Below, piece by piece: positions 1 to 64,000 of a DNA stretch of 64,000 nucleotides. Numbering within the stretch: the first letter of the stretch is position 1; each line of letters opens with the position of its first letter. Source of the DNA: Nitrososphaerota archaeon (lineage in GTDB: Archaea > Thermoproteota > Nitrososphaeria > Nitrososphaerales > Gagatemarchaeaceae); contig JAPCJO010000002.1 of the NCBI GenBank assembly GCA_027886905.1, positions 21,859 to 85,858 of the forward strand, read 5' to 3'. The notes under the pieces were generated by a model that saw only the letters and a list, made by a program, of their open reading frames with translations, made no database searches and had not been told where the DNA came from. A program made the translations under genes and the position numbers.

Positions 1-496
1 GCACGGCGCCTCCAGGCAGGATGTTTTTGACGTGGGACGGCGGACAGAAGTTCAGTATCGCGCCGTCGGCGCTCGAGAGGGCCGCGCGGACCATCCCGCT
101 GCGAAGGGCGGCGAAGAATATCGGTGCTTTGCGCCCCCCTCCGTACCCCGCCCTCACCTTCTCGGCGAGTGCGACGACCCCCTCGATAGCCTCGGGGCCG
201 CTGGCCCGACCTGCCCCGAGCCCGAGGATGAACCTCCCCTCGGATGACTCGCTCAAGGTTCGGACCCGGGTAGTGAGCCGCGTCGGGTCCTGCTCCTCCG
301 CCCTGATGACCCCCGTCCCGACGCGGGCCCTGCGGGTTGACCCGAGGGCCAGGGCGGAGAGGTCCAGCGCGTCGTAGGGCATTCCCGCGTCCGGGAACCA
401 GACGGAGTCGACCCCGGCCGCATCCAGCAGCGGGGTGATCTTGACGATGAGTGACGGGTGGAAGACGCTGGACCGTAGCGCGAACCCCACCTTCAT
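1..496 (-). CDS. Luciferase-like (LLM, F420-dependent type) oxidoreductase, C-terminus cut by window edge
   Basis: Manual reverse-strand translation MKVGFALRSSVFHPSLIVKITPLLDAAGVDSVWFPDAGMPYDALDLSALALGSTRRARVGTGV...; LLM TIM-barrel pattern; absent from the ORF track because it is open at the edge. Confidence 0.8.
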   Translation of the reverse strand, partial: MKVGFALRSSVFHPSLIVKITPLLDAAGVDSVWFPDAGMPYDALDLSALALGSTRRARVGTGVIRAEEQDPTRLTTRVRTLSESSEGRFILGLGAGRASGPEAIEGVVALAEKVRAGYGGGRKAPIFFAALRSGMVRAALSSADGAILNFCPPSHVKNILPGGAV

Positions 497-543
497 GGGC
501 TGGCGGGCGCGCCGGCTCGGTATAGGCGTTTGGACGGCGGCTC

Positions 544-1686
544 TCAGAGAGGCTTGAAGCGGTCGCTCCCGTACCTCACCCCTTTCCAGCTTATCCCGCC
601 CCGCCTGAACCTGACGAACCCCGTGACGGTCGCCGCGGTCACGAGCACCCCGGAGAGGGGCGCCAGCACGAAGTACTGGGGACGGGAGACCTTGAGCGAG
701 AAGAAGGCCTGCACGGCGAGGACCACCGCGCAGGTTAACGCCCCAGCGAGGGCGTACGCCGCGCTCGCCGTCGCGAGGGCGAGCCCGAGAAGCGCGAAAG
801 GCCCGACGAAGTACGCGAGGGTCACCACCAAGGCGCCAATCATTGCCCCCCAGGATGGGAGCAGCCCCGCCCCGAACCTCTCGTGCGCTTCCCACGCCTC
901 CGCGAATCTCGAGTACGGCTTGACCTTCACGTAGCCCTCGCCGTCGGCGTTGAGGACCTCAAGGCCGCGGCCGAGGGTCGCCCTCCCGATGGCGCTGTCC
1001 TCCATTATGTCTGTCCTGATCGCCGCGTGGCCGCCCATCGCCGTGTATGCATCCCGCCTGATCATGATGTATTGTCCGTTGGCCCCGTTGACCCTCCTCC
1101 CGACGGGAGTGCGCCGGGCGGAGGCGGCCACCCCGACGCAGAGGAAGAAGATGCTCGTGGGGAAGATGAGCCTCTCGGACATCGTCCTCGTCACCGTCTC
1201 GGGCCAGACCGAGAGGAGGTCGGCCTTTTTCGCGTCGAGGTTCGCGAGGACTACCCCGAGGCTCTCCGGGGAGTGGATCACGTCGCCGTCGGCGAAGAGC
1301 AGGACGTCCCCGGTCGACCTCAGGTACCCGTGGTGGCAGGCCCAGCTCTTCCCGAGCCAATCCGGAGGTCTCTCCGGCTCGCGGAGGACCGTCATCTTGC
1401 CCGCGAACTCCTGGGCGATCTCCTCGGTGCCGTCGTTGGATGGGCCGCAGACGACTATCACCTCCCTGTCCGGGTACTCCAACTCGGAGAGGGAGGCGAG
1501 GCACTCCCGGAGGGTGTCCGCCTCGTTCTTTGCCGCGACGATTATCGAGACCTTGTGCCCGCCGCCGCCGGAGAGGGGCGCGAGCGGCTTGAACATCCTG
1601 TAGCCCGTCAGGGCGCCGAGGCCGAGAAGGAGGACGAACAGGGCGTATACGGCGAGCGCCGCCGCCTCCAGGATCCCGACTTGCAT
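544..1686 (-). CDS. Family 2 glycosyltransferase, membrane-anchored
   Basis: VSIIVAAKNEADTLRECLASLSELEYPDREVIVVCGPSNDGT, FADGDV, C-terminal TM segments; start taken at MQVGILEAA. Confidence 0.88.
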   Translation of the reverse strand: MQVGILEAAALAVYALFVLLLGLGALTGYRMFKPLAPLSGGGGHKVSIIVAAKNEADTLRECLASLSELEYPDREVIVVCGPSNDGTEEIAQEFAGKMTVLREPERPPDWLGKSWACHHGYLRSTGDVLLFADGDVIHSPESLGVVLANLDAKKADLLSVWPETVTRTMSERLIFPTSIFFLCVGVAASARRTPVGRRVNGANGQYIMIRRDAYTAMGGHAAIRTDIMEDSAIGRATLGRGLEVLNADGEGYVKVKPYSRFAEAWEAHERFGAGLLPSWGAMIGALVVTLAYFVGPFALLGLALATASAAYALAGALTCAVVLAVQAFFSLKVSRPQYFVLAPLSGVLVTAATVTGFVRFRRGGISWKGVRYGSDRFKPL

Positions 1687-1779
1687 GCGCTCGTCTCCCT
1701 TTCGCGCGGCCCCATTCAAGCTTGCCCCTCGAGCGTCCGCGCATGGCCTTAGAAGGGAGGGCGGCGCGACCATGGGCGC

Positions 1780-2205
1780 TTGGTCAGGTCTGTCAGGCTG
1801 GCCGTGGGGGGAGCGGGGTTGCTCTGCGCGAGCGTCGCTGCGCTAATCGCCCTGCCCAGCCTCTCGCCGTTCGAGCTGCTCCACTGCCCCGGGCCTCTCC
1901 CGCCGCCGGCTCAGGGAGCGTGCTTCAGCAGCGTCAACCCCGCATATCCGGCGGCCTTCCTCCTTTCGCTCGCGGGGACGGTCATCTTGTTCTTCGGGGC
2001 GTTCGGAAGGAGCTTCATCGTAAGCCCGGTCTTCGTCGTCGCCATGATCGCCCTCGGATACGGCCTCTCTGGCGTGGTCTCCGGGTCCTTGGACGCTCAG
2101 AGGGCGAGCACGATAAGCCCGGAGGTCTTCGCGCCTCTAGTCGCGATAGGGGCGCTCGCGCTCTGCTTCCAGACTGTCCGCCGCGTGCGCCGCCGGCCGA
2201 GCTGA
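1780..2205 (+). CDS. Hypothetical membrane protein
   Basis: Open ORF with about 4 hydrophobic segments. Confidence 0.6.
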   Translation: MVRSVRLAVGGAGLLCASVAALIALPSLSPFELLHCPGPLPPPAQGACFSSVNPAYPAAFLLSLAGTVILFFGAFGRSFIVSPVFVVAMIALGYGLSGVVSGSLDAQRASTISPEVFAPLVAIGALALCFQTVRRVRRRPS

Positions 2206-2406
2206 CCCCTCGGGGGCGCTTTTATCCTGGCCTGAGGTATTGCGGCATGCCCAAGGAGATACCCAAGGAAATCCCGCCCGAGCTCTACGAGGTGCACTAC
2301 GACCCTACGCGAGTTTTGCGCCCATTCCCAGGTTGGGTGGGAGGCGCGGCGGCCGAGCGGTTCGTGGCTGTCCCGCGCCGAGGAAATCCTGGGGCCGTCG
2401 CGATGC

Positions 2407-3627
2407 CTAGGCCTGCCGACTTCCTTCGTGGGCCGCAACCTTCAGCTTGGGCACCAAGTTCGGGAACATGACGACCGCGTACTCTTCCGTGTAGTAGGTC
2501 CTCCACTTGCCAGTGTAGATGTCGTACGTCCTGGCTCTGATTTTATTGTTGAGCGTGTCGAACGTAAGGACTGTCGCCGTCACCCCGCCGACCTTGTCCG
2601 TGTCGTTCGGGGGCGGGTTGTCGACCCCCCTACCGATAACGTCGCCCGGCGCGTCCGCGCAGTCCTGCCTGTCGAACATCAGCTGGTTCCGGTTGTTTAT
2701 TGGCTGGGGGGTGTTGTACCCGCACTCCGTGGCGAAATGCCCGTTCAGCGTCAAGAAGACGTTGGAGGAGTGCGCGTCCAGCAATGCGGTAAACTCCTCG
2801 ATGAAGTCGGACAGCTGGGCGATCCACCTCGGGTTGTCAAGGCTGCCGTTTGCGTCTATGTAGGCGTGCGGCGCCATTATGACGTGGTGGTTCGCGTACG
2901 CCGGGTCGTCCAAGATACCCGCCGCCCACTGCAAGACGTCGGGCTGCGCGTTCCATTCTATGTTGATGACGAGAAAGTCAAGGCCGTTGGCGGAGAAGCT
3001 GAGCGCCGTGTTCATCGCCTCGTGGTAGTCGCCGACCCATTGGGCGTATGGCAGCGAGTTCACTATGACGCTCGCCACCGAGGGCTGGAGGGACTTGGCC
3101 TGCTGGTTCCCGATCCATCCCGAGGTCGCGTCGCCGTTGACGAAGTCGTCGTGGTTTCCCGCGCACCAAGTGTAGGGAATGTTGTTGGCAAGGAATATCG
3201 ACATCGCGTCGTCCGCGTTATACCACTCCTCCTCGGCGGGACCGTCCTGCACGATGTCGCCGGTGTGTATCACCAACTTCCCGTTGAAGCGGGCCCAGTT
3301 GTCGACGATCCAGTTGTTGAGCATCCTGAACAGGGCCGGGTTCGACTCGGAGAGGAACTGCGTGTCGGTGATCCAGAATATCGAGAAAGCGTGTTCGGCC
3401 GCCCCCTCTACCGTGTCGGACGCCGTGGACTGTATGAGCGGTGAAGGGGTCGAGCCCGCCTTGGCCTCGGCCTCCCGGGGAGCGGCCGTCTTCTCGACGC
3501 TGGGCTTAAGGCCGACCGCGCTCCCGAGCGCGACTGCGGCGGTCCCGGCCGCCAGGGAGCCCCCGGCTAGCTTTATGAAGCGCCGTCGTGAGAGCTTCCT
3601 CTTCGCGGCATCGTCTGAATTTTCCAT
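2407..3627 (-). CDS. Tat-exported metallophosphoesterase
   Basis: N-term RRRFIKLAGGSLAAG (Tat-like); WITDTQF, HTGDIVQDG, GNHDD, NGHF metallophosphoesterase motifs. Confidence 0.88.
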   Translation of the reverse strand: MENSDDAAKRKLSRRRFIKLAGGSLAAGTAAVALGSAVGLKPSVEKTAAPREAEAKAGSTPSPLIQSTASDTVEGAAEHAFSIFWITDTQFLSESNPALFRMLNNWIVDNWARFNGKLVIHTGDIVQDGPAEEEWYNADDAMSIFLANNIPYTWCAGNHDDFVNGDATSGWIGNQQAKSLQPSVASVIVNSLPYAQWVGDYHEAMNTALSFSANGLDFLVINIEWNAQPDVLQWAAGILDDPAYANHHVIMAPHAYIDANGSLDNPRWIAQLSDFIEEFTALLDAHSSNVFLTLNGHFATECGYNTPQPINNRNQLMFDRQDCADAPGDVIGRGVDNPPPNDTDKVGGVTATVLTFDTLNNKIRARTYDIYTGKWRTYYTEEYAVVMFPNLVPKLKVAAHEGSRQA

Positions 3628-3721
3628 CTAGCGGGCGCCATCATTAGGTCCAGTAATTTAAGCGGGAGGGTTGTTTCCGAAGCAGGATCGCTGGGCGACT
3701 GCGGCTGGAAGGGCGAGGCTC

Positions 3722-4585
3722 CTACGCGGTACATCCGAAGCCGGTCTCGCCCCACGGGTCGGTGACGACCACGCCTCCGGGCCAGCACTCGCCTGAGCCC
3801 CTCTGCTGGCTGAAGTAACTCGACACCGAGTTGAGGTCAGGGTTCACGAAGGCGCCGACTATCCTCGTGCCGTCCACCTGGTAGAGCTGGACGACATAGT
3901 CGGCCGGGGTTGTCGCGCTTCCGGCCGACCCGGCGAACTTGACGAAGTAAGGAGAGTCGACCATGAGGGACGTCACGTTCGTGTCGGCCAGCGCAAGGTG
4001 GATCGCCCTCACCTGCTGCGGCGTGTATGAGACGGACTCGTTGCGGTCTGGCAGGAGGTAGGACGAGACGTGCATCACGTCAAAGTGCTGGAAGGTGACC
4101 TGAAGGAAGGTCACGTTCAGAATCTTGTTCCCGAGGTAGGAGACCCGGTATCCCGACGTGTAGTTCCCGTTCACGACCTGGCTCCCAGTGACGTTGAGGA
4201 CGGCGTACATCACGTCCTGGTTCACCGCGCTGCGGGCGAAGTAGACGAGGTGGTACTCGTATGCCGTCTTGATGAACGGAAGGACCTGCGGGGTGTCCAG
4301 CGTCGCGTTCCTGACGAAGGCCGACGGGAACCCGTAGGCGATGCAGGGGCTCACGATCAGGGTCATGTTCCCGTATGTCTCTAATGGGCCGATGCAGGAT
4401 GAGGAGTAGACCCCTGCGCCGTGTCCCTCTGAGAAGGTCGCGTTGACACCGGAGCTGGTCACGACAGCGGCGGTCGATGGGCCGTTCCGAGCGCCAGCCT
4501 GCAGCCCTCCCGGAGGGAAGGCGACTACGCCGGCCACCAGCAGGACGCCGAGTATGCTGAATCCCGCGATTTTTCGGTCCTTCAT
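3722..4585 (-). CDS. Hypothetical secreted protein
   Basis: N-terminal signal-like hydrophobic segment; no recognised family. Confidence 0.6.
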   Translation of the reverse strand: MKDRKIAGFSILGVLLVAGVVAFPPGGLQAGARNGPSTAAVVTSSGVNATFSEGHGAGVYSSSCIGPLETYGNMTLIVSPCIAYGFPSAFVRNATLDTPQVLPFIKTAYEYHLVYFARSAVNQDVMYAVLNVTGSQVVNGNYTSGYRVSYLGNKILNVTFLQVTFQHFDVMHVSSYLLPDRNESVSYTPQQVRAIHLALADTNVTSLMVDSPYFVKFAGSAGSATTPADYVVQLYQVDGTRIVGAFVNPDLNSVSSYFSQQRGSGECWPGGVVVTDPWGETGFGCTA

Positions 4586-4801
4586 GTTTCTTACGTAGTT
4601 GACGAGCGCTCCCGCTTTACTTCTAGATTCTGACCGAAGAATGGAGGATGGTCGGTTGGGTTTCTGGAATCCGTATGGAGGCCAAAGCGGGATTCCCCCT
4701 CCATGCCGCCTGCCCGGGCCAGGTTCTCCCGCAGTATATGGCTTGAGCGGCTCCGCGGAGAAGGGCTAAATAGAAAACGGCATCACTGAAGGCAGTCGTC
4801 C

Positions 4802-6193
4802 TTGGCCAAGAGACCCGTTCGCGGAGCGAGGCAGGGCGCGGTGATCGAAGACCTCCTCACCCTGGGTGACGCCGCCGCGCTTGTGGGCAAGACGACCAGC
4901 AACATCTCCTACCTCGTCCAGTACGACCGCCTCAGGAAGTTCGACACGAGCGGCAACGTGGTCGCGAGGGCGCCCAACGGCGGGCTCAGGGTGTCAAAGA
5001 GCGAACTCCTGGACTACGTCGCGGGCTGGAACCTCAGGGTGAGGTCCAGGATGGAAGAGCTGAAGATAGTCGACACCTCGATAGCTTTTCTCGACGTGCC
5101 CGAGAGGGAGAGGACGAAGCACGTCCACAGGCTGCACCCGTACCTGGGGAAGTTCATCCCCCAGCTCGTGGGGTACTTCCTTTCGAGATACTTCGAGCCG
5201 GGGCAGACCGTCCTCGACCCCTTCAGTGGCTCGGGGACGACGCTTGTGGAGGCGAGCGAGAGAGGGATGGACTCGGTCGGGATTGAGATCTCCGAGTTCA
5301 ACGTGATGATATCGCGGGTGAAGTTGGCGGACTACGAAATCCCCGCGCTGGAGAAGGAGGTCGTGGACGTTACGAGAAGGACGGCCGAGTTCAGCGCGAG
5401 AGAGTTTCCCGGAGGGAGGCGCTCGAGGCCCTTGCGGGCTCCCGTCGAGGGCGCGGGTTATCTCGAGACCTGGTTCGCCCCGAGGAGTCTTAGGGAGATG
5501 CTCTATTTCCGCGACATCATCCCCGAGTACGAGCACCAGGACCTCCTAAAGGTGATGCTTAGCAGGACCGCGCGGTCGTGCAGGCTCGTCCACCACTACG
5601 ATCTCGCGACGCCGAAGGAGCCAGTGAAGGGGCCCTACGTCTGTTACAAGCACAAGGGCAAGACCTGCGGACCGGTCACGACGATTCTCCCGCGGCTCAG
5701 GTTCTACTCCATCGACACGGTCAGGCGGATCGCGGAGTTCAAGGGGGCAAGGAGGCCGGCGAACTCGCTGGTGATTGAGGGGGACTCGAGGGAGGTGAAG
5801 CTGGAGGGAAGGAGGGTCGACGGGATATTCACGTCGCCCCCATACGTGGGGCAGATCGACTACCACGAGCAGCACCGCTACGCGTACGAGCTCTTCGGCA
5901 TCGAGAGGAGGGATGGGTTCGAGATCGGGCCGAAGATGAAGGGCAAGGGCGAGCGGGCGAGGGCCGACTACGCGAGAAGCATGGCCGCGTCGCTCCGGAA
6001 CGTGAGCGCGCCCATGCCGCAAGGCGGGGTGGTCCTGCTCGTCGCGAACGACAAGCTCGGCCTCTACCCGGGAATCTTCGAGGAGGCAGGGATGCGCGTC
6101 AAGAGGTCTTTCGAGAGACCTGTAGAGGACAGGACCGAGAGGGACAAGCGGCCATACTCGGAGACGGTCTTCCTCGCGCGGCTCGAAAGATAG
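4802..6193 (+). CDS. DNA methyltransferase (N4/N6 type) with N-terminal HTH-like segment
   Basis: DPFSGSGTTLVEASERG (motif I) and TSPPYVGQIDYHEQHRY (motif IV); N-term GDAAALVGKTTSNISYLVQYDRLRK resembles an excisionase-like DNA-binding segment; TTG start. Confidence 0.88.
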   Translation: MAKRPVRGARQGAVIEDLLTLGDAAALVGKTTSNISYLVQYDRLRKFDTSGNVVARAPNGGLRVSKSELLDYVAGWNLRVRSRMEELKIVDTSIAFLDVPERERTKHVHRLHPYLGKFIPQLVGYFLSRYFEPGQTVLDPFSGSGTTLVEASERGMDSVGIEISEFNVMISRVKLADYEIPALEKEVVDVTRRTAEFSAREFPGGRRSRPLRAPVEGAGYLETWFAPRSLREMLYFRDIIPEYEHQDLLKVMLSRTARSCRLVHHYDLATPKEPVKGPYVCYKHKGKTCGPVTTILPRLRFYSIDTVRRIAEFKGARRPANSLVIEGDSREVKLEGRRVDGIFTSPPYVGQIDYHEQHRYAYELFGIERRDGFEIGPKMKGKGERARADYARSMAASLRNVSAPMPQGGVVLLVANDKLGLYPGIFEEAGMRVKRSFERPVEDRTERDKRPYSETVFLARLER

Positions 6194-6217
6194 CGAGGGC
6201 GCAACGGCGTCTTGGTT

Positions 6218-6622
6218 CTACTCGTCGGGCTTCACTTTCCTGCGCGATAGGTCGTTCTCGAGCGCCTTGGCGTCCTTCTCCACCTTCTTCGCGTCCCTTT
6301 CCGCGCGGTCCAAGCCCTCCCGCCAAAGCTGTGAGATTATTGGCACGAGGGTGACGACCAAGCTTGTGAAAACGGTTCCGAAGGAGGCGAAGCCCATCAC
6401 CGAAGCGAAGATCTTCCCCGAGTTGGTGTTGAGGGCGAGGGGCGGCCCCTGGCCGGTGGCGAGCATGCTCTCGAAATAGAAGGCGTTCACCCAGTCCATC
6501 CCCTCGATCTGGTGGAATCCCACGATGCCGATTGCCATTACCAAGACTATGCCCGAGATGGCGTAGAACAGCCTCCTCCTCCTGCTCGGCAGGGAGGCGG
6601 TCTGCCCTGGCGTGGGATTCAC
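6218..6622 (-). CDS. Small two-TM protein resembling an Ion_trans_2 potassium channel pore module with an atypical filter
   Basis: TM1, then WVNAFYFESMLATGQGPPLALNTNSGKIFASVMGFASFGTVFTSLVVTLV, then a charged tail. Confidence 0.55.
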   Translation of the reverse strand: MNPTPGQTASLPSRRRRLFYAISGIVLVMAIGIVGFHQIEGMDWVNAFYFESMLATGQGPPLALNTNSGKIFASVMGFASFGTVFTSLVVTLVPIISQLWREGLDRAERDAKKVEKDAKALENDLSRRKVKPDE

Positions 6623-6708
6623 GCAGGTCCAAGTGGCTTTACTCGTTAAATATCTAGCGAAGGCGTGCCGGAAGGCTAATCTAAGAGCGTGGGGAACTTA
6701 CGCTCGTC

Positions 6709-7230
6709 TTGGACGCGTTCGAAGCCATCTCTACGAAGCTGGAAGCGAGGGAGTTCGCTTCCAAGAAGGTCCCCGGCGAGACCAAGAAGAAGATCCTCGA
6801 GGCAGCCAGGCTCACGGGGTCGTCGATGAACACCCAACACTGGCGCTTCGTCCTGGTGCAGGACCGCTCCAACCTGAAGAGGCTCGCCTCGGACAGCATC
6901 TCGGGAAAGTGGGTCGAGGGGGCGGACTTTGCGATCATCATTCTCACCGACCCGAAGGTGCCCGGTAGCAATATCGACGCGGGGCGCGTCGTCCAGGACA
7001 TGGAGCTGGCGGCCTGGAACTTCGGCGTCGCGTCGGGCATCTACACGGGAGTGGGCGAGGCCTCGCTGCGCAAAGATTACTCCATCCCCGACGAATTGAA
7101 GCCTTCTGCCGTGCTGGGGTTCGGGTACCCCAAGCGGAAGACTCTGGGGAAGAAGAACAGGAAGCCCTTGGAGGAGCTCGTCTTCCCCGAGAGGTACGGC
7201 GTGAAGCTCAAGGCCTCAGACCTCTCCTGA
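6709..7230 (+). CDS. Nitroreductase family protein
   Basis: AREFASKKVPGETKKKILEAARLTGSSMNTQHWRFVLVQD pattern. Confidence 0.85.
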   Translation: MDAFEAISTKLEAREFASKKVPGETKKKILEAARLTGSSMNTQHWRFVLVQDRSNLKRLASDSISGKWVEGADFAIIILTDPKVPGSNIDAGRVVQDMELAAWNFGVASGIYTGVGEASLRKDYSIPDELKPSAVLGFGYPKRKTLGKKNRKPLEELVFPERYGVKLKASDLS

Positions 7231-7275
7231 CGACCCATCGAAAAGGGGAATAGGCACCACTTTTCAGGGCGGGCT

Positions 7276-7617
7276 ATGATTTCGAAAGACTTCAGCTTGG
7301 CGATAATGGTCTCGGACGCTAAAAAGTCCGCGGCCTGGTACAAGGAGAAGCTCGGCTTCGAGGCCGAGGTGGAGGACCACTGGGTGACGGTCTCGCCCAA
7401 GGGGGCGAACTGGAAGCTCCATCTCTGCGAGGGAGAGCTCGAGCCGGGGAACACCGGCGTCGCGTTCTACAGCGCCGACCTGAAGAACACTGTCGCGGAC
7501 CTCAAGAAGAAGGGCGTGAAGTTCGCCATCGACTACACCAAGAAGGCTTGGGGCGAGATCTCGCAGTTCACGGACCCAGACGGCAACCTCGTGTGGATAA
7601 TGGCAGGGAGCCCGTAG
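7276..7617 (+). CDS. VOC/glyoxalase family protein
   Basis: VSDAKKSAAWYKEKLGFEAE ... FTDPDGNLVWIM. Confidence 0.88.
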   Translation: MISKDFSLAIMVSDAKKSAAWYKEKLGFEAEVEDHWVTVSPKGANWKLHLCEGELEPGNTGVAFYSADLKNTVADLKKKGVKFAIDYTKKAWGEISQFTDPDGNLVWIMAGSP

Positions 7618-7623
7618 CGGGCT

Positions 7624-7761
7624 CTAACGGCTCCTCTTCTTCGGCTTCTTCGCCGGCGCCTCCTTCTCGGCGGGGCGGCGCCGGGGGATGAAGTGGGTTA
7701 TCCCAATGCCGTCGACGATCACGATTTGGTCGTCGTATTCTTTCTCTTCGGAAAATGACAA
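7624..7761 (-). CDS. Possible small protein with basic C-terminus
   Basis: TTG-start ORF LSFSEEKEYDDQIVIVDGIGITHFIPRRRPAEKEAPAKKPKKRSR; 46 codons. Confidence 0.3.
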   Translation of the reverse strand: MSFSEEKEYDDQIVIVDGIGITHFIPRRRPAEKEAPAKKPKKRSR

Positions 7762-7849
7762 TCCGCCTGCATCCGCGCAGAGCGTATTAAAACGTCGACG
7801 CGGTTCCGGGCGAGAGGAGGTTGCGGTTAATACCTCCGTCGGCTCACGG

Positions 7850-8146
7850 ATGACGATGCTGTCCGCCATCCCCGCTTCCCCGCTCTTCGACTGGGTCGCG
7901 GTCGTGAGCCTCTTGGCTTTCCTCGCGATGGGCGTCGACAAGATGCTGGCGGTGGGGAAGCGCAGCAGGGTGAGCGAGAGAACGCTCTGGCTGACCGCGC
8001 TCCTTGGGGGCGTCCCAGGGATATTCGTCGGGGCACTCGTCTTCCACCACAAGACCTCAAAGCCCGAGTTCTGGGGGCCTGTGGTCGTCGCGGCCATCAT
8101 CTGGGCGGCCGCCGCAATCCTCCTCACGAAACCTCACGTATTTTAG
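7850..8146 (+). CDS. DUF1294 family membrane protein
   Basis: MGVDKMLAVGKRSRVSERTLWLTALLGGVPGIFVGALVFHHKTSKPEFW matches the DUF1294 pattern; internal start chosen. Confidence 0.75.
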   Translation: MTMLSAIPASPLFDWVAVVSLLAFLAMGVDKMLAVGKRSRVSERTLWLTALLGGVPGIFVGALVFHHKTSKPEFWGPVVVAAIIWAAAAILLTKPHVF

Positions 8147-8170
8147 GAAGAGGAGTGGCGGGTACGCGCC

Positions 8171-8638
8171 TTGCCCAAGAGCGCGAAGGGGACCAGCGCG
8201 GAAGCAAAGAAGGAAGGAGCGGCGAAGCTCCGCAAGTCCTTGCTTTCGATAGGCGTGGATGAGAAGTCTGCGGAGAAACTCCTCTCGAGCCGCGCCCTCG
8301 AAAGGGTCGTCATCCCGGTGTACTGGAAGGACGGGCTGGTGTCACACGCCCACCTCTTGCGGCTCTCGAAGATTCCCAGCTTCTTGGGGAGCTTCGAGAA
8401 GGTGTTCCCCGACGGACAGGTGCGGTGGGACCCGGACTACGCGGAGAACAACCTCCAGGACGGCTCGAGCGACGTCGCAGTCCGAGTCTTCTTCAACTAC
8501 CAAGAGGACGACGACGGAGACCACTGGTCGCCAAAGCCCACGGCGATAGAGGACCAGAGCTACCAGAGGATGCTGAAGCGCTATTCCTACGCAGGAGCCG
8601 GGGCCGTCCAGGCGAGCGCGACCATCCGCGGCAGGTAG
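8171..8638 (+). CDS. Hypothetical protein
   Basis: Long open ORF with archaeal-like composition; no family recognised. Confidence 0.6.
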   Translation: MPKSAKGTSAEAKKEGAAKLRKSLLSIGVDEKSAEKLLSSRALERVVIPVYWKDGLVSHAHLLRLSKIPSFLGSFEKVFPDGQVRWDPDYAENNLQDGSSDVAVRVFFNYQEDDDGDHWSPKPTAIEDQSYQRMLKRYSYAGAGAVQASATIRGR

Positions 8639-8704
8639 CTTCCCTCGGATTCTGGATTCTAAGACGATGAAGGATTAAAGCGCCGACGTCGGCGCATCGA
8701 TCAC

Positions 8705-9958
8705 TTGAAGCTCAGGCTGAGCGGGAACCTGTGGCGCCATAGGGACTTCACGCGCTTCTGGTTCTCCGACACCGTGAGTCAGTTCGGCAGCCAGTTCAGC
8801 GGCTTCGCGCTGCCGGTGCTCGCGGTCCTGAGCTTCAACGCCACACCCCTCGACATTGGGATAATCACGGCGCTCGCGATCGCGCCCTACCCTCTCCTCG
8901 GGCTGTTCGTCGGGGTCTGGGCGGACAGGTTCAGGAAGAGGAGGATAATGGTGGTCTGCAACCTCGGCCGGATGGCCACGCTCGCCTCGGTCCCGGTGGG
9001 CTACGTCCTCGGGACGCTCAGTCTGACGCAGCTCTTCGCCGTCGCGCTGGTCACCGGGATCTTCTCGGTCTTCTTCGACATTTCATACCAGGCCTACCTG
9101 CCGATACTAGTCGACAGGGGGGACTTGATAGAGGGTAACCAGAAGCTGCAGCTCAGCGCGTCGGGCGCTCAGGTCGCGGGTCCCGGGATAGCGGGGTTCC
9201 TGTATCAGGCGATCGGCGGCGCGTTCACCGTCGCAGCCGACTCGATTGGGTACCTCGTCTCGGCAATCATGCTGCTATCGGTGAAGAAAGACGAGCAACC
9301 AAAGGTGAGGAACAACGCAGACCAGGCGCCGGACTTCTTCGCTGAGATGAAGGAGGGCGTTGAGGTCGTGCTCGGTAACAGGTATCTGCGGATGATCGCC
9401 GGCGCCACCGCCACCAGCAACCTGGGCACGAACATGGTGATAGCCGTCTCGAGCATCTTCGCCCTCAGGACGCTGCGCTTCACGACGGCGGAGTACGGGC
9501 TTGTCGGGTCGATTGGGGCCGTGGGGTTCCTCGCCGGGGTCCTTGTTCTGAACCGCATCACCACGAGGGTCGGCCTCGGGCGGATCCTGGCCCTGTCCAT
9601 CTCGATGCCCGGCGTGTTCGTCCTCTATCCTCTCGCGCTGCTGGGCTATCCCTTTGCCGTCCTCGCAGGAGTCTCGTTCATAGTTGGATTGAGCATACCG
9701 TTCTACAACGTCAACCAGATCAGCCTGAGACAGGCCATCACGCCCGACCGCCTCCAGGGAAGGATGAACGCCACCATGCGCACCATCGTCTGGGGCACGA
9801 TACCCGTCGGCTCGCTCCTCGGTGGCCTTCTCGGCAACTATGTGGGGGTGGTGGACACGATATACGTCGGTGGAGCGATAGCGGGGCTAGCCGGTGCTTG
9901 GATTGCATTGGGCCCCGTCATCAGGCTGAGCAGGCAGCCTCAGCCTGTCGAGAGCTAG
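8705..9958 (+). CDS. MFS transporter
   Basis: About 12 TM; FWFSDTVSQFGSQFSGFALPVL, GVWADRFRKRRIMV. Confidence 0.88.
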   Translation: MKLRLSGNLWRHRDFTRFWFSDTVSQFGSQFSGFALPVLAVLSFNATPLDIGIITALAIAPYPLLGLFVGVWADRFRKRRIMVVCNLGRMATLASVPVGYVLGTLSLTQLFAVALVTGIFSVFFDISYQAYLPILVDRGDLIEGNQKLQLSASGAQVAGPGIAGFLYQAIGGAFTVAADSIGYLVSAIMLLSVKKDEQPKVRNNADQAPDFFAEMKEGVEVVLGNRYLRMIAGATATSNLGTNMVIAVSSIFALRTLRFTTAEYGLVGSIGAVGFLAGVLVLNRITTRVGLGRILALSISMPGVFVLYPLALLGYPFAVLAGVSFIVGLSIPFYNVNQISLRQAITPDRLQGRMNATMRTIVWGTIPVGSLLGGLLGNYVGVVDTIYVGGAIAGLAGAWIALGPVIRLSRQPQPVES

Positions 9959-10033
9959 GTCGGGAGGGCGGAGTACCTGAATCACCACAGAAACCCGTAT
10001 AAACGCGCGGAAATCCGACGTGAGAGATAGACC

Positions 10034-10420
10034 TTGGTTTCAGAGAAAGTAATGCGCTTCCAGAACAAGAACAGGGATCTTGACCAGCTCTCTTCGCAAA
10101 TCGAGTCCCAGCTCAAGTCGGAAGGTTACAAGACGCAGTCCGCCAACCCTCCGCTGGGCCGAGTCATTCAGGCGCAAAAGGCTGGCGTATTGCGAGACAT
10201 CATCCTCGCCGACCGGGCGTTCACCATCATGCTCACAGGAGATCCCAACGACTTCACAATCCACATTGGCATCGGCAAGTTTGTGCAGGGCCTCGCGGTC
10301 GCCGCCGTGGAGACTCTGCTCATCTCGGTGCTGTTCCTGGCGGTCGACGTCCCTGAGGCGCTATGGACGCGCCACGTCGAGACCGAGATTGCGAGCCAGA
10401 TAACAAAAATAGTCGGGTGA
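10034..10420 (+). CDS. Hypothetical protein
   Basis: ORF with soluble N-terminus and a hydrophobic segment near the C-terminus. Confidence 0.55.
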   Translation: MVSEKVMRFQNKNRDLDQLSSQIESQLKSEGYKTQSANPPLGRVIQAQKAGVLRDIILADRAFTIMLTGDPNDFTIHIGIGKFVQGLAVAAVETLLISVLFLAVDVPEALWTRHVETEIASQITKIVG

Positions 10421-10468
10421 TTCCCCCCTCCGACTGCCCCGTGGAACCTCGGTCTGACGAACGCCGGG

Positions 10469-10807
10469 CTATCGCGAGCTCTCCTCGAGCTCGCCCCACT
10501 GCCTCAGCGGCCCGAGGGCCTTTTCAAGCTCGAAGATCGCCACGGACGCATAGTCCCCGGTCTGCTCCAGGAAGTCTTTCAGGTTCCTAGCCTCTACGAG
10601 AGAGGGCTGGGGGAACCGGTTGACGCCGTTGCCGGCGGTAGTTGCTACTACGACTAGGCTTCGCATTATTCTCCAGCATAATATTCCTACTATATTAGCA
10701 AGGCTGACCAGAATATTCCCGCCTGAATACAGGGGTCGAATGGTTTGCGGGGCGAGGAAGGCGGCCAAACTTTGGTAGGCTGCTTTGGCATCGAGCTCCG
10801 TCGCCAC
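10469..10807 (-). CDS. Hypothetical ORF crossing an AT-rich island
   Basis: 112-aa ORF only; no family match. Confidence 0.25.
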   Translation of the reverse strand: MATELDAKAAYQSLAAFLAPQTIRPLYSGGNILVSLANIVGILCWRIMRSLVVVATTAGNGVNRFPQPSLVEARNLKDFLEQTGDYASVAIFELEKALGPLRQWGELEESSR

Positions 10808-10909
10808 GCGGGCCCCTCGCTAAGCCCATTACCGGTTTGGCAACATAGAACTGTGTTCTGATACACTTATACCCATCTTGATTTAGTTAACATTCGGGAG
10901 AAGAAGAGG

Positions 10910-12172
10910 ATGCCCTTGAGGAGAGTTTTGAGGACAGCGCCGATGCTGGTATTCATCCTGTTTGCGGTCGCCTCGTTTGCCACGCCCGCCCTCGCTGCGA
11001 CTTACACCCTCACGGTCCAGACCAACTCGCCATCCTACGCGGGGTCTCAGCATATCATGATCAACGGAACGGTGTCCCCAAGTCCGGGGCCGGACACCGC
11101 CGTCGTCCTTACAACGACCAGCCCGGGCGGCACGGTGGTCGATTTTCAAGAAGACGCGGTCAACCCCTCCACTGGGGCTTACAATGGGAGCATCGTTGCC
11201 GGGGGAACCGCCGACTGGATCTCGGGAGTGTATACGGTGAAGGCGGTTTGGGGTAGCAACAGCGGCTCGGCAAACCAAACGACGACGTTTGAGTATTCGC
11301 CAGTTGCAACGACCACGACCACCTCCGTCTCGTGCACACCCGCATCCATTGGGGTAGGTGTCTCGTCGTCCTGCACCGCCTCCGTGTCTGGCGCCACGAG
11401 CATCATCACAGGAGAGACGGTGACCTTCTCCCAGACGGCAGGGACGGGGAGCGTTACACTCCCGTCCCCCGCGACCTGCACGCTTTCCGGGACGAGCTGC
11501 TCCGTCACGGCCACTGGAGCCACCTCGGGCTCAGCGACCATTCAGGCGTCTTACCCCGGAGACGCGAGCGACGCGGCTAGTTCTGGCACCGCGAGCGTAG
11601 CTGTGACCGAGGCTGCGACAAGCACCTCCGTCTCTTGCACCGCCTCTACTGTCGAGATCCCCGGCGTCTTGATCTGTACCGCGACGGTGACGGGAGCCGC
11701 CGGCACGATCAAGGGTGAGACCATCACGTTCTCTCAGCCGCCGGGGGAGACTGGGAGCGTCAACATGACCTCGCCTGCGACGTGCATCCTTGGCACTGGA
11801 GGAAGCTGCTCGATATCAGTGATAGGCGCGACCCCAGGAGCCGTTACGATAGAGGCGACGTATCCGGGAGATGCCAGCAACGCGGCTAGCTCGGGAACGG
11901 TCTTAATAACTGCCGTCTTGACATCCACCACCGTCACGTCGACGTCGTCTTCAAATTCGACATCCTCTTCTTCGACGTCGTCGAGTAACCAAACGTCTAT
12001 TTCGACCAGTCGGACCCAGACGAGCACGACCTCCACCCAGTCTTCCGGCGGAGGGTCGGGATCCCTGATTTACGTGGTCTTGGCCGTCGTCATCATAGCG
12101 ATCGTGGTTGGCGTCGTGTTCTGGAGAAGGAGGGTAGCGAGCAGTTATGGCGGGCAACCGGCCACTAAGTGA
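10910..12172 (+). CDS. Cell-surface protein with tandem Ig-like repeats, Ser/Thr-rich stalk and C-terminal TM anchor
   Basis: Signal peptide; two ~98-aa repeats (SVSC...SCTASV...PATCTLSGTSCSVT); S/T stalk; TM followed by RRR. Confidence 0.82.
   Translation: MPLRRVLRTAPMLVFILFAVASFATPALAATYTLTVQTNSPSYAGSQHIMINGTVSPSPGPDTAVVLTTTSPGGTVVDFQEDAVNPSTGAYNGSIVAGGTADWISGVYTVKAVWGSNSGSANQTTTFEYSPVATTTTTSVSCTPASIGVGVSSSCTASVSGATSIITGETVTFSQTAGTGSVTLPSPATCTLSGTSCSVTATGATSGSATIQASYPGDASDAASSGTASVAVTEAATSTSVSCTASTVEIPGVLICTATVTGAAGTIKGETITFSQPPGETGSVNMTSPATCILGTGGSCSISVIGATPGAVTIEATYPGDASNAASSGTVLITAVLTSTTVTSTSSSNSTSSSSTSSSNQTSISTSRTQTSTTSTQSSGGGSGSLIYVVLAVVIIAIVVGVVFWRRRVASSYGGQPATK
11309..11907 (+). repeat. 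Two tandem ~300-bp repeats encoding cysteine-containing Ig-like domains
   Basis: TSVSCTPAS...YPGDASDAASSGT and TSVSCTAST...YPGDASNAASSGT. Confidence 0.8.
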
Positions 12173-12236
12173 GCTCCAGCGCATCCTAGGGTCGCGGTCC
12201 CCAAACTCATTTACCGGCACCCCCCCTTTTGACGCG

Positions 12237-12620
12237 ATGAAGTTCCGCTTCTATTACGCCGGGATAAGGGTCAGGAACCTGAAGAGGTCGCTGGAGTTCT
12301 ACACGGAGGCGATGGGGATGAAGGTCGTCAACAAAGGGACGATGCCGCACGGGGGGAAGTTCGTCCAGCTCAGGGGGAAGGGCTCGAAGCAGACCCTCGA
12401 GCTCAACTGGTATCCGGCTGGGAGCAAGTTCTACTCCGAATACGCCGGGGGAGAGGAGATGGACCACCTCGCCTTCGTGGTCAATGACGCCGCCAAGGCG
12501 TACAAGGAGCTCATCTCGAAGGGCGCGACGCCGGCCGTCTCGCCCAAGGAGTCGCAGGGCACAGAGGTCTACGTGAAAGACCCGGACGGGATCTGGATAG
12601 AGCTCCTGTCGTCAGGCTGA
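12237..12620 (+). CDS. VOC/glyoxalase family protein
   Basis: GIRVRNLKRSLEFYTEAMGMKVV ... DPDGIWIELL. Confidence 0.88.
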   Translation: MKFRFYYAGIRVRNLKRSLEFYTEAMGMKVVNKGTMPHGGKFVQLRGKGSKQTLELNWYPAGSKFYSEYAGGEEMDHLAFVVNDAAKAYKELISKGATPAVSPKESQGTEVYVKDPDGIWIELLSSG

Positions 12621-12893
12621 GACCGAAGTGGAGTCGTACGCAATCAGGAGCTGCTCGAGCATTATCGCGTAGTTCACCTCTCCGCCCATGTGCCTGACGT
12701 CAAAGACGTCCTTCCCGTCGATGAGGACGGCGGGGATCGTGAGCCAGTACTTGTCGTGCAGTTGCGGGTCGTCGCCTATGTCGACCACCTTCACCTCGAG
12801 GTTGTAGCGCTGCGAAAGCGAGTTCAGGGTGGCGACCACCTTCTCGCAGAGGTGGCAGCCCTTCTTTGAGACCACCGTGACCGCTCGTCTCAT
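12612..12893 (-). CDS. Glutaredoxin-like thioredoxin-fold protein
   Basis: VTVVSKKGCHLCEKVVATLNSL ... IPAVLIDGK. Confidence 0.8.
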   Translation of the reverse strand: MRRAVTVVSKKGCHLCEKVVATLNSLSQRYNLEVKVVDIGDDPQLHDKYWLTIPAVLIDGKDVFDVRHMGGEVNYAIMLEQLLIAYDSTSVSA

Positions 12894-12921
12894 TGGGAGG
12901 GGCGACGCGCCCGGGGTTCAT

Positions 12922-13305
12922 CTATACTTTGTCTTGCCCGGCCGTCAGCCCTTGAGGCGCGGCTCGGGGGCTGGGCACGGGGGCGGCCTCGGCTGCCTCC
13001 TCGGCGAGCTTCCGCTTCGCTATCAGGATCCTGACCCTCTGCTGGCACGCGATGGCCCTGTCGCTGAAGGCCTTCCAAGGGGTATAGTCCTGCGTTCCCT
13101 TGGCCAGGAGCAGAAGGAGGTCCGCGGCCTGGAGGTAGTCGACTATGGCGTCGCCGAACCGCCCCGCCTTCTCCTTCGCGACCGCCTCGTTTACGAGGTG
13201 GGCCGCGTACATCTCGATCTTCTTGAGCCTCGAGGCCTGCACGGCCTGGGCTTGCTGTTGCGGTTTCGGGGCTACATGTGCTCCTGGCATTCGGTGTCGC
13301 TGCAC
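12922..13305 (-). CDS. Stand-alone MIT-domain-like protein
   Basis: AAHLVNEAVAKEKAGRFGDAIVDYLQAADLLLLLAKG...AFSDRAIACQQRVRILIAKRK resembles the MIT domain of archaeal CdvC/Vps4. Confidence 0.65.
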   Translation of the reverse strand: MQRHRMPGAHVAPKPQQQAQAVQASRLKKIEMYAAHLVNEAVAKEKAGRFGDAIVDYLQAADLLLLLAKGTQDYTPWKAFSDRAIACQQRVRILIAKRKLAEEAAEAAPVPSPRAAPQGLTAGQDKV

Positions 13306-13476
13306 CGGTCCAGGCGATAGCCATCTGTGTCAGGATTCTTCAACAAGTGTGCGAAGTTCGCGTCGATTGGTCAGGCTTTTTGGCTGACGCGGCCCCTGTA
13401 TGCCCGTCGGGTACACCCGAGGGGCGCCTAAGGAATATTAATCTGGTAGGCCCCGTGGCGCCAAGGGGCTAGGGTT

Positions 13477-14016
13477 TTGGTTCCAGCGAAGACGGTCAGT
13501 GGCAGTTGGCTCCTCGTCTTGTCCGTCGGCGCGATAATCATCTCCATCGCGTTCATCGGCGTCGCCTACGTGGCACTCTCCCCAAAGCAGGGCGGCACCA
13601 TGTTCGGGACGCTCTTCGTCAACGAAGGCGGTTACTCCAACGCGACCGCCAGCGCCACGGCCTCCTACAACGCGACCCTGACGGCGACCAACGGGAACGG
13701 CTCCATCCTGCTCACCTTCCTCTCGGGGAGCGACCTCATCCAGAACCACCTCCTTTCGATTAGCAATTACACGATCAACGTCAACCAGATATCCATGACC
13801 ATTGGCGGGCACACGGTCATCCTCCCCTGGGAGGACAACGACACCGTCTGGGCCGGCGTCTACAACAACAACTACATCGCTTCGTGGGGGCCTTCGGCGC
13901 CAGGCTACGAGCTCCGCGGCCAGGTCAGCCCCACCCTCTTCGGCCTCCCCTCGAACGCCTATGTCGAGTTCAGGTTCGAGGCGGCCGGCGGCGAGGCCTC
14001 GAGCGACTGCTGCTAG
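13477..14016 (+). CDS. Hypothetical membrane-anchored secreted protein
   Basis: N-terminal TM, Asn/Thr-rich ectodomain, C-terminal CC. Confidence 0.6.
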   Translation: MVPAKTVSGSWLLVLSVGAIIISIAFIGVAYVALSPKQGGTMFGTLFVNEGGYSNATASATASYNATLTATNGNGSILLTFLSGSDLIQNHLLSISNYTINVNQISMTIGGHTVILPWEDNDTVWAGVYNNNYIASWGPSAPGYELRGQVSPTLFGLPSNAYVEFRFEAAGGEASSDCC

Positions 14017-14133
14017 CAGGGTTTTAGCCGAGAATCTCCTTTTTGCTCGGTGAAAGCTGCAAATCTTCTGGAATTCCACTTCCAGGATGCGGCGGATTAT
14101 ATCGCGTGTGGGGTAACGCGTACCCGAAGCAAC

Positions 14134-14835
14134 ATGCAAGTGAACGCAGGAAAACTCCAGATTCTGACCGTCGCAGCGATGCTCGTAATAGTCTCGGGCG
14201 GGATCGCCGCGTACGCGCAAGCCCAATCGGCCTCCGCCGGCAGCACGCCGGCCGGAGGCGTGCCAGTCGCACTGGCGGGCGGCGACACGAACTCGACGTC
14301 GACTTCGTCAACGAACTCGACTTCGACCTCCACATCGACGTCAACGACTTCGACCACCGCTAACCAGACACTCTGCCAACCGACGACACCGATCAAGGTC
14401 GGAAGGCTCATTCTCCCAATCACCGCCGCCGCGACCACGACGGGCGGCATCTCCTTCTCCAACGACAGGGGATGCTACGCGTCCATCACCACAGTTGGCG
14501 GCATCTTCAACGTCCAAGTCCTTCTGCGCTATGCCAAGCCGGTCACCCAGTACAACGTGGTCCTCGTAGCCAACGGCACGAGCTACACGCTGGGCAACAT
14601 GGTGACAGGGCCAGGAGGCAACGGGCAGATGGACAACCAAGTCCTCTTGACGGCGGGCACATACGCGGTGTCCCTCCAGATCTACGACACGTCGTCCAGC
14701 CCCGGCCACAGCGTCCTGGTGCTGTCGACAGGCCAAGGCACCATAACGTCTCCCCCATTCCCGACCGTGAGCAGCAGCCAGCCACCCATACCGGGCGGCC
14801 AGAACGGCCAGGGCCACTCCGGGCAGCACAAGTAG
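14134..14835 (+). CDS. Hypothetical secreted protein with Ser/Thr-rich linker
   Basis: Signal peptide MQVNAGKLQILTVAAMLVIVSGGIAAYA; STSSTNSTSTSTSTSTTSTT linker. Confidence 0.65.
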   Translation: MQVNAGKLQILTVAAMLVIVSGGIAAYAQAQSASAGSTPAGGVPVALAGGDTNSTSTSSTNSTSTSTSTSTTSTTANQTLCQPTTPIKVGRLILPITAAATTTGGISFSNDRGCYASITTVGGIFNVQVLLRYAKPVTQYNVVLVANGTSYTLGNMVTGPGGNGQMDNQVLLTAGTYAVSLQIYDTSSSPGHSVLVLSTGQGTITSPPFPTVSSSQPPIPGGQNGQGHSGQHK

Positions 14836-14845
14836 AATCGGCAGG

Positions 14846-14887
14846 AGGCACGGCCTATCCGGCCGTGCCTTCCCCTCTCCTTTTTTT
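14846..14887 (+). terminator. Hairpin plus poly-T terminator
   Basis: AGGCACGGCC-TATCC-GGCCGTGCCT perfect 10-bp stem followed by TTTTTTT, just after the stop of 14134..14835. Confidence 0.75.
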
Positions 14888-14989
14888 CTCAATAGCACCG
14901 ACGCCTGTCAGTTCAGGGCCTAGCGCGCCGCGTAATCCAAGCATGGCAAATTATAAAGGAACAACTCAGGGCAAGGACCGCGCAGAGCC

Positions 14990-15469
14990 ATGAAGAGTCA
15001 GAACTACACGACCGCTTTCACGGTAGACCAAACGCCGAAGGAGGCCTTCGACGCCATCAACAACGTTCGCGGCTGGTGGTCGGGAAACATCGAGGGCAGC
15101 ACAGACAAGCTCGGCGACGAGTGGACGTATCGCTACGAAGACATCCACTATTCTAAGCAGAGGATTACAGAGCTAGTTCCCGGCAAGAAGGTCGCTTGGC
15201 TTGTCTTGGACAGCGCCCTCAATTTCGTTGAAGACAAGGACGAGTGGAACGGGACAAAGATCACGTTCGAAATCTCCAAGAAGGGCGACAAGACCGAAGT
15301 TCGTTTCACCCACGCGGGCCTGGTTCCCGCCTACGAATGCTATGGCGCCTGCTCAAACGCATGGGGCTCCTACATCAACGGTAGCTTGCGGAAATTGATC
15401 ACCAAGGGTAAGGGACAGCCCAACAAGAAAGAAAAGGCGAAGGGCACCCCGAGCAGGAAGAAAAAGTGA
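14990..15469 (+). CDS. SRPBCC/AHSA1-like protein
   Basis: FTVDQTPKEAFDAINNVRGWWSGNIEG ... VRFTHAGL. Confidence 0.8.
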   Translation: MKSQNYTTAFTVDQTPKEAFDAINNVRGWWSGNIEGSTDKLGDEWTYRYEDIHYSKQRITELVPGKKVAWLVLDSALNFVEDKDEWNGTKITFEISKKGDKTEVRFTHAGLVPAYECYGACSNAWGSYINGSLRKLITKGKGQPNKKEKAKGTPSRKKK

Positions 15470-15577
15470 ATGCGGAGAGGGCGCACTCCGGCGAAGATGG
15501 CGCGGGGCCAAATCAGGCTGACCGTGCTCTCAACAGAATCTGATTAATAGCCCGGCGGTCGCTTAGCCACGAAAGCA

Positions 15578-16948
15578 GTGTTCCTAGAGTCCGAGTTCTC
15601 CGCATATCACGAGGCCCTTGAGCATGGTGAGACGACCTGCGAGCGAAGAGTCCGAGACGAGCTCGAGAACGTAGAGCACTACAACGAGAGGCTCAACGCG
15701 TTCGTCACGGTGTTCGGAGGAGAGAAGGGGATTGCGCTCTCGAGGGCGCGCGAACTCGACGCGGGGCTCAAGGCGGGGAAGCGCACGCGCCCGTCCGGCA
15801 TGTTCGGAATCCCGCTGGCGATCAAGGACAACATCTTCTTCGGTGGGTTCCCGACGACCGCGGCGACATACTACTTCAAGGACTTCGTCCCGAGCCTGAA
15901 CGCCGACATCGTCGACGACGCGCTGGGCCTGGGGTGCATACCCCTCGGCAAGACGAACCTGCACGAGCTCGCGCTCGGCGGGACATCCGCGGCCTCCTTC
16001 TTTGGGCCGGTGAGGAACCCCAACGACGTGGAGAGGGTCGCCGGAGGCTCGAGCGGCGGGTCGGCCGTCTCGGTCTCAATATCGAGGGGACCGGTGCTCG
16101 GCCTCGGGACGGACACGGGCGGCTCGATAAGGGTCCCCGCTGCCCTCTGCGGGATCATGGGGTTCAAGCCCACGCTCGGGACGCTCAGCCTGGGGGGAGT
16201 CTTCCCGCTGAGCGCCACGCTCGACCACGCGGGCCTCCTCACAAGGACCATGCCCGACATGGTGAAGGCGTTCGAGCACCTAGCGGGAACGCGCAGGCCC
16301 CGCGCGCAGACCAGGCGCCGCAGCGAGAGGATCAAGGTGGGTGTCCTGACCGGGCACTTCCAGGAGGAGACCGAGGAGAAGGTCTCGAAGAACTTCTGGA
16401 GGGCCGTCGACAGGATGGAGGCCTCGGGCGACTTTCAGGCGGTGGAGGTCCCGACGGACTCGAGCTACGAGAGGTTCACTAGGGCCAGGGCGGCCATCCA
16501 GCTGAAGGAGGCGGCCTGGTTCTACAAGGAGCTCGTCAACTCGGAAAAGGTCGCTGCCAAGATGAACCAGGACGTCCTGACGCTGCTGGGCCGGGGGATG
16601 GGGGTGGGCCAGGTCCGCTACCTCGGCGCGAACCTGGTCAGGCTCGAGTCGGTCAGGGCCTTCGGGCGTCTCCTGAAGGGGCTGGACGTCCTCGCGATGC
16701 CCACGGCGAGGGTCGTGGCGCCCAGACTCGACGACGTGGCCGGGAAGGAGGCCGGGAGGCTCCGGCGCCTGCTCCTCCAGAACACGGAGATGTTCAACCT
16801 CTGCGGCTTCCCCGCGCTCAGCATCCCCTCTAACCCGGGGTCGGCTGAGCTGCCCACGGCGATGCAGCTGGCGTGCGGTCTGGGCGAGGACGAGCTGACG
16901 CTGCGAGCGGGAGACCTTGCGATGCGGGCGATCGTCCGCCAGTCGTGA
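15578..16948 (+). CDS. Amidase signature family protein
   Basis: GIPLAIKDNI, GGSSGGSAVSVSISRGPVLGLGTDTGGSIRVPAALCGIMGFKPT. Confidence 0.93.
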   Translation: MFLESEFSAYHEALEHGETTCERRVRDELENVEHYNERLNAFVTVFGGEKGIALSRARELDAGLKAGKRTRPSGMFGIPLAIKDNIFFGGFPTTAATYYFKDFVPSLNADIVDDALGLGCIPLGKTNLHELALGGTSAASFFGPVRNPNDVERVAGGSSGGSAVSVSISRGPVLGLGTDTGGSIRVPAALCGIMGFKPTLGTLSLGGVFPLSATLDHAGLLTRTMPDMVKAFEHLAGTRRPRAQTRRRSERIKVGVLTGHFQEETEEKVSKNFWRAVDRMEASGDFQAVEVPTDSSYERFTRARAAIQLKEAAWFYKELVNSEKVAAKMNQDVLTLLGRGMGVGQVRYLGANLVRLESVRAFGRLLKGLDVLAMPTARVVAPRLDDVAGKEAGRLRRLLLQNTEMFNLCGFPALSIPSNPGSAELPTAMQLACGLGEDELTLRAGDLAMRAIVRQS

Positions 16949-16959
16949 GCCTCGGCTCG

Positions 16960-17601
16960 TTAGGAAGGATGCCGGGCCGCCGGACGCAAGGCCAGGCTCT
17001 TCAGGAGGCGGCTGCTTGTCGTCTGCTTGGCACCTCGCGAGAGCATGACCCTCAGGGCGGTGGCGGAGTCGGTCCGCTTGAGGTTGACCCCTCTCACGCA
17101 GTCGGTTAAGACGTAGGTCTCGAAGCCTTGCGCCGCCCCGTCGAGCACCGTGTTCTTGACGCAGTAGTCGGTCGCCAGCCCGGCGACGTAGATCTGCCTC
17201 ACGCCGAGACCGCGGAGCTTGCGCGCCAGGTCTGTCCCCTGGAAGCCCGAGTACGCGTCTTCGGCTTGGAGGGTGCCCTTGTCTATGACTTGGGCGTCGG
17301 CGGGGACCACGAGCGCCGGATGAAAGCTCGCTCCAGGCGTGTTCTGGACGCAGTGCGGCGGCCACGGTCCTCCGCTGGCCTTGAAGGAGACGTGGTTCTT
17401 CGGGTGCCAGTCTCGCGTAAAGAAGACGGGCAGGCCGGCCCTTTCGAACGCCCCGATCAGCTCGTTGACGGCCGGAATTATCTCGTCCCCGTCGGCTACC
17501 GGGAGGGATCCTCCGGGGCAAAAGTCCCTCTGTATGTCGACGACGATGAGGGCTCGCTTCGGTTCTACGTCTGCGCGGTCTGCGATTCCTCTCGTCGGCA
17601 T
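16960..17601 (-). CDS. pncA: Nicotinamidase
   Basis: ALIVVDIQRDFCPGGSL, DWHPKNHVSF, GLATDYCVKNTVLDG. Confidence 0.92.
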   Translation of the reverse strand: MPTRGIADRADVEPKRALIVVDIQRDFCPGGSLPVADGDEIIPAVNELIGAFERAGLPVFFTRDWHPKNHVSFKASGGPWPPHCVQNTPGASFHPALVVPADAQVIDKGTLQAEDAYSGFQGTDLARKLRGLGVRQIYVAGLATDYCVKNTVLDGAAQGFETYVLTDCVRGVNLKRTDSATALRVMLSRGAKQTTSSRLLKSLALRPAARHPS

Positions 17602-17664
17602 GGTCGGTAAGGGATGTGGCCCCTTAAAATCGATTCCTCGGGCGAGCCGAATTAGGCAATCACG

Positions 17665-17673
17665 TTTATATAC
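17665..17673 (+). promoter_or_regulatory. TATA-box-like promoter element of the HxlR gene
   Basis: TTTATATAC upstream of the 17710 start in the pncA/HxlR divergent spacer. Confidence 0.5.
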
Positions 17674-17709
17674 TTAGTTACGCAAATGGACTAGATAGGC
17701 GAAGCTAAG

Positions 17710-18075
17710 TTGAGCGAAACGAAGCAGATGACTCAGGAGAACGAGGAGAACTGCAAGCTGGTCTACGCCCCGTGGAACCAGCTGACCAAGGTCTGGACCC
17801 TCCCGGTGATCCATAGCCTGGGCCTCAAGGAGCCCGCGAGGTTCAACGAGCTGAAGAGGAGGACGCAGGGAATAAGCGCGACGAGCCTGACGGAGAGGCT
17901 CAGCGAGCTCGAGCGCGAGGGCATCGTCCAGCGCAAGGTCTTCCCCGACTCGCCCCCGAGGGTGGAGTACTCCTTGACCAAGAAGGGCTGGGAGCTGCAG
18001 GCCATACTGGGCGAGTTCGCCGAGTGGGCAATCAAGTGGGGCAAGCCGCAGGCGCCGGAAGCCAGTAGCCAGTAG
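17710..18075 (+). CDS. HxlR family transcriptional regulator
   Basis: C-K...KVWTLPVIHSLGLKEPARFNELKRRTQGISATSLTERLSELEREGIVQRKVF. Confidence 0.9.
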   Translation: MSETKQMTQENEENCKLVYAPWNQLTKVWTLPVIHSLGLKEPARFNELKRRTQGISATSLTERLSELEREGIVQRKVFPDSPPRVEYSLTKKGWELQAILGEFAEWAIKWGKPQAPEASSQ

Positions 18076-18144
18076 CGCCGAAGAGACCTACTCACGGGCT
18101 CCAGACTGCCAGACATAATAGCGGGAGCTCAGTCTCTTTCTCTG

Positions 18145-18528
18145 ATGAAGAGCAAGGGCCTCGTCAGCAAGGCGGACAGGATAGAGGCCGTCACCTTCAG
18201 CGACGAGGAGGTCGAGTTCCTCACCCAGAGCAGGCTCGCGAGGGTGGCGACGGCCTCGAGCGAGGGGCAGCCTCACGTCGTGCCAGTCGTCTACGAGTTC
18301 GACGGCACTGCCTTCTACTTCACCGGTTGGAACCTGGAAAAGAGCCTGAAGTTCCAGAACCTGCTCCAGAACAAGAAGGTCGCCATCGTCGTGGACGACC
18401 TCGTCACCGTCAGCCCGTGGAGGCCGCGCGGGGTGGAAGTCAGGGGTGTGGCAGAGCTGGGGAGCGAGGGAGGCCGTCCCTACGTGAAAGTCTGTCCTCA
18501 GGTCAAGCGCAGTTGGGGCTTCCGCTAG
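18145..18528 (+). CDS. PPOX-class (pyridoxamine phosphate oxidase-like) flavin/F420-binding protein
   Basis: EVEFLTQSRLARVATASSEGQPHVVPVVYEFDGTAFYF. Confidence 0.85.
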   Translation: MKSKGLVSKADRIEAVTFSDEEVEFLTQSRLARVATASSEGQPHVVPVVYEFDGTAFYFTGWNLEKSLKFQNLLQNKKVAIVVDDLVTVSPWRPRGVEVRGVAELGSEGGRPYVKVCPQVKRSWGFR

Positions 18529-19592
18529 CCGGGCGCGGGTTGCTGCTGGCTGACGCAGTGGATTCCTCCGAAGCCGTAGACGAGCTCCCTGCAGTCGACC
18601 GGGACAATCTTTCTGCCGTGGAAGTAATCCGAGAGTGTGTCGAGGGCAGCGCCGTCCCTCCTCGCGTCGCCGAAGACAGGCACGAGCACCGCCGAGTTGC
18701 CGATGTAGAAGTTCGCGTAGCTGGCAGGGAGCCTCTCGCCGTCCGCCTCCACTCCGCGCGGCATCTCGATCGGCACGACCTCTAAGCCGCGCCCCCGGTC
18801 GTCCCTGTGCTTCGCGAGCAGGGCGCGGTCTTGTTCGAGTGCGGCGTGATTGACGTCGCCGGCGTCAGGCTCGGCCATGCACACGACCGTTTCCTCGTTC
18901 ACGAACCTCGCGATGTCGTCGACGTGTCCGTCGGTGTCGTCGCCAGCGACCCCCTCCCCAAGCCACACGACGCTCTCCACCCCCAGGTAGTCGTGGAGGA
19001 GGCCCTCGAGCTGGGCCTTCGAGAGCTGAGGGTTCCGGTTCTTGTTGAGCAGGCACTGTCTTGTCGTCAGCAGCGCGCCCCTGCCGTTGACGTCTATCGA
19101 GCCGCCCTCCAGCACCACCCCGGTCTCGAAGATTCTCAGACCCGTAGACCTCGCGACCTCCAGCCCGGTCGCGTCGTCGGGGAGGAGGTCATCGTACTTG
19201 TCCCCCCAGGCGTTGAACTTCCACTTGGTCGCCGCGACGGCCTTCCGCCTCCCGCCCTTCACGAAGATGGGGCCATAGTCCCGCATCCACACGTCCGCGC
19301 TCTTTATTTTGTGGAAAGCCACCCCCTTCGCCCCAATCATCGACCGCACCCGGTCCTCCATGTGCTCGTCGTCCACGAGCAGGTCGACCCGCTCCCCCCT
19401 GGCTAGGGCCTCAATCATCTCCACGTAGGCCGCCTCCACCTTCGAGACTATTTCGGGAGGAAACGTGAGAGGGTTCTTCGGCCAGGAGAGCCACGTGGAG
19501 TCGTGCTTCGCCCACTCGGCGGGCATCGAGAACCCCAGTCGGGCTGGCATCTCCACCTCGGCCTTGGCCGCTCCGCTCTTCGCTCTGGACAT
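18525..19592 (-). CDS. aguA: Agmatine deiminase
   Basis: GFSMPAEWAKHDSTWLSWP, DVWMRDYGPIFV, DTDGHVDDIARFV, GGIHCVSQQQP. Confidence 0.93.
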   Translation of the reverse strand: MSRAKSGAAKAEVEMPARLGFSMPAEWAKHDSTWLSWPKNPLTFPPEIVSKVEAAYVEMIEALARGERVDLLVDDEHMEDRVRSMIGAKGVAFHKIKSADVWMRDYGPIFVKGGRRKAVAATKWKFNAWGDKYDDLLPDDATGLEVARSTGLRIFETGVVLEGGSIDVNGRGALLTTRQCLLNKNRNPQLSKAQLEGLLHDYLGVESVVWLGEGVAGDDTDGHVDDIARFVNEETVVCMAEPDAGDVNHAALEQDRALLAKHRDDRGRGLEVVPIEMPRGVEADGERLPASYANFYIGNSAVLVPVFGDARRDGAALDTLSDYFHGRKIVPVDCRELVYGFGGIHCVSQQQPAPG

Positions 19593-19599
19593 GGGATTC

Positions 19600-20481
19600 C
19601 TAGCTCGAGATCTTACGGTAGGTCTCCGGCCTCCTGTTCCTCAGGAAGCCCCACCCCTCCTCCACCCGTCTTCCGAGCTCGAGGTCGCAGGTGGCCAAGA
19701 GGACCTGCTCGCTGTCGTCCGCTCGCGCGAGGACCTTCCCGAACTGGTCGCAGACGAAGGACCCGCCCCAGAAGCTCATCCGCCCCTCATTCCCGACGCG
19801 GTTGACCGCCGCCACGACCATGCTATTGGCTATGGCGTGCCCGCGCTGGACCGCCTCCCAGGCATCGTGCCAGTCGCCCTCAGCCTGCTCTATCCCGTCG
19901 ACCCTCCCTATAGCCGTGGGATAGAAGATGACCTCCGCGCCCTTGAGCCTCTCCACCCTCGCCGGCTCCGGGTACCACTGGTCGAAGCAGATCAGGACCC
20001 CCAGGCTGGCGGCGCGGGTCTTGAAGACCGGGTAGTCACTCCCGCTCGAGAAGTAGTCCTTCTCGTAGAACGACTCGTCCTCGGGGATCTGGACCTTCCT
20101 GTACTTGCCGAGCACGCGGCCCCGCTCGTCGAAGACCACCGACGTGTTGTAGAGTCGGCCGTCGCGCGCCTTCTCGTAGAGCGACCCGCCGACGAGCGCG
20201 ACCTTGGACGCGCGCGCGGCCTCGGAGAGGCGCTTGGTGGTGGGCCCGGGGATTGGCTCGGGGTCCACCCTCGCCCCCTTTTCCTGGGGGAAGTAGCGGC
20301 TTGCGAAGAGCTCTGGGAGGCAGACTATCGACGCACCCCTCTTGGAGGCCTCATCGACCATGGCAAGGGCCTTCGAGACGTTGGCTTCGCGGTCGTCGCC
20401 CATGGCCATCTGGACCAGGCCGAGGGTCACCTCGCGGTGGGCGCCTTCGCCCATGGCCACGCGCTTGGTTCGGCTCGTCAT
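19600..20481 (-). CDS. aguB: N-carbamoylputrescine amidase (nitrilase superfamily)
   Basis: LPELF, CFDQWYPEPAR, WGGSFVCDQFGKVLA; start at MTSRTKRVAMGEG, 2 nt after the ppcA stop. Confidence 0.9.
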   Translation of the reverse strand: MTSRTKRVAMGEGAHREVTLGLVQMAMGDDREANVSKALAMVDEASKRGASIVCLPELFASRYFPQEKGARVDPEPIPGPTTKRLSEAARASKVALVGGSLYEKARDGRLYNTSVVFDERGRVLGKYRKVQIPEDESFYEKDYFSSGSDYPVFKTRAASLGVLICFDQWYPEPARVERLKGAEVIFYPTAIGRVDGIEQAEGDWHDAWEAVQRGHAIANSMVVAAVNRVGNEGRMSFWGGSFVCDQFGKVLARADDSEQVLLATCDLELGRRVEEGWGFLRNRRPETYRKISS

Positions 20482-20483
20482 CT

Positions 20484-22070
20484 CTAGCCCAGACATCTTC
20501 TGAGCTTGGCCGCTTCTATGAAAGCGTTTGAGGCGCTGGACCTCTCGCCGTCCATCGCGCACATCATGAAAGTGTTTACGAAGTTCTCGTGCTTCTTCGA
20601 CCTGTTGTCGGAGGGACCGAGCGGGAGGGAGAGGGTCTCCTCGATGGTAGAGAGGTCGGCCATCACGTACCTCAGCGCAGTCTTGAGCTTCTCCTTGTTC
20701 ATCTGCGTGAACTTCGCCATGAGGTCGTACTTGTCGACCAGCAGGTGGACGGTCTCCCACGAGACCAGCGAGCCCGCCACGCGGTAGTCGTACTGGATCC
20801 CCTTGTAGGCGTGCTTCAAAGCGTCGAACTCCTTGTCCGTGAGCGAGCGCAGCGCCTGCGCCCCGATGAACTCGGGCGGGATGCCCAGCGAGTAGAAGGC
20901 CGCGGCGAACGGGATGGCCCGGGGCATGGTGACCCCCTTGACCCTCCTGCTGTAGCCGAAGAGCCCGATGTGCAGCTTCCTGGCCCTCCTTGTGGGGATG
21001 AAGGCCGCGACGTAATTGATCAGGGGCGCGAGTATCTCGACCCTCGACTGGAAGACGGGTATCAGCTTCTTCATCGCGCCCTCGAGAAGCAGGATCTCTT
21101 CCTCGTCGACCTCGGCGAGCTCGCCGTTCGGGAGGCGCTCGTTGAGCGTCGCGATCCCCTTCTCGACCGCGTCGCTGGGGTAGTCGTAGCGGAACGCGGA
21201 CTGGATAGTGACCGTCGAGAGGCCCTTGTACTCGGAAAGGAAGTTGTCGATGTTCTCCGGGTTGAGGTGCCCCCTGAACGGCATCGTCCCCACTCCGAGG
21301 ATGGGGTTCATCCTCACCCCGGTCTTTTTCTGGACCTCGGAGAGCTTGCCGAGGGCGACCTTCGAGAGCAGGACGGCGGTGATCAGGCCATAGTTGAGCG
21401 CCGGGTCAGACCTGGCGATGAAGACCCGCATGACCTCAGGCTTGACGGCCCTGATGTACTCGAGGACTATCTTGTCCATGGACATCAGGCTCGGGGCGTC
21501 CTCGACCAGCGGGATCGCGTCTATCTTCTTGGGCAAGAACGCGCCCACCCAGTCCTTGACCTTCATCGAGCCACCCAGGCTGACGTCCTCGATACCCGCG
21601 ATGGCCTTGGCGTAGCACCGGTCCAGCCATAGGAGCTCCGACCCCTTCGTCGTGAACGGAAGTATGACTGAGGAGACCGGGACGCTCTCCCTCTCGTAGA
21701 ACGCGCTCGCCACGTCCGCCTGGAGGGGGATCGACTGGAGCGTCTGGGTGACTATCTTCCGCTCGGCCTTCTCGACCAGCGGGTTGGGGATGCGGTAGGT
21801 GAGGAAGATGTCGCGCCCGAAGACGTTGTCCATGAAGTAGTCCGGGTACTTGCTGAGGAGCTTCCTGACGACGTTGGTGTCGACGTCCTTCCCCTCTGAG
21901 TCCCACATGACCTCGCTGCAGGCGAGCTTGCTGAAGGCGATGTATGCCTCGTCGAGCTCGGTCTCTCCCTCAATCACCCCGTTGGTGGACGACGCCCAAG
22001 GGGGCGTGTTCGCGTTGTCGGGGTGCTGGGTCGTCATCGTCTTGGGGATGAATCTTTTCTCGTCGACCAA
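20484..22070 (-). CDS. ppcA: Archaeal-type phosphoenolpyruvate carboxylase
   Basis: 528-aa PEPcase_2: IPKTMTTQHPDNANTPPW ... MWDSEGKDVDTNVVRKLL. Confidence 0.95.
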   Translation of the reverse strand: MVDEKRFIPKTMTTQHPDNANTPPWASSTNGVIEGETELDEAYIAFSKLACSEVMWDSEGKDVDTNVVRKLLSKYPDYFMDNVFGRDIFLTYRIPNPLVEKAERKIVTQTLQSIPLQADVASAFYERESVPVSSVILPFTTKGSELLWLDRCYAKAIAGIEDVSLGGSMKVKDWVGAFLPKKIDAIPLVEDAPSLMSMDKIVLEYIRAVKPEVMRVFIARSDPALNYGLITAVLLSKVALGKLSEVQKKTGVRMNPILGVGTMPFRGHLNPENIDNFLSEYKGLSTVTIQSAFRYDYPSDAVEKGIATLNERLPNGELAEVDEEEILLLEGAMKKLIPVFQSRVEILAPLINYVAAFIPTRRARKLHIGLFGYSRRVKGVTMPRAIPFAAAFYSLGIPPEFIGAQALRSLTDKEFDALKHAYKGIQYDYRVAGSLVSWETVHLLVDKYDLMAKFTQMNKEKLKTALRYVMADLSTIEETLSLPLGPSDNRSKKHENFVNTFMMCAMDGERSSASNAFIEAAKLRRCLG

Positions 22071-22166
22071 GTTGTGCTAAGCGGGCGACGGTCTCCGGGA
22101 GAGATTATTATGTTAGCCCTTTTTGAGTAGAAGATCCGTCGGCGCTTAAATAGCAAACCAGTCTTC

Positions 22167-23423
22167 GTGTCCGTGCCGCTTGTGCGAAAGGTGATCCGGC
22201 AAGACCTCGAGCCAACCGTCGACCAAATTGCACTGATGGAGTGCTTCCGACAGATGACAAATCACAGCATTCGAATTGGTTTGGAATTCGAGAGGAAATA
22301 CGGCATCACGCCCCCGATGAGAGAACTCTCGCGGCTCTCATACGCTCACCTGAAATCGTATCAGTGCTACGCACAATATCGGTTGTGTGCGATCTCCAGG
22401 GCCGCTGGAATCCTTTCTTCTCGGAAGAAGTCCATCAAAAGAGGGTTTCCAACAAGGAGCCCGTTCGTGTCCAAGCGCATGATAGTCTCCTGTTACGGGT
22501 TCGACATTCAAGACGGCCATCTCGTGATCCATCTAGTTTCAGGGGCGTCCGAATCAATCGCACTCAACAGCCATACGCTGGATGTCATCTCTAATCCCAC
22601 GGTAAGAGTTTGTTCCTTCACTTTAACAGAAAAATCACTCTGTCTCTGCATATCGAAAGAAGTCCCGACGCCTAACCTTGCCGAAGTCAGAGGCGCCATT
22701 GGCATTGATAGAAACCTTAGGAACGTCACGGTCGGCAACGAGGAAGTGGTCACCTACTATGACGTCTCTAAAGCGGCTAAAGTTGCGGAGAATACAAGGA
22801 GAATCATTGCGTCGTTCAAAAGGGGTGATAGGAGAGTTCGGCAGGGGTTAATCTCAAAATATGGAAATCGGAGGCGGGAGAGAATCGAGCGCATTTTGCA
22901 CCTTGTATCGAGGGATATCGTCGAGAGGGCCAAGGCGAAGAGGCAAATTATAGTATTCGAGGAAATCAAAGGAATTCGCAACCTTTACAGGAAAGGCAAT
23001 CGTCAGGGGAAATCCTACAGGGCGCAAATGAACTCTTGGCCATTCTACGAGGTCAAGAGGCAGATAGAGTACAAAGCGGCATGGGAAGGAGTTCCAACAA
23101 TAACACTATCGAGACGCGAGACACGAGGGACCACGATGGACTGTCCACAATGCGGGGAGAGACTCCAAGTGCCAGTTCGAGGCGATCGGGGTCGCTATCG
23201 CCAACTGTGGTGCGCATACTGTGAGAGGTGGAGGGATCGCGACCTAATCGCAGTCCTCAACATCTCTCGCAGAGGGTGGTTGAGGTCCGACCATTCTTCG
23301 AAGGAAGGCGGGGCAAGGGGAGCCATGAGGGGGAACCCGGAACACGCAGGGGAGCCGGTAATCCTCAGAGTCGATGCCTCGAAGCCACGCGACGTATTCA
23401 CGCGCGGCAGAACCTTATGTTAG
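22167..23423 (+). mobile_element. tnpB: TnpB (IS200/IS605 family OrfB; IS1341-type, no TnpA)
   Basis: GIDRNLRNVTV (RuvC-I), FEEIKGI (RuvC-II), CPQCG...CAYC zinc ribbon, RDLIAVLNI (RuvC-III). Confidence 0.9.
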
Positions 23424-23443
23424 ATGGAACTCGACGTTCCATC
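23423..23443 (+). repeat. Perfect 8-bp hairpin at the 3' end of tnpB (candidate IS right-end / omegaRNA element)
   Basis: GATGGAAC-TCGAC-GTTCCATC starting at the tnpB stop codon. Confidence 0.7.
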
Positions 23444-23504
23444 GGTCAGCAATTCTTCCACCCTGACAAAAAAGTCGGCGCGCTAGCGCTAATAACCGCG
23501 GGCG

Positions 23505-24344
23505 ATGACTTGTGGAGGCTTGTCTTCCAACAGCCCTCTGGCGGGCACCGATTGGGATGGCAGCGCCCGGGCTTACGACCGTTTCGAGAAGAAGTGGCAT
23601 TACTATTTCAGGGTCGCGGAGGGCCTGGTCCGTCCGCTCGGGATTGAGCGCGACTCGAGAGTCTTGGAGCTCGCGTGCGGAACGGGGGCCTGCACCCTGG
23701 CGTTGTCCAGGCGCTGCCCTTCGGGAGAGGTGGTTTGCGTGGAGAGGTCTGCCCCGATGATGGACATGGCGAGGAAGAACGCGCGATCGGCACGACGGGA
23801 GAACGTCTCCTTCGTGCAGGGGGACGTGAGCCGCCTCCCAGAGCTTCTTGCCTGCGAGGCCAGGTTCGACTTTGCCGTGTGCAATTCAGCCTTTTGGCAG
23901 TTTCCCAAGAGCGTCCAGGTGGGAGAGGCTGTGCGCAAATCGCTAAAGCCGGGAGGAGTGTTCGCCTTCAACCTCCCATCACTCTTCAGTCTGACGAAGG
24001 AACGGCGACTCTATCGCGACGCGGTGGACGAGGTTCTAGGCAAACATGGAATCGACCGCAGGAGGTTTTGGCGACGCAGGAAGCGCGAGGACTACCACGC
24101 TTCGGTGGAACGCGCCGGATTCACCGTCGTCAAGGATACCCACTACTACGTCGTCGTGCAGGCAAGAGAGATGATGGAGTGGAGGAGCATACCCATCTTC
24201 GCGAGGAGGTGGGGAAACTTCGCCGGTCTCCCCGCTGGCGTCTCGGCCGAGATATCCAGCACGATAAGGAAGAGACGGCTGCTCTGGCCAGATGACAGGG
24301 GGAGAAGGAGCAGATGGCGGATGATAATGTCGATTGGAGAATGA
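23505..24344 (+). CDS. Class I SAM-dependent methyltransferase
   Basis: VLELACGTGACTLALSRR ... SLKPGGVFAFNLPS. Confidence 0.88.
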   Translation: MTCGGLSSNSPLAGTDWDGSARAYDRFEKKWHYYFRVAEGLVRPLGIERDSRVLELACGTGACTLALSRRCPSGEVVCVERSAPMMDMARKNARSARRENVSFVQGDVSRLPELLACEARFDFAVCNSAFWQFPKSVQVGEAVRKSLKPGGVFAFNLPSLFSLTKERRLYRDAVDEVLGKHGIDRRRFWRRRKREDYHASVERAGFTVVKDTHYYVVVQAREMMEWRSIPIFARRWGNFAGLPAGVSAEISSTIRKRRLLWPDDRGRRSRWRMIMSIGE

Positions 24345-24355
24345 GCTACCTTGCC

Positions 24356-24772
24356 TCACTTCACCACGAGCACGTCGCACTTCGAGTGAGCTACGACGGC
24401 GGAGGAGGTGCCTCCCATGAGAAGGCGCTCGAGCGCAGACAGGCCCCTCCTGCCTATCACGCCCAGGTCGGCCCGCCTGCTCTTCTGAGGCCGCGAGTAT
24501 CTCGTCCGCGACTTGTCCATCCCTCAGCACCCCGGTGACGTCGCCAACCGTCCGTTTGGCTTTGGTGACCGCTCTTTCCGAGGACATCGTTGCCGCTCTG
24601 CATGGTCTCCTCGTAGGCTGAAGGGGGGGACCACCACGACAATGGCGAGGCGCGCGTCGCACGCCGCCTCCAGGGAGGCCACCCTCTAGAGCGCACTCTC
24701 GGCGGTCTTGGAGCCGTCGTAGGCGAGGAGGATCCGCCGATAGCCCACCGGCTGTGATGGGATGTGGGTCAA
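24356..24772 (-). pseudogene. Degraded universal stress protein (UspA family)
   Basis: Manual translation: LTHIPSQPVGYRRILLAYDGSKTAESAL* (in-frame TAG), frameshift at a C run (PPSAYEETMQSGND), further frame changes, then DLGVIGRRGLSALERLLMGGTSSAVVAHSKCDVLVVK*. Confidence 0.85.
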
Positions 24773-26226
24773 GCGACCGGGGCCTCTGCGGGCTTGTCCA
24801 CGACCGGAGCGACGGCTCTCTTCCCCATCACCTCCTGGGCGAAGAAGGCGATCACCAGGGAGACGGCGAACCCCGCGACCGCGATGTAGTAGGCGTAGTG
24901 GAAGGCGGTGTGGGTCGGGAGGGAGGTCTTCTGGCCGGCGATGACGTACACCGCGACGAAGGTGGTCATCAGGGACCCCGCGATGGGAGCTCCCAAGCTA
25001 GACCCGATGTTCCTGAAGACCGTGTTGAGGGAGGTCGCGAGCCCCATCTCCCTCTTCTTGACGGAGAGGACGAGCAGGTTCTGGGTTGCGACGAGGAGCA
25101 TGCCAAGGCCGGCTGACGCCACGATCAGGTACTCCGCTATCTGGGCTGCGGTCGTCGCGGTGGAGATCAGGAAGAACCCTAATGCCCCCAGGACGCTGCC
25201 GAGGTACAGGAAGGGCTTGACCCCGTACTTCGGAGTCAGGCGGCCCACGGGGATGGCGACTATGAGGATGGCGACCGCGAGGGGTAGGAGGTAGATCCCG
25301 GTATTGAGGATGTCGAAGCCGTACCCGCTGGGCGGCGCGAGCTCGAGCTGGAAGCTTATCGCCTGGAAGGCGATGAAGAGCGCGGCTCCCGAGGTGATCC
25401 CGACCACGTTGGCGACGATGACGTTCCTGATTCCGAGCAGCTTGAGGTTGAGGATGGGCTCGGCGACCCTCCTCTCGTAGACAATGAGCGGGACAAGGAA
25501 GGCGAAGCCGCCGAAGACCATGCCGAGTACCGGCAGGGACGTCCATCCCCAAGTGGAGCCCTCGGAGAGTCCGAGGACTATCGCCCCGAGGTCGACGCCC
25601 AGCCAGGTCGCCCCCACGTAGTCCAACTTCGCGTTGGGGTCGGTGACCGAGGACTCCTTGACGGTGTAGAAGATGAGGACTGTCAATACCACGATGAAGG
25701 GAAGGGCGATGTGGTAGTTTGCCTGCCATCCGTAGGAGTTCGCGACGAGGGCACCCAGGGGGAGGCCGAAGGCGGCTCCGGCGCCGAACATCGCGCTGAG
25801 TATCCCCTGTGCTCGGGGGACAAGCTCCCGCGGAAACTCCTCCCTGACCAGGCTGAAGGCGAGCGGGAATATCCCGAGCCCGATGCCCTGCACGGTCCTC
25901 GAGACAAGGAGGATGGTGAAGTTCGAGGCGAAGGAGGTCACCGCGACCATGACGCAGTAGATCACCAGGACGTAGATCAGGACCCGCTTCTTCCCCACGA
26001 TGTCACCGAGCTTCCCTATCACCGGGTTGACGGCGGTCCCGAAGACGGTGTAGAGCGAGATGACGAGGCTCACCTCCGCGATGGTCACGTTGTAGTCGGA
26101 GGCGATCCTAGGGAGCGACGGCGTAAGCATGATGTCGACATACAAGACAAAAGCAGCGAGAAGCGAAAAGAGGACTAAGACCCTGTTTGCGTATGACTGA
26201 TCAAAAGCAGGTTTTTCCGTCGTCAG
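24769..26226 (-). CDS. MFS transporter, DHA2/EmrB-like
   Basis: About 14 TM; YANRVLVLFSLLAAFVLYVDIMLTPSLPRIASDYNV; only start-like codon covering TM1 is CTG at 26226. Confidence 0.85.
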   Translation of the reverse strand: MTTEKPAFDQSYANRVLVLFSLLAAFVLYVDIMLTPSLPRIASDYNVTIAEVSLVISLYTVFGTAVNPVIGKLGDIVGKKRVLIYVLVIYCVMVAVTSFASNFTILLVSRTVQGIGLGIFPLAFSLVREEFPRELVPRAQGILSAMFGAGAAFGLPLGALVANSYGWQANYHIALPFIVVLTVLIFYTVKESSVTDPNAKLDYVGATWLGVDLGAIVLGLSEGSTWGWTSLPVLGMVFGGFAFLVPLIVYERRVAEPILNLKLLGIRNVIVANVVGITSGAALFIAFQAISFQLELAPPSGYGFDILNTGIYLLPLAVAILIVAIPVGRLTPKYGVKPFLYLGSVLGALGFFLISTATTAAQIAEYLIVASAGLGMLLVATQNLLVLSVKKREMGLATSLNTVFRNIGSSLGAPIAGSLMTTFVAVYVIAGQKTSLPTHTAFHYAYYIAVAGFAVSLVIAFFAQEVMGKRAVAPVVDKPAEAPVA

Positions 26227-26229
26227 GGA

Positions 26230-26439
26230 TCAGGCGCTCCTAGATCTAGACGCGACGCCCAGCACCGTCATCACGAGACCGACTACCGCCAGCACGGCGC
26301 CGACGTAGATGTAGGTGGGGTTTCCGCTCATTAGAGAGCTTCCCTTGATGAAGTCTGCCCCCTGCAACGCGAAGACCGTCCCAAAGAGCAGGAGAAGGAG
26401 CCCGACGATGATGAAAGCCCACCTGCGAGCGGCCACCAC
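26230..26439 (-). CDS. Small two-TM membrane protein
   Basis: 69-aa ORF directly upstream of, and in the same frame as, the MFS gene. Confidence 0.55.
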   Translation of the reverse strand: MVAARRWAFIIVGLLLLLFGTVFALQGADFIKGSSLMSGNPTYIYVGAVLAVVGLVMTVLGVASRSRSA

Positions 26440-26452
26440 TGGCTAACCTCTC

Positions 26453-26862
26453 TTAGACCTTTATCCGGACGCTGCCGTCGAGGACTTCCACGGCGTAGGT
26501 GCGCAGGTCGGTCGCTTCCTTGTGGGTCGCAAGCTTGAGCAACGCTGGGACGTTCTTCAAAACCTCTCCCGTTGTAGATCAAATTGAGCTTTGTGGACGG
26601 GGCAGACGACTGCGTGGTCCTTCGCCTCGCCACCGAGCAGATGCTCCGTTTTCAGTTCCCCTTTGGGCAGATATCCATTGAAGTGCGAGCAAACGGCGTC
26701 GATCGCGTAAACCTTCCCGCCGATCTTCGACAATAGAATCGCATTCCCGGCGACGGCAACGCCGAACATCGACCCTTCTGAAATTTCATCCTCTTTCGCT
26801 ACGGCTACGAAGTTGCCTTGCGCCGCCTTCAATGGGTCTAGCAAAGCCACGCGACCTCGCAT
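26453..26862 (-). pseudogene. Rieske [2Fe-2S] protein with a single-base frameshift
   Basis: CSHFNGYLPKGEL...CPVHKAQFDL, then frame change near 26575 to TTGEVLKNVPALLKLATHKEATDLRTYAVEVLDGSVRIKV*. Confidence 0.85.
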
Positions 26863-27051
26863 GCTGGCGCGACATCGACGGACATCACGAATATCGGACG
26901 TCCTGTATTGGTCACACGATATAAATCTATTGGGCATCCGATACTAATATGGACGTTGGCCGGTAGGAGTTCTCGGCTGAAATCGGGAAGCGGCGCGGAG
27001 ACCGTGGATTCCGCCAACTCGTTATATATCGCGCTCAAGCGGAGCGAAGCT

Positions 27052-27477
27052 ATGCCCACGAAGTACGACGTCGTCAAGCAGACGAAGGCCCCCATCAGCA
27101 CGGTGATCGACTACTATTCGCATCCGGAGAACCTGCCGAAGGTCCACCCGGACTTTGTGAAGGACGTCAAGATAATCAGCAGGGACGGCAACACGGTCAA
27201 GCTAGAGCAGCAGATGGAGATGATGGGAAGGAAGCTGAAGGCCGTCAACACGATGACCTGGGACAGCGCGAACAACAGGTTCGTGGTCAACACGTTGGAC
27301 GGCGACGGCAAGGGGAGCAAGATAACGATGGAGCTGAAGCAGATCCCCTCAGGGACGGAAATGCACTACTGGGCCGAGATGGAGTTCGGGGCCATCGGGT
27401 TCTTCATCAAGGGGCGGGCCAAGGACTCCTTCTTGAAGGTCGCCGACGAGGACGCGAAGGCCCTCGACGCGATGTAG
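27052..27477 (+). CDS. SRPBCC family protein
   Basis: YDVVKQTKAPISTVIDYYSHPENLPKVHPDFVKDVKIISRDG; TATA-like TTATATAT close upstream. Confidence 0.8.
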   Translation: MPTKYDVVKQTKAPISTVIDYYSHPENLPKVHPDFVKDVKIISRDGNTVKLEQQMEMMGRKLKAVNTMTWDSANNRFVVNTLDGDGKGSKITMELKQIPSGTEMHYWAEMEFGAIGFFIKGRAKDSFLKVADEDAKALDAM

Positions 27478-27525
27478 TGGCGACCCATCTACCGCCTTCG
27501 TCTCCTCCCGGGCCTCCTGCCCGCT

Positions 27526-28398
27526 TCACGCGTTCAGAAGAAGCGAGACCGCCAGAAGCAGTCCGACCAGCACGTGGATCCTCGCGATCACGGTAACGGA
27601 TTTCTCCCAAGCCTTGCCCTTCATCAGCTCACTGCATCCCTTCACGGCGACTGGGAAGGCGAGCCAGATCAGGAAGACCGATGTCGGCGCCGAGAAGATG
27701 AGAAAGGCGGGGACCGACCAGACGAAGGCTGCCGCGACCAGGAAGAGCAGCACGAGCGACCCGCGCCTCCTCCCGACGAGGACGGCTATTGTCCGCCGGC
27801 CGTGCTCGCGGTCCTTTTCGACGTCGCGGAGGTTGTTGGCCAGCAGGATGGAAGTGACCATCAGGCCGACGGGGATTGAGTAGACGAACGCCAATGCAGG
27901 CGCCGACCCCGAGGCCGCGAGGTCGGCGGAGACGACCTCTATGGGCCCCATGACGATGCCGACGAGCAGCTCTCCGAACGGTGTGGAGGAGATTGGGAGA
28001 GGTCCCTCGGAGTATAGGACTCCCGCGAGTATGGCCAGGCTGCCCAGCGCTAGGAGCCCGACCCCCCTCTCCAAGACCAAGAGTACCCCTAGGCAGAACG
28101 CCAGCGCGTAGCAAGCCGCGGCCGTATAGAGGACCTCGCTCGCCTTGACCTCGCCAGAGACGATGATCCCCGCAAAGCCCGCGGACGGGACGGTGTCCAC
28201 AGCGTGCCTGTAGTCCCCGTATTCGTTGAGAGAGTTCGTGGCGATCTGCATCAGAAGCGCCACGACGAGGATGTCCAGCCAGCTCAGCGCGCTAAACCGT
28301 CCGCCTTCTAGGGCGAGCGCCCCACCCACCATCATGGGGACGGCCGTGGCGGCGAGCGTGGGGATGCGAATGAGCCTGAGGAACTGCCCGGCCTTCAG
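27526..28398 (-). CDS. menA: 1,4-dihydroxy-2-naphthoate prenyltransferase
   Basis: UbiA superfamily: NSLNEYGDYRHAVDTV and NNLRDVEKDREHGRRT; position in men cluster; proposed CTG start overlapping the menE TGA. Confidence 0.9.
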   Translation of the reverse strand: MKAGQFLRLIRIPTLAATAVPMMVGGALALEGGRFSALSWLDILVVALLMQIATNSLNEYGDYRHAVDTVPSAGFAGIIVSGEVKASEVLYTAAACYALAFCLGVLLVLERGVGLLALGSLAILAGVLYSEGPLPISSTPFGELLVGIVMGPIEVVSADLAASGSAPALAFVYSIPVGLMVTSILLANNLRDVEKDREHGRRTIAVLVGRRRGSLVLLFLVAAAFVWSVPAFLIFSAPTSVFLIWLAFPVAVKGCSELMKGKAWEKSVTVIARIHVLVGLLLAVSLLLNA

Positions 28399-29930
28399 CT
28401 GTCGCCCCCACCCCGCTCGAGGAGCGCACGGACATCTCCCCTCCGTGCCTTCCCCGTGGCGGACCGGGGGAGCGCTGCCCAGAAGTGGTACTGTTTCGGG
28501 ATTTTGTAGCGCCCGACCCTGTCCCTCAGGAACGCCGTGAGTTCCGCCGCCGCAGGCGGGGAGCCCAAGAACTCGGGCTTGGCCTCGAGGGCGGCCACCA
28601 CCCTCTGGCCCCACCTCGCGTCGTCGACGCCCACGACCACCGCGTCCTTCACGGCCGGGTGCTCGCGAAGCGCTGCTTCAACCTCGGCCGGGAAGACCTT
28701 CTCCCCTCCGGTGACTATCGTCTCCTCCTTCCTGCCCAGTATCGCTATCCCGCCCGTCGGGCCTCCGCGCGGCCCGCTGCCAGGCTGGAGGACTCCCACG
28801 TCGCCGGTGAGAAACCAATCCCCCCTGAACCTGGCTCGAGTGAGGGCGGGCTTGCGCCAGTACCCCCCGAAGAGGGTCGGCCCGCGGACCGCGACCTCGC
28901 CTTCCTCGCCGATGTCTGCCGGCACGAGCCGTCCCTTTGTCCCGGACTTGGCGACGGTCACCTCGCTGGGGAAGACCGCGCGGTAGGCTGGCCCGTCCGA
29001 GGACGACCAGGCGTTCGACAGGGCGACAAGCGAGCAGGTCTCCGTCATGCCGTAAGTCAGCAAGACCGGGAGCTGCCGCTCCTTGATGGCCGCCACGAGA
29101 CTGGCGGGAGGCTGGCCGCCCCCGAGGAGGATGAGCCTGACCTTGGGGTTGAGGGGCTTCCCGCCTCTGGCCTCGAGGACGGCGCTGAGCATTGTGGGGA
29201 CGAAGGAGGCCATGGTCACGCCGTCGTTGTCCAGCGACAGGGAGACGCGCTTGGGGTCGAACCTAGGATGAAGGACGACCCCGCTCCCGTGCATGACGCT
29301 ACGGAATAGGATGGTGTATCCACCGACGTGGAAGAGCGGCATGCAGAGAAGCCATTTGTCCTCGGAGGAAGCGCCCAGCCTGAATCCGACAGAGACTGCG
29401 TTCCACATCAGGTTGGAGAGCGAGAGCTCGACTCCCTTGGGGGCCCCGCTCGAGCCGGAGGTATAGACGATGGCGTGCGGCGAGGAGGCGTCGAGGCGGT
29501 CACCAGGGACCGGCTCCAGGCCAACCGCCGCCGACTCGGCAGCGGAATCGGAGACGAGCTCCCACCGCGCCTGGAGCTCCTTCGCCCTCTCGCAGAGGGC
29601 GGCGTCGTGGATGACGAGCGAGGGTCTGGAGTCCCGGAGCTGCGAGAGGAGCTCCGGGGTCGACTGCCTATGGTTGAGAGGCACCGAGACCGCGCCCACC
29701 CTCGCGATGGCGTGGACTAGCGCCACCGTGCTCTCTGAGGGAGACGCGAGCAGCGCCACCCTGTCTCCCCTCCCGACCCCCCGCGAGAGGAGGAAGGCGG
29801 AGAGCCCGCTGGCCCTCTCCTGGAGGTCCCGGTAGGACAGCTCGACCGCGCCGAACTTCAGTGCGACCGCGTCCGGGGACACCCCCGCTCTCCAGCGGAG
29901 CCAGTCGGGGACCTCTCTCAAGGCAGCCAC
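28395..29930 (-). CDS. menE: o-Succinylbenzoate-CoA ligase
   Basis: Acyl-CoA synthetase: [43 protein letters not shown] start overlapping the menB 3' end. Confidence 0.88.
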
Positions 29931-30760
29931 GGATATTTCTTGAAGTTCGGCTTCCTCTTCTGGAGGAAGGCGTCCCTGCCCTCCTTCGCCTCCTCGGTCA
30001 TGTAGTATAGCATCGTCGCGTCGCCTGCGAGCTCCTGCAGCCCGGCGAGGCCGTCCGTGTCCGCGTTGAAGGCGGCCTTCATCAGCCTGATGGCCGTCGG
30101 GCTCATCTGCAGGATCTCCTCGCCCCACTTCAGGGTCTCATCCTCGAGGCGAGCGAGGGGGACGACTGTGTTGACGAGGCCCATCGCGAGAGCCTCCTTC
30201 GCGTCGTAACGCCTGCAGAGGTACCAGATCTCCTTCGCCTTCTTCGGCCCTACCATGCGCGCGAGGAGCCCAGCCCCGAAGCCGGCGTCGAAGCTGCCCA
30301 CCTTCGGGCCGGTCTGGCCGAAGACCGCGTTGTCCGCGGCGATGGTGAGGTCGCAGACGAGATGGAGGACGTGGCCTCCCCCTATCGCGTACCCCGCTAC
30401 CATCGCGATCACGGGCTTCGGGAGGCTCCTGATCTGCTTCTGCAGGTCGAGGACGTTGAGGCGCGGGACGCCCTGCTTGTCGACGTAGCCCGCGTGCCCC
30501 CTGACCTTCTGGTCCCCTCCCGAGCAGAAGGCCTTGTCCCCCGCCCCGGTGAGTATCGCCACCCCGACGGTCGGGTCGTTCCGGACTGTCGCGAAGGCCT
30601 CGGAGAGCTCGAAGAGCGTCTCAGGCCTGAACGCGTTCCTCACCTGCGGCCGGTTTATGGTGAGCTTCGCTATGCCGCCTCTGCGCTGGAAGAGTATGTC
30701 CTCGTAGTCCTTGACGGTCTCCCAGCCCGACTTCTCCTTGCGCGTGTTTCTCATCGTCAA
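29918..30760 (-). CDS. menB: 1,4-dihydroxy-2-naphthoyl-CoA synthase
   Basis: Crotonase fold: [52 protein letters not shown]. Confidence 0.95.
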
Positions 30761-30769
30761 GATAGCGGC

Positions 30770-31624
30770 TCACCTGTCCGCTGCCAGCATCGTCGCGGGC
30801 ACGCCAGCGAGGAAGCGCTCAGTCAGGGTCGCGAACTCCTGCGGCCTCTCGACGTGGACGCAGTGCCCCGCCCCGTTCACCCGCACTTCCGTGCTCTCAG
30901 GAATCCTCTCACGCATGGCCTCTCCGATTTCCGCGTACTTTCTGTCCTTCTTCCCGACCACAAGGAGCACTGGAATCTTAAGCTCACCAATCTTGTCCCA
31001 GAGTGGGACCATAGCCCCTGTCCCCGCCGCCCGGAGGCTCATCGCGAGGCCGTTCGCGGAGTTCGAGAGGCGGTCGCGCCTCATCGCGTCGAAGACGTCT
31101 CGGTCGAGGTCCTTCTGCGTCGAGAAGAGCGCGGTCTCCTGCCAGTGGTCGACGAACCACTCGACGCCGAGCCGCTCGATCTCGTCGGCGAGGGCGTCGT
31201 CTTTGGCTCTTCTCTCCGTCCTGATATCCTCGGCCTCTATCCCTGGCGACGCTCCTTCGAGGATGAGGCAGCTCAGGAGCTCCTGGTGCTTGCACGCGAG
31301 GTCGAGGGCGACCCTTCCGCCGAGCGAGTACCCCAGGAGGGCAGCCTTCCTCTTGCCGATCTCCTGAGCCACTACCTCGGCCAATGCGTCCGAGGTCGGC
31401 CCCACGCCCATCTCGGCCCAGGAGGACGAGACGCCAGACTTTCCGTGGCCCGGGAGGTCGGGTAGTATCAGGAAGCGACTCTTGACGAGTCTCTCACCCA
31501 GTTTGTCCCAAGTGCGGTGCGTCGTCGTGAAACCGTGCAGGAGGACGAGCGCGTCGTTCGAGGCGTCGCCCATGGTCTCGTACCAGATGCTCGGCCTTCC
31601 GCCGCTCGCCATCAGCTCTGGCAT
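30770..31624 (-). CDS. menH: Alpha/beta hydrolase, probable SHCHC synthase
   Basis: LLHGFTTTHRTWDKLG, LLGYSLGGRVALDLA; located between menD and menB. Confidence 0.82.
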   Translation of the reverse strand: MPELMASGGRPSIWYETMGDASNDALVLLHGFTTTHRTWDKLGERLVKSRFLILPDLPGHGKSGVSSSWAEMGVGPTSDALAEVVAQEIGKRKAALLGYSLGGRVALDLACKHQELLSCLILEGASPGIEAEDIRTERRAKDDALADEIERLGVEWFVDHWQETALFSTQKDLDRDVFDAMRRDRLSNSANGLAMSLRAAGTGAMVPLWDKIGELKIPVLLVVGKKDRKYAEIGEAMRERIPESTEVRVNGAGHCVHVERPQEFATLTERFLAGVPATMLAADR

Positions 31625-31625
31625 C

Positions 31626-33386
31626 CTAGCGCCTCACCTCCCCCTTCGTGGAGGGCGACGAGAGCTTCTGGAAAGCCTCCTTGTGAAGCTCCAGGTTCCG
31701 CTCCCTCTCGGGAGCCACGAACTCGATCACCCTGAGCCCCTTTCCCTTGGTCGAGGACGCCAGGGCGCCGTCGAAGGAGCCCCAGTCCGCGACGCGGCTG
31801 AACTCGCCCCCGTAGAGGAGCCTCACCGCGGAGAAGTCTAGGTCGTGCGCCTCGCCGAAGAGTTGCTCGAAGAGCTCCTTGGGGAGCGAGTGTTGCGCGA
31901 GGAACGAGAAGATCCCTCCCCCCCTGTTGTTGACCACGATGACGGTGGCGTTGAGCTGGTAGAGCTTCGATGCCAGGAGGCCGTTCATGTCGTGGTAGAA
32001 GGAGACGTCGCCCAGAACGAGGAGGACGTCTCCCTCAGAGGCCGACACCCCCATCGCCGTGGAGACGACTCCGTCTATCCCGTTTGCACCGCGGTTTGCG
32101 ACGAGCCGGATGTTCTTGCTGCCGCCGGGGAAAAAATAGTCGAGGTCGCGGACGGGCATGCTGCTCCCCACTACGACCGTGAGCGGCGACGAGGGGCTCA
32201 GGTTCTTGGAGAGCGTGTGGAAGAGCTTACCCTCGAACGGCTCGCCCATCTTGTCCATCAAGGCATCCATCCTCGCCTGCGCCTCTTCGTCCGCTTGAAG
32301 CCAGGTGCCCAGCCACGTGGGATCCGGGGCCGGGGCTCGCTCGAGCGCGTCGCTGAGGCATGAGACCGAGTGCGCCAAGTCGCCGAAGACCATGGTCGAC
32401 GCCCAAAAGTCAGGGTCCCTCCAACCCTCCCCGTCGTCGAGCAACACCGTCCGCACCCCCTGACAGAAGGAGTTGAGCTCCTTCGAGGTCGGGACCCCGC
32501 CGAGGCGGACGACGCAGTCTGGCCTTTTGGCGCGGAAACCCTCGCTTCGCACCAGAGGCTCGTAGCACCTCACCAGCCCGGAGCGCAAGGCCCCGTCCTG
32601 CCTCAGGTTGGAGAGGGCATCCGCGAGTATCGGCCACCCCATCCTTTCCGAGAGAGTCGAGAGCCCGTCTCGCAGGGTGCCCCCGTAGTCCCCGGGTCCG
32701 GCTACTATGATGCCCCTCGGGAGCGTGCTCAGCTCCGCGGCGACGCGTCGTAGCTCCCCCTCGTCGGCAATGGACTTGGACCCCACGACCGCGACCCCGC
32801 CGCGGCTCCGTCCCTCCCAGCCCTCGACGGACGGCTTCTCAGAGATCAGAGGCTCCCTGAACGAGAAGTTGACTTGGACGGGACCCTGGGGCGTGGAAGC
32901 GGCGGCGTGCGACGCTCGCGCCCCGACGAGGCGCGCGTAGCGGATCGAGGAGTCTGCCCCCGACGCCACGGGCATGTCCTGTGACCACTTCGCGTGAGAG
33001 CCGAAGAGGCGGACCTGGTCGATGGTCTGGGCTCCGCCGAAGTCGCGGGACTCCGGAGGCCTGTCCGCCGTCACGGCTATGATGGGGACGCGGCCGAGCC
33101 TCGCCTCCGCGACCGCGGGGAAGAGGTTCGCGGCGGCGGTGCCCGAGGTGCAGACCACCGCCACCGGGGACGAGGAGCTCTTCGCCATCCCGAGGGCGAA
33201 GAACGCGGCGGACCTCTCGTCGTAGAGGACCCACTGCCGGACCTCGCCTGCCCTCCTGGCGAACGCGATCGATATGGGCGTCGACCTAGAGCCGGGGCAG
33301 ATCACGACGTTCTTGACGTCCCCGTCCATCAGGCCGTCGACGAACGACTGGGCGTACGCCTCGAAGTCCTCCATGCCCAAAATCAA
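31626..33386 (-). CDS. menD: SEPHCHC synthase
   Basis: ThDP enzyme: VICPGSRSTPISIAFAR, VVCTSGTAAANLFPAVAEA, NRGANGIDGVVSTAMG, NNRGGGIFSFL. Confidence 0.95.
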   Translation of the reverse strand: MILGMEDFEAYAQSFVDGLMDGDVKNVVICPGSRSTPISIAFARRAGEVRQWVLYDERSAAFFALGMAKSSSSPVAVVCTSGTAAANLFPAVAEARLGRVPIIAVTADRPPESRDFGGAQTIDQVRLFGSHAKWSQDMPVASGADSSIRYARLVGARASHAAASTPQGPVQVNFSFREPLISEKPSVEGWEGRSRGGVAVVGSKSIADEGELRRVAAELSTLPRGIIVAGPGDYGGTLRDGLSTLSERMGWPILADALSNLRQDGALRSGLVRCYEPLVRSEGFRAKRPDCVVRLGGVPTSKELNSFCQGVRTVLLDDGEGWRDPDFWASTMVFGDLAHSVSCLSDALERAPAPDPTWLGTWLQADEEAQARMDALMDKMGEPFEGKLFHTLSKNLSPSSPLTVVVGSSMPVRDLDYFFPGGSKNIRLVANRGANGIDGVVSTAMGVSASEGDVLLVLGDVSFYHDMNGLLASKLYQLNATVIVVNNRGGGIFSFLAQHSLPKELFEQLFGEAHDLDFSAVRLLYGGEFSRVADWGSFDGALASSTKGKGLRVIEFVAPERERNLELHKEAFQKLSSPSTKGEVRR

Positions 33387-34861
33387 CCTCCGCGGTCGGC
33401 GTCTATGCCCAACGCCCTGCTCATGGTCCTCAGCTTCCAGCTTGTCTCCTCTAGCTCGTCGCGTGGCTCAGAGCCCTCGACCAGCCCGGCCCCCGCGTAG
33501 AGCACGGCCTGCCTTCCCTTGATCACCCCTGACCGGATGCCCACGACGAGGTCCGCCTCGCTCTGGCGGGCGTTCAGGAGCCCCACGACGCCCGAGTACC
33601 ACCCCCGCCGCGCGATCTCGGACCTGCGGATCCAGCGGACCGCCGCCTCCCTGGGTACGCCCCCGATTGCCGGGGTCGGCCAGAGGGCCATGGCCGCAGC
33701 CCAGACGCCCTCGCCGTCGAGGAGGGTCGCCTTCACGGGCGTGTACAGGTGCTGTATCGTCGTCAGCCTCTTCAGGACTGGCGCGCCCGGGACCTCGACC
33801 CTCGAGCTGATGGGAGAGAGGGCGCTGACCGCCGCCTGCACCACGAACTCGTGTTCCCTGCCCGACTTGGGGTCCCTGAGCAGGCGCGCCCCGAGGGCGT
33901 CGTCATCGGCCTTGTCAGAGGTCCGCGGAGAGGAAGCGGCGAGGCAGTCGACCTCCACTTTTCCCCGCTTCAAGGAGAGCAGGCTCTCCGGGGTCGCTCC
34001 GAGGAAGACCGAGCCCCTCCTCTTGATCGCGAAGACCGTGGAGTCCGGGTTGAGGGCGATCAGCCTCTTCAGGACCGCCGAGGCAGGGACACGGGCGTTG
34101 AACGTGAGCGAGACGGCTCGCGAGAGCACGACCTTCTTCAGCTCGTCCCGCGAGATGGACTCGATGGCCTCCCGGGCGAGCGAGACCCAGCGCTTCCCGG
34201 ATGGGATGCTCCTGGCAGTCTTGAGTGAGGGAAGGGCATCTTCCGGCGCACCCCCCTCTTCAGCGGCGCGAGCCTCCAGCCCCCGGATCAAGGCCCGATA
34301 GACGGCGCGAAGCGGGGCCGGCTCGGAGGAGGGCCTGACGCGCGCGACGAGCGTGATGTGCGTCTCCCTGCCGCTCGATGTGAACGTGAGAGCCGGGATG
34401 ACCCAGCGCGAAGGGGGGAAGTCGCTCCAGGCGCCCTTCTCCGCCTGTCCGGGAGAGGATGGGAACCCCCAGCCGCCGATCACCATGACCTTGGAGGAGT
34501 CTGCCGCGGAGACTGCGCCCAGTCCCAGGAGGCTCCTCCTAGCCCGGCCCCCCATCCGCTTCGGAGGAGCCAGCTCGAAGGACTTGGCTGCCCCCATGCC
34601 CAGCACTGCGCGCTCAGGGCCGCCGAAGAACTGGGCGTCCTCGAGCGACGAGTCGAACACGCCAAGTGGGAGCTCACAGTCGATCTTCCTGGTGCTTACG
34701 TGTATCACGGCCGCGCCCCTGCTCCTGGCCTCGGAGAGCCCCTCCGCGAGCGAGCGGTCCACCCAGTCCCGGAGGATGGAGCGCTGTCTAGGCTCGGCGA
34801 AAGACAAGGAAGCGGCGCTTCGGCGAGGAGGCATTCTCGGTCCCGTTCCAGCAATTACCAC
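33383..34861 (-). CDS. menF: Isochorismate synthase
   Basis: Chorismate-binding: KKVVLSRAVSLTF, FLGATPESLLSLKRGKVEVDCLAASSPR, WPTPAIGGVPREAA; stop/start overlap with menD. Confidence 0.92.
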   Translation of the reverse strand: MVIAGTGPRMPPRRSAASLSFAEPRQRSILRDWVDRSLAEGLSEARSRGAAVIHVSTRKIDCELPLGVFDSSLEDAQFFGGPERAVLGMGAAKSFELAPPKRMGGRARRSLLGLGAVSAADSSKVMVIGGWGFPSSPGQAEKGAWSDFPPSRWVIPALTFTSSGRETHITLVARVRPSSEPAPLRAVYRALIRGLEARAAEEGGAPEDALPSLKTARSIPSGKRWVSLAREAIESISRDELKKVVLSRAVSLTFNARVPASAVLKRLIALNPDSTVFAIKRRGSVFLGATPESLLSLKRGKVEVDCLAASSPRTSDKADDDALGARLLRDPKSGREHEFVVQAAVSALSPISSRVEVPGAPVLKRLTTIQHLYTPVKATLLDGEGVWAAAMALWPTPAIGGVPREAAVRWIRRSEIARRGWYSGVVGLLNARQSEADLVVGIRSGVIKGRQAVLYAGAGLVEGSEPRDELEETSWKLRTMSRALGIDADRGG

Positions 34862-34931
34862 GGCTCAGTGGTATTAAGGGTTGCGAGTCGCGGCTCAAAC
34901 GTTAAAGCGGGCGGGGTGACCCGAACTCGGG

Positions 34932-36023
34932 TTGAGCCTCAGGGTCAGCCTCGTGAAGATGCCCCTCCTCTCCGCCTTCACCAACAGCGGGGGGACAATG
35001 CTCTCCAGGAACGCCCTGATCCTCCAGCTGACGCACGGCGGCACGGAGGCGCTGTCCGAGTGCGTCACGGACGAGAACCCCTCCTGCACGGGCGAGGACA
35101 ACGAGAGCGCGCTGCGCGCGATCAAGAGCCGGTTCGCCGACATGCTCCGAGCCGGCCCTCCGTCGCCCGGGAGGTTCCTCGACTCCGTCGAGGGCGTCAA
35201 GGGTCACCAGATGGCGAAGGCCGCGGTTGAGATGCTCCTGTGGGACTACCGCGCCAAGGTCGACGGGACGACGCTGAACGAGGCCCTGGGAGGGTCGAGG
35301 GGATACGCGGACGCAGGCGTCGCGATCGGGCTGGGAGCCGAGGGAGAGGTCAGAGCGCAGGTGAGCGCTGCGCTGGAGCGCGGGTACAAGCGGATCAAGG
35401 TCAAGATCGACAGGAAGGGGGCATACAGGACGCTCGGGGCGATAAGGGACGCGTTCCCTGAAATCCCGCTCAGCGCCGACGCCAACGCGTGCTTCGAGCT
35501 ACCCAGAGACATGGCCGCGCTGAGGCGCATCGACAGGTTCGGGCTCCAGTACCTGGAGCAGCCGCTGGGGTACGACGACCTCGCGGGCCACTCAGCTCTG
35601 GCGAAGGAGATGTCCACCCCGATCTGTCTGGACGAGTCTGTGACCACTCTAGAGAGGGCGAGCGAGGCCCTTGAGATGGGGGCCGCGAGCGTGATCAACG
35701 TCAAGCCCGGAAGGGTCGGAGGCCTCACCGTCGCGATGGAGATCGCGCGGCTCGCGAGGGCCAGCGGGGCTCACGTCTGGGTGGGCGGGATGCTGGAGAC
35801 CGGGGTGGGGAGGGCGTTCAACGTCGCCCTGGCTTCTCAGAGGGAGGTCGACTATCCTGGGGACACCTCTCCCAACGACCGCTACTTCGAGAGGGACCTT
35901 GCAAAGAACCCGTTCAAGATGAGGGGCGGGAGGATCAGGCCGAACTCCGGGCCAGGAATCGGCGTGCAGCTCGACAGAGAGTTCATCGAGAGAATCGCAC
36001 TGAAGAAATGGGTCCTTTTCTGA
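34932..36023 (+). CDS. menC: o-Succinylbenzoate synthase (enolase superfamily)
   Basis: KIKVKIDRKG region, SADANACFEL, LEQPLGYDD, CLDESV, NVKPGRVGGL; divergent from menF. Confidence 0.88.
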   Translation: MSLRVSLVKMPLLSAFTNSGGTMLSRNALILQLTHGGTEALSECVTDENPSCTGEDNESALRAIKSRFADMLRAGPPSPGRFLDSVEGVKGHQMAKAAVEMLLWDYRAKVDGTTLNEALGGSRGYADAGVAIGLGAEGEVRAQVSAALERGYKRIKVKIDRKGAYRTLGAIRDAFPEIPLSADANACFELPRDMAALRRIDRFGLQYLEQPLGYDDLAGHSALAKEMSTPICLDESVTTLERASEALEMGAASVINVKPGRVGGLTVAMEIARLARASGAHVWVGGMLETGVGRAFNVALASQREVDYPGDTSPNDRYFERDLAKNPFKMRGGRIRPNSGPGIGVQLDREFIERIALKKWVLF

Positions 36024-36060
36024 GACGAGGCGGCGAAAAAAGGAGGAGGATGTAAAAGGC

Positions 36061-36489
36061 ATGAGCCCGCCTCTGATGCCGGGCAATTTGCCGCTCGAGC
36101 ATTCTGTGAAGCTTCGCGTGAGGTTCGCGGAGACGGACGCGATGGAGGTCGCGTACTACGCTGAGTACTTCGTCTGGTTCGAGGTGGCGAGGACGGAGCT
36201 ATTCAGGTCGGTCGGGCTGCCATATAGCGAGGTCCAGAAGCGGGGGCTGCACACGCCCGTCGTCCGGGCGGTGGCTGACTACAAGTCGTCGGCGAGGTAT
36301 GACGACGAGGTGGTCGTGAAGGCCACGGCGACAAAGGTCGGGAGGTCCAGCTTCAGGCTCGACTACGAGGTCCTCAAGATGCCAGGAGGGGAGCTCCTCT
36401 GCGTCGGGCACACGGTGCACGTCTTCGTCGGCGAGGACGGGAGGCCGAAGAGAATCTCCGACGAAATCAGGGGAAAGCTCGCCGGCTGA
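36061..36489 (+). CDS. Hotdog (4HBT/YbgC-like) thioesterase, candidate DHNA-CoA thioesterase
   Basis: VRFAETDAMEVAYYAEYFVWFEVARTELFRSVGLPYSEV; next to menC. Confidence 0.85.
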   Translation: MSPPLMPGNLPLEHSVKLRVRFAETDAMEVAYYAEYFVWFEVARTELFRSVGLPYSEVQKRGLHTPVVRAVADYKSSARYDDEVVVKATATKVGRSSFRLDYEVLKMPGGELLCVGHTVHVFVGEDGRPKRISDEIRGKLAG

Positions 36490-36497
36490 GGAAAATC

Positions 36498-37355
36498 CTA
36501 TTCGCGTCTCGATATGAACTTGAGCGCCGCGGCGTTGAACTCTTCCGCGTTCTCCAGGTGAGGGAAGTGCCTCGAGGCGCTCACGGCAAGGGCCTCGCTG
36601 TGGGGGACTGCCCGCGCGACCAGCTCGCCGATGCGCTGGAGCCACACCGCGGTCTGCTGGCCGTTGACCACGAGCGTCCGGCAGGAGATCTTCGCCGCCT
36701 GGGCCTTGAATGGCGGGAGCCTGGTCCTGAGCTCCGCGATGGTCCTCGCGTTGTCGAGCATCATCTGCCTGGCAGCCTCAGGCAGCTCGGCGAACGCCCC
36801 GACCTTGTTCTGGATACCGTCTACGTTCAGCTGGACTGCCTTCTTGGTCTGGCCCGAGTCCAGCGCCTTCAGGGCGGGGACGAGGGAGCCCGACTGGAAG
36901 CGCCTGGCGGAGAGCGCGACACCGGGGCTGCTTATCAGCAGGGTGAACATCTGTCCGGAGCTGTTGGGGTCCTCCACCAGCAGGGTGGCGATGGCGGGCT
37001 CCACGAGGATGAGGGTGCGGACAAGGTCCGGGCGGTCGGCCGCAAGGTAAGCGGCCACGAACCCCCCGTAGGAGTGCCCGACCAGGTGAACCGGGGCGAT
37101 CCCGAGCCCCTCTATGAGCCCCTTGAGGTCGGCGGCGTTCGCGGCTATCGTGCTGTCGGTCACGTCCCCTTCCCTGTTGTTCGGGGAGGCGTAGCGCCTG
37201 CTGTAGGTCACCGTCGAGTATCTCTGGGAGAAGGCCTTGACCTGGGCGTTCCAGGCGCGGTAGTCGGTAGGGATCCCGTGTGAGAAAACCACCGGCTCGC
37301 CGCTCCCCGCACGTTCGTGGTATAGCGAGACGCCGCCGACGTCGATGCTCGGCAT
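36498..37355 (-). CDS. Alpha/beta hydrolase
   Basis: VVFSHGIPTDYRAWNAQ, HLVGHSYGGFVAAYLA. Confidence 0.9.
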   Translation of the reverse strand: MPSIDVGGVSLYHERAGSGEPVVFSHGIPTDYRAWNAQVKAFSQRYSTVTYSRRYASPNNREGDVTDSTIAANAADLKGLIEGLGIAPVHLVGHSYGGFVAAYLAADRPDLVRTLILVEPAIATLLVEDPNSSGQMFTLLISSPGVALSARRFQSGSLVPALKALDSGQTKKAVQLNVDGIQNKVGAFAELPEAARQMMLDNARTIAELRTRLPPFKAQAAKISCRTLVVNGQQTAVWLQRIGELVARAVPHSEALAVSASRHFPHLENAEEFNAAALKFISRRE

Positions 37356-37414
37356 CTCGCTGAACTCCCTTCTCGCGCCCTATAAGCAGTTCTGGCGGGG
37401 CGCTCGCGGCGCCG

Positions 37415-38368
37415 TCAGGCCTGGGGGACGAGCGATATGCGGATGCCGTCTGGGTCCCTCGCCACCAGCGCTCCTCCCTCGGTCCGAGAGCCTGGGAGAC
37501 GTCGGGCGACCTCCCTCAGGACGTCCCCGTCAGGGACGACGACTTTGAGCTCGTCCAGCCCGGCGTCGCCGTCCTCGTGCGGCGTCCCGTGGAGGCTATG
37601 CCAGGTGTTGAGCCCGATGTGGTGATGGTAGCCCCCAGCTGAGAGGAAGGCCGCGCCCATCTGCGGGACGTGCATCATCGTCTCCAGCCCGAGCTTCTCG
37701 TGGTAGAACTTGACCGACCTATCGAGGTCGGTGACCCTGAGGTGCACGTGCCCGATCCTGGCCCCGGTGGGGAACGCCGTGGGCTTCCCTCGGGCGCCTT
37801 CCTCTCCCAGCTCGCCGAGGAGCGACTCGAAGTCCAAGGGCTGGCTCATCGGGGCCATGAGCGACATGTCCCCCGTGGCCGCTATGCGCTCCGATATCTT
37901 CCTCCAGTCAGACCAGGCGTTCCGGGGCCTGTCCGCGTAGATCTCCATCCCGTTCCTCTCGACGTCGTGGAGGTAGAGGGACTCGCTCACCTGGTGGTCG
38001 GCGAACCCCTCGTAGGGCACGCCCGAGCCCCCTATCGCCAGGAACGTGGAGGCGAGACTTCTCCTGTCCGGGACGAGCACCGCATAGTGGTAGAGCCCCG
38101 CGAAGTCGCGCGGGGCCTGCCTAGCCTGCGGGTCTTCCCTCAGGGTCAACAGGGCATCCTGAGGCGCGCCTGAGAAGCCCAAGTCGACGGTCTTCAGGCC
38201 CGACGCGCCCTCGTCTACCACCTTCGGTGTGAGGCCCAGCCGGCCCACGTAAAAGTCGAGCATGGGCCGCAGGCGCCTCACGCGCAGAGTGGGCGACCCG
38301 AGCCTCATCCCTCCGTCCATCACGAAGGGCGCGAGCTCGGCGGGGCGGGTCGAGAGCTTGGAGTCCAA
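37415..38368 (-). CDS. Two-domain VOC protein, CatE-like extradiol dioxygenase/glyoxalase
   Basis: PMLDFYVGRLGLTPK, GHVHLRVTDLDRSVKFYHEKLGLE, GGYHHHIGLNTW. Confidence 0.87.
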   Translation of the reverse strand: MDSKLSTRPAELAPFVMDGGMRLGSPTLRVRRLRPMLDFYVGRLGLTPKVVDEGASGLKTVDLGFSGAPQDALLTLREDPQARQAPRDFAGLYHYAVLVPDRRSLASTFLAIGGSGVPYEGFADHQVSESLYLHDVERNGMEIYADRPRNAWSDWRKISERIAATGDMSLMAPMSQPLDFESLLGELGEEGARGKPTAFPTGARIGHVHLRVTDLDRSVKFYHEKLGLETMMHVPQMGAAFLSAGGYHHHIGLNTWHSLHGTPHEDGDAGLDELKVVVPDGDVLREVARRLPGSRTEGGALVARDPDGIRISLVPQA

Positions 38369-38369
38369 G

Positions 38370-39473
38370 CTACTGGCCCACGCCCAGGGTGTTCCCTATC
38401 CCGGCCAGGAGGACGGCCTCGCCCTCCTTCGTCCTCTCCTGGATTATCCTCTTGACGAGGCTCACCGCCTTCTCCGCGCCGTCCGCTATCTCCTTCTTCA
38501 TCGTCGCCATCACGTCGAGGTCGCCTTCCTTGACGAGTACGGCGTAGACCGGTATGTCGTGCTTGGTGGCGACCTCCTCGATCTGGAACTTCTCGACGCC
38601 CAAGCCTCCTATGGCGGCGCCGACCCCCTCAGCGACCTGGCCCGTCTCCTCGCCCTCGAGCTTGCCCGCCGCGTCCACCATGATGATCGCCTTCAGAGGG
38701 ACGTTCATCTCCTCCACGAGGCGCCGGATTGCGACTCCCGGCTGTCCCACGTACCCCATCGGCCCCTCGGCCTTGAGCACATAGAGCGTCCGGCCCTCGA
38801 ATGCCGTCGTGCCTACGACCGTGTCCTTGGCCACCGTCTGCTTCGGAGCCCCGCTGATGAACCTAGACGCCACCAGTGGGCCTACCCCGTCGCCGATGGG
38901 CATCCCCGTCTTGACCGAGTCCATCGCCTTCGACAGCGCGTCTGCCTGCTCCATTATCTGTGGGAGGCTCATCTGAAGCTGCATGAGCGCCATGGACGAG
39001 CCTGCCTTCTTTCCGAGCAGGTAGTAGTGCCTCACCACCTTGGTTATGGTGTTCAGGCCGCTCGCCAGCTCCAGCATGTTCTGCGCCACCGAGAGGGAGA
39101 CCGCGTCTGCGTTCCCGATGATGCCCCTTATCTCTGCCCTGGCCCTTTCGTCGCTCGTCTCCGCGATATGCTCGACCTTCCCGATGATCCCGGCCGGATC
39201 CATGCCCTCCGGCATTATCGTGACATAGTCCAGGAAGCGGTCCACCCTCTCGCCGACGTCGCCCGTCGGGGAGCCCTTTTGCCCGAAGTAGTCCAAGACC
39301 TCCCTCCTCGCCTTATCCCTCATCGACTCGAGACGGCCGAGCGACTTGCCGATGCTGTTGACCGAGAGGCGCGACTGGATCCTCCCGCCGTAGAATATGA
39401 AGACGAAGATTAGGACGTAGTAGGCGGAGCTGAGGATGGTGCTCAGGCTGACGCCTCCCAGCGGGCTAGACAT
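38370..39473 (-). CDS. DUF1512 family archaeal membrane protein
   Basis: YYVLIFVFIFYGGRIQSR ... DAVSLSVAQNMLELASGLNTITKVVRHYYLLGKK ... GDGVGPLVAS. Confidence 0.72.
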   Translation of the reverse strand: MSSPLGGVSLSTILSSAYYVLIFVFIFYGGRIQSRLSVNSIGKSLGRLESMRDKARREVLDYFGQKGSPTGDVGERVDRFLDYVTIMPEGMDPAGIIGKVEHIAETSDERARAEIRGIIGNADAVSLSVAQNMLELASGLNTITKVVRHYYLLGKKAGSSMALMQLQMSLPQIMEQADALSKAMDSVKTGMPIGDGVGPLVASRFISGAPKQTVAKDTVVGTTAFEGRTLYVLKAEGPMGYVGQPGVAIRRLVEEMNVPLKAIIMVDAAGKLEGEETGQVAEGVGAAIGGLGVEKFQIEEVATKHDIPVYAVLVKEGDLDVMATMKKEIADGAEKAVSLVKRIIQERTKEGEAVLLAGIGNTLGVGQ

Positions 39474-39544
39474 CCTCTAGACCTCCCGCCGCCCGCGACC
39501 CCAAACCACAGATGTCAACCATACGATTTCGCCTGTGGCCATTG

Positions 39545-39596
39545 TATGGGACGTCCAATATAAGGATAGTGGTATTGGTCATCCCATATCCTTATA
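39545..39596. promoter_or_regulatory. Nested inverted repeats upstream of PadR gene (candidate operator)
   Basis: TATAAGGATA (39559-39568) / TATCCTTATA (39587-39596) perfect 10-bp IR; TATGGGA (39545-39551) / TCCCATA (39582-39588). Confidence 0.65.
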
Positions 39597-39631
39597 ATTG
39601 CGGAGGGGATTGTCACCGACGGCCCTCAGCG

Positions 39632-40021
39632 ATGAAGATTGTGAAGGAAGACGAAGGAGAGGAGATGTGCGACATGCGCGGGATGCTGTCGTTCACCATC
39701 CTCTGGCTGCTCTCCAGGCGGCCGATGTACGGGCAGGAGCTCGCCACGGAGATAGGGAACCGGAGGGGAGACAAGCCCAACCCCGGGACGATATACCCGG
39801 CGCTCAAGGAGCTGGCCACCCGCCGGCTCATAGTGGCGAGCCAGCAGGGGCGGAACTCCGTCTACGAGCTCACGACGGAGGGGAAGGCCACGCTGGAGAG
39901 GTCGATGGAGTACTTCGAGAAGGCCTTCGGGGACATATTCAACGAGCTGAGGCAGGTCCCGCCGGGCGCCACGAAGGTCCGGGCGAGGCGGCCTTCCGGC
40001 GGACGCCCAGCAAGGGTGTGA
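39632..40021 (+). CDS. PadR family transcriptional regulator
   Basis: MLSFTILWLLSRRPMYGQELATEIGNR...NPGTIYPALKELATRRLI. Confidence 0.93.
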   Translation: MKIVKEDEGEEMCDMRGMLSFTILWLLSRRPMYGQELATEIGNRRGDKPNPGTIYPALKELATRRLIVASQQGRNSVYELTTEGKATLERSMEYFEKAFGDIFNELRQVPPGATKVRARRPSGGRPARV

Positions 40022-40061
40022 CCTGTCCTTTGCCGCGGTCGATTTGAAGGGGGCGGGGTCG

Positions 40062-40805
40062 CTGCCAGAGAACGAGATCGAGATAGCCAACCTGACCAAG
40101 ACCTACGGCAAGGTCGTCGCGCTGAACGACGTCTCACTAGAGGTCAGCGCCGGCGAGATACTCGGCCTCCTCGGGCCCAACGGCGCTGGGAAGAGCACCC
40201 TCATGAAGATAGTCGTAGGAATCCTGCGCCCGACCACGGGCTACGTGAAGGTGGGCGGGAGCGACCTCGCGAAGGAGCCGGAGGCGGCCAAGAGGAACGT
40301 CGGCTACCTGCCGGAGAACCCGTCGCTCTACCCCGGGCTGACGGTGAGCGAGTTCCTGAGCTTCCTGGGGAAGATCAGGGACGTCCCCGACGACGCGCTG
40401 CGGGACAAGATCTCCGAGGCGCTGATGACCTTCTCGCTCGAGGAGAAGGCGGACGCCATGCTGGGCGCGCTCTCGAAGGGGATGAAGCAGAAGGTAGCCC
40501 TCATCGCCGCGACGCTGCACGACCCGAAGGTGCTGGTGCTGGACGAGCCGCTCACCGCCCTGGACCCCAAGACCCAGGTCTTCGTAAACAGCTGGATAGC
40601 TGCCCAGGGCAAGAAGGGGACGACGGTGCTCCTCTCGACCCACAACCTGGAGATCGCGCAGGACCACGCGACGAGGATAGCGATAATCGACAAGGGCAGC
40701 ATAATAGCCCTCGGGGCGCTCGACAGCCTCCGCAGGATGGCCGACGCTGGGAAGGACGCCAGGCTCGACGAGGTCTTCCTCAAGCTCACCGCCGAGACGG
40801 CGTAG
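40062..40805 (+). CDS. ABC transporter ATP-binding protein
   Basis: LLGPNGAGKSTLMK, LSKGMKQKVALIAATLHDPKVLVLDEPLTALDP. Confidence 0.95.
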   Translation: MPENEIEIANLTKTYGKVVALNDVSLEVSAGEILGLLGPNGAGKSTLMKIVVGILRPTTGYVKVGGSDLAKEPEAAKRNVGYLPENPSLYPGLTVSEFLSFLGKIRDVPDDALRDKISEALMTFSLEEKADAMLGALSKGMKQKVALIAATLHDPKVLVLDEPLTALDPKTQVFVNSWIAAQGKKGTTVLLSTHNLEIAQDHATRIAIIDKGSIIALGALDSLRRMADAGKDARLDEVFLKLTAETA

Positions 40806-40835
40806 CCAGCGCACGCCATGGAGAACTGACCTCCC

Positions 40836-42434
40836 TTGAATGGCTGGAGCACCGTCGCGACCCTAGTCAGGTACTGGATGAAGGGGCGCTTCACCCGGGC
40901 AATAGCGGTATGGATGATCGTGGGCGAGTCCTTCGGTGTGGTCTTCGTCCTCTTCGTGGGAGGGACGTTCCTCTCCTTCTCCTCGAGGTTCAGCCTCGGC
41001 AGCGGCGTATCGGACGCCAGCCTGAGCCTGATCTTCGCGTTCTTCCTCGTGGGCCTCATCCAGAGCGGGTTCAACGGGAGCGGCCTCCCGGTCTCCTCCG
41101 CTGACGTCGACTACGTCTTCACGTCTCCGGTGAGGCCGCGCGAGGTCTTCGCCGCGAAGGTGCTGATGAACTCCGTGACGACGGTGCTGCTGTCGTTCCC
41201 GCCCATCTTCGTCTTGTACTTCAGGTTCGCCGAGTCCTACGGGACGCCCGACGCCGCGGCCGTCCTCGCGGGGTTGGTGACCCTCGCCTTCTTCGTGATG
41301 GGGCTGTTCCTCAGCGCCGACATCACCCTCTCGCTCAACTCGAAGTTCGGGCCCAGGGTCAGGCTCCTCAGGAACGCCCTGATGGCCGCTGTGATCGTGG
41401 TCAGCCTCGTCCCGATCGCGCTGCTGATCCCGGGCGCCCCTCCCATCCTGGGAGAGGTGGTCGACGTCCTGCCGAACGGGCTGGCGGCCAAGGTGAGCTT
41501 CGACCTCCTGAGCGGCGCGAAGTGGACGGCCGAGGCGGGGCTCAGCCTCGTGGCGCTCGGCGCCTGGTTCGTGGGCCTCCTCGCCCTCGGCGTGAGGATG
41601 TCGCGGGCGCAGTTCTACGAGGTGCTGAGGCTGGAGGACGCCGACTCGGCCGCGGACGAGACGAAGCGCGGCTCGTCGAGGCTCGAGACGAACGGGAGGT
41701 CGGTCTGGGCGGTCGTGAGGGCGAAGGAGAGGGTGATGATGAGCAGGACCAAGGAGACGCGGAGCATGCTGATCAACACGCTCTTCCTCGCGGGCTTCAT
41801 GGTGATCTACTCGCTCTCGGGGACCTTCCAGTCATCCCCGACCTCGTTCTTGTTCATCCTCTTCATCATCGGCTCCTTCGGGTCGGGGACGGCCGCGAGG
41901 TGGCTAGAGAAGGAGAGGCTCTGGATAATCAAGACGTCCTCGCTCGACCTGACGCGCTACGTCCGGGAGGCCTACAGGGCGAGGGTCACGCCGCTGCTGC
42001 TCCTGCTGTCGCCGGTCGCGGCGGCAGTCGGCGCCCCGCTCATCCTGGGCGACCTGAAGCACCCTGCCTCGCTCCTCCCCGTGGCCCTCTCTCTCCCGGG
42101 GGCGCTTGAGGTGGCGGCCGTCATGATGGCAGGAGGGATGTACTTCGCAGCGAGGTACGGGCAGAGCACTTCGGACGACCTGCTCCTCGCGCAAGGGCAG
42201 GACCTGACCGACGTGAAGAGGTTCCTTTACCAGACGCTCATCAACCTGCTCCTCGTCTCCCCGATCATGGTGCTCGTGCTGGCCGCCGGACCGGCCGCGT
42301 CGGCCGTGGGCTCGTCGGCTCTGGTGCCCCTTTCCGTCGCCTTCCTCGGCGTCGCGCTCGCCTACACCGTCCTCGCCCTGAACTACCTCTTGTCGGCAGC
42401 CGGAAGGTCGCTGCGCACTAGGGAGGATCTGTGA
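40836..42434 (+). CDS. ABC transporter permease
   Basis: Polytopic protein directly downstream of the ATPase. Confidence 0.85.
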   Translation: MNGWSTVATLVRYWMKGRFTRAIAVWMIVGESFGVVFVLFVGGTFLSFSSRFSLGSGVSDASLSLIFAFFLVGLIQSGFNGSGLPVSSADVDYVFTSPVRPREVFAAKVLMNSVTTVLLSFPPIFVLYFRFAESYGTPDAAAVLAGLVTLAFFVMGLFLSADITLSLNSKFGPRVRLLRNALMAAVIVVSLVPIALLIPGAPPILGEVVDVLPNGLAAKVSFDLLSGAKWTAEAGLSLVALGAWFVGLLALGVRMSRAQFYEVLRLEDADSAADETKRGSSRLETNGRSVWAVVRAKERVMMSRTKETRSMLINTLFLAGFMVIYSLSGTFQSSPTSFLFILFIIGSFGSGTAARWLEKERLWIIKTSSLDLTRYVREAYRARVTPLLLLLSPVAAAVGAPLILGDLKHPASLLPVALSLPGALEVAAVMMAGGMYFAARYGQSTSDDLLLAQGQDLTDVKRFLYQTLINLLLVSPIMVLVLAAGPAASAVGSSALVPLSVAFLGVALAYTVLALNYLLSAAGRSLRTREDL

Positions 42435-42491
42435 GGCTCGGCGGTCGAATAGGTTTATAGCGAGTGGGCGAAATCGAGGTCACGTAGCGCG

Positions 42492-42830
42492 ATGCAGACG
42501 GAGGTAGCGAAGCTGGATGAGGTGCCGGTCGGGACGATGAAGCGAGTGAGGGCGTTCGACCGGGACATCCTTCTCTATAACGTGGCAGGGACCGTATACG
42601 CGACCCAGAACAACTGCGGGCACATGAGGGCCAGCCTGGCCAGAGGCACTCTTGATGGGAACGTCGTCACGTGTGCGCTTCACGGCGCAAAGTTCGACGT
42701 CACCAGCGGCAAGAACGTCGGCGGGATTCGGCCTGGCTTGCCGCCCGTCGTCGCCGAAATAGACGTCCAGCCCCTGAAGACGTATCCGGTCGAGGTTAGG
42801 GAAGGCTCAGTCTACCTAGAGGACGGGTGA
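42492..42830 (+). CDS. Rieske [2Fe-2S] ferredoxin-like protein
   Basis: CGHMRASLARGTL...CALHGAKFDV (C-x-H / C-x2-H). Confidence 0.9.
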   Translation: MQTEVAKLDEVPVGTMKRVRAFDRDILLYNVAGTVYATQNNCGHMRASLARGTLDGNVVTCALHGAKFDVTSGKNVGGIRPGLPPVVAEIDVQPLKTYPVEVREGSVYLEDG

Positions 42831-43156
42831 GAAGGACTCGGTCGAGCTCTTTCTCGTCTGGTATTTCGTCCTCGGGTTCCTGCTCGGCAACGGGGTCCCC
42901 CACTTCACATTCGGCGCCGCCGGGAAGGTCTTCAGGAGCCCATTCGGGCAGAGGTCATCCCCCCGGACCAATGTCCTCTGGGGCCTCTCGAACTTCGTCG
43001 GGGCGACGATAATCGTGGCGGGCCTGATCGCACTCAACCTCTACAGCAGCTATTCCCTCGTCGCGCTGATGCTTGGGTTCTGGCTGATGATGCTGATGTT
43101 CGGGACGGGAATCAAGAGATTCCTCAACGAGGATCCGAAGCCCGCCTCCGTCTGAC
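42827..43156 (+). CDS. Three-TM small membrane protein; start apparently disrupted by a frameshift
   Basis: GTG (42827) overlaps the Rieske TGA but in another frame; frame 42829 encodes EKDSVELFLVWYFVLGFLLGNGVPHFTFGAAGKVFRSPFGQRSSPRTNVLWGLSNFVGATIIVAGLIALNLYSSYSLVALMLGFWLMMLMFGTGIKRFLNEDPKPASV*. Confidence 0.6.
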
Positions 43157-45318
43157 TAGCCCAGACCGGGCCGCTGGCGGCCTGAATCCGGGGTCGCCTT
43201 GCGCCTCGTCTCCTTGATCGCCTCTTCAAAGTCGCGCATCGTGATGGTGAGGTCTCCCGCCCCGGCCTCCGCGTCCTTGCCGTGAGCCTTGACGTACTGC
43301 TTGATGGCCCCGATTGCGGCCGCGTTCGCTGCGGCGGCGAGCTCGGCCCCGGTGTATCCCTCGGTGAGCTCGGCGAGCTTGGTGACGTCCACGTCCTTGG
43401 CGAGGGGCTTCTTCTTGGTGTGTATCTTGAGTATCTCTATCCTGCCCTCCTTGTCGGGAGGAGGGATTCGCAGGAGCTTGTCGAACCGGCCGGGCCTCAG
43501 CAGCGCCTCGTCGATGATGTCCGGCCTGTTCGTCGCGCCGAGCACGACCACCCCCTTGAGCTCCTCGAGCCCGTCCATCTCGGTCAGGAGCTGGCTGACG
43601 ACGCGCTCGGTCACCTGGCTGTCGGTCTCGCCCGACTTCCTCCTCGGCGCTATCGCGTCGACCTCGTCGAAGAAGATCACGCATGGGGCAGCGGCGCGGG
43701 CCTTCCTGAAGACCTCCCTCACGCCCTTCTCCGACTCGCCGACCCACTTCGAGATGAGCTCGGGCCCCTTGATGCTGATGAAGTTCGCCTCGCTCTCGTT
43801 GGCCACGGCCTTGGCTATCAGGGTCTTCCCCGTCCCGGGCGGGCCGTAGAGCAGTATGCCCTTCGGGGGCTTGACGTCCCCCTTCGCGAAGAGCTTGCCG
43901 TACTTGAGGGGCCACTCGACCGCCTCGGTCAGCTCCTGCTTCACCGAGGTTAGGCCGCCGATATCCTCCCACTTCACGTTCGGGACCTGCACGAGGACCT
44001 CCCTCATCGCGGAGGGCTGGACGTCCCGGAGCGCGTCCTGGAAGTCCTGCATCTTCACCTTGATCTTGTTGAGCGTCTTCGCGGGGACCTTGGTCTCGTC
44101 CATGCTTATCTCGGGGATGACCCTCCTCACGGCGAGTATGGCGGCCTCCCTCGCGAGCGCCTGCAGGTCAGCGCCCACGAAGCCGTGGGTGACCCGCGCC
44201 ATCTCATCGAGCTTTACGTCAGGCTCCATCGGCATCCCCCTCGTGTGGATCTGCAGGATCTCCAGGCGGCTCTTCTCGTCGGGTATCCCGATCTCTATCT
44301 CCCTGTCGAACCTTCCTGGGCGCCTCAGCGCGGGGTCGAGGGCGTCTGGCCGGTTGGTCGCGGCAATCACGACGACCTTGCCGCGCGACTCGAGGCCGTC
44401 CATGAGGGTGAGGAGCTGCGAGACTATCCTCTTCTCCAGCTCACCGGAGACCTCCTCCCTCTTCGGGGCGATCGAGTCTATCTCGTCGATGAAGATTATG
44501 CTCGGGGCGTTCTCCTTCGCCTCCTTGAAGATCCCCCTGAGCCTCTCCTCGCTCTCCCCGTAGTACTTGCCCATTATCTCGGGGCCTGCGATGGAGTAGA
44601 AGTTCGAGTTGGTCTCGTTCGCGACCGCCTTTGCGAGGAGGGTCTTCCCGGTGCCTGGCGGGCCGTAGAGCAGGACGCCCTTGGGCGCTTCTATCCCCAC
44701 GCGCTCGAAGATCTCAGGGTGCCTCAGGGGGAGCTCGATCATCTCGCGGATCTTCTGGATCTCCTTCGTCAGCCCCCCAAGGTCCTCGTATGTGATGCGC
44801 GGGACACCCGTGTTGAGGGGCTTGTGCATGGTCCCGAGCCTGAACCTCGTCTCGAGGGTGACGACCACCGCCCCGGCGGGCGAGGTCGAGTCGACGACGA
44901 AGTCGATCTTCTTCCCCATTATGCTGAACGGGAGGGAGTCCCCCTTGGTCATCACCCGGTTCTCCAGGATTTCGGGGAACGCCTCTTCAAGCCCTTCGAC
45001 GCTGAGCTGCTCGGTTGGGGCGAGGACGACCTCCTGCGCCTCCTTCGCCTCGGCGGGCGCGACAGAAACCGTGTCGTCGATGCCTACGCCGAGGTTGTTC
45101 CTCGTATAGCCGTCGATGCGGATCAGTCCTCTGCCATAGTCCTCGGGGTAGCCGGTCCACACGACCGCGTGGCTCTTCTTCCCCTTGCCCGTAATCTCGA
45201 TGACGTCCCCCGCGGACAGACCGAGGCTATCCATCACCTTGGGGTCTATCGCAGCTAGTCCGCGCCCGACCAACATCGAGCTGGTCTCGGCCACGCGGAG
45301 CCTTGGATCCCTTTGCAT
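43156..45318 (-). CDS. CDC48/VCP-type AAA+ ATPase (two AAA domains)
   Basis: GPPGTGKTLLAKAVANE, GPPGTGKTLIAKAVANE, FIDEIDSIAPKR, FFDEVDAIAPRR; N-terminal double-psi barrel-like region. Confidence 0.97.
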   Translation of the reverse strand: MQRDPRLRVAETSSMLVGRGLAAIDPKVMDSLGLSAGDVIEITGKGKKSHAVVWTGYPEDYGRGLIRIDGYTRNNLGVGIDDTVSVAPAEAKEAQEVVLAPTEQLSVEGLEEAFPEILENRVMTKGDSLPFSIMGKKIDFVVDSTSPAGAVVVTLETRFRLGTMHKPLNTGVPRITYEDLGGLTKEIQKIREMIELPLRHPEIFERVGIEAPKGVLLYGPPGTGKTLLAKAVANETNSNFYSIAGPEIMGKYYGESEERLRGIFKEAKENAPSIIFIDEIDSIAPKREEVSGELEKRIVSQLLTLMDGLESRGKVVVIAATNRPDALDPALRRPGRFDREIEIGIPDEKSRLEILQIHTRGMPMEPDVKLDEMARVTHGFVGADLQALAREAAILAVRRVIPEISMDETKVPAKTLNKIKVKMQDFQDALRDVQPSAMREVLVQVPNVKWEDIGGLTSVKQELTEAVEWPLKYGKLFAKGDVKPPKGILLYGPPGTGKTLIAKAVANESEANFISIKGPELISKWVGESEKGVREVFRKARAAAPCVIFFDEVDAIAPRRKSGETDSQVTERVVSQLLTEMDGLEELKGVVVLGATNRPDIIDEALLRPGRFDKLLRIPPPDKEGRIEILKIHTKKKPLAKDVDVTKLAELTEGYTGAELAAAANAAAIGAIKQYVKAHGKDAEAGAGDLTITMRDFEEAIKETRRKATPDSGRQRPGLG

Positions 45319-45381
45319 GCGTGTCCGGAGGTGATTTGGAAAGATAAAAACAGTGCGAGCGTGGTCTCGGGACTGGTCGAG

Positions 45382-46014
45382 ATGAAGAAAGGACTGCTCG
45401 CGTTCGTGGTCCAGAAGCACAAGGCGACGTCCCTCCACTACGACTTTCGGCTCGAGGTAGGAGGGGTGATGCCCTCCTGGTCGGTCCCGAAGGGGCCGAC
45501 GCTCGACAGCGGCTTCAGGCGCCTCGCGATGCCGACGTCAGACCACCTGATGGAGTACCGGCACTTCGAGGGCGTGCTCAAGGGGGAGTATGGGGCGGGC
45601 CCGGTCATGATATGGGACGAGGGGACCTACGACCCCGAGGTGGAGGTGAGCAAGGGGGTGCGAAGGGAGGTGGTGGAGAAGAAGGAGGCCGAGCGGGTCG
45701 CCAAGGAGAGCCTCGAGGAAGGGAACCTGAAGTTCAGGCTCTACGGCAAGAAGCTGAAGGGCTCGTTCGCGCTCGTCCGGACGGCCGGCTGGGGCGGGAA
45801 GGAGTCGTGGTTGCTGATCAAGCATCGCGATGAGTACTCCCAGCCTGGGTACGACGCGAACGACTACGACTACTCCGCGGTCAGCAAGAAGACCCTCGCC
45901 CAGATCGCCGGCCAGGAAGAGCTGGTCGGCCCGTCAAGCGGGCTTGAAGCGGAAGAGAAGGAGGGAGTTGCTGATAACCGTCGCCGAACTCACGGCCATC
46001 GCACCGGCGGCTAG
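45382..46014 (+). CDS. Stand-alone LigD-type 3'-phosphoesterase domain protein
   Basis: FVVQKHKATSLHYDFRLEVGGVMPSWSVPKGPTLD...RHFEGVLKGEYGAGPVMIWDEGTY...WLLIKHRDE. Confidence 0.92.
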   Translation: MKKGLLAFVVQKHKATSLHYDFRLEVGGVMPSWSVPKGPTLDSGFRRLAMPTSDHLMEYRHFEGVLKGEYGAGPVMIWDEGTYDPEVEVSKGVRREVVEKKEAERVAKESLEEGNLKFRLYGKKLKGSFALVRTAGWGGKESWLLIKHRDEYSQPGYDANDYDYSAVSKKTLAQIAGQEELVGPSSGLEAEEKEGVADNRRRTHGHRTGG

Positions 46015-48027
46015 GAAAGGCAGGACTTCGTAGACCTGGGCGCCGAGGAAGGGCACCAGCGCCCCGGCTGCTACCGGGATCAAGACCACGTTGTATGCGA
46101 ACGCCCAGAACAGGTTCTGCCTTATCTTTGAGAGAGTCCTCCGGCTGAGCTTGATCGCAGTCGGGACGTTCTGAAGGTCGTCTTTGATCAGCACTATCCC
46201 GCCCGCCTCCTTCGCAATGTCCGTCCCGCTCCCGATGGCTATGCCGACGTCCGCGGCGGCCAGCGCGGGCGCGTCGTTGATGCCGTCACCCACCATCGCG
46301 ACGACCCTCCCCTCCTTCTGCATGGACGCTATCGCTTCCTCCTTCTGCTGTGGGAGGACCTCGGCGACGAACTTTTCGATGCCCAGCCCGTGGGCTATCG
46401 CCGCGGCCGTCCGCGAGTTGTCTCCCGTGAGCATCACGACCTCAATCCCCATCGCTTTGAGCGCGTCCACAGCCGGCTTCGCGGAGGGCTTCACCGTGTC
46501 GGCTACAGCCAAGACTCCGGCGGCCTTACCGTCGACGACCACGACCATCCCCGTCTTTCCCTCGTCCTCGAGCTCGGCGAGACGCGCCTCCACCCCCGAC
46601 AGGTCGGCTCCGCCCTCCGCGACCAAGCGCCTGTTCCCCAGAAGCACCACCCTCCCGTCGACGGCGGCCTTCACGCCCTCCCCAGGGATGGCCTGAAAGT
46701 CGCGCGGCTCGGAGAGGGAGACGGAGCGGCGCCTCGCCTCGTTGACGACCGCCTGACCCAGAGGGTGTTCCGAGCCCTTCTCCACGGAAGCTGCCAGGTG
46801 CAGGAGCTCCTCCTGACCGAGCCCACCCAAGGGCACGACGTCTGTGAGGGACGGCCTCCCTCTAGTGAGGGTGCCCGTCTTGTCGAAGACCACCGTGTCC
46901 ACCTTCCCCGCCCGTTCGAGGTACTCCCCGCCCTTGATCAGGACGCCGCACTGAGCCCCCCTGCTCGTCCCCACGAGGAGCGCCGCGGGGGTGGCCACCC
47001 CCAGAGCGCAGGGGCAGGCTATCACGACGACCGAGACGAAGGCGAGCACGGAGAAGTCGAGCCCGATGTGGCCGATGTAGAACCAGGACAGGCCTGCCAC
47101 CGCCGCGGCGGCGATGACGACCGGGACGAAGTAGGACGCGATCCTGTCCGCGAGGCGCTGGATCGGCGCCCTTCCCGCCTGCGCCTCCTCGACCAGCTTG
47201 ACTATCTGGAAGAGGGCCGTGTCCTGCCCCACCTTGTCGGCCCTCAGCTTCAGGAGGCCCGACTTGTTGATGGTCGCCCCTATCACCTCGTCGCCGGGCC
47301 CCTTTTCCACCGGAATGCTCTCGCCCGTTATCATGGACTCGTCTACGGCGGACGCGCCCTCGACCACCACCGCGTCGACGGGTATCCTCTCACCCGGCTT
47401 GACGAGGAGCGCGTCCCCGACGCCGACCTGCTCCACCGGAACCTCTGCCTCCGAGCCGTCAGGGGCGAGGCGGCGAGCCATCGTGGGTTGGAGGTCCACC
47501 AGCTTCCTCACCGCGGCCGAGGCCCTGCTCTTCGTCGCGTGCTCAAGAAAGCGGCCCGCCAGCACCAGGGTGATTATCACGGCCGCGGTGTCGAAGTAGA
47601 CCCCGGACGACGGCAAGGCGCCGGGGGCGAGGGTGACCGCCGAGGAGTAGCCCCACGCGGCAGACGTCCCGAGCGCGATGAGGGCGTCCATGTTCCCCAT
47701 CCTGCTCCTGATGCCGTCGTACGTCCCCCGGTAGAACCTCCACCCGATGACGAACTGGATGGGAGTTTCGAGCGCGAAGAGCAGGTAGTTGGAGGTCCGC
47801 GCGGGGAGTGTCCCCGAGTAGGTGATGAGGAGGATCGGCACGGCCAGGAGCGCGGCGGCCGCGAGCTCCACCTTGAGCTTCCTGAGCTCCTTCTCGGGCG
47901 CGAGGAACTCGCGCATGCAACTCTCGCTGCAGAAGTAGTAGTTGACTCCCCGAACCTGGGCCTTCAGCTCTGCTGTGGACTCGTCGACATACATTCCGCA
48001 CACTGGATCGGACCCTATGTCTCTCAC
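45934..48027 (-). CDS. copA: Cu+-type P1B ATPase with N-terminal YHS domain
   Basis: SDPVCGMYVDES...YYFCSESCMREF (YHS); ACPCALGVATPAALLVGTSRGAQ; FDKTGTLTRG; MVGDGINDAPALAAADVGIAIGSGTD; GTG start at 48027. Confidence 0.94.
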   Translation of the reverse strand: MRDIGSDPVCGMYVDESTAELKAQVRGVNYYFCSESCMREFLAPEKELRKLKVELAAAALLAVPILLITYSGTLPARTSNYLLFALETPIQFVIGWRFYRGTYDGIRSRMGNMDALIALGTSAAWGYSSAVTLAPGALPSSGVYFDTAAVIITLVLAGRFLEHATKSRASAAVRKLVDLQPTMARRLAPDGSEAEVPVEQVGVGDALLVKPGERIPVDAVVVEGASAVDESMITGESIPVEKGPGDEVIGATINKSGLLKLRADKVGQDTALFQIVKLVEEAQAGRAPIQRLADRIASYFVPVVIAAAAVAGLSWFYIGHIGLDFSVLAFVSVVVIACPCALGVATPAALLVGTSRGAQCGVLIKGGEYLERAGKVDTVVFDKTGTLTRGRPSLTDVVPLGGLGQEELLHLAASVEKGSEHPLGQAVVNEARRRSVSLSEPRDFQAIPGEGVKAAVDGRVVLLGNRRLVAEGGADLSGVEARLAELEDEGKTGMVVVVDGKAAGVLAVADTVKPSAKPAVDALKAMGIEVVMLTGDNSRTAAAIAHGLGIEKFVAEVLPQQKEEAIASMQKEGRVVAMVGDGINDAPALAAADVGIAIGSGTDIAKEAGGIVLIKDDLQNVPTAIKLSRRTLSKIRQNLFWAFAYNVVLIPVAAGALVPFLGAQVYEVLPFLAAGAMAVSSATVISNSLLLFRFKPA

Positions 48028-48977
48028 AGGCCCATTAGGTCCTTAGGATGCGGACTGCCGTGAACACGTATGTATTCTGCTCTCGCTTGTTCCCGATATT
48101 GAATGACGTCGGCATCAATTCCTCTCACAATAGATAACCATTCGTCGCTCACTGCGTTCCACCGCTGCCCTCGAGCTTTTTTCACAAAGGCGCTCTTCGT
48201 TATCTTCTCGGCGTGTTTTAGGTTAAGTCTGTCAAGGATGTAGTTCGCTCTCTTGCCATAAAAAACTAACCTCCAAGCTCGTTCATGGAAGTAGAGTCTT
48301 CCCCCAAAAACTCGTCTCAAGGAGGTCAACAATCGATATTTGTTTATCGTGATGTAGAGGACTGAATCCGCCATTCTGCCGTTTTTGTACAATCGTACTC
48401 CTCCTTCAGCATCCACAAGACCGGCAAGATACTCAAGGAGCAGGGGATTTTCTATTGCTCGCGGGACGTTCGGTGGAAGACCAGGCCCTTTCTGGAGCGC
48501 CTCTTCGAAGCTCGATTCCAAATATGTCGCAAACTGAAATCTGTAATACAAGTGTAAGTGATCGAATGAAGCTACACGGTAAATGTTGCCGTAGTTCTGA
48601 AATAATCTTTGATAAAGTACTTCCATCGACGGATGGGTCGTCGTCGTTGAGACTTCTATCAGGCGACCGCTTTTCCGGATGTGGCAGTCCTCAATGAATC
48701 CGCACAGATAAGCCCCTTCCAAAGCGTCGCCAGAGAAGGGGTACTTTGGATATTTTGTCGAGGCTTTGATGGAGGCTTCTCTCCCGTCCCTCAACTCGAC
48801 TTTCAACATCATAAGATGACGACGGACCGTAGACGAACTAACTCCAAATTTTCTCGCAATGGCTTCCATTGATGAGCCGCTTTCATACACCCTGACCCAT
48901 TCTCTGTCGCGGCTAGATTCCATGAATATCGATGCAGAATTCTCATTTAAGCATACACAGACGGGGTCTGCCGCCAT
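48024..48977 (-). mobile_element. LAGLIDADG homing endonuclease-like ORF with HTH segment, between copA promoter and copA
   Basis: AYLCGFIEDCHIRK (degenerate) and EYLAGLVDAEGGVRL (LAGLIDADG); HTH AIARKFGVSSSTVRRHLMM; starts MAADPVC; visibly AT-richer than flanks. Confidence 0.85.
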
Positions 48978-49014
48978 TATAGAATCGGCGAGATGGACGG
49001 TCTTAAACCCCTGG

Positions 49015-49030
49015 CTTTACATACGTAAAG
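49015..49030. promoter_or_regulatory. 16-bp palindromic candidate operator, copA side
   Basis: CTTTACATACGTAAAG (minus strand CTTTACGTATGTAAAG). Confidence 0.75.
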
Positions 49031-49655
49031 CTGTTTTCTCGCCGTGCTTAATGCGGGCGAGCCTCGGTCCGAATTTCTCCAGGTAGGCGTTCCTGCAAGT
49101 CTTGCAGCAGAAGTAATAGCGCGAAGAGCGGGTGGTCAGCGTGTAGGGCCTGGCTCTGGCGACCTCCTCATGACAAAAGTCGCACTTGAGGTTCATGATT
49201 AGCGCCGAAGGGGAAAGCGGGGCTGGCTCTTCCTTTACGACTTTGGTTATAATCTGGCTCGATGCGACGCTCACTCCAGGCCGCGCCAACACGCGCCGGC
49301 TGAGAAATTTCTGGAGACCTGCTACGTCGCTCAGGGCGACCTTCAGGGTCATCCCCTGCCCCGTCGTGACGTAGACATTCTCCACCTCCGGCAGCTTCGA
49401 AAGGTCACTCCCGAGCTTCTCGGCCGACGAAGAGTTCACTTTCAATGATATGACGGCGAAGACCCCGCGGCCGACCGAGTCCGGGGAAAGAACCGGCACG
49501 AACTTCCTAATCATCCCGGACTTCTTCATTCGGTCAAACCTCGCGGAGACCGTCGGCGTAGTGAGCGAGGTCCTCTTCGCGATCTGCCTGAGCGATGCTC
49601 TTCCGTCGTCGATGAGAGCTCCGAGAATCCTGGCGTCGATCTCGTCGGGTTTCAA
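49017..49655 (-). CDS. Lrp/AsnC-type regulator with C-terminal TRASH-like metal-binding domain (CopT-like)
   Basis: IDARILGALIDDGRASLRQIAKRTSLTTPTVSARFDRMKKSGMI; CDFCHEEV...YYFCCKTCRNAYLEKF. Confidence 0.9.
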   Translation of the reverse strand: MKPDEIDARILGALIDDGRASLRQIAKRTSLTTPTVSARFDRMKKSGMIRKFVPVLSPDSVGRGVFAVISLKVNSSSAEKLGSDLSKLPEVENVYVTTGQGMTLKVALSDVAGLQKFLSRRVLARPGVSVASSQIITKVVKEEPAPLSPSALIMNLKCDFCHEEVARARPYTLTTRSSRYYFCCKTCRNAYLEKFGPRLARIKHGEKTALRM

Positions 49656-49687
49656 GGAGCGACCGAAGATGCTGCGGCCCTAAAAGA

Positions 49688-49703
49688 CTTTACGTTTGTA
49701 AAG
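49688..49703. promoter_or_regulatory. 16-bp palindromic candidate operator, regulator/YHS divergent spacer
   Basis: CTTTACGTTTGTAAAG; 15/16 identical to the minus strand of the 49015-49030 site. Confidence 0.75.
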
Positions 49704-49750
49704 GAAAGTTTTCATATAGGCGGAAGCAGCCAGTCTTCCCGTAGATAACC

Positions 49751-49900
49751 TTGGTAAAGGATCCCGTGTGTGGAATGACGGTGGACGAGAAGACGACGAA
49801 GCTCAGGTCGGCGCACGACGGGAACGTGTTCTACTTCTGCTCCGCAGCCTGCAAGGCCAGCTTCGACAAGGACCCCCACAGGTTCGGTCACGCGAAGTAG
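49751..49900 (+). CDS. Small YHS-domain protein (CopM-like candidate metallochaperone)
   Basis: Manual translation LVKDPVCGMTVDEKTTKLRSAHDGNVFYFCSAACKASFDKDPHRFGHAK*, TTG start; absent from ORF track. Confidence 0.82.
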   Translation: MVKDPVCGMTVDEKTTKLRSAHDGNVFYFCSAACKASFDKDPHRFGHAK

Positions 49901-49951
49901 GGCGCCTCTTCCTGCACCTCCCTTAAAGGGAGGAAGCGCAGGCACGCCTCC

Positions 49952-50773
49952 ATGCTCGAAGGCAAGACCTGCATCGTCACAGGGGCGAACTCCGGGATAG
50001 GCAGAGAGACGGCCCTCGCGCTCGCGCGCATGAAGGCGAACGTGGTGATGGTCTGTCGCAACAAGGCCAAGGGCGATTCCGCGAGACAGGAGATCTCGAA
50101 AGAGTCGGGGAACGATTCCGTCGACCTGCTGCTCTGCGACCTATCCTCCCTCGCCGAGGTCAGGACGCTCGCCGCCGAGATCCGAAACAGGTACGGCAAG
50201 CTCCACGTGCTTGTGAACAACGCCGGGCTCTTCAGCTTCTCGGGGAAGACGGAGGACGGCTTCGAGACCACGCTCGCCGTGGACTACCTAGCCCCGTTCC
50301 TCCTCACGAACCTCCTGCTCGAGCTCCTGAAAGCGGGCACCCCGTCTCGCATCGTCAACGTCTCCTCCGTGGCGCACTTCAATGGGCACATAGACCTGGC
50401 CGCGATGGAGAAGAAGGAGACCCCCTCTGGTTGGGGCGCCTACTCGAACTCGAAGCTGGCGCTGGTGATGTTCACCTACGAGCTGGCCCGCAGGCTCCAG
50501 GGGACGGGCGTCACGGCGAACTGCCTCCACCCGGGAGGCGTGGCCACCAACATCTGGCGGGTCCCCGCGGCGATTACTAGGCCGTTCCTTAGGAGCGCAA
50601 AGGAGGGGGCTAAGACCTCGATCTACCTGGCCTCCTCGCCAGATGTCGAGGCCGTCTCCGGCAAGTACTTCGAGGACGAGAAGGAGAAGAAGTCTTCGGA
50701 CGAGTCTTACGATGAGAGGAGGGCGCGCGAGCTGTGGGATGCGACCTCCAAGCTGGTCGGTCTCTCGCCGTGA
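49952..50773 (+). CDS. Short-chain dehydrogenase/reductase
   Basis: CIVTGANSGIGRETALALA, LVNNAGLF, YSNSKLALVMF. Confidence 0.93.
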   Translation: MLEGKTCIVTGANSGIGRETALALARMKANVVMVCRNKAKGDSARQEISKESGNDSVDLLLCDLSSLAEVRTLAAEIRNRYGKLHVLVNNAGLFSFSGKTEDGFETTLAVDYLAPFLLTNLLLELLKAGTPSRIVNVSSVAHFNGHIDLAAMEKKETPSGWGAYSNSKLALVMFTYELARRLQGTGVTANCLHPGGVATNIWRVPAAITRPFLRSAKEGAKTSIYLASSPDVEAVSGKYFEDEKEKKSSDESYDERRARELWDATSKLVGLSP

Positions 50774-50796
50774 CCGACTAGCGCCCTTCGTGGAAT

Positions 50797-51171
50797 TCAG
50801 CGCCGCCCAGGGTTCACGCTGTGGTCGTCGGCCTGGCCGGTGCTGATGTCTATCGCCTTCTCTATCGGATAGACGAAAATCTTTCCGTCGCCGACCTTCT
50901 TCGTCGACGCGGCCTTGACGATGGAATCGACGACCTTGTCGACGTCGCTCGCGTCGACGACCACGTTGATTATCACGCGGTGGACGAAGTCGGTGGTGAA
51001 CGTCCACTTGCCTCTCACAAAGGAGGTGGTGATGATTTCGTCTCTGCCCCGTCCTCTGGCCTCGGTCATCGTCATCCCGCTGACGCCCAGGTCCCTGAGC
51101 GCCTTGTCAACGTGAGGAGCCTTCTCCCTCCTGATTATCGCCTCAATCTGCCTCATCCCCGATTCGGACAT
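50797..51171 (-). CDS. P-II family nitrogen regulatory protein
   Basis: MRQIEAIIRREKAPHVDKALRDLGVSGMTMTEARGRGR...KVGDGKIFVYPIEKAIDISTG. Confidence 0.9.
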   Translation of the reverse strand: MSESGMRQIEAIIRREKAPHVDKALRDLGVSGMTMTEARGRGRDEIITTSFVRGKWTFTTDFVHRVIINVVVDASDVDKVVDSIVKAASTKKVGDGKIFVYPIEKAIDISTGQADDHSVNPGRR

Positions 51172-51273
51172 GGCCTTTTTCGTCCGTCGCCCCCTATTTA
51201 GTCCCAGAAGACGATTCTCAGCACTGAGAATTCAGACTAATATGCGTCTACCTGCAGATTCGAGACGCGCCAG

Positions 51274-51561
51274 CTATCGCCGCTTCGACTTTGGTTTGCG
51301 CTTCGCCTTCCTTGAGGAAGGCTTCTTCGGCTTTGCCTTCTTCTTGCCGCTCCGCTTCTTTGGGGTCTTGGCGACTCCCCCCACCCCGACCTTTTGGTCG
51401 AGCCTGTCCTCGATCTTCTCCGACTCCTTCTCCTCCGTCTCTTCTTCTACCTCCTCCTCGAGCCCCTCCGCCTCATCTTCCTCCTCAACTGGTTCGACGT
51501 CTGGAGCTGCTTCCACCTCGCGCTCTTGGACGACCGCCTCCTCGTCGCTATCGGAGCTCAT
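51274..51561 (-). CDS. Low-complexity polyampholyte protein: acidic N-half, Lys/Arg-rich C-half
   Basis: MSSDSDEEAVVQEREVEAAPDVEPVEEEDEAEGLEEEVEEETEEKESEKIEDRLDQKVGVGGVAKTPKKRSGKKKAKPKKPSSRKAKRKPKSKRR. Confidence 0.65.
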   Translation of the reverse strand: MSSDSDEEAVVQEREVEAAPDVEPVEEEDEAEGLEEEVEEETEEKESEKIEDRLDQKVGVGGVAKTPKKRSGKKKAKPKKPSSRKAKRKPKSKRR

Positions 51562-51666
51562 TGCAACCCCGATGACGGCGAGAGTATTTTGCCTTTGCCC
51601 AACGCTGCCGTTCCTAGCTTGACATCCCACCGCCAGATTAAATACGAATGAGCCCTAGATGCGCGC

Positions 51667-52116
51667 ATGTCTTCGCCGCCGGCGGGCAAGAGAGGCTTCA
51701 CCCGAATCGTCGTCGCCGTGGACGGCTCGGAGGTCTCCCTCAGGGCGGCCGAGCACGCGGCGCACATCGCCAAGCAGGACGGGGCGGAGCTCCTGGCCCT
51801 CCACATCGTCCCCGCCCCCCAGTTCGAGGTCCAGGGAGGGCTCGCGGACAACTACGCGAACGCGAGGAGGAATGCGAAGAAGTGGATGAAGGAAATCGAG
51901 GACATTGCGACCAGGAACGGAGTGGTTGCGAAGGCCGAGATAGTGGTGGGCGCGTACTCTGTGGTGGACGCGATCCTCGGCTACGCGGAGACGATGAAGG
52001 CAGACCTTATCGTCACCGGGACTCGCGGGACCACCCCCTCGAGGAGGATTCTCGTGGGGAGCGTGGCCTCGGGCCTCGTCGAGTATTCGGGCTGCGCGGT
52101 CCTCGTGATACGCTGA
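51667..52116 (+). CDS. Universal stress protein (UspA family)
   Basis: RIVVAVDGSEVSLRAAEHA ... LIVTGTRGTTPSRRILVGSVASGLVEYSGCAVLVIR. Confidence 0.93.
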   Translation: MSSPPAGKRGFTRIVVAVDGSEVSLRAAEHAAHIAKQDGAELLALHIVPAPQFEVQGGLADNYANARRNAKKWMKEIEDIATRNGVVAKAEIVVGAYSVVDAILGYAETMKADLIVTGTRGTTPSRRILVGSVASGLVEYSGCAVLVIR

Positions 52117-52141
52117 GAAGAGTCCGGAGGGCGCTTTCGAA

Positions 52142-53752
52142 TTGGCAGTAGCCCGTCTCGTCAGGGTCACCCTGGAGGCGCCGAGGGCTGAGGTAGGCCG
52201 GATGCTGGCAAGGGTAATCGGGTTCACCGAGTTCCACCCGTCGAGAAGGGAGGGGATGGTGCAGGACATAGGGCTGCTTCTGCTGTCCTCCAAGGCGCAC
52301 GAGGTCTACGCGCAGGCGGGCGAGCTGCTTGGGGAGGGCTTGTTCAAGACCGGCGACAGGGAGAGGCAGGTCGAGAAGTTCGAGGCGCACGACGTAGAGG
52401 AACTCGTGAGGGAACTCGAAGAGTATCTGGAGATAATCGAGAGGAACCTCTCGCTCTTCACCGAAACGGACGACAAGTGGGGGGTGACGCAGGTCCTCCT
52501 GGCGATCCAGGAGGCGTCCCTGATGGTGTTCAACGACCTCCAGAGGTTCTTCGCTTACCCCTCGGACGGCGCCACAGTGAGGTTCGAGGGATTCGTCGCC
52601 GCGCGCTCTCTGGAGGCGTTCAAGGGCCTAACGGGAGGCTACGTCGTGGCCGCCGACCCCGTCAGGACGCAGGGGAAGGACGCGGCCTACATCCCCACCC
52701 TCCTCGTAAACCCTCGAGTGGTCTCGATATTCGAGAGCCTGACCCTCGAGCGGGGCCTCCCCAGATACGGCGAGGTCGACCCGACCCCCATCCTGGCTTT
52801 CGTCTTCCCGTTCTTCTTCGGGATTATGTTCGCCGACGTGGGTCACGGGGTCGCGCTCATGGCTTTCGGCCTGTATCTGGTCTACCGGACCGCGTACAAG
52901 AACTGGGGAGAGCTCATCCTAGTCCTCAGCCTCTCGACAATCCTCTTCGGCTTTGTCCGGGGGTCGTTCTTCGGCGTCCCCTTCACGTCCCCCCTCGAGA
53001 GGGTCATCGCGCTCCCGCCCGCCCTCAGCGCGGGCTTCACGCTCTCGTCGATCCCGTTCCTCCTCGAGGTCGCGGTCCTCATAGGGGCGTTTCACCTCGC
53101 CAGCGGGTACGCAATCGCGTTCGTCAACCAGGAGAGAGCAGGGAACTACCTCGACGCGTTTCTGGACAGGCTGCCCACGATCGTGCTCTACTCCTTCCTG
53201 ATCCCATTCGGCTTCGCCGTGGCGGGGACCGCCCTGAACTTCGGGGTGCTCTTCACGAGCGACGCCCCGACGCCCATATTCAACAACATCCTGGGGCTGG
53301 ACGTCCCCATCTCCACGACCGCGCGGGTCTCCCTCCCTGTCATAGCCGCGACCCTCGTCTTCCTGGTGGCCGGACATCCGGTTGGCGAGTACCTTTCTGC
53401 ACGGACCGCGAGGAGCGCCCTGAGAGGGTTGCGCGACGGGCTCGTCGAAGCGGTGGCGAAGCCCTTCGAGTTCTTCCTGAACACGATAAGCTACATCAGG
53501 CTCGGAGTCCTCTTGATCACGACCACGTTGCTGGGGAGCCTGGTGGCCGGTGTCCTTTCTTACGGGGTCGTGGGCGTCGTCGTCGCAGCTCTGTTGAACG
53601 TCGCGGTGATCGCCCTGGAGGGCGTGATCGTGTACATCCAGGACATGAGGCTTCAGCTCTACGAGTGGCTCTCGCAGTTCTACGCAGGGACGGGGACCCC
53701 CTTCACGCCGCTTGTCTCCCGCGGCGACCACTTCACGCTCACATGGATCTGA
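52142..53752 (+). CDS. A/V-type ATP synthase subunit I
   Basis: PTPILAFVFPFFFGIMFADVGHGVALMAFGLYL; NTISYIRLGVLLI; LEGVIVYIQDMRLQLYEWLSQFYAGTGTPFTPL. Confidence 0.92.
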   Translation: MAVARLVRVTLEAPRAEVGRMLARVIGFTEFHPSRREGMVQDIGLLLLSSKAHEVYAQAGELLGEGLFKTGDRERQVEKFEAHDVEELVRELEEYLEIIERNLSLFTETDDKWGVTQVLLAIQEASLMVFNDLQRFFAYPSDGATVRFEGFVAARSLEAFKGLTGGYVVAADPVRTQGKDAAYIPTLLVNPRVVSIFESLTLERGLPRYGEVDPTPILAFVFPFFFGIMFADVGHGVALMAFGLYLVYRTAYKNWGELILVLSLSTILFGFVRGSFFGVPFTSPLERVIALPPALSAGFTLSSIPFLLEVAVLIGAFHLASGYAIAFVNQERAGNYLDAFLDRLPTIVLYSFLIPFGFAVAGTALNFGVLFTSDAPTPIFNNILGLDVPISTTARVSLPVIAATLVFLVAGHPVGEYLSARTARSALRGLRDGLVEAVAKPFEFFLNTISYIRLGVLLITTTLLGSLVAGVLSYGVVGVVVAALLNVAVIALEGVIVYIQDMRLQLYEWLSQFYAGTGTPFTPLVSRGDHFTLTWI

Positions 53753-53880
53753 GACGGGCGCCCGCACTCACCTGGCGCGGTGTCAATCTTGAGAATCGCT
53801 TGCGGATATTAAATATTCGAAGGCCATTATGGCGCCCGAGTGAACCGCGCGGTGACCACGATGCCTCGGGGAAGCGAGAC

Positions 53881-54324
53881 TTGAGCCAGAAGGGGGTCTT
53901 CAGGAGGATACTCGTCGGATACGACGGCTCGGACAACGCCAGGAGGGCGCTGAACAGGGCAATCGAGCTGGCAAGGCAGTCAAAGGCGGAGTTGAGGATA
54001 TCCGTCGTCGCAGACACCATGAGCTACGCCACGAACGCGAGACGGGGGATCTACAAGCAGGTCAACGAGCAGACAAAGGCGAACGCAGTGAACCTCGCCA
54101 GCGACGCCCTCGACACCGCCAGGCTGGCCGGACTCAAGGACGTCTACGCCTCGGACGAGGTGGGACAGCCCGCGGACATGCTGCTTACCCTAGCAACGGA
54201 GTACAGAGTGGACCTAATCGTGGTGGGCAGGAGAGGGATTAGAGGGCTCGAGAGGTTCCTCATGGGAAGCGTCTCGACCGCCGTGATCAACCAAGCCAAG
54301 TGCGACGTCCTCGTGGTGAAGTAG
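53881..54324 (+). CDS. Universal stress protein (UspA family)
   Basis: RRILVGYDGSDNARRALNRAIELA ... LIVVGRRGIRGLERFLMGSVSTAVINQAKCDVLVVK; TTG start. Confidence 0.92.
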   Translation: MSQKGVFRRILVGYDGSDNARRALNRAIELARQSKAELRISVVADTMSYATNARRGIYKQVNEQTKANAVNLASDALDTARLAGLKDVYASDEVGQPADMLLTLATEYRVDLIVVGRRGIRGLERFLMGSVSTAVINQAKCDVLVVK

Positions 54325-54400
54325 GACCGGCGTCTCAGACTGCGCTTTCACGCGGATTGCGTCCCGAGGACGCTCTGCGAGCGTCGAAAACGATTCGTTT

Positions 54401-55078
54401 TCATCCGAGAAACCTCAGGAACCACTGCGTCGCGATTCTCGCCACCTCCTCGAGCGTTCCGGGCTCTTCGAACAGGTGGGTCGCTCCCGGGACGATGACG
54501 AGCTCGTTGTCCTTGCGTTCTCCAGTATTCAGCCGCGCGAGCGCCCGCTCGTTGAACTCAAGGACCGCCCTGTCGTCCCGCCCCCCGACCACGAGGAGCG
54601 TCGGAGCCTCCACGCGGTCGACGTAGTCCCAGGCGAGGTCAGGTCGCCCTCCCCTTGAGACGACCGCCCTTACGTCAGGCCTCTTGACCGAGGCCTGCAG
54701 CGCGGCCGCCGCGCCCGTGCTCGCGCCAAAGTACCCCACGGAGAGGTCCGCGAGCCCCTCGTGCTCGTGGAGCCACTGCGTCGCGGCGGTCAGTCTCTCG
54801 GCGAGGAGGTCGATGTCGAAGCGGTTGTCATACACGGCGTCCTCCTGCTCGGTCAGGAGGTCGAAGAGCAGCGTCCCGAAGCCTGACTCGTGGAGCACAG
54901 TGGCGACGTAGGCGTTCCTGGGGCTGAGGCGACTGCTGCCGCTTCCGTGCGCGAAGACGACGACCGCCCTAGGGTTTTCTCTCGGGAGGGTCAGTATCCC
55001 CGGAAGAGGGATGGAGTACGACTCGACTTCCACTTCGCTGACCAAGATTCCATCCAGTTCGTCACCCACTCTTGTCAT
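54401..55078 (-). CDS. Alpha/beta hydrolase, dienelactone hydrolase-like
   Basis: VVVFAHGSGSSRLSPRN, GYFGASTGAAAALQA, VVGGRDD. Confidence 0.87.
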   Translation of the reverse strand: MTRVGDELDGILVSEVEVESYSIPLPGILTLPRENPRAVVVFAHGSGSSRLSPRNAYVATVLHESGFGTLLFDLLTEQEDAVYDNRFDIDLLAERLTAATQWLHEHEGLADLSVGYFGASTGAAAALQASVKRPDVRAVVSRGGRPDLAWDYVDRVEAPTLLVVGGRDDRAVLEFNERALARLNTGERKDNELVIVPGATHLFEEPGTLEEVARIATQWFLRFLG

Positions 55079-55240
55079 GTCATTCCACGGCCCCGGAAAT
55101 CACTGGCCTAAGCGGCCTGGGACACTTAAGTGGGCGGCACAATTTTCAATGCCGGGAACGACCCCGCGATGCCCTCGATCGCCTGACTGCCACCTTGGAC
55201 CTCGTGAACGTGGTGGGCCTGGAGCCGGACAGCGGCCTAG

Positions 55241-56029
55241 CTAGAAGACGGTCCAGCCACCGTCGATCACTATGCAAGAGCCGTTGACGTAGCTCGACCT
55301 CCCCGAGGCCAAGAACAGTGCGAGCTCCGCTATCTCTGCGGGCTCGGCCATCCTCGGCACCATTGAGGCGACCTTGTTGAGGTGCTCCATGCCGAGCGGA
55401 TTCGGCTGCCCGCCGACGCCGATATTGGTGTTCACCGCGCCCAGGACCATGGCGTTGCACCGGATTCCCTTGGTGCCGTAGAAGGCGGCCATGTTCATGG
55501 TGAGCCCGATCAGCGCGTGCTTGGAGACGGTGTAGGCGGCCCCCGCAATGCCTCCGAAGACGCCCGCGACGGAGGCCGTGTTGATTATCACTCCTCCTCC
55601 CTGCTTGAGCATCGAGGGAATCGCCCTCCTGCTCGCCCTGAACGGGGCGGTGACGTTGATGGCCATGACCTTCTCCCAGACCTCATCCGTGGTGTCGGCG
55701 ACGGGCCTCACTCCGTCCATTATCCCGGCGTTGTTGTGGAGAATGTCCACCCTTCCGGCGGACTTTAGCGTCTCGTCGACCATCCGGTCGACTTCGGTCC
55801 CTATGGACAGATCCATGACCATTCCGCTCGCCTTGCCTCCGGATGACTTGATCTCCGCCACCACTTGGCTGACCCTGTCAGGAAGCAGGTCGACCACCAC
55901 CACGTTGCTCCCGGTCTTGGCGAAGAGGTTGGCCGTCGCCCTTCCCACGCCTGACCCGGCGCCCGTCACGATGGCGACCTTGCCTTCCAGCACCCGCCCG
56001 ACCTTGTCCGAGCCACTAGTTGATTGCAA
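55241..56029 (-). CDS. Short-chain dehydrogenase/reductase
   Basis: VAIVTGAGSGVGRATANLFA, LHNNAGIM, YTVSKHALIGLT. Confidence 0.94.
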   Translation of the reverse strand: MQSTSGSDKVGRVLEGKVAIVTGAGSGVGRATANLFAKTGSNVVVVDLLPDRVSQVVAEIKSSGGKASGMVMDLSIGTEVDRMVDETLKSAGRVDILHNNAGIMDGVRPVADTTDEVWEKVMAINVTAPFRASRRAIPSMLKQGGGVIINTASVAGVFGGIAGAAYTVSKHALIGLTMNMAAFYGTKGIRCNAMVLGAVNTNIGVGGQPNPLGMEHLNKVASMVPRMAEPAEIAELALFLASGRSSYVNGSCIVIDGGWTVF

Positions 56030-56188
56030 AGCTAGCTTCGTTCGCGATTTTCGTCGCCCTTCTACTTAAACGGGGGAGACGATTCCCAAAACGAAGAGCG
56101 GCCGAGCAACTCTTGAGATGGGAAGTCGGTATCAGAATTGAGAATCGACCCCGCCCTTTATGCGCAGACAAGTCCGCGCGCCGATTAG

Positions 56189-56761
56189 ATGACGTCCGCC
56201 GCGAAGGCGCTCACGAGCACCAGGGAGTTCAGGAAACTGGAGCTCCTCACAGTCTACTTCGTCCTCCTCGCGGCGGTCCTCTACTCGGTGAAGCTGGGCC
56301 AGGCCTCGTGGTATGTCGTCCTAGTCAGCGCGCTCGCCTGGTTCGGACTGGAGGCCAACGAGAACCGTGGGAGGCTGGCCAGTGCCATGGAGGTGGGCGC
56401 CTTCCTCCTGATATTCGATTTCATCTTCGAGAACTCTGGTTGGCTGGCCGGGCTCTGGTACACCAAGAGCGAGTTCCACGTGGGGGTCGTCCCTCTCCAG
56501 GTGATGGGAATCGCGTTCTTCGGGGGGGCCGCGTGGGCGCTCTATCTGCCGAGGAAGTTCAACCTCTGGCATTCTATTGTCGACTGCCTCGTCTTCGCAA
56601 CCTTCGGGGCCCTCGGCGAGCGGCTTCTCATCGGGCAGGTGCTCTTCGTCTACCAGCAGTGGTGGACGAGCTACGACGCGTTCGTCGCCTACTTCCTGAC
56701 GTGGGTCATTCTGCATTATGTCAGGTATGGCGTCCTCTTCAAGAGCGAAAGGACGGGCTGA
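56189..56761 (+). CDS. Hypothetical membrane protein
   Basis: Multiple TM segments; no recognised family. Confidence 0.65.
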   Translation: MTSAAKALTSTREFRKLELLTVYFVLLAAVLYSVKLGQASWYVVLVSALAWFGLEANENRGRLASAMEVGAFLLIFDFIFENSGWLAGLWYTKSEFHVGVVPLQVMGIAFFGGAAWALYLPRKFNLWHSIVDCLVFATFGALGERLLIGQVLFVYQQWWTSYDAFVAYFLTWVILHYVRYGVLFKSERTG

Positions 56762-56845
56762 CCCGGCTTCTCCCGTTCCTAAAAGTGAGAATCGTATCCG
56801 CGGTTCTTATCCTACACAGCATCCGATTGGACACAGAGAAGCTGA

Positions 56846-57472
56846 ATGCGCAGTCTGGCATCCGTAAAGACGATCGGCGCTATCGGTTCAATCTTCGTGC
56901 TTCTCACCGCCGTGCCGACTGCGGGATCCTTGCTCGGGATAATCGGCTTCATCATGATACTCATAGCGATAAAGGACATCTCCGACACTGTGGCTGACAA
57001 GTCCATCTTCAGCAACATGCTGGTGGCCGTCGGGCTCGCGATAGTAGCGATAGTCGTCGGGGCGTTGGTCGTAGTGGGAAGCGTCCTGCGTTTTGTGGGT
57101 CTGAAGGCGCTCAGCGTCGGTTCGAGCTTCAACGCGTCGACCGTGCCGACGGGCGACTGGGTCGGCCTGATCGGCTCCATCCTTGTCGGTCTTGCCGTGG
57201 TCTGGGTGATAATGCTGGTCTCCGCGGTCTACGTCAGGAGGACCTACACGTCGATGGCCTCGAAGCTGGGGGTCTCGACTTTCGAGACGGCGGGGATGCT
57301 GTATCTCGTCGGAGCGGCCACCACCATAATCCTTGTCGGGTTCGTCCTGCTCCTCGTGGCGCAGGTGATGGTAATCATAGCTTTCTTTTCGATTGAGGAA
57401 AGGCCGCCCGCTGTCGCCGGCCAGCCGCTCCAGCCAACCGGGGTCAATAGATCGATGGAGGCGGGCCCTTGA
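56846..57472 (+). CDS. DUF996-like membrane protein
   Basis: SVKTIGAIGSIFVLLTAVP...LLGIIGFIMILIAIKDISD. Confidence 0.7.
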   Translation: MRSLASVKTIGAIGSIFVLLTAVPTAGSLLGIIGFIMILIAIKDISDTVADKSIFSNMLVAVGLAIVAIVVGALVVVGSVLRFVGLKALSVGSSFNASTVPTGDWVGLIGSILVGLAVVWVIMLVSAVYVRRTYTSMASKLGVSTFETAGMLYLVGAATTIILVGFVLLLVAQVMVIIAFFSIEERPPAVAGQPLQPTGVNRSMEAGP

Positions 57473-57963
57473 GGGCTCTTGTCATCTTCGACTCCAGGTA
57501 CGGCAACACGGAGAAAATCGCCAGGTCGCTCGGAGCCGGAATCTCGGAGGCGGGCGTCGAGACGGAATGCATCAACGCTCGAGACGCGAAAGTCGATTCG
57601 CTCAAAGACCTCGACCTCGTCTGCATCGGTGCCCCGACTGAGGCCTTCAGCGCGTCCAAGCCAATCAAGGATTTCATCGCGAAGCTCGACGGAGCGGACC
57701 TGGCCGGGAAGTGGGGCTTCGCCTTCGACACGAAGCTGGACTGGCGCATCTCCGGCAGCGCGGCCAAGTTCATCGAAAAGGAGTTGAAGCGGCTGGGGCT
57801 CCGCATCCTCGCCCCGCGAGAGTCCGCGATAGTCTTCAGCCCGCCAGCGAGGGACCGAGCGAGCACCACGAGGCTCGAGGAAGGGGAGGAGCCAAGGTTT
57901 CGGCGAGTCGGGAAGATGGTGGGAGACTCCCTCCTGGCCAGCGCGAAACCCGTCTTAGCTTGA
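57469..57963 (+). CDS. Flavodoxin-like protein
   Basis: ALVIFDSRYGNTEKIARSLGAGI ... DLVCIGAPTEAFSASKPIKDFI. Confidence 0.87.
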   Translation: MRALVIFDSRYGNTEKIARSLGAGISEAGVETECINARDAKVDSLKDLDLVCIGAPTEAFSASKPIKDFIAKLDGADLAGKWGFAFDTKLDWRISGSAAKFIEKELKRLGLRILAPRESAIVFSPPARDRASTTRLEEGEEPRFRRVGKMVGDSLLASAKPVLA

Positions 57964-58003
57964 GCCTCGCAACGTTTACGCCGAGGCGGGACAAGAGCGA
58001 GGC

Positions 58004-58225
58004 GTGCTCATCACCGTTCACGTGACCCCGAACTCTAAGGAGTCTCGCGTGACGAAGGTCGGCGAGGCGAGCTTCGACGTGAGGGTGGACGAGAAGGCGG
58101 TGGGCGGCCGAGCGAACAAGAGGCTTCTTGAGATCCTGTCCCAACACTTCGAGGTACCCAGGTCGAGGATATCCATCGTGAGGGGAGCGAAGTCGAGGGA
58201 CAAGATAGTCGAAGTCAGCCCTTGA
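58004..58225 (+). CDS. DUF167/YggU family protein
   Basis: VTPNSKESRVTKVGEASFDVRVDEKAVGGRANKRLLEILSQHFEVPRSRISIVRGAKSRDKIVEV. Confidence 0.88.
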   Translation: MLITVHVTPNSKESRVTKVGEASFDVRVDEKAVGGRANKRLLEILSQHFEVPRSRISIVRGAKSRDKIVEVSP

Positions 58226-58402
58226 GCGCAAGACGAGACTTCCGCAAAGGCTTATGTCTCCTGAGGAGCGATTCGAATCGAGATGGACGCGAAGCACGCG
58301 CCCTCCGCGCGGCGACGGAGTCACCGCCCGTCCAGGTCTATATCACCCTGGAATGCGCGAAGATGACGCCCGTGGTTCGCCGGTCGGAGGGAGCCTGGTA
58401 GG

Positions 58403-60454
58403 TTGGACTCTTTCGTTCTCTGGGGGGTAGCGGCGCTGATGGCCGTCGTCACGGCCTGGCTCCTGAGGAAGGGCTCGGCGGTCAAGACGCTGACCGACGC
58501 CGGGCTGGTCCTCTTCCTTCTAGCGATGATGGCCTCGATGTTTCTTAGCGCCGTGATCTACCTCTACTTCCCTAGCTTGGTCACCATCTTCGAGCTTGTG
58601 GCTTTGAACATGATCTCGATGAGCCTCGGCCTCATCCCCATCCTGACGGCTCTCTTCAGGGGCGACAAGCCGCTCGACGAGACTCGCAAGGGCAGCCACT
58701 TCTCCTCGAGATCGATCGTGTTCGCGGCGGTCATCGCGCTCGCCCTACTCTCCGAGGTGTTCATGGGATGGACGTTCGGGATCGTCTCCGGGGTCGCGTC
58801 GACCACATCCCAGAGCGTCTTCTCTTCCCTGGTAGAGTCTACAAGCTCCTACTGGTTCGTCTTCACGATGGCCGCCGAGATGGCGGTCACGCTCTATCTC
58901 GTGGGCGGGAGGTTCCCAAGGAGCTTCCGCTGGCTCGTCGCGCTCCAGACCGCGATCATGGTCCTCTCTCCCACGGCGTTCGCCAATTCATCCTGGGCAT
59001 ACTGGGCGCTCTGGGGAAACAGCGGCGCAATGATAGTCGCCATAATCCTCATCTTCGAATATCTCTACAGGAACAGGACGGTGTCGACTGGGGCGCTGAG
59101 CTACCTCCTCCGCCTGATGGGCGCGTACTCACTGATGATGGCCGGGCTCTTCGTGTGGCTCCTGTATGGTGACGCCTTACTCTTCGTCCTTTCGGTCGTC
59201 GCGGAGATGGTCGTCTACTTCACCATCGTCCTCGACGAGAAGAGGCTCGTCTCGCCTCCCCTGCAGGGGTGGCTCTCGATGCCGAAGTGGGCCTTCGGCC
59301 TCCTCCTCTCGCTGTTCCTCGCCGAGTTCTTCATGGGCGGTGCGCTCGACGCCCTGGCGAACGGGACGTCCTACTTCACCGGGCTGCCCTTCGCCTCGCT
59401 CAGCGGCTCCGTCCTAACCATATTGGGTGCGGCCTTCTACGACTTTATCGTTTTCGTCAGCAGCATCACGGCGTCCTTCCTCTTCCTCGCGATGATGGGG
59501 CTGGAGATGGGCGCCCTCGTGGTCTTCAAGATAAGGTACGCCAGGGAGACGGAGACGAAGATCAGGCTCGTCCTCCTCTTGGTCGCCTACGCCATCTACA
59601 GCCTCTTCCTCCCCGTCTTCGTCCTCGGAGCGGTGCTCCCCTCGATACCTTGGATAGGCTGGAGCATGGGCATCGGCACCGCCGGAGCGCTCGCGCCCGC
59701 GGTCATCCTGGCGCTCGTGGGGACATACCTGATCTCCGGCGGGCTTTCCTTTCTCTTCGGGAGCAGGCAGCTCTGCTCCCTGTTCTGCACGGCCGCGTTG
59801 ATGTATCAGGGGACGGCCATCGACGCGATGAGCAGCTTCAACAGGACTTCCGGGCTCGGCCGGAAGTACCTGACGAGCAGGATCCCATCGGCCTACAAGG
59901 TGGTGGTCACGCTCGTCTGGGGCTCCCTGCTTGTGGGCGCCGTCCTATCCTACCTGACGTCGGTGGGCGTCGTGGACGTCACGGTGTTCGGCGCCGACAC
60001 CGGATACTTCCTCTACGCGTTCTACTTCAGCTTCCTCTGGTACATCGTCTGGATAATGACGCCCTTCGTGGGGACCTACGGGTGCGCCACCACCGGGGTT
60101 TGCGGCTGGGGGGCCTTCAACCAGCTCATCTCGCGCGTAGGCCTCTTCAGGATAAAGGTGAGAGACAGCGACACGTGCTCCAGTTGCAAGACGAAGGACT
60201 GCGCCAAGGTCTGCCCCGTCGGCCTGACTGACATGCCCGGGGCGTTCATCGAGAAGGGCGAGTTCAGGAGCTTCAAGTGCATAGGCGTGGGCGACTGCGT
60301 ATCCGCCTGCCCTTACAACAACGTCTTCTTCTTCGACGTGAGGAACTGGATACGCATGAAGCTCAACATGCCGCTGCCGCCGCTCGCGGAGCCCCTCGGC
60401 AACGGCTCCGAGGCCCCGATAGACTTCCGCGCCGCCAGGAACGACACGAGCTAG
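58403..60454 (+). CDS. Polytopic membrane protein with C-terminal ferredoxin-like [4Fe-4S] module
   Basis: Many TM; FLFGSRQLCSLFC, YGCATTGVCGWG, CSSCKTKDCAKVCPVG, CIGVGDCVSACPYNN. Confidence 0.82.
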   Translation: MDSFVLWGVAALMAVVTAWLLRKGSAVKTLTDAGLVLFLLAMMASMFLSAVIYLYFPSLVTIFELVALNMISMSLGLIPILTALFRGDKPLDETRKGSHFSSRSIVFAAVIALALLSEVFMGWTFGIVSGVASTTSQSVFSSLVESTSSYWFVFTMAAEMAVTLYLVGGRFPRSFRWLVALQTAIMVLSPTAFANSSWAYWALWGNSGAMIVAIILIFEYLYRNRTVSTGALSYLLRLMGAYSLMMAGLFVWLLYGDALLFVLSVVAEMVVYFTIVLDEKRLVSPPLQGWLSMPKWAFGLLLSLFLAEFFMGGALDALANGTSYFTGLPFASLSGSVLTILGAAFYDFIVFVSSITASFLFLAMMGLEMGALVVFKIRYARETETKIRLVLLLVAYAIYSLFLPVFVLGAVLPSIPWIGWSMGIGTAGALAPAVILALVGTYLISGGLSFLFGSRQLCSLFCTAALMYQGTAIDAMSSFNRTSGLGRKYLTSRIPSAYKVVVTLVWGSLLVGAVLSYLTSVGVVDVTVFGADTGYFLYAFYFSFLWYIVWIMTPFVGTYGCATTGVCGWGAFNQLISRVGLFRIKVRDSDTCSSCKTKDCAKVCPVGLTDMPGAFIEKGEFRSFKCIGVGDCVSACPYNNVFFFDVRNWIRMKLNMPLPPLAEPLGNGSEAPIDFRAARNDTS

Positions 60455-60587
60455 GACGGGAAGGCGGCCCCCCGACCGTCCAGTTATTATGAGGGGCCAG
60501 AATCACGGGCATCCCGGAAGTGGAATGCGGACGTCTGGGGGATCCTCGTTGAATCGGAAGCAAGCGTGGTGAGACGGCACGACATCC

Positions 60588-61499
60588 CTGGCCCTGCTCG
60601 ACACGAGCAACTATCTCGCCCCGGTCGCGCTCATAATGGTCGCGTTCATCAGCTTCCTCCTTACCCGGGCCGTCAAGACGAAGAACGGGATCGACACGGC
60701 GATCATCATACTCTTCCTCGGCATGATGGTGGCCATGCTCCTCGGGCCCGCATACCTCTACCTCACGACCCTAGGCTTCGGGATAAGCGACGTCGTCATC
60801 TGGGAGATTGCCGTGTTCATGACCCTCGGGATGATGCCCGCGGCAGGGCTGACGGCGGCCAAGCTCGTGCTTCTGGGCGAGCCCGGGAGGACGGGGCCAG
60901 GGCCGCTGTCGGGGCTCGTGAGCCACACCTCAGAGCTTCGGGCGGCGTACATCTTCCTCCTCGTCCTCAGCGAGTTCCTGATGGGCTGGACATTCAACCT
61001 TGCGTCAGGCCTGATCAGCCTCTCGGCTGGGTACTCCCTCGTGGACGTCGCGAAGCAGTTCGAGTACAGCCCCACCTCGTACTGGTTCGTCTTCACCATG
61101 GTCGGCGAGATGGGCTTCACGCTCATAGCCCTGCGCCACGTCATCCGCCCCGGCCTCCTCAAGATTCTGGCCATCCAGGGCGTGGTCATGTTCCTCACTC
61201 CTACCGCCTTGAGCTCACGGGTCTGGGAGACCTACACTGTCTACCTTGAAGCGGCCGTGATGACGGGCCTCGTCGTCTTCGCGATGGATTACCTCCGCAA
61301 GAGGAAGGAGCGCGACAGGCCCATGCTGAGCTACCTCGGGTTGTTCATCATCGCGAACGCAGTGATGATGGTCGGCTTCCTCCTCTGGCTCGTCGACGGC
61401 GACTCCCTCCTCCTGGCGGTCTCCCTCATCGTCGAGACTGCCATCTATTTCGACGCCGTGTTCACCGGCGCGGGCTTGGGCGAGACGTTTCATGGCTGA
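60588..61499 (+). CDS. Membrane protein paralogous to the N-terminal half of 58403..60454
   Basis: LSEFLMGWTFNLASG...TSYWFVFTMVGEMGFTL vs LSEVFMGWTFGIVSG...SSYWFVFTMAAEMAVTL; start uncertain (CTG 60588/60594 or ATG 60636). Confidence 0.8.
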   Translation: MALLDTSNYLAPVALIMVAFISFLLTRAVKTKNGIDTAIIILFLGMMVAMLLGPAYLYLTTLGFGISDVVIWEIAVFMTLGMMPAAGLTAAKLVLLGEPGRTGPGPLSGLVSHTSELRAAYIFLLVLSEFLMGWTFNLASGLISLSAGYSLVDVAKQFEYSPTSYWFVFTMVGEMGFTLIALRHVIRPGLLKILAIQGVVMFLTPTALSSRVWETYTVYLEAAVMTGLVVFAMDYLRKRKERDRPMLSYLGLFIIANAVMMVGFLLWLVDGDSLLLAVSLIVETAIYFDAVFTGAGLGETFHG

Positions 61500-61538
61500 G
61501 GGGTCGGCGAGAGGGGAGCTGCGGCCGCGCGCGGCCGG

Positions 61539-62462
61539 TCATTCGGGGAAGACGTCGCGCGAGATCATCGTGCCGACGACCCAATTGGGCTGGTCGACGA
61601 CCTCGTGCACCCTCACGTCGGCCGCCACGCTGCAGAGGACGTAGGCGTCCTCCCTGGTCAGGCCATAGCTCTTCGTGAGGTAGTCGAGCATGTTACGAAC
61701 CGACTCCTTTGTGGCCGCCATCAGGTCGGGCGCTATGCCGGTGGCCACGTAGTATCCTCTCTTGGGCTTCGCGTCGCCTTCGGTCAGGTACTGGGGCCAG
61801 CGCAGGCTCGAGTTGCGCTCCAGCGTGAACCGCAGCGTGGCCTCGCCGGCGCACTCGATAGCGCACACGCACACCTCCCCGTCGCCCATCGCGGCGTGGA
61901 CGTCCCCGGCGGAGAAGAGTGCCCCGTCCACCCACACGGGTATCTTGATCCTGCTCCCGGCCGTGAGGTGCCTGATGTCCAAGTTCCCGCCGTGCTTGCC
62001 GGGGGGCATCACGTCGAAGGAGCCCCTCTCCGGTGGGGCGACCCCCAGCACCCCGCAGAATGGCCGAATTGGGATCTTGATCCCCTTCTCGAACGTCGCG
62101 AACTTCTTGTCCTTCAGCCTCCACTTGTAGAGGTATGGCTTCTTGAACTCCTCCAGGAGCCCAAAGCCCGGCATTATCGCCGACCAGCCGAAGTCGGCGG
62201 TCTTTACGCTCACCGTCTCGACGATGAGCGCGTCTCCGGGCCTCGCACCCTCGACGAAGACCGGGCCGGCTAGCGGGTATAGCTTCGAGGCATCGAGGCG
62301 GTCGATGTCTCGCGACTTCGAATCCTCGGTTAGCTGCCAGGAGGCTACGTCGTTTATCTCGAACGTCACGGTGTCTCCGTCGCCTATCGTCAGGACGGGC
62401 TTGTGGGACTTGGCCCACTTGTAGTGGAATGTCTCCCGTCCTATCCTTAGGCGCGAGGGCAT
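61539..62462 (-). CDS. Acetamidase/formamidase family protein
   Basis: FEINDVASWQLTEDS, GPVFVEGARPGDALIVET, FCGVLGVAPPERGSF, DVHAAMGDGEVCVCAIE. Confidence 0.92.
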   Translation of the reverse strand: MPSRLRIGRETFHYKWAKSHKPVLTIGDGDTVTFEINDVASWQLTEDSKSRDIDRLDASKLYPLAGPVFVEGARPGDALIVETVSVKTADFGWSAIMPGFGLLEEFKKPYLYKWRLKDKKFATFEKGIKIPIRPFCGVLGVAPPERGSFDVMPPGKHGGNLDIRHLTAGSRIKIPVWVDGALFSAGDVHAAMGDGEVCVCAIECAGEATLRFTLERNSSLRWPQYLTEGDAKPKRGYYVATGIAPDLMAATKESVRNMLDYLTKSYGLTREDAYVLCSVAADVRVHEVVDQPNWVVGTMISRDVFPE

Positions 62463-62577
62463 GCGGCGTCGTGGTGGCGGCCCGCTGCTTTCTAAAAAGC
62501 ATGCCCGACCCTCCGGTGCCTCGACGAGATGCCACCTCTCCCTCCACGTTAATTAGCTTCCCGGGCTGGCGGCCACC

Positions 62578-63528
62578 GTGGCCCGGTCGAGAGTCTACTT
62601 CGTCACGGACGTGCACGGCTCGAACGAGTGCTTCAGGAAGTTCTTGAACGCGGCCAGGTTCTACAAGGCGGACGTCCTGATACTCGGAGGAGACATCACG
62701 GGCAAGGTGATGACGCCGATAATCGAGAGCGAAGGGACGTTCAGCTGCTCCTACCAGGGCGCCGAGCTGGCGATGACGAGCAGGGAGGAGATGGAGGAGT
62801 TCAGGAGGAAGGCCGCGGAGTCCGGCACCTACACGCATCTCGTCAGCCCAAGGGAGTTCAGGGAGCTGGAGGCAGACCCCGTCAGCGTGAAGGAGCTCTT
62901 CGCACGACTGATGGTGGAGAGGGTGCGCGAGTGGATGTCCCTTGCTGAGGAGAGACTGGGGAAGACTTCGGTGAAGTGCTTCGTCTCACCCGGGAACGAC
63001 GACATCTTGGAGATCGACTCCGCCCTCGACTCCTCTAGCTACGTCGTGAACCCCGAGGAGAGGGTCGTCGAGATAGACGGCGGGCACGAGATGATAACTT
63101 CGGGCACCACCAACCGCACCCCCTGGAACAGCTCCAGGGAGGCGGACGAGGACGTCCTCGCCAAGAAGTTCTCCGACATGGCAGACAAGGTGAAGAGCAT
63201 GAAGTCCGCGGTCTTCAACATCCACGTCCCCCCGATTGACACCAACATCGACAAGGCGCCGCGCGTCGACGAGAACCTCAAGATCGTCGTGAAGGCAGGG
63301 AACGTGGAGATGATATCGGCGGGTAGCACGGCCTGCAGGGCGGCCATCGCGAAGTATCAGCCCATGCTGGGGCTGCACGGGCACATCCACGAGTCCCGGG
63401 GGATCGTGAAAATCGGCAGGACGATCTGCGCCAACCCAGGGAGCGAGTACGCCGAGGGGATCCTCCGGGGATTCCTTGCGGACCTGGACGGAGAGGAGGT
63501 AAAGTCATACCTGCTGACCTCAGGCTGA
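62578..63528 (+). CDS. Metallophosphoesterase (cytosolic)
   Basis: YFVTDVHGSNECFRKFL, ILGGDITG, SPGNDD, GLHGHIHESRG. Confidence 0.9.
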   Translation: MARSRVYFVTDVHGSNECFRKFLNAARFYKADVLILGGDITGKVMTPIIESEGTFSCSYQGAELAMTSREEMEEFRRKAAESGTYTHLVSPREFRELEADPVSVKELFARLMVERVREWMSLAEERLGKTSVKCFVSPGNDDILEIDSALDSSSYVVNPEERVVEIDGGHEMITSGTTNRTPWNSSREADEDVLAKKFSDMADKVKSMKSAVFNIHVPPIDTNIDKAPRVDENLKIVVKAGNVEMISAGSTACRAAIAKYQPMLGLHGHIHESRGIVKIGRTICANPGSEYAEGILRGFLADLDGEEVKSYLLTSG

Positions 63529-63529
63529 A

Positions 63530-64000
63530 TCAGTCGAGGGCGCCGACGACGAAGGGCTGGTCTGCCTCGGGGAGCTCGTACCAGGTCTTCTTCTCTCCCA
63601 CGCGCGCCCTCATCTTCCACGCGAAGCTCTTCGGCTCCTTCTCGATCATGTCGACGAGCTTGTCTATCCTCGCCTTCACCATCTCGATCTCAGGCGGGGT
63701 CAGGCCGTAGATGTCGACCGAGGCCCCGAGCTGCGCGAGGTTCATCGTGAAGGTCTTGTAGGACCCCCAGTCGTTTGTGCAGAGCTTCGCGAGGTATGGC
63801 CCGTTTATCGTCTCGCCGTCCCCCGGCCCCACCTCGTGGTCCAGAAAGAGGGCGGTCAGGTCGCGGAAGTCCTTCTCGTTTATCTGGACGACCTGGAGCT
63901 TAGTGGCGAGCAGGTCCGCCAGCGGGAGGGTCAGGGGCTCCATGTCGACCCTTTCACCGAAGTTGAACTTGTGGCACATCTCGAAGACGTCGAGGAATAT
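63530..64000 (-). CDS. Putative nucleotidyltransferase-like protein, N-terminus beyond window
   Basis: IFLDVFEMCHKFNFGERV...TLPLADLLATKLQVVQINEKDFRDLTALFLDHEVG; ORF open at right edge. Confidence 0.6.
   Translation of the reverse strand: MFLDVFEMCHKFNFGERVDMEPLTLPLADLLATKLQVVQINEKDFRDLTALFLDHEVGPGDGETINGPYLAKLCTNDWGSYKTFTMNLAQLGASVDIYGLTPPEIEMVKARIDKLVDMIEKEPKSFAWKMRARVGEKKTWYELPEADQPFVVGALD

Follow-up and report, generated by a model that had tools for sequence, protein, structure and literature searches.

A LAGLIDADG endonuclease gene apparently inserted behind the promoter and first codons of copA in an archaeal genome

The window, i.e., the whole 64,000-nucleotide stretch of Nitrososphaerota DNA analyzed here, derives from a MAG. 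It carries copA, and directly 5' of it in the same direction an ORF for a LAGLIDADG protein. Farther upstream lie the gene of a regulator with a TRASH domain and, on the opposite strand, the gene of a small YHS protein. The positions of these genes and of their control elements are listed in Table 1.

Table 1. Features of the copA-endonuclease locus and loci of related endonuclease genes
Feature	Position	Strand	Remarks
copA, YHS and P-type (CPx) ATPase	45934..48027	-	Pfam E1-E2_ATPase, Hydrolase, YHS
Probable substitute copA 5' end GTGAGAGACATAGGGTCCGATCCAGTGTGCGGAATG	47992..48027	-	GTG overlaps endonuclease TGA; aligned with G012 right junction
Endonuclease ORF	48024..48977	-	317 aa; presumed captured copA start, linker, HTH and LAGLIDADG domain
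Endonuclease proper, from Met19	48027..48923	-	Alignment with G012 homologue starts at M19
LAGLIDADG helix 2, residues 178-191	48405..48446	-	LAGLVDAE, E191 last
LAGLIDADG helix 1, residues 85-97	48687..48725	-	D97 last; invariant in 26 sequences
Helix-turn-helix region, residues 22-57	48807..48914	-	
Presumed insert left end, linker TATGCTTAAATGAGAATTC... before Met19	48924..48955	-	Leader resembles G012 GTTAAATG...ATGGA
Presumed captured copA start ATGGCGGCAGACCCCGTCTGTG (MAADPVC)	48956..48977	-	Up to 15/19 nt after ATG match relatives; 68% GC
TATA-like box TTTAAGAC	49000..49007	-	22 nt before ATG
Candidate copper operator, perfect palindrome CTTTACATACGTAAAG	49015..49030	.	Just upstream of TATA-like box and ATG
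Lrp/AsnC regulator with TRASH domain (CopR-like)	49017..49655	-	Compare PMC7830388
Second palindrome copy	49688..49703	.	Between Lrp-TRASH regulator and small YHS gene
Small YHS protein gene	49751..49900	+	Probably same regulon
Family loci tail to tail with host gene	L003-L006, L008-L012, L014-L018, L020, L022, L023, L028, L029, L078-L081		

The ORF encodes MAADPVC, an 11-residue linker and, from Met19 onward, a helix-turn-helix (HTH) region followed by a two-motif LAGLIDADG domain. Judged by its sequence and predicted structure, the product is an HTH-LAGLIDADG endonuclease. The AlphaFold2 model had an overall pLDDT of 91, with values below 50 at residues 1-4 and 6-19; residues 1-19 are read as disordered. 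The top Foldseek match in the PDB was the archaeal homing endonuclease I-Tsp061I, and almost all of the 43 PDB structural matches at E<=0.001 were LAGLIDADG enzymes; WhiA, a transcription factor with the LAGLIDADG fold, was also among them. A sequence search of the PDB gave only weak matches to the NarL HTH, and the Pfam LAGLIDADG_3 score was 18.8 bits, under the cut-off of 22.5, which the relatives exceed. Both LAGLIDADG helices are present with their terminal acids, D97 and E191, at the ends of the helix pair, although motif 1 is one residue short. This shortening is common to the copA-linked clade (48687-48725 in the window and locus L002), which has GFIEDC with the acid kept, versus GFxxGDx in all relatives. 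An ungapped reading, in which the first catalytic acid is lost from LCGFIEDC, was rejected, since the family alignment has D97 invariant and the motif one residue shorter. Activity of the window enzyme is uncertain given this shortened motif.

An earlier note on this DNA had observed that the ORF begins like the YHS motif of copA and had predicted uninterrupted copA starts in close relatives. Both points were borne out. Intact starts of the form MAxDP(V/I)CGM occur in relatives of the same genus (ATG GCG AAG GAC CCC ATC TGC GGA ATG in G003; ATG GCT TCG GAC CCA ATC TGC GGA ATG in G001), at the same distance from the operator and TATA-like box as the endonuclease start, in agreement with the proposed insertion after DPVC that took the promoter and first codons of copA. 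Of the 19 nt that follow the ATG, up to 15 are identical between the 22-nt start and intact relatives; no other ATG among the 1,303 in the window scores as high (runner-up, 13), and 12 of 200,000 shuffles attained this score. Past TGTG, similarity to intact copA is 4-6/20 on the endonuclease side and 14-17/20 on the copA side. The GC content is 68% in the first 22 nt, 47% in the remaining ORF and 67% in copA, with the break exactly after the presumed captured codons. Homology of the endonuclease to its nearest relative, that of G012, begins only at Met19, and the G012 copy is without DPVC; DPVC is thus foreign to the endonuclease, and copA codons would therefore have been fused on at insertion. 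Judged from these comparisons, the DPVC match exceeds what chance would give, and the first 22 nt of the ORF are the old copA start, retained as an MAADPVC remnant in frame with the endonuclease.

At the other end, the endonuclease stop (TGA, 48026-48024) overlaps the GTG of copA (48027) as GTGA, and copA restarts as V-R-D-I-G-S-D-P-V-C-G-M (VRDIGSDPVCGM), both as described earlier. The two DPVC copies, GACCCCGTCTGT and GATCCAGTGTGC, have different third bases in all four codons, so a simple recent duplication of the upstream copy does not account for the downstream one. The right junctions of the window and G012 align through the new start at 19/27 nt (hand count), with CCAGTGTGCGGAATG identical. 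Because of this similarity, and because its codons are unlike the left remnant, the substitute copA 5' end probably arrived with the element. The copA sequence is typical of its genus from roughly YHS codon 6 onward; no long co-conversion tract was found in copA beyond this point, and the presumed donor tract extends at most ~18 nt past the new start. The earlier proposal that the element supplied a replacement 5' end holds as far as the resemblance to G012 goes, but the length of the tract does not suffice to place it, and sequence comparison gives no more than moderate support to a foreign origin of this short segment.

In five other copA genes (L034, L046, L048, L049, and L052), no in-frame ATG, GTG or TTG was seen between the upstream stop and DPVCGM, and a GAGGTG-type ribosome site precedes the apparent start, ATA or ATC; the sole in-frame TTG of L048 lies near the promoter. 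The window copA has an ATA at the position matching these ATA/ATC starts.

The control region upstream of the endonuclease resembles that of intact copA genes. An equal TTTAAGAC box precedes intact copA with a gap of 21-23 nt in G001, G003, and G007, and similar palindromes precede it in G001, G003, and G004. The candidate operator that the earlier note placed just upstream of the endonuclease start is recovered as the perfect palindrome CTTTACATACGTAAAG, which has two matches in the window versus 0.02 expected by chance. CopR of Pyrococcus furiosus, an Lrp-TRASH protein, binds a semi-palindrome that immediately precedes the BRE/TATA in copper genes (PMC7830388), and because of this precedent copper control of the endonuclease-copA promoter is a reasonable expectation. 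The window likewise has an Lrp/AsnC-TRASH regulator beside copA and a palindrome in the corresponding place; however, the operator sequences differ (CTTTACNNNNGTAAAG versus TTNNCAWWWTGNNAA), and in the window the endonuclease is the first gene behind the promoter. The TATA-to-ATG distance, read against archaeal promoter spacing, suggests a leaderless endonuclease-copA message, which would explain why in-frame joining of the insert to the ATG of copA was needed for translation. A sequence close to the presumed endonuclease target, GATCCCGTGTGTGGAATG, stands uninterrupted at 49760-49777 in the small YHS gene.

A second occurrence was found in another genus, in G012 (JACPTA010000133, "Thaumarchaeota archaeon NC_groundwater_720"). 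Its endonuclease, 55% identical to that of the window, lies directly 5' of copA with the identical GTGA stop/start overlap, and its N-terminus is MQTLVQLPMDD. The earlier note had named as a counter-case an endonuclease located elsewhere and without DPVC; DPVC is indeed missing in G012, but the location is not elsewhere, being again 5' of copA. The G012 promoter ACGAATAGTATAAATACTTT has a divergent putative regulator gene next to it and is shared with G014 and G016, where it drives intact copA. The 3' end of the G012 endonuclease (AAAGGTGGAGTGAG-AAGC-ATCGCGAAGGACCC) repeats the native copA leader of G014 and G016 (AGAGGTGGTGTGAG-ATCGCGAAAGACCC). The G012 cassette therefore sits in the copA leader, and that of the window inside copA codon 8. 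Both stand behind their own lineage's copA promoter and end in a copA start, so the cassette is apparently promoterless and uses whichever promoter drives copA; on the two sequences, it appears to consist of an endonuclease gene without its own promoter, ending in a copA 5' end. Identity between the two endonuclease genes is 65/71/37% by codon position, and the protein is therefore under constraint.

Among the genomes searched, just these two carry the copA-linked clade. The search for further members returned one match in a named genome, G012 itself, and none in IMG/VR. Closer endonuclease members were not found in 400 order-level and 400 class-level genomes, and the copA-linked cassette was absent from all other searched genomes of the window's family.

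The reading that we favor, with a probability of about 0.78, is that a free-standing, promoterless LAGLIDADG cassette inserted after copA codon 7, took over the ATG and promoter, and supplied a substitute copA 5' end. The insertion point would be GTC TGT G^GA ATG. Joined in frame to the ATG of copA on its left, the endonuclease would be translated behind the copA promoter and the candidate copper operator; on its right, the new 5' end GTGAGA...GATCCAGTGTGCGGAATG would make copA the second, stop-start-overlapped cistron, whose translation would begin at the overlapping GTG or at the ATA nine bases after it. Such an arrangement could arise if cleavage by the enzyme fell close to the start of an uninterrupted copA and an endonuclease-bearing copA allele served as repair template. 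The copA side would be repaired by homology, and the promoter side by joining the cut recipient end ...GTCTGTG to the element, end joining being invoked there because donor and recipient are without shared homology. Cleavage, this homing route, copper induction, and translational coupling are all inferred. The fuller picture of a copper-switched homing element, fused to a probably leaderless copper-regulated copA message with a coupled copA restart and costly to lose, is tentative, and we put it at somewhat under even odds. If true, the expression of the element, and through it the element's spread, would be tied to metal stress, and loss would come at a price, since an imprecise deletion would deprive the host of its copper pump.

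Three other explanations were considered. If the ORF lay inside a spliced copA intron, of the archaeal bulge-helix-bulge (BHB) or group I type, removal would give MAADPVCGMYVDES; joining TGTG to GAATG would indeed restore the ancestral frame, and LAGLIDADG enzymes such as I-Tsp061I can be encoded by archaeal introns that are spliced (PDB title). In the window, however, no intron was detectable: no Rfam intron family matched in 47800-49200 at E<=1, no BHB with a full central helix occurred at any DPVCGM-restoring junction, and BHB and group I/II introns were rejected as no recognisable intron structure was present at the junctions. Moreover, the right side has its own second DPVC and start, and G012 has the identical overlap with copA yet no upstream copA exon, which makes an intron hardly credible. 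An intein was likewise rejected, the insert ending in TGA with copA in another frame. The earlier view that neither intron nor intein splicing is involved thus agrees with the Rfam search, the BHB scan, and the reading frame.

The ORF might instead be a domesticated regulator of copA, with an HTH and an inactive LAGLIDADG fold as in WhiA, rather than a selfish endonuclease. The HTH domain, the place beside copA conserved in two genera, the constraint seen in the codon-position identities, the appearance of WhiA among the structural matches, and the shortened motif 1 all fit this explanation. It is nevertheless unlikely, since D97 and E191 are kept at the paired-helix ends, the clade is patchy and missing from the rest of the searched family, the relatives of the endonuclease adjoin unrelated genes, and the window copy shows the fusion and low GC content expected of a newcomer. 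Vertical inheritance beside copA from the common ancestor of both genera, with MAADPVC as a chance N-terminal extension, would account for the arrangement common to the two genera and for left leaders that look related (CTTAAATG...ATGGA versus GTTAAATG...ATGGA). However, promoters and regulators differ between the window and G012, the cassette is absent from the other genomes in either neighbourhood, and the 22 nt have native copA codons, copA-like GC content and the native TATA-ATG spacing; we consider this history very unlikely.

Returning to the insertion of a promoterless cassette, its closest parallels are found in fungal mitochondria and in phage T4. In genes such as atp6 and cox2, fungal mitochondrial mORFs exchange the host C-terminus for an element-borne copy, leaving the native end as a remnant; examples are atp6 of Allomyces macrogynus and atp6, atp9, cox2, and nad3 of Glomus sp. 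(PMC3630166). The window element is alike in being an intron-less LAGLIDADG ORF (mORFs may also be GIY-YIG) placed in phase within a host gene, with a probable substitute terminus and a native remnant. In contrast, mORFs replace the 3' end of mitochondrial genes. In the window, the replaced part would be the 5' end of a gene on an archaeal chromosome, a regulated promoter would be captured, and the substitute segment is very short. Because the N-terminus rather than the C-terminus is replaced, the element is said to work like an mORF and not to be one.

Most seg and mob endonucleases of phage T4 are without a promoter or overlap host genes (PMC2988022). They too are promoterless cassettes on host promoters, and their overlaps with neighbours suggest translational coupling (PMC2988022); the window ORF similarly appears to have no promoter of its own and lies behind that of the host gene. 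However, the T4 enzymes are GIY-YIG/HNH phage proteins encoded between intact genes, and none described in PMC2988022 takes a host start codon. By analogy, the window element works like an mORF in mirror image, with a T4-like promoterless trait, at the 5' end of an archaeal gene. No case of a 5'-end terminus-replacing endonuclease was found in the open-access papers searched. With this element, the range of terminus-replacing endonuclease elements would grow beyond fungal mitochondria to include an archaeal chromosome and, within the gene, the opposite (5') end. It would also provide a natural example of an intron-less selfish gene housed in a useful host gene that survives the insertion, and it connects metal stress with homing in a way that can be tested.

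Related HTH-LAGLIDADG ORFs were present in 31 of 101 genomes (the window's own and relatives). The copA pair forms a separate clade with support 1.00, and the other clades are each fixed to one host gene, at the 3' ends of nuoD, a ferredoxin-like (Fer4) gene and the superoxide dismutase gene (sod), and in one case 5' of a tRNA synthetase gene. Members of the nuoD, Fer4 and sod clades are arranged tail to tail with the host gene (Table 1), some overlapping its end. Clades fixed to single host-gene ends are expected of site-specific homing. In three genomes (L024-L026), a family member and a Tyr/Trp-tRNA synthetase gene point the same way, the family member standing immediately 5'; a second synthetase-like stretch flanks its other side. 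A second member in the window genome lies at the nuoD 3' end (L078, G000:C10, about 1240-2453); an apparent frameshift splits it into two open frames that overlap, as would be seen in a homing gene under decay.
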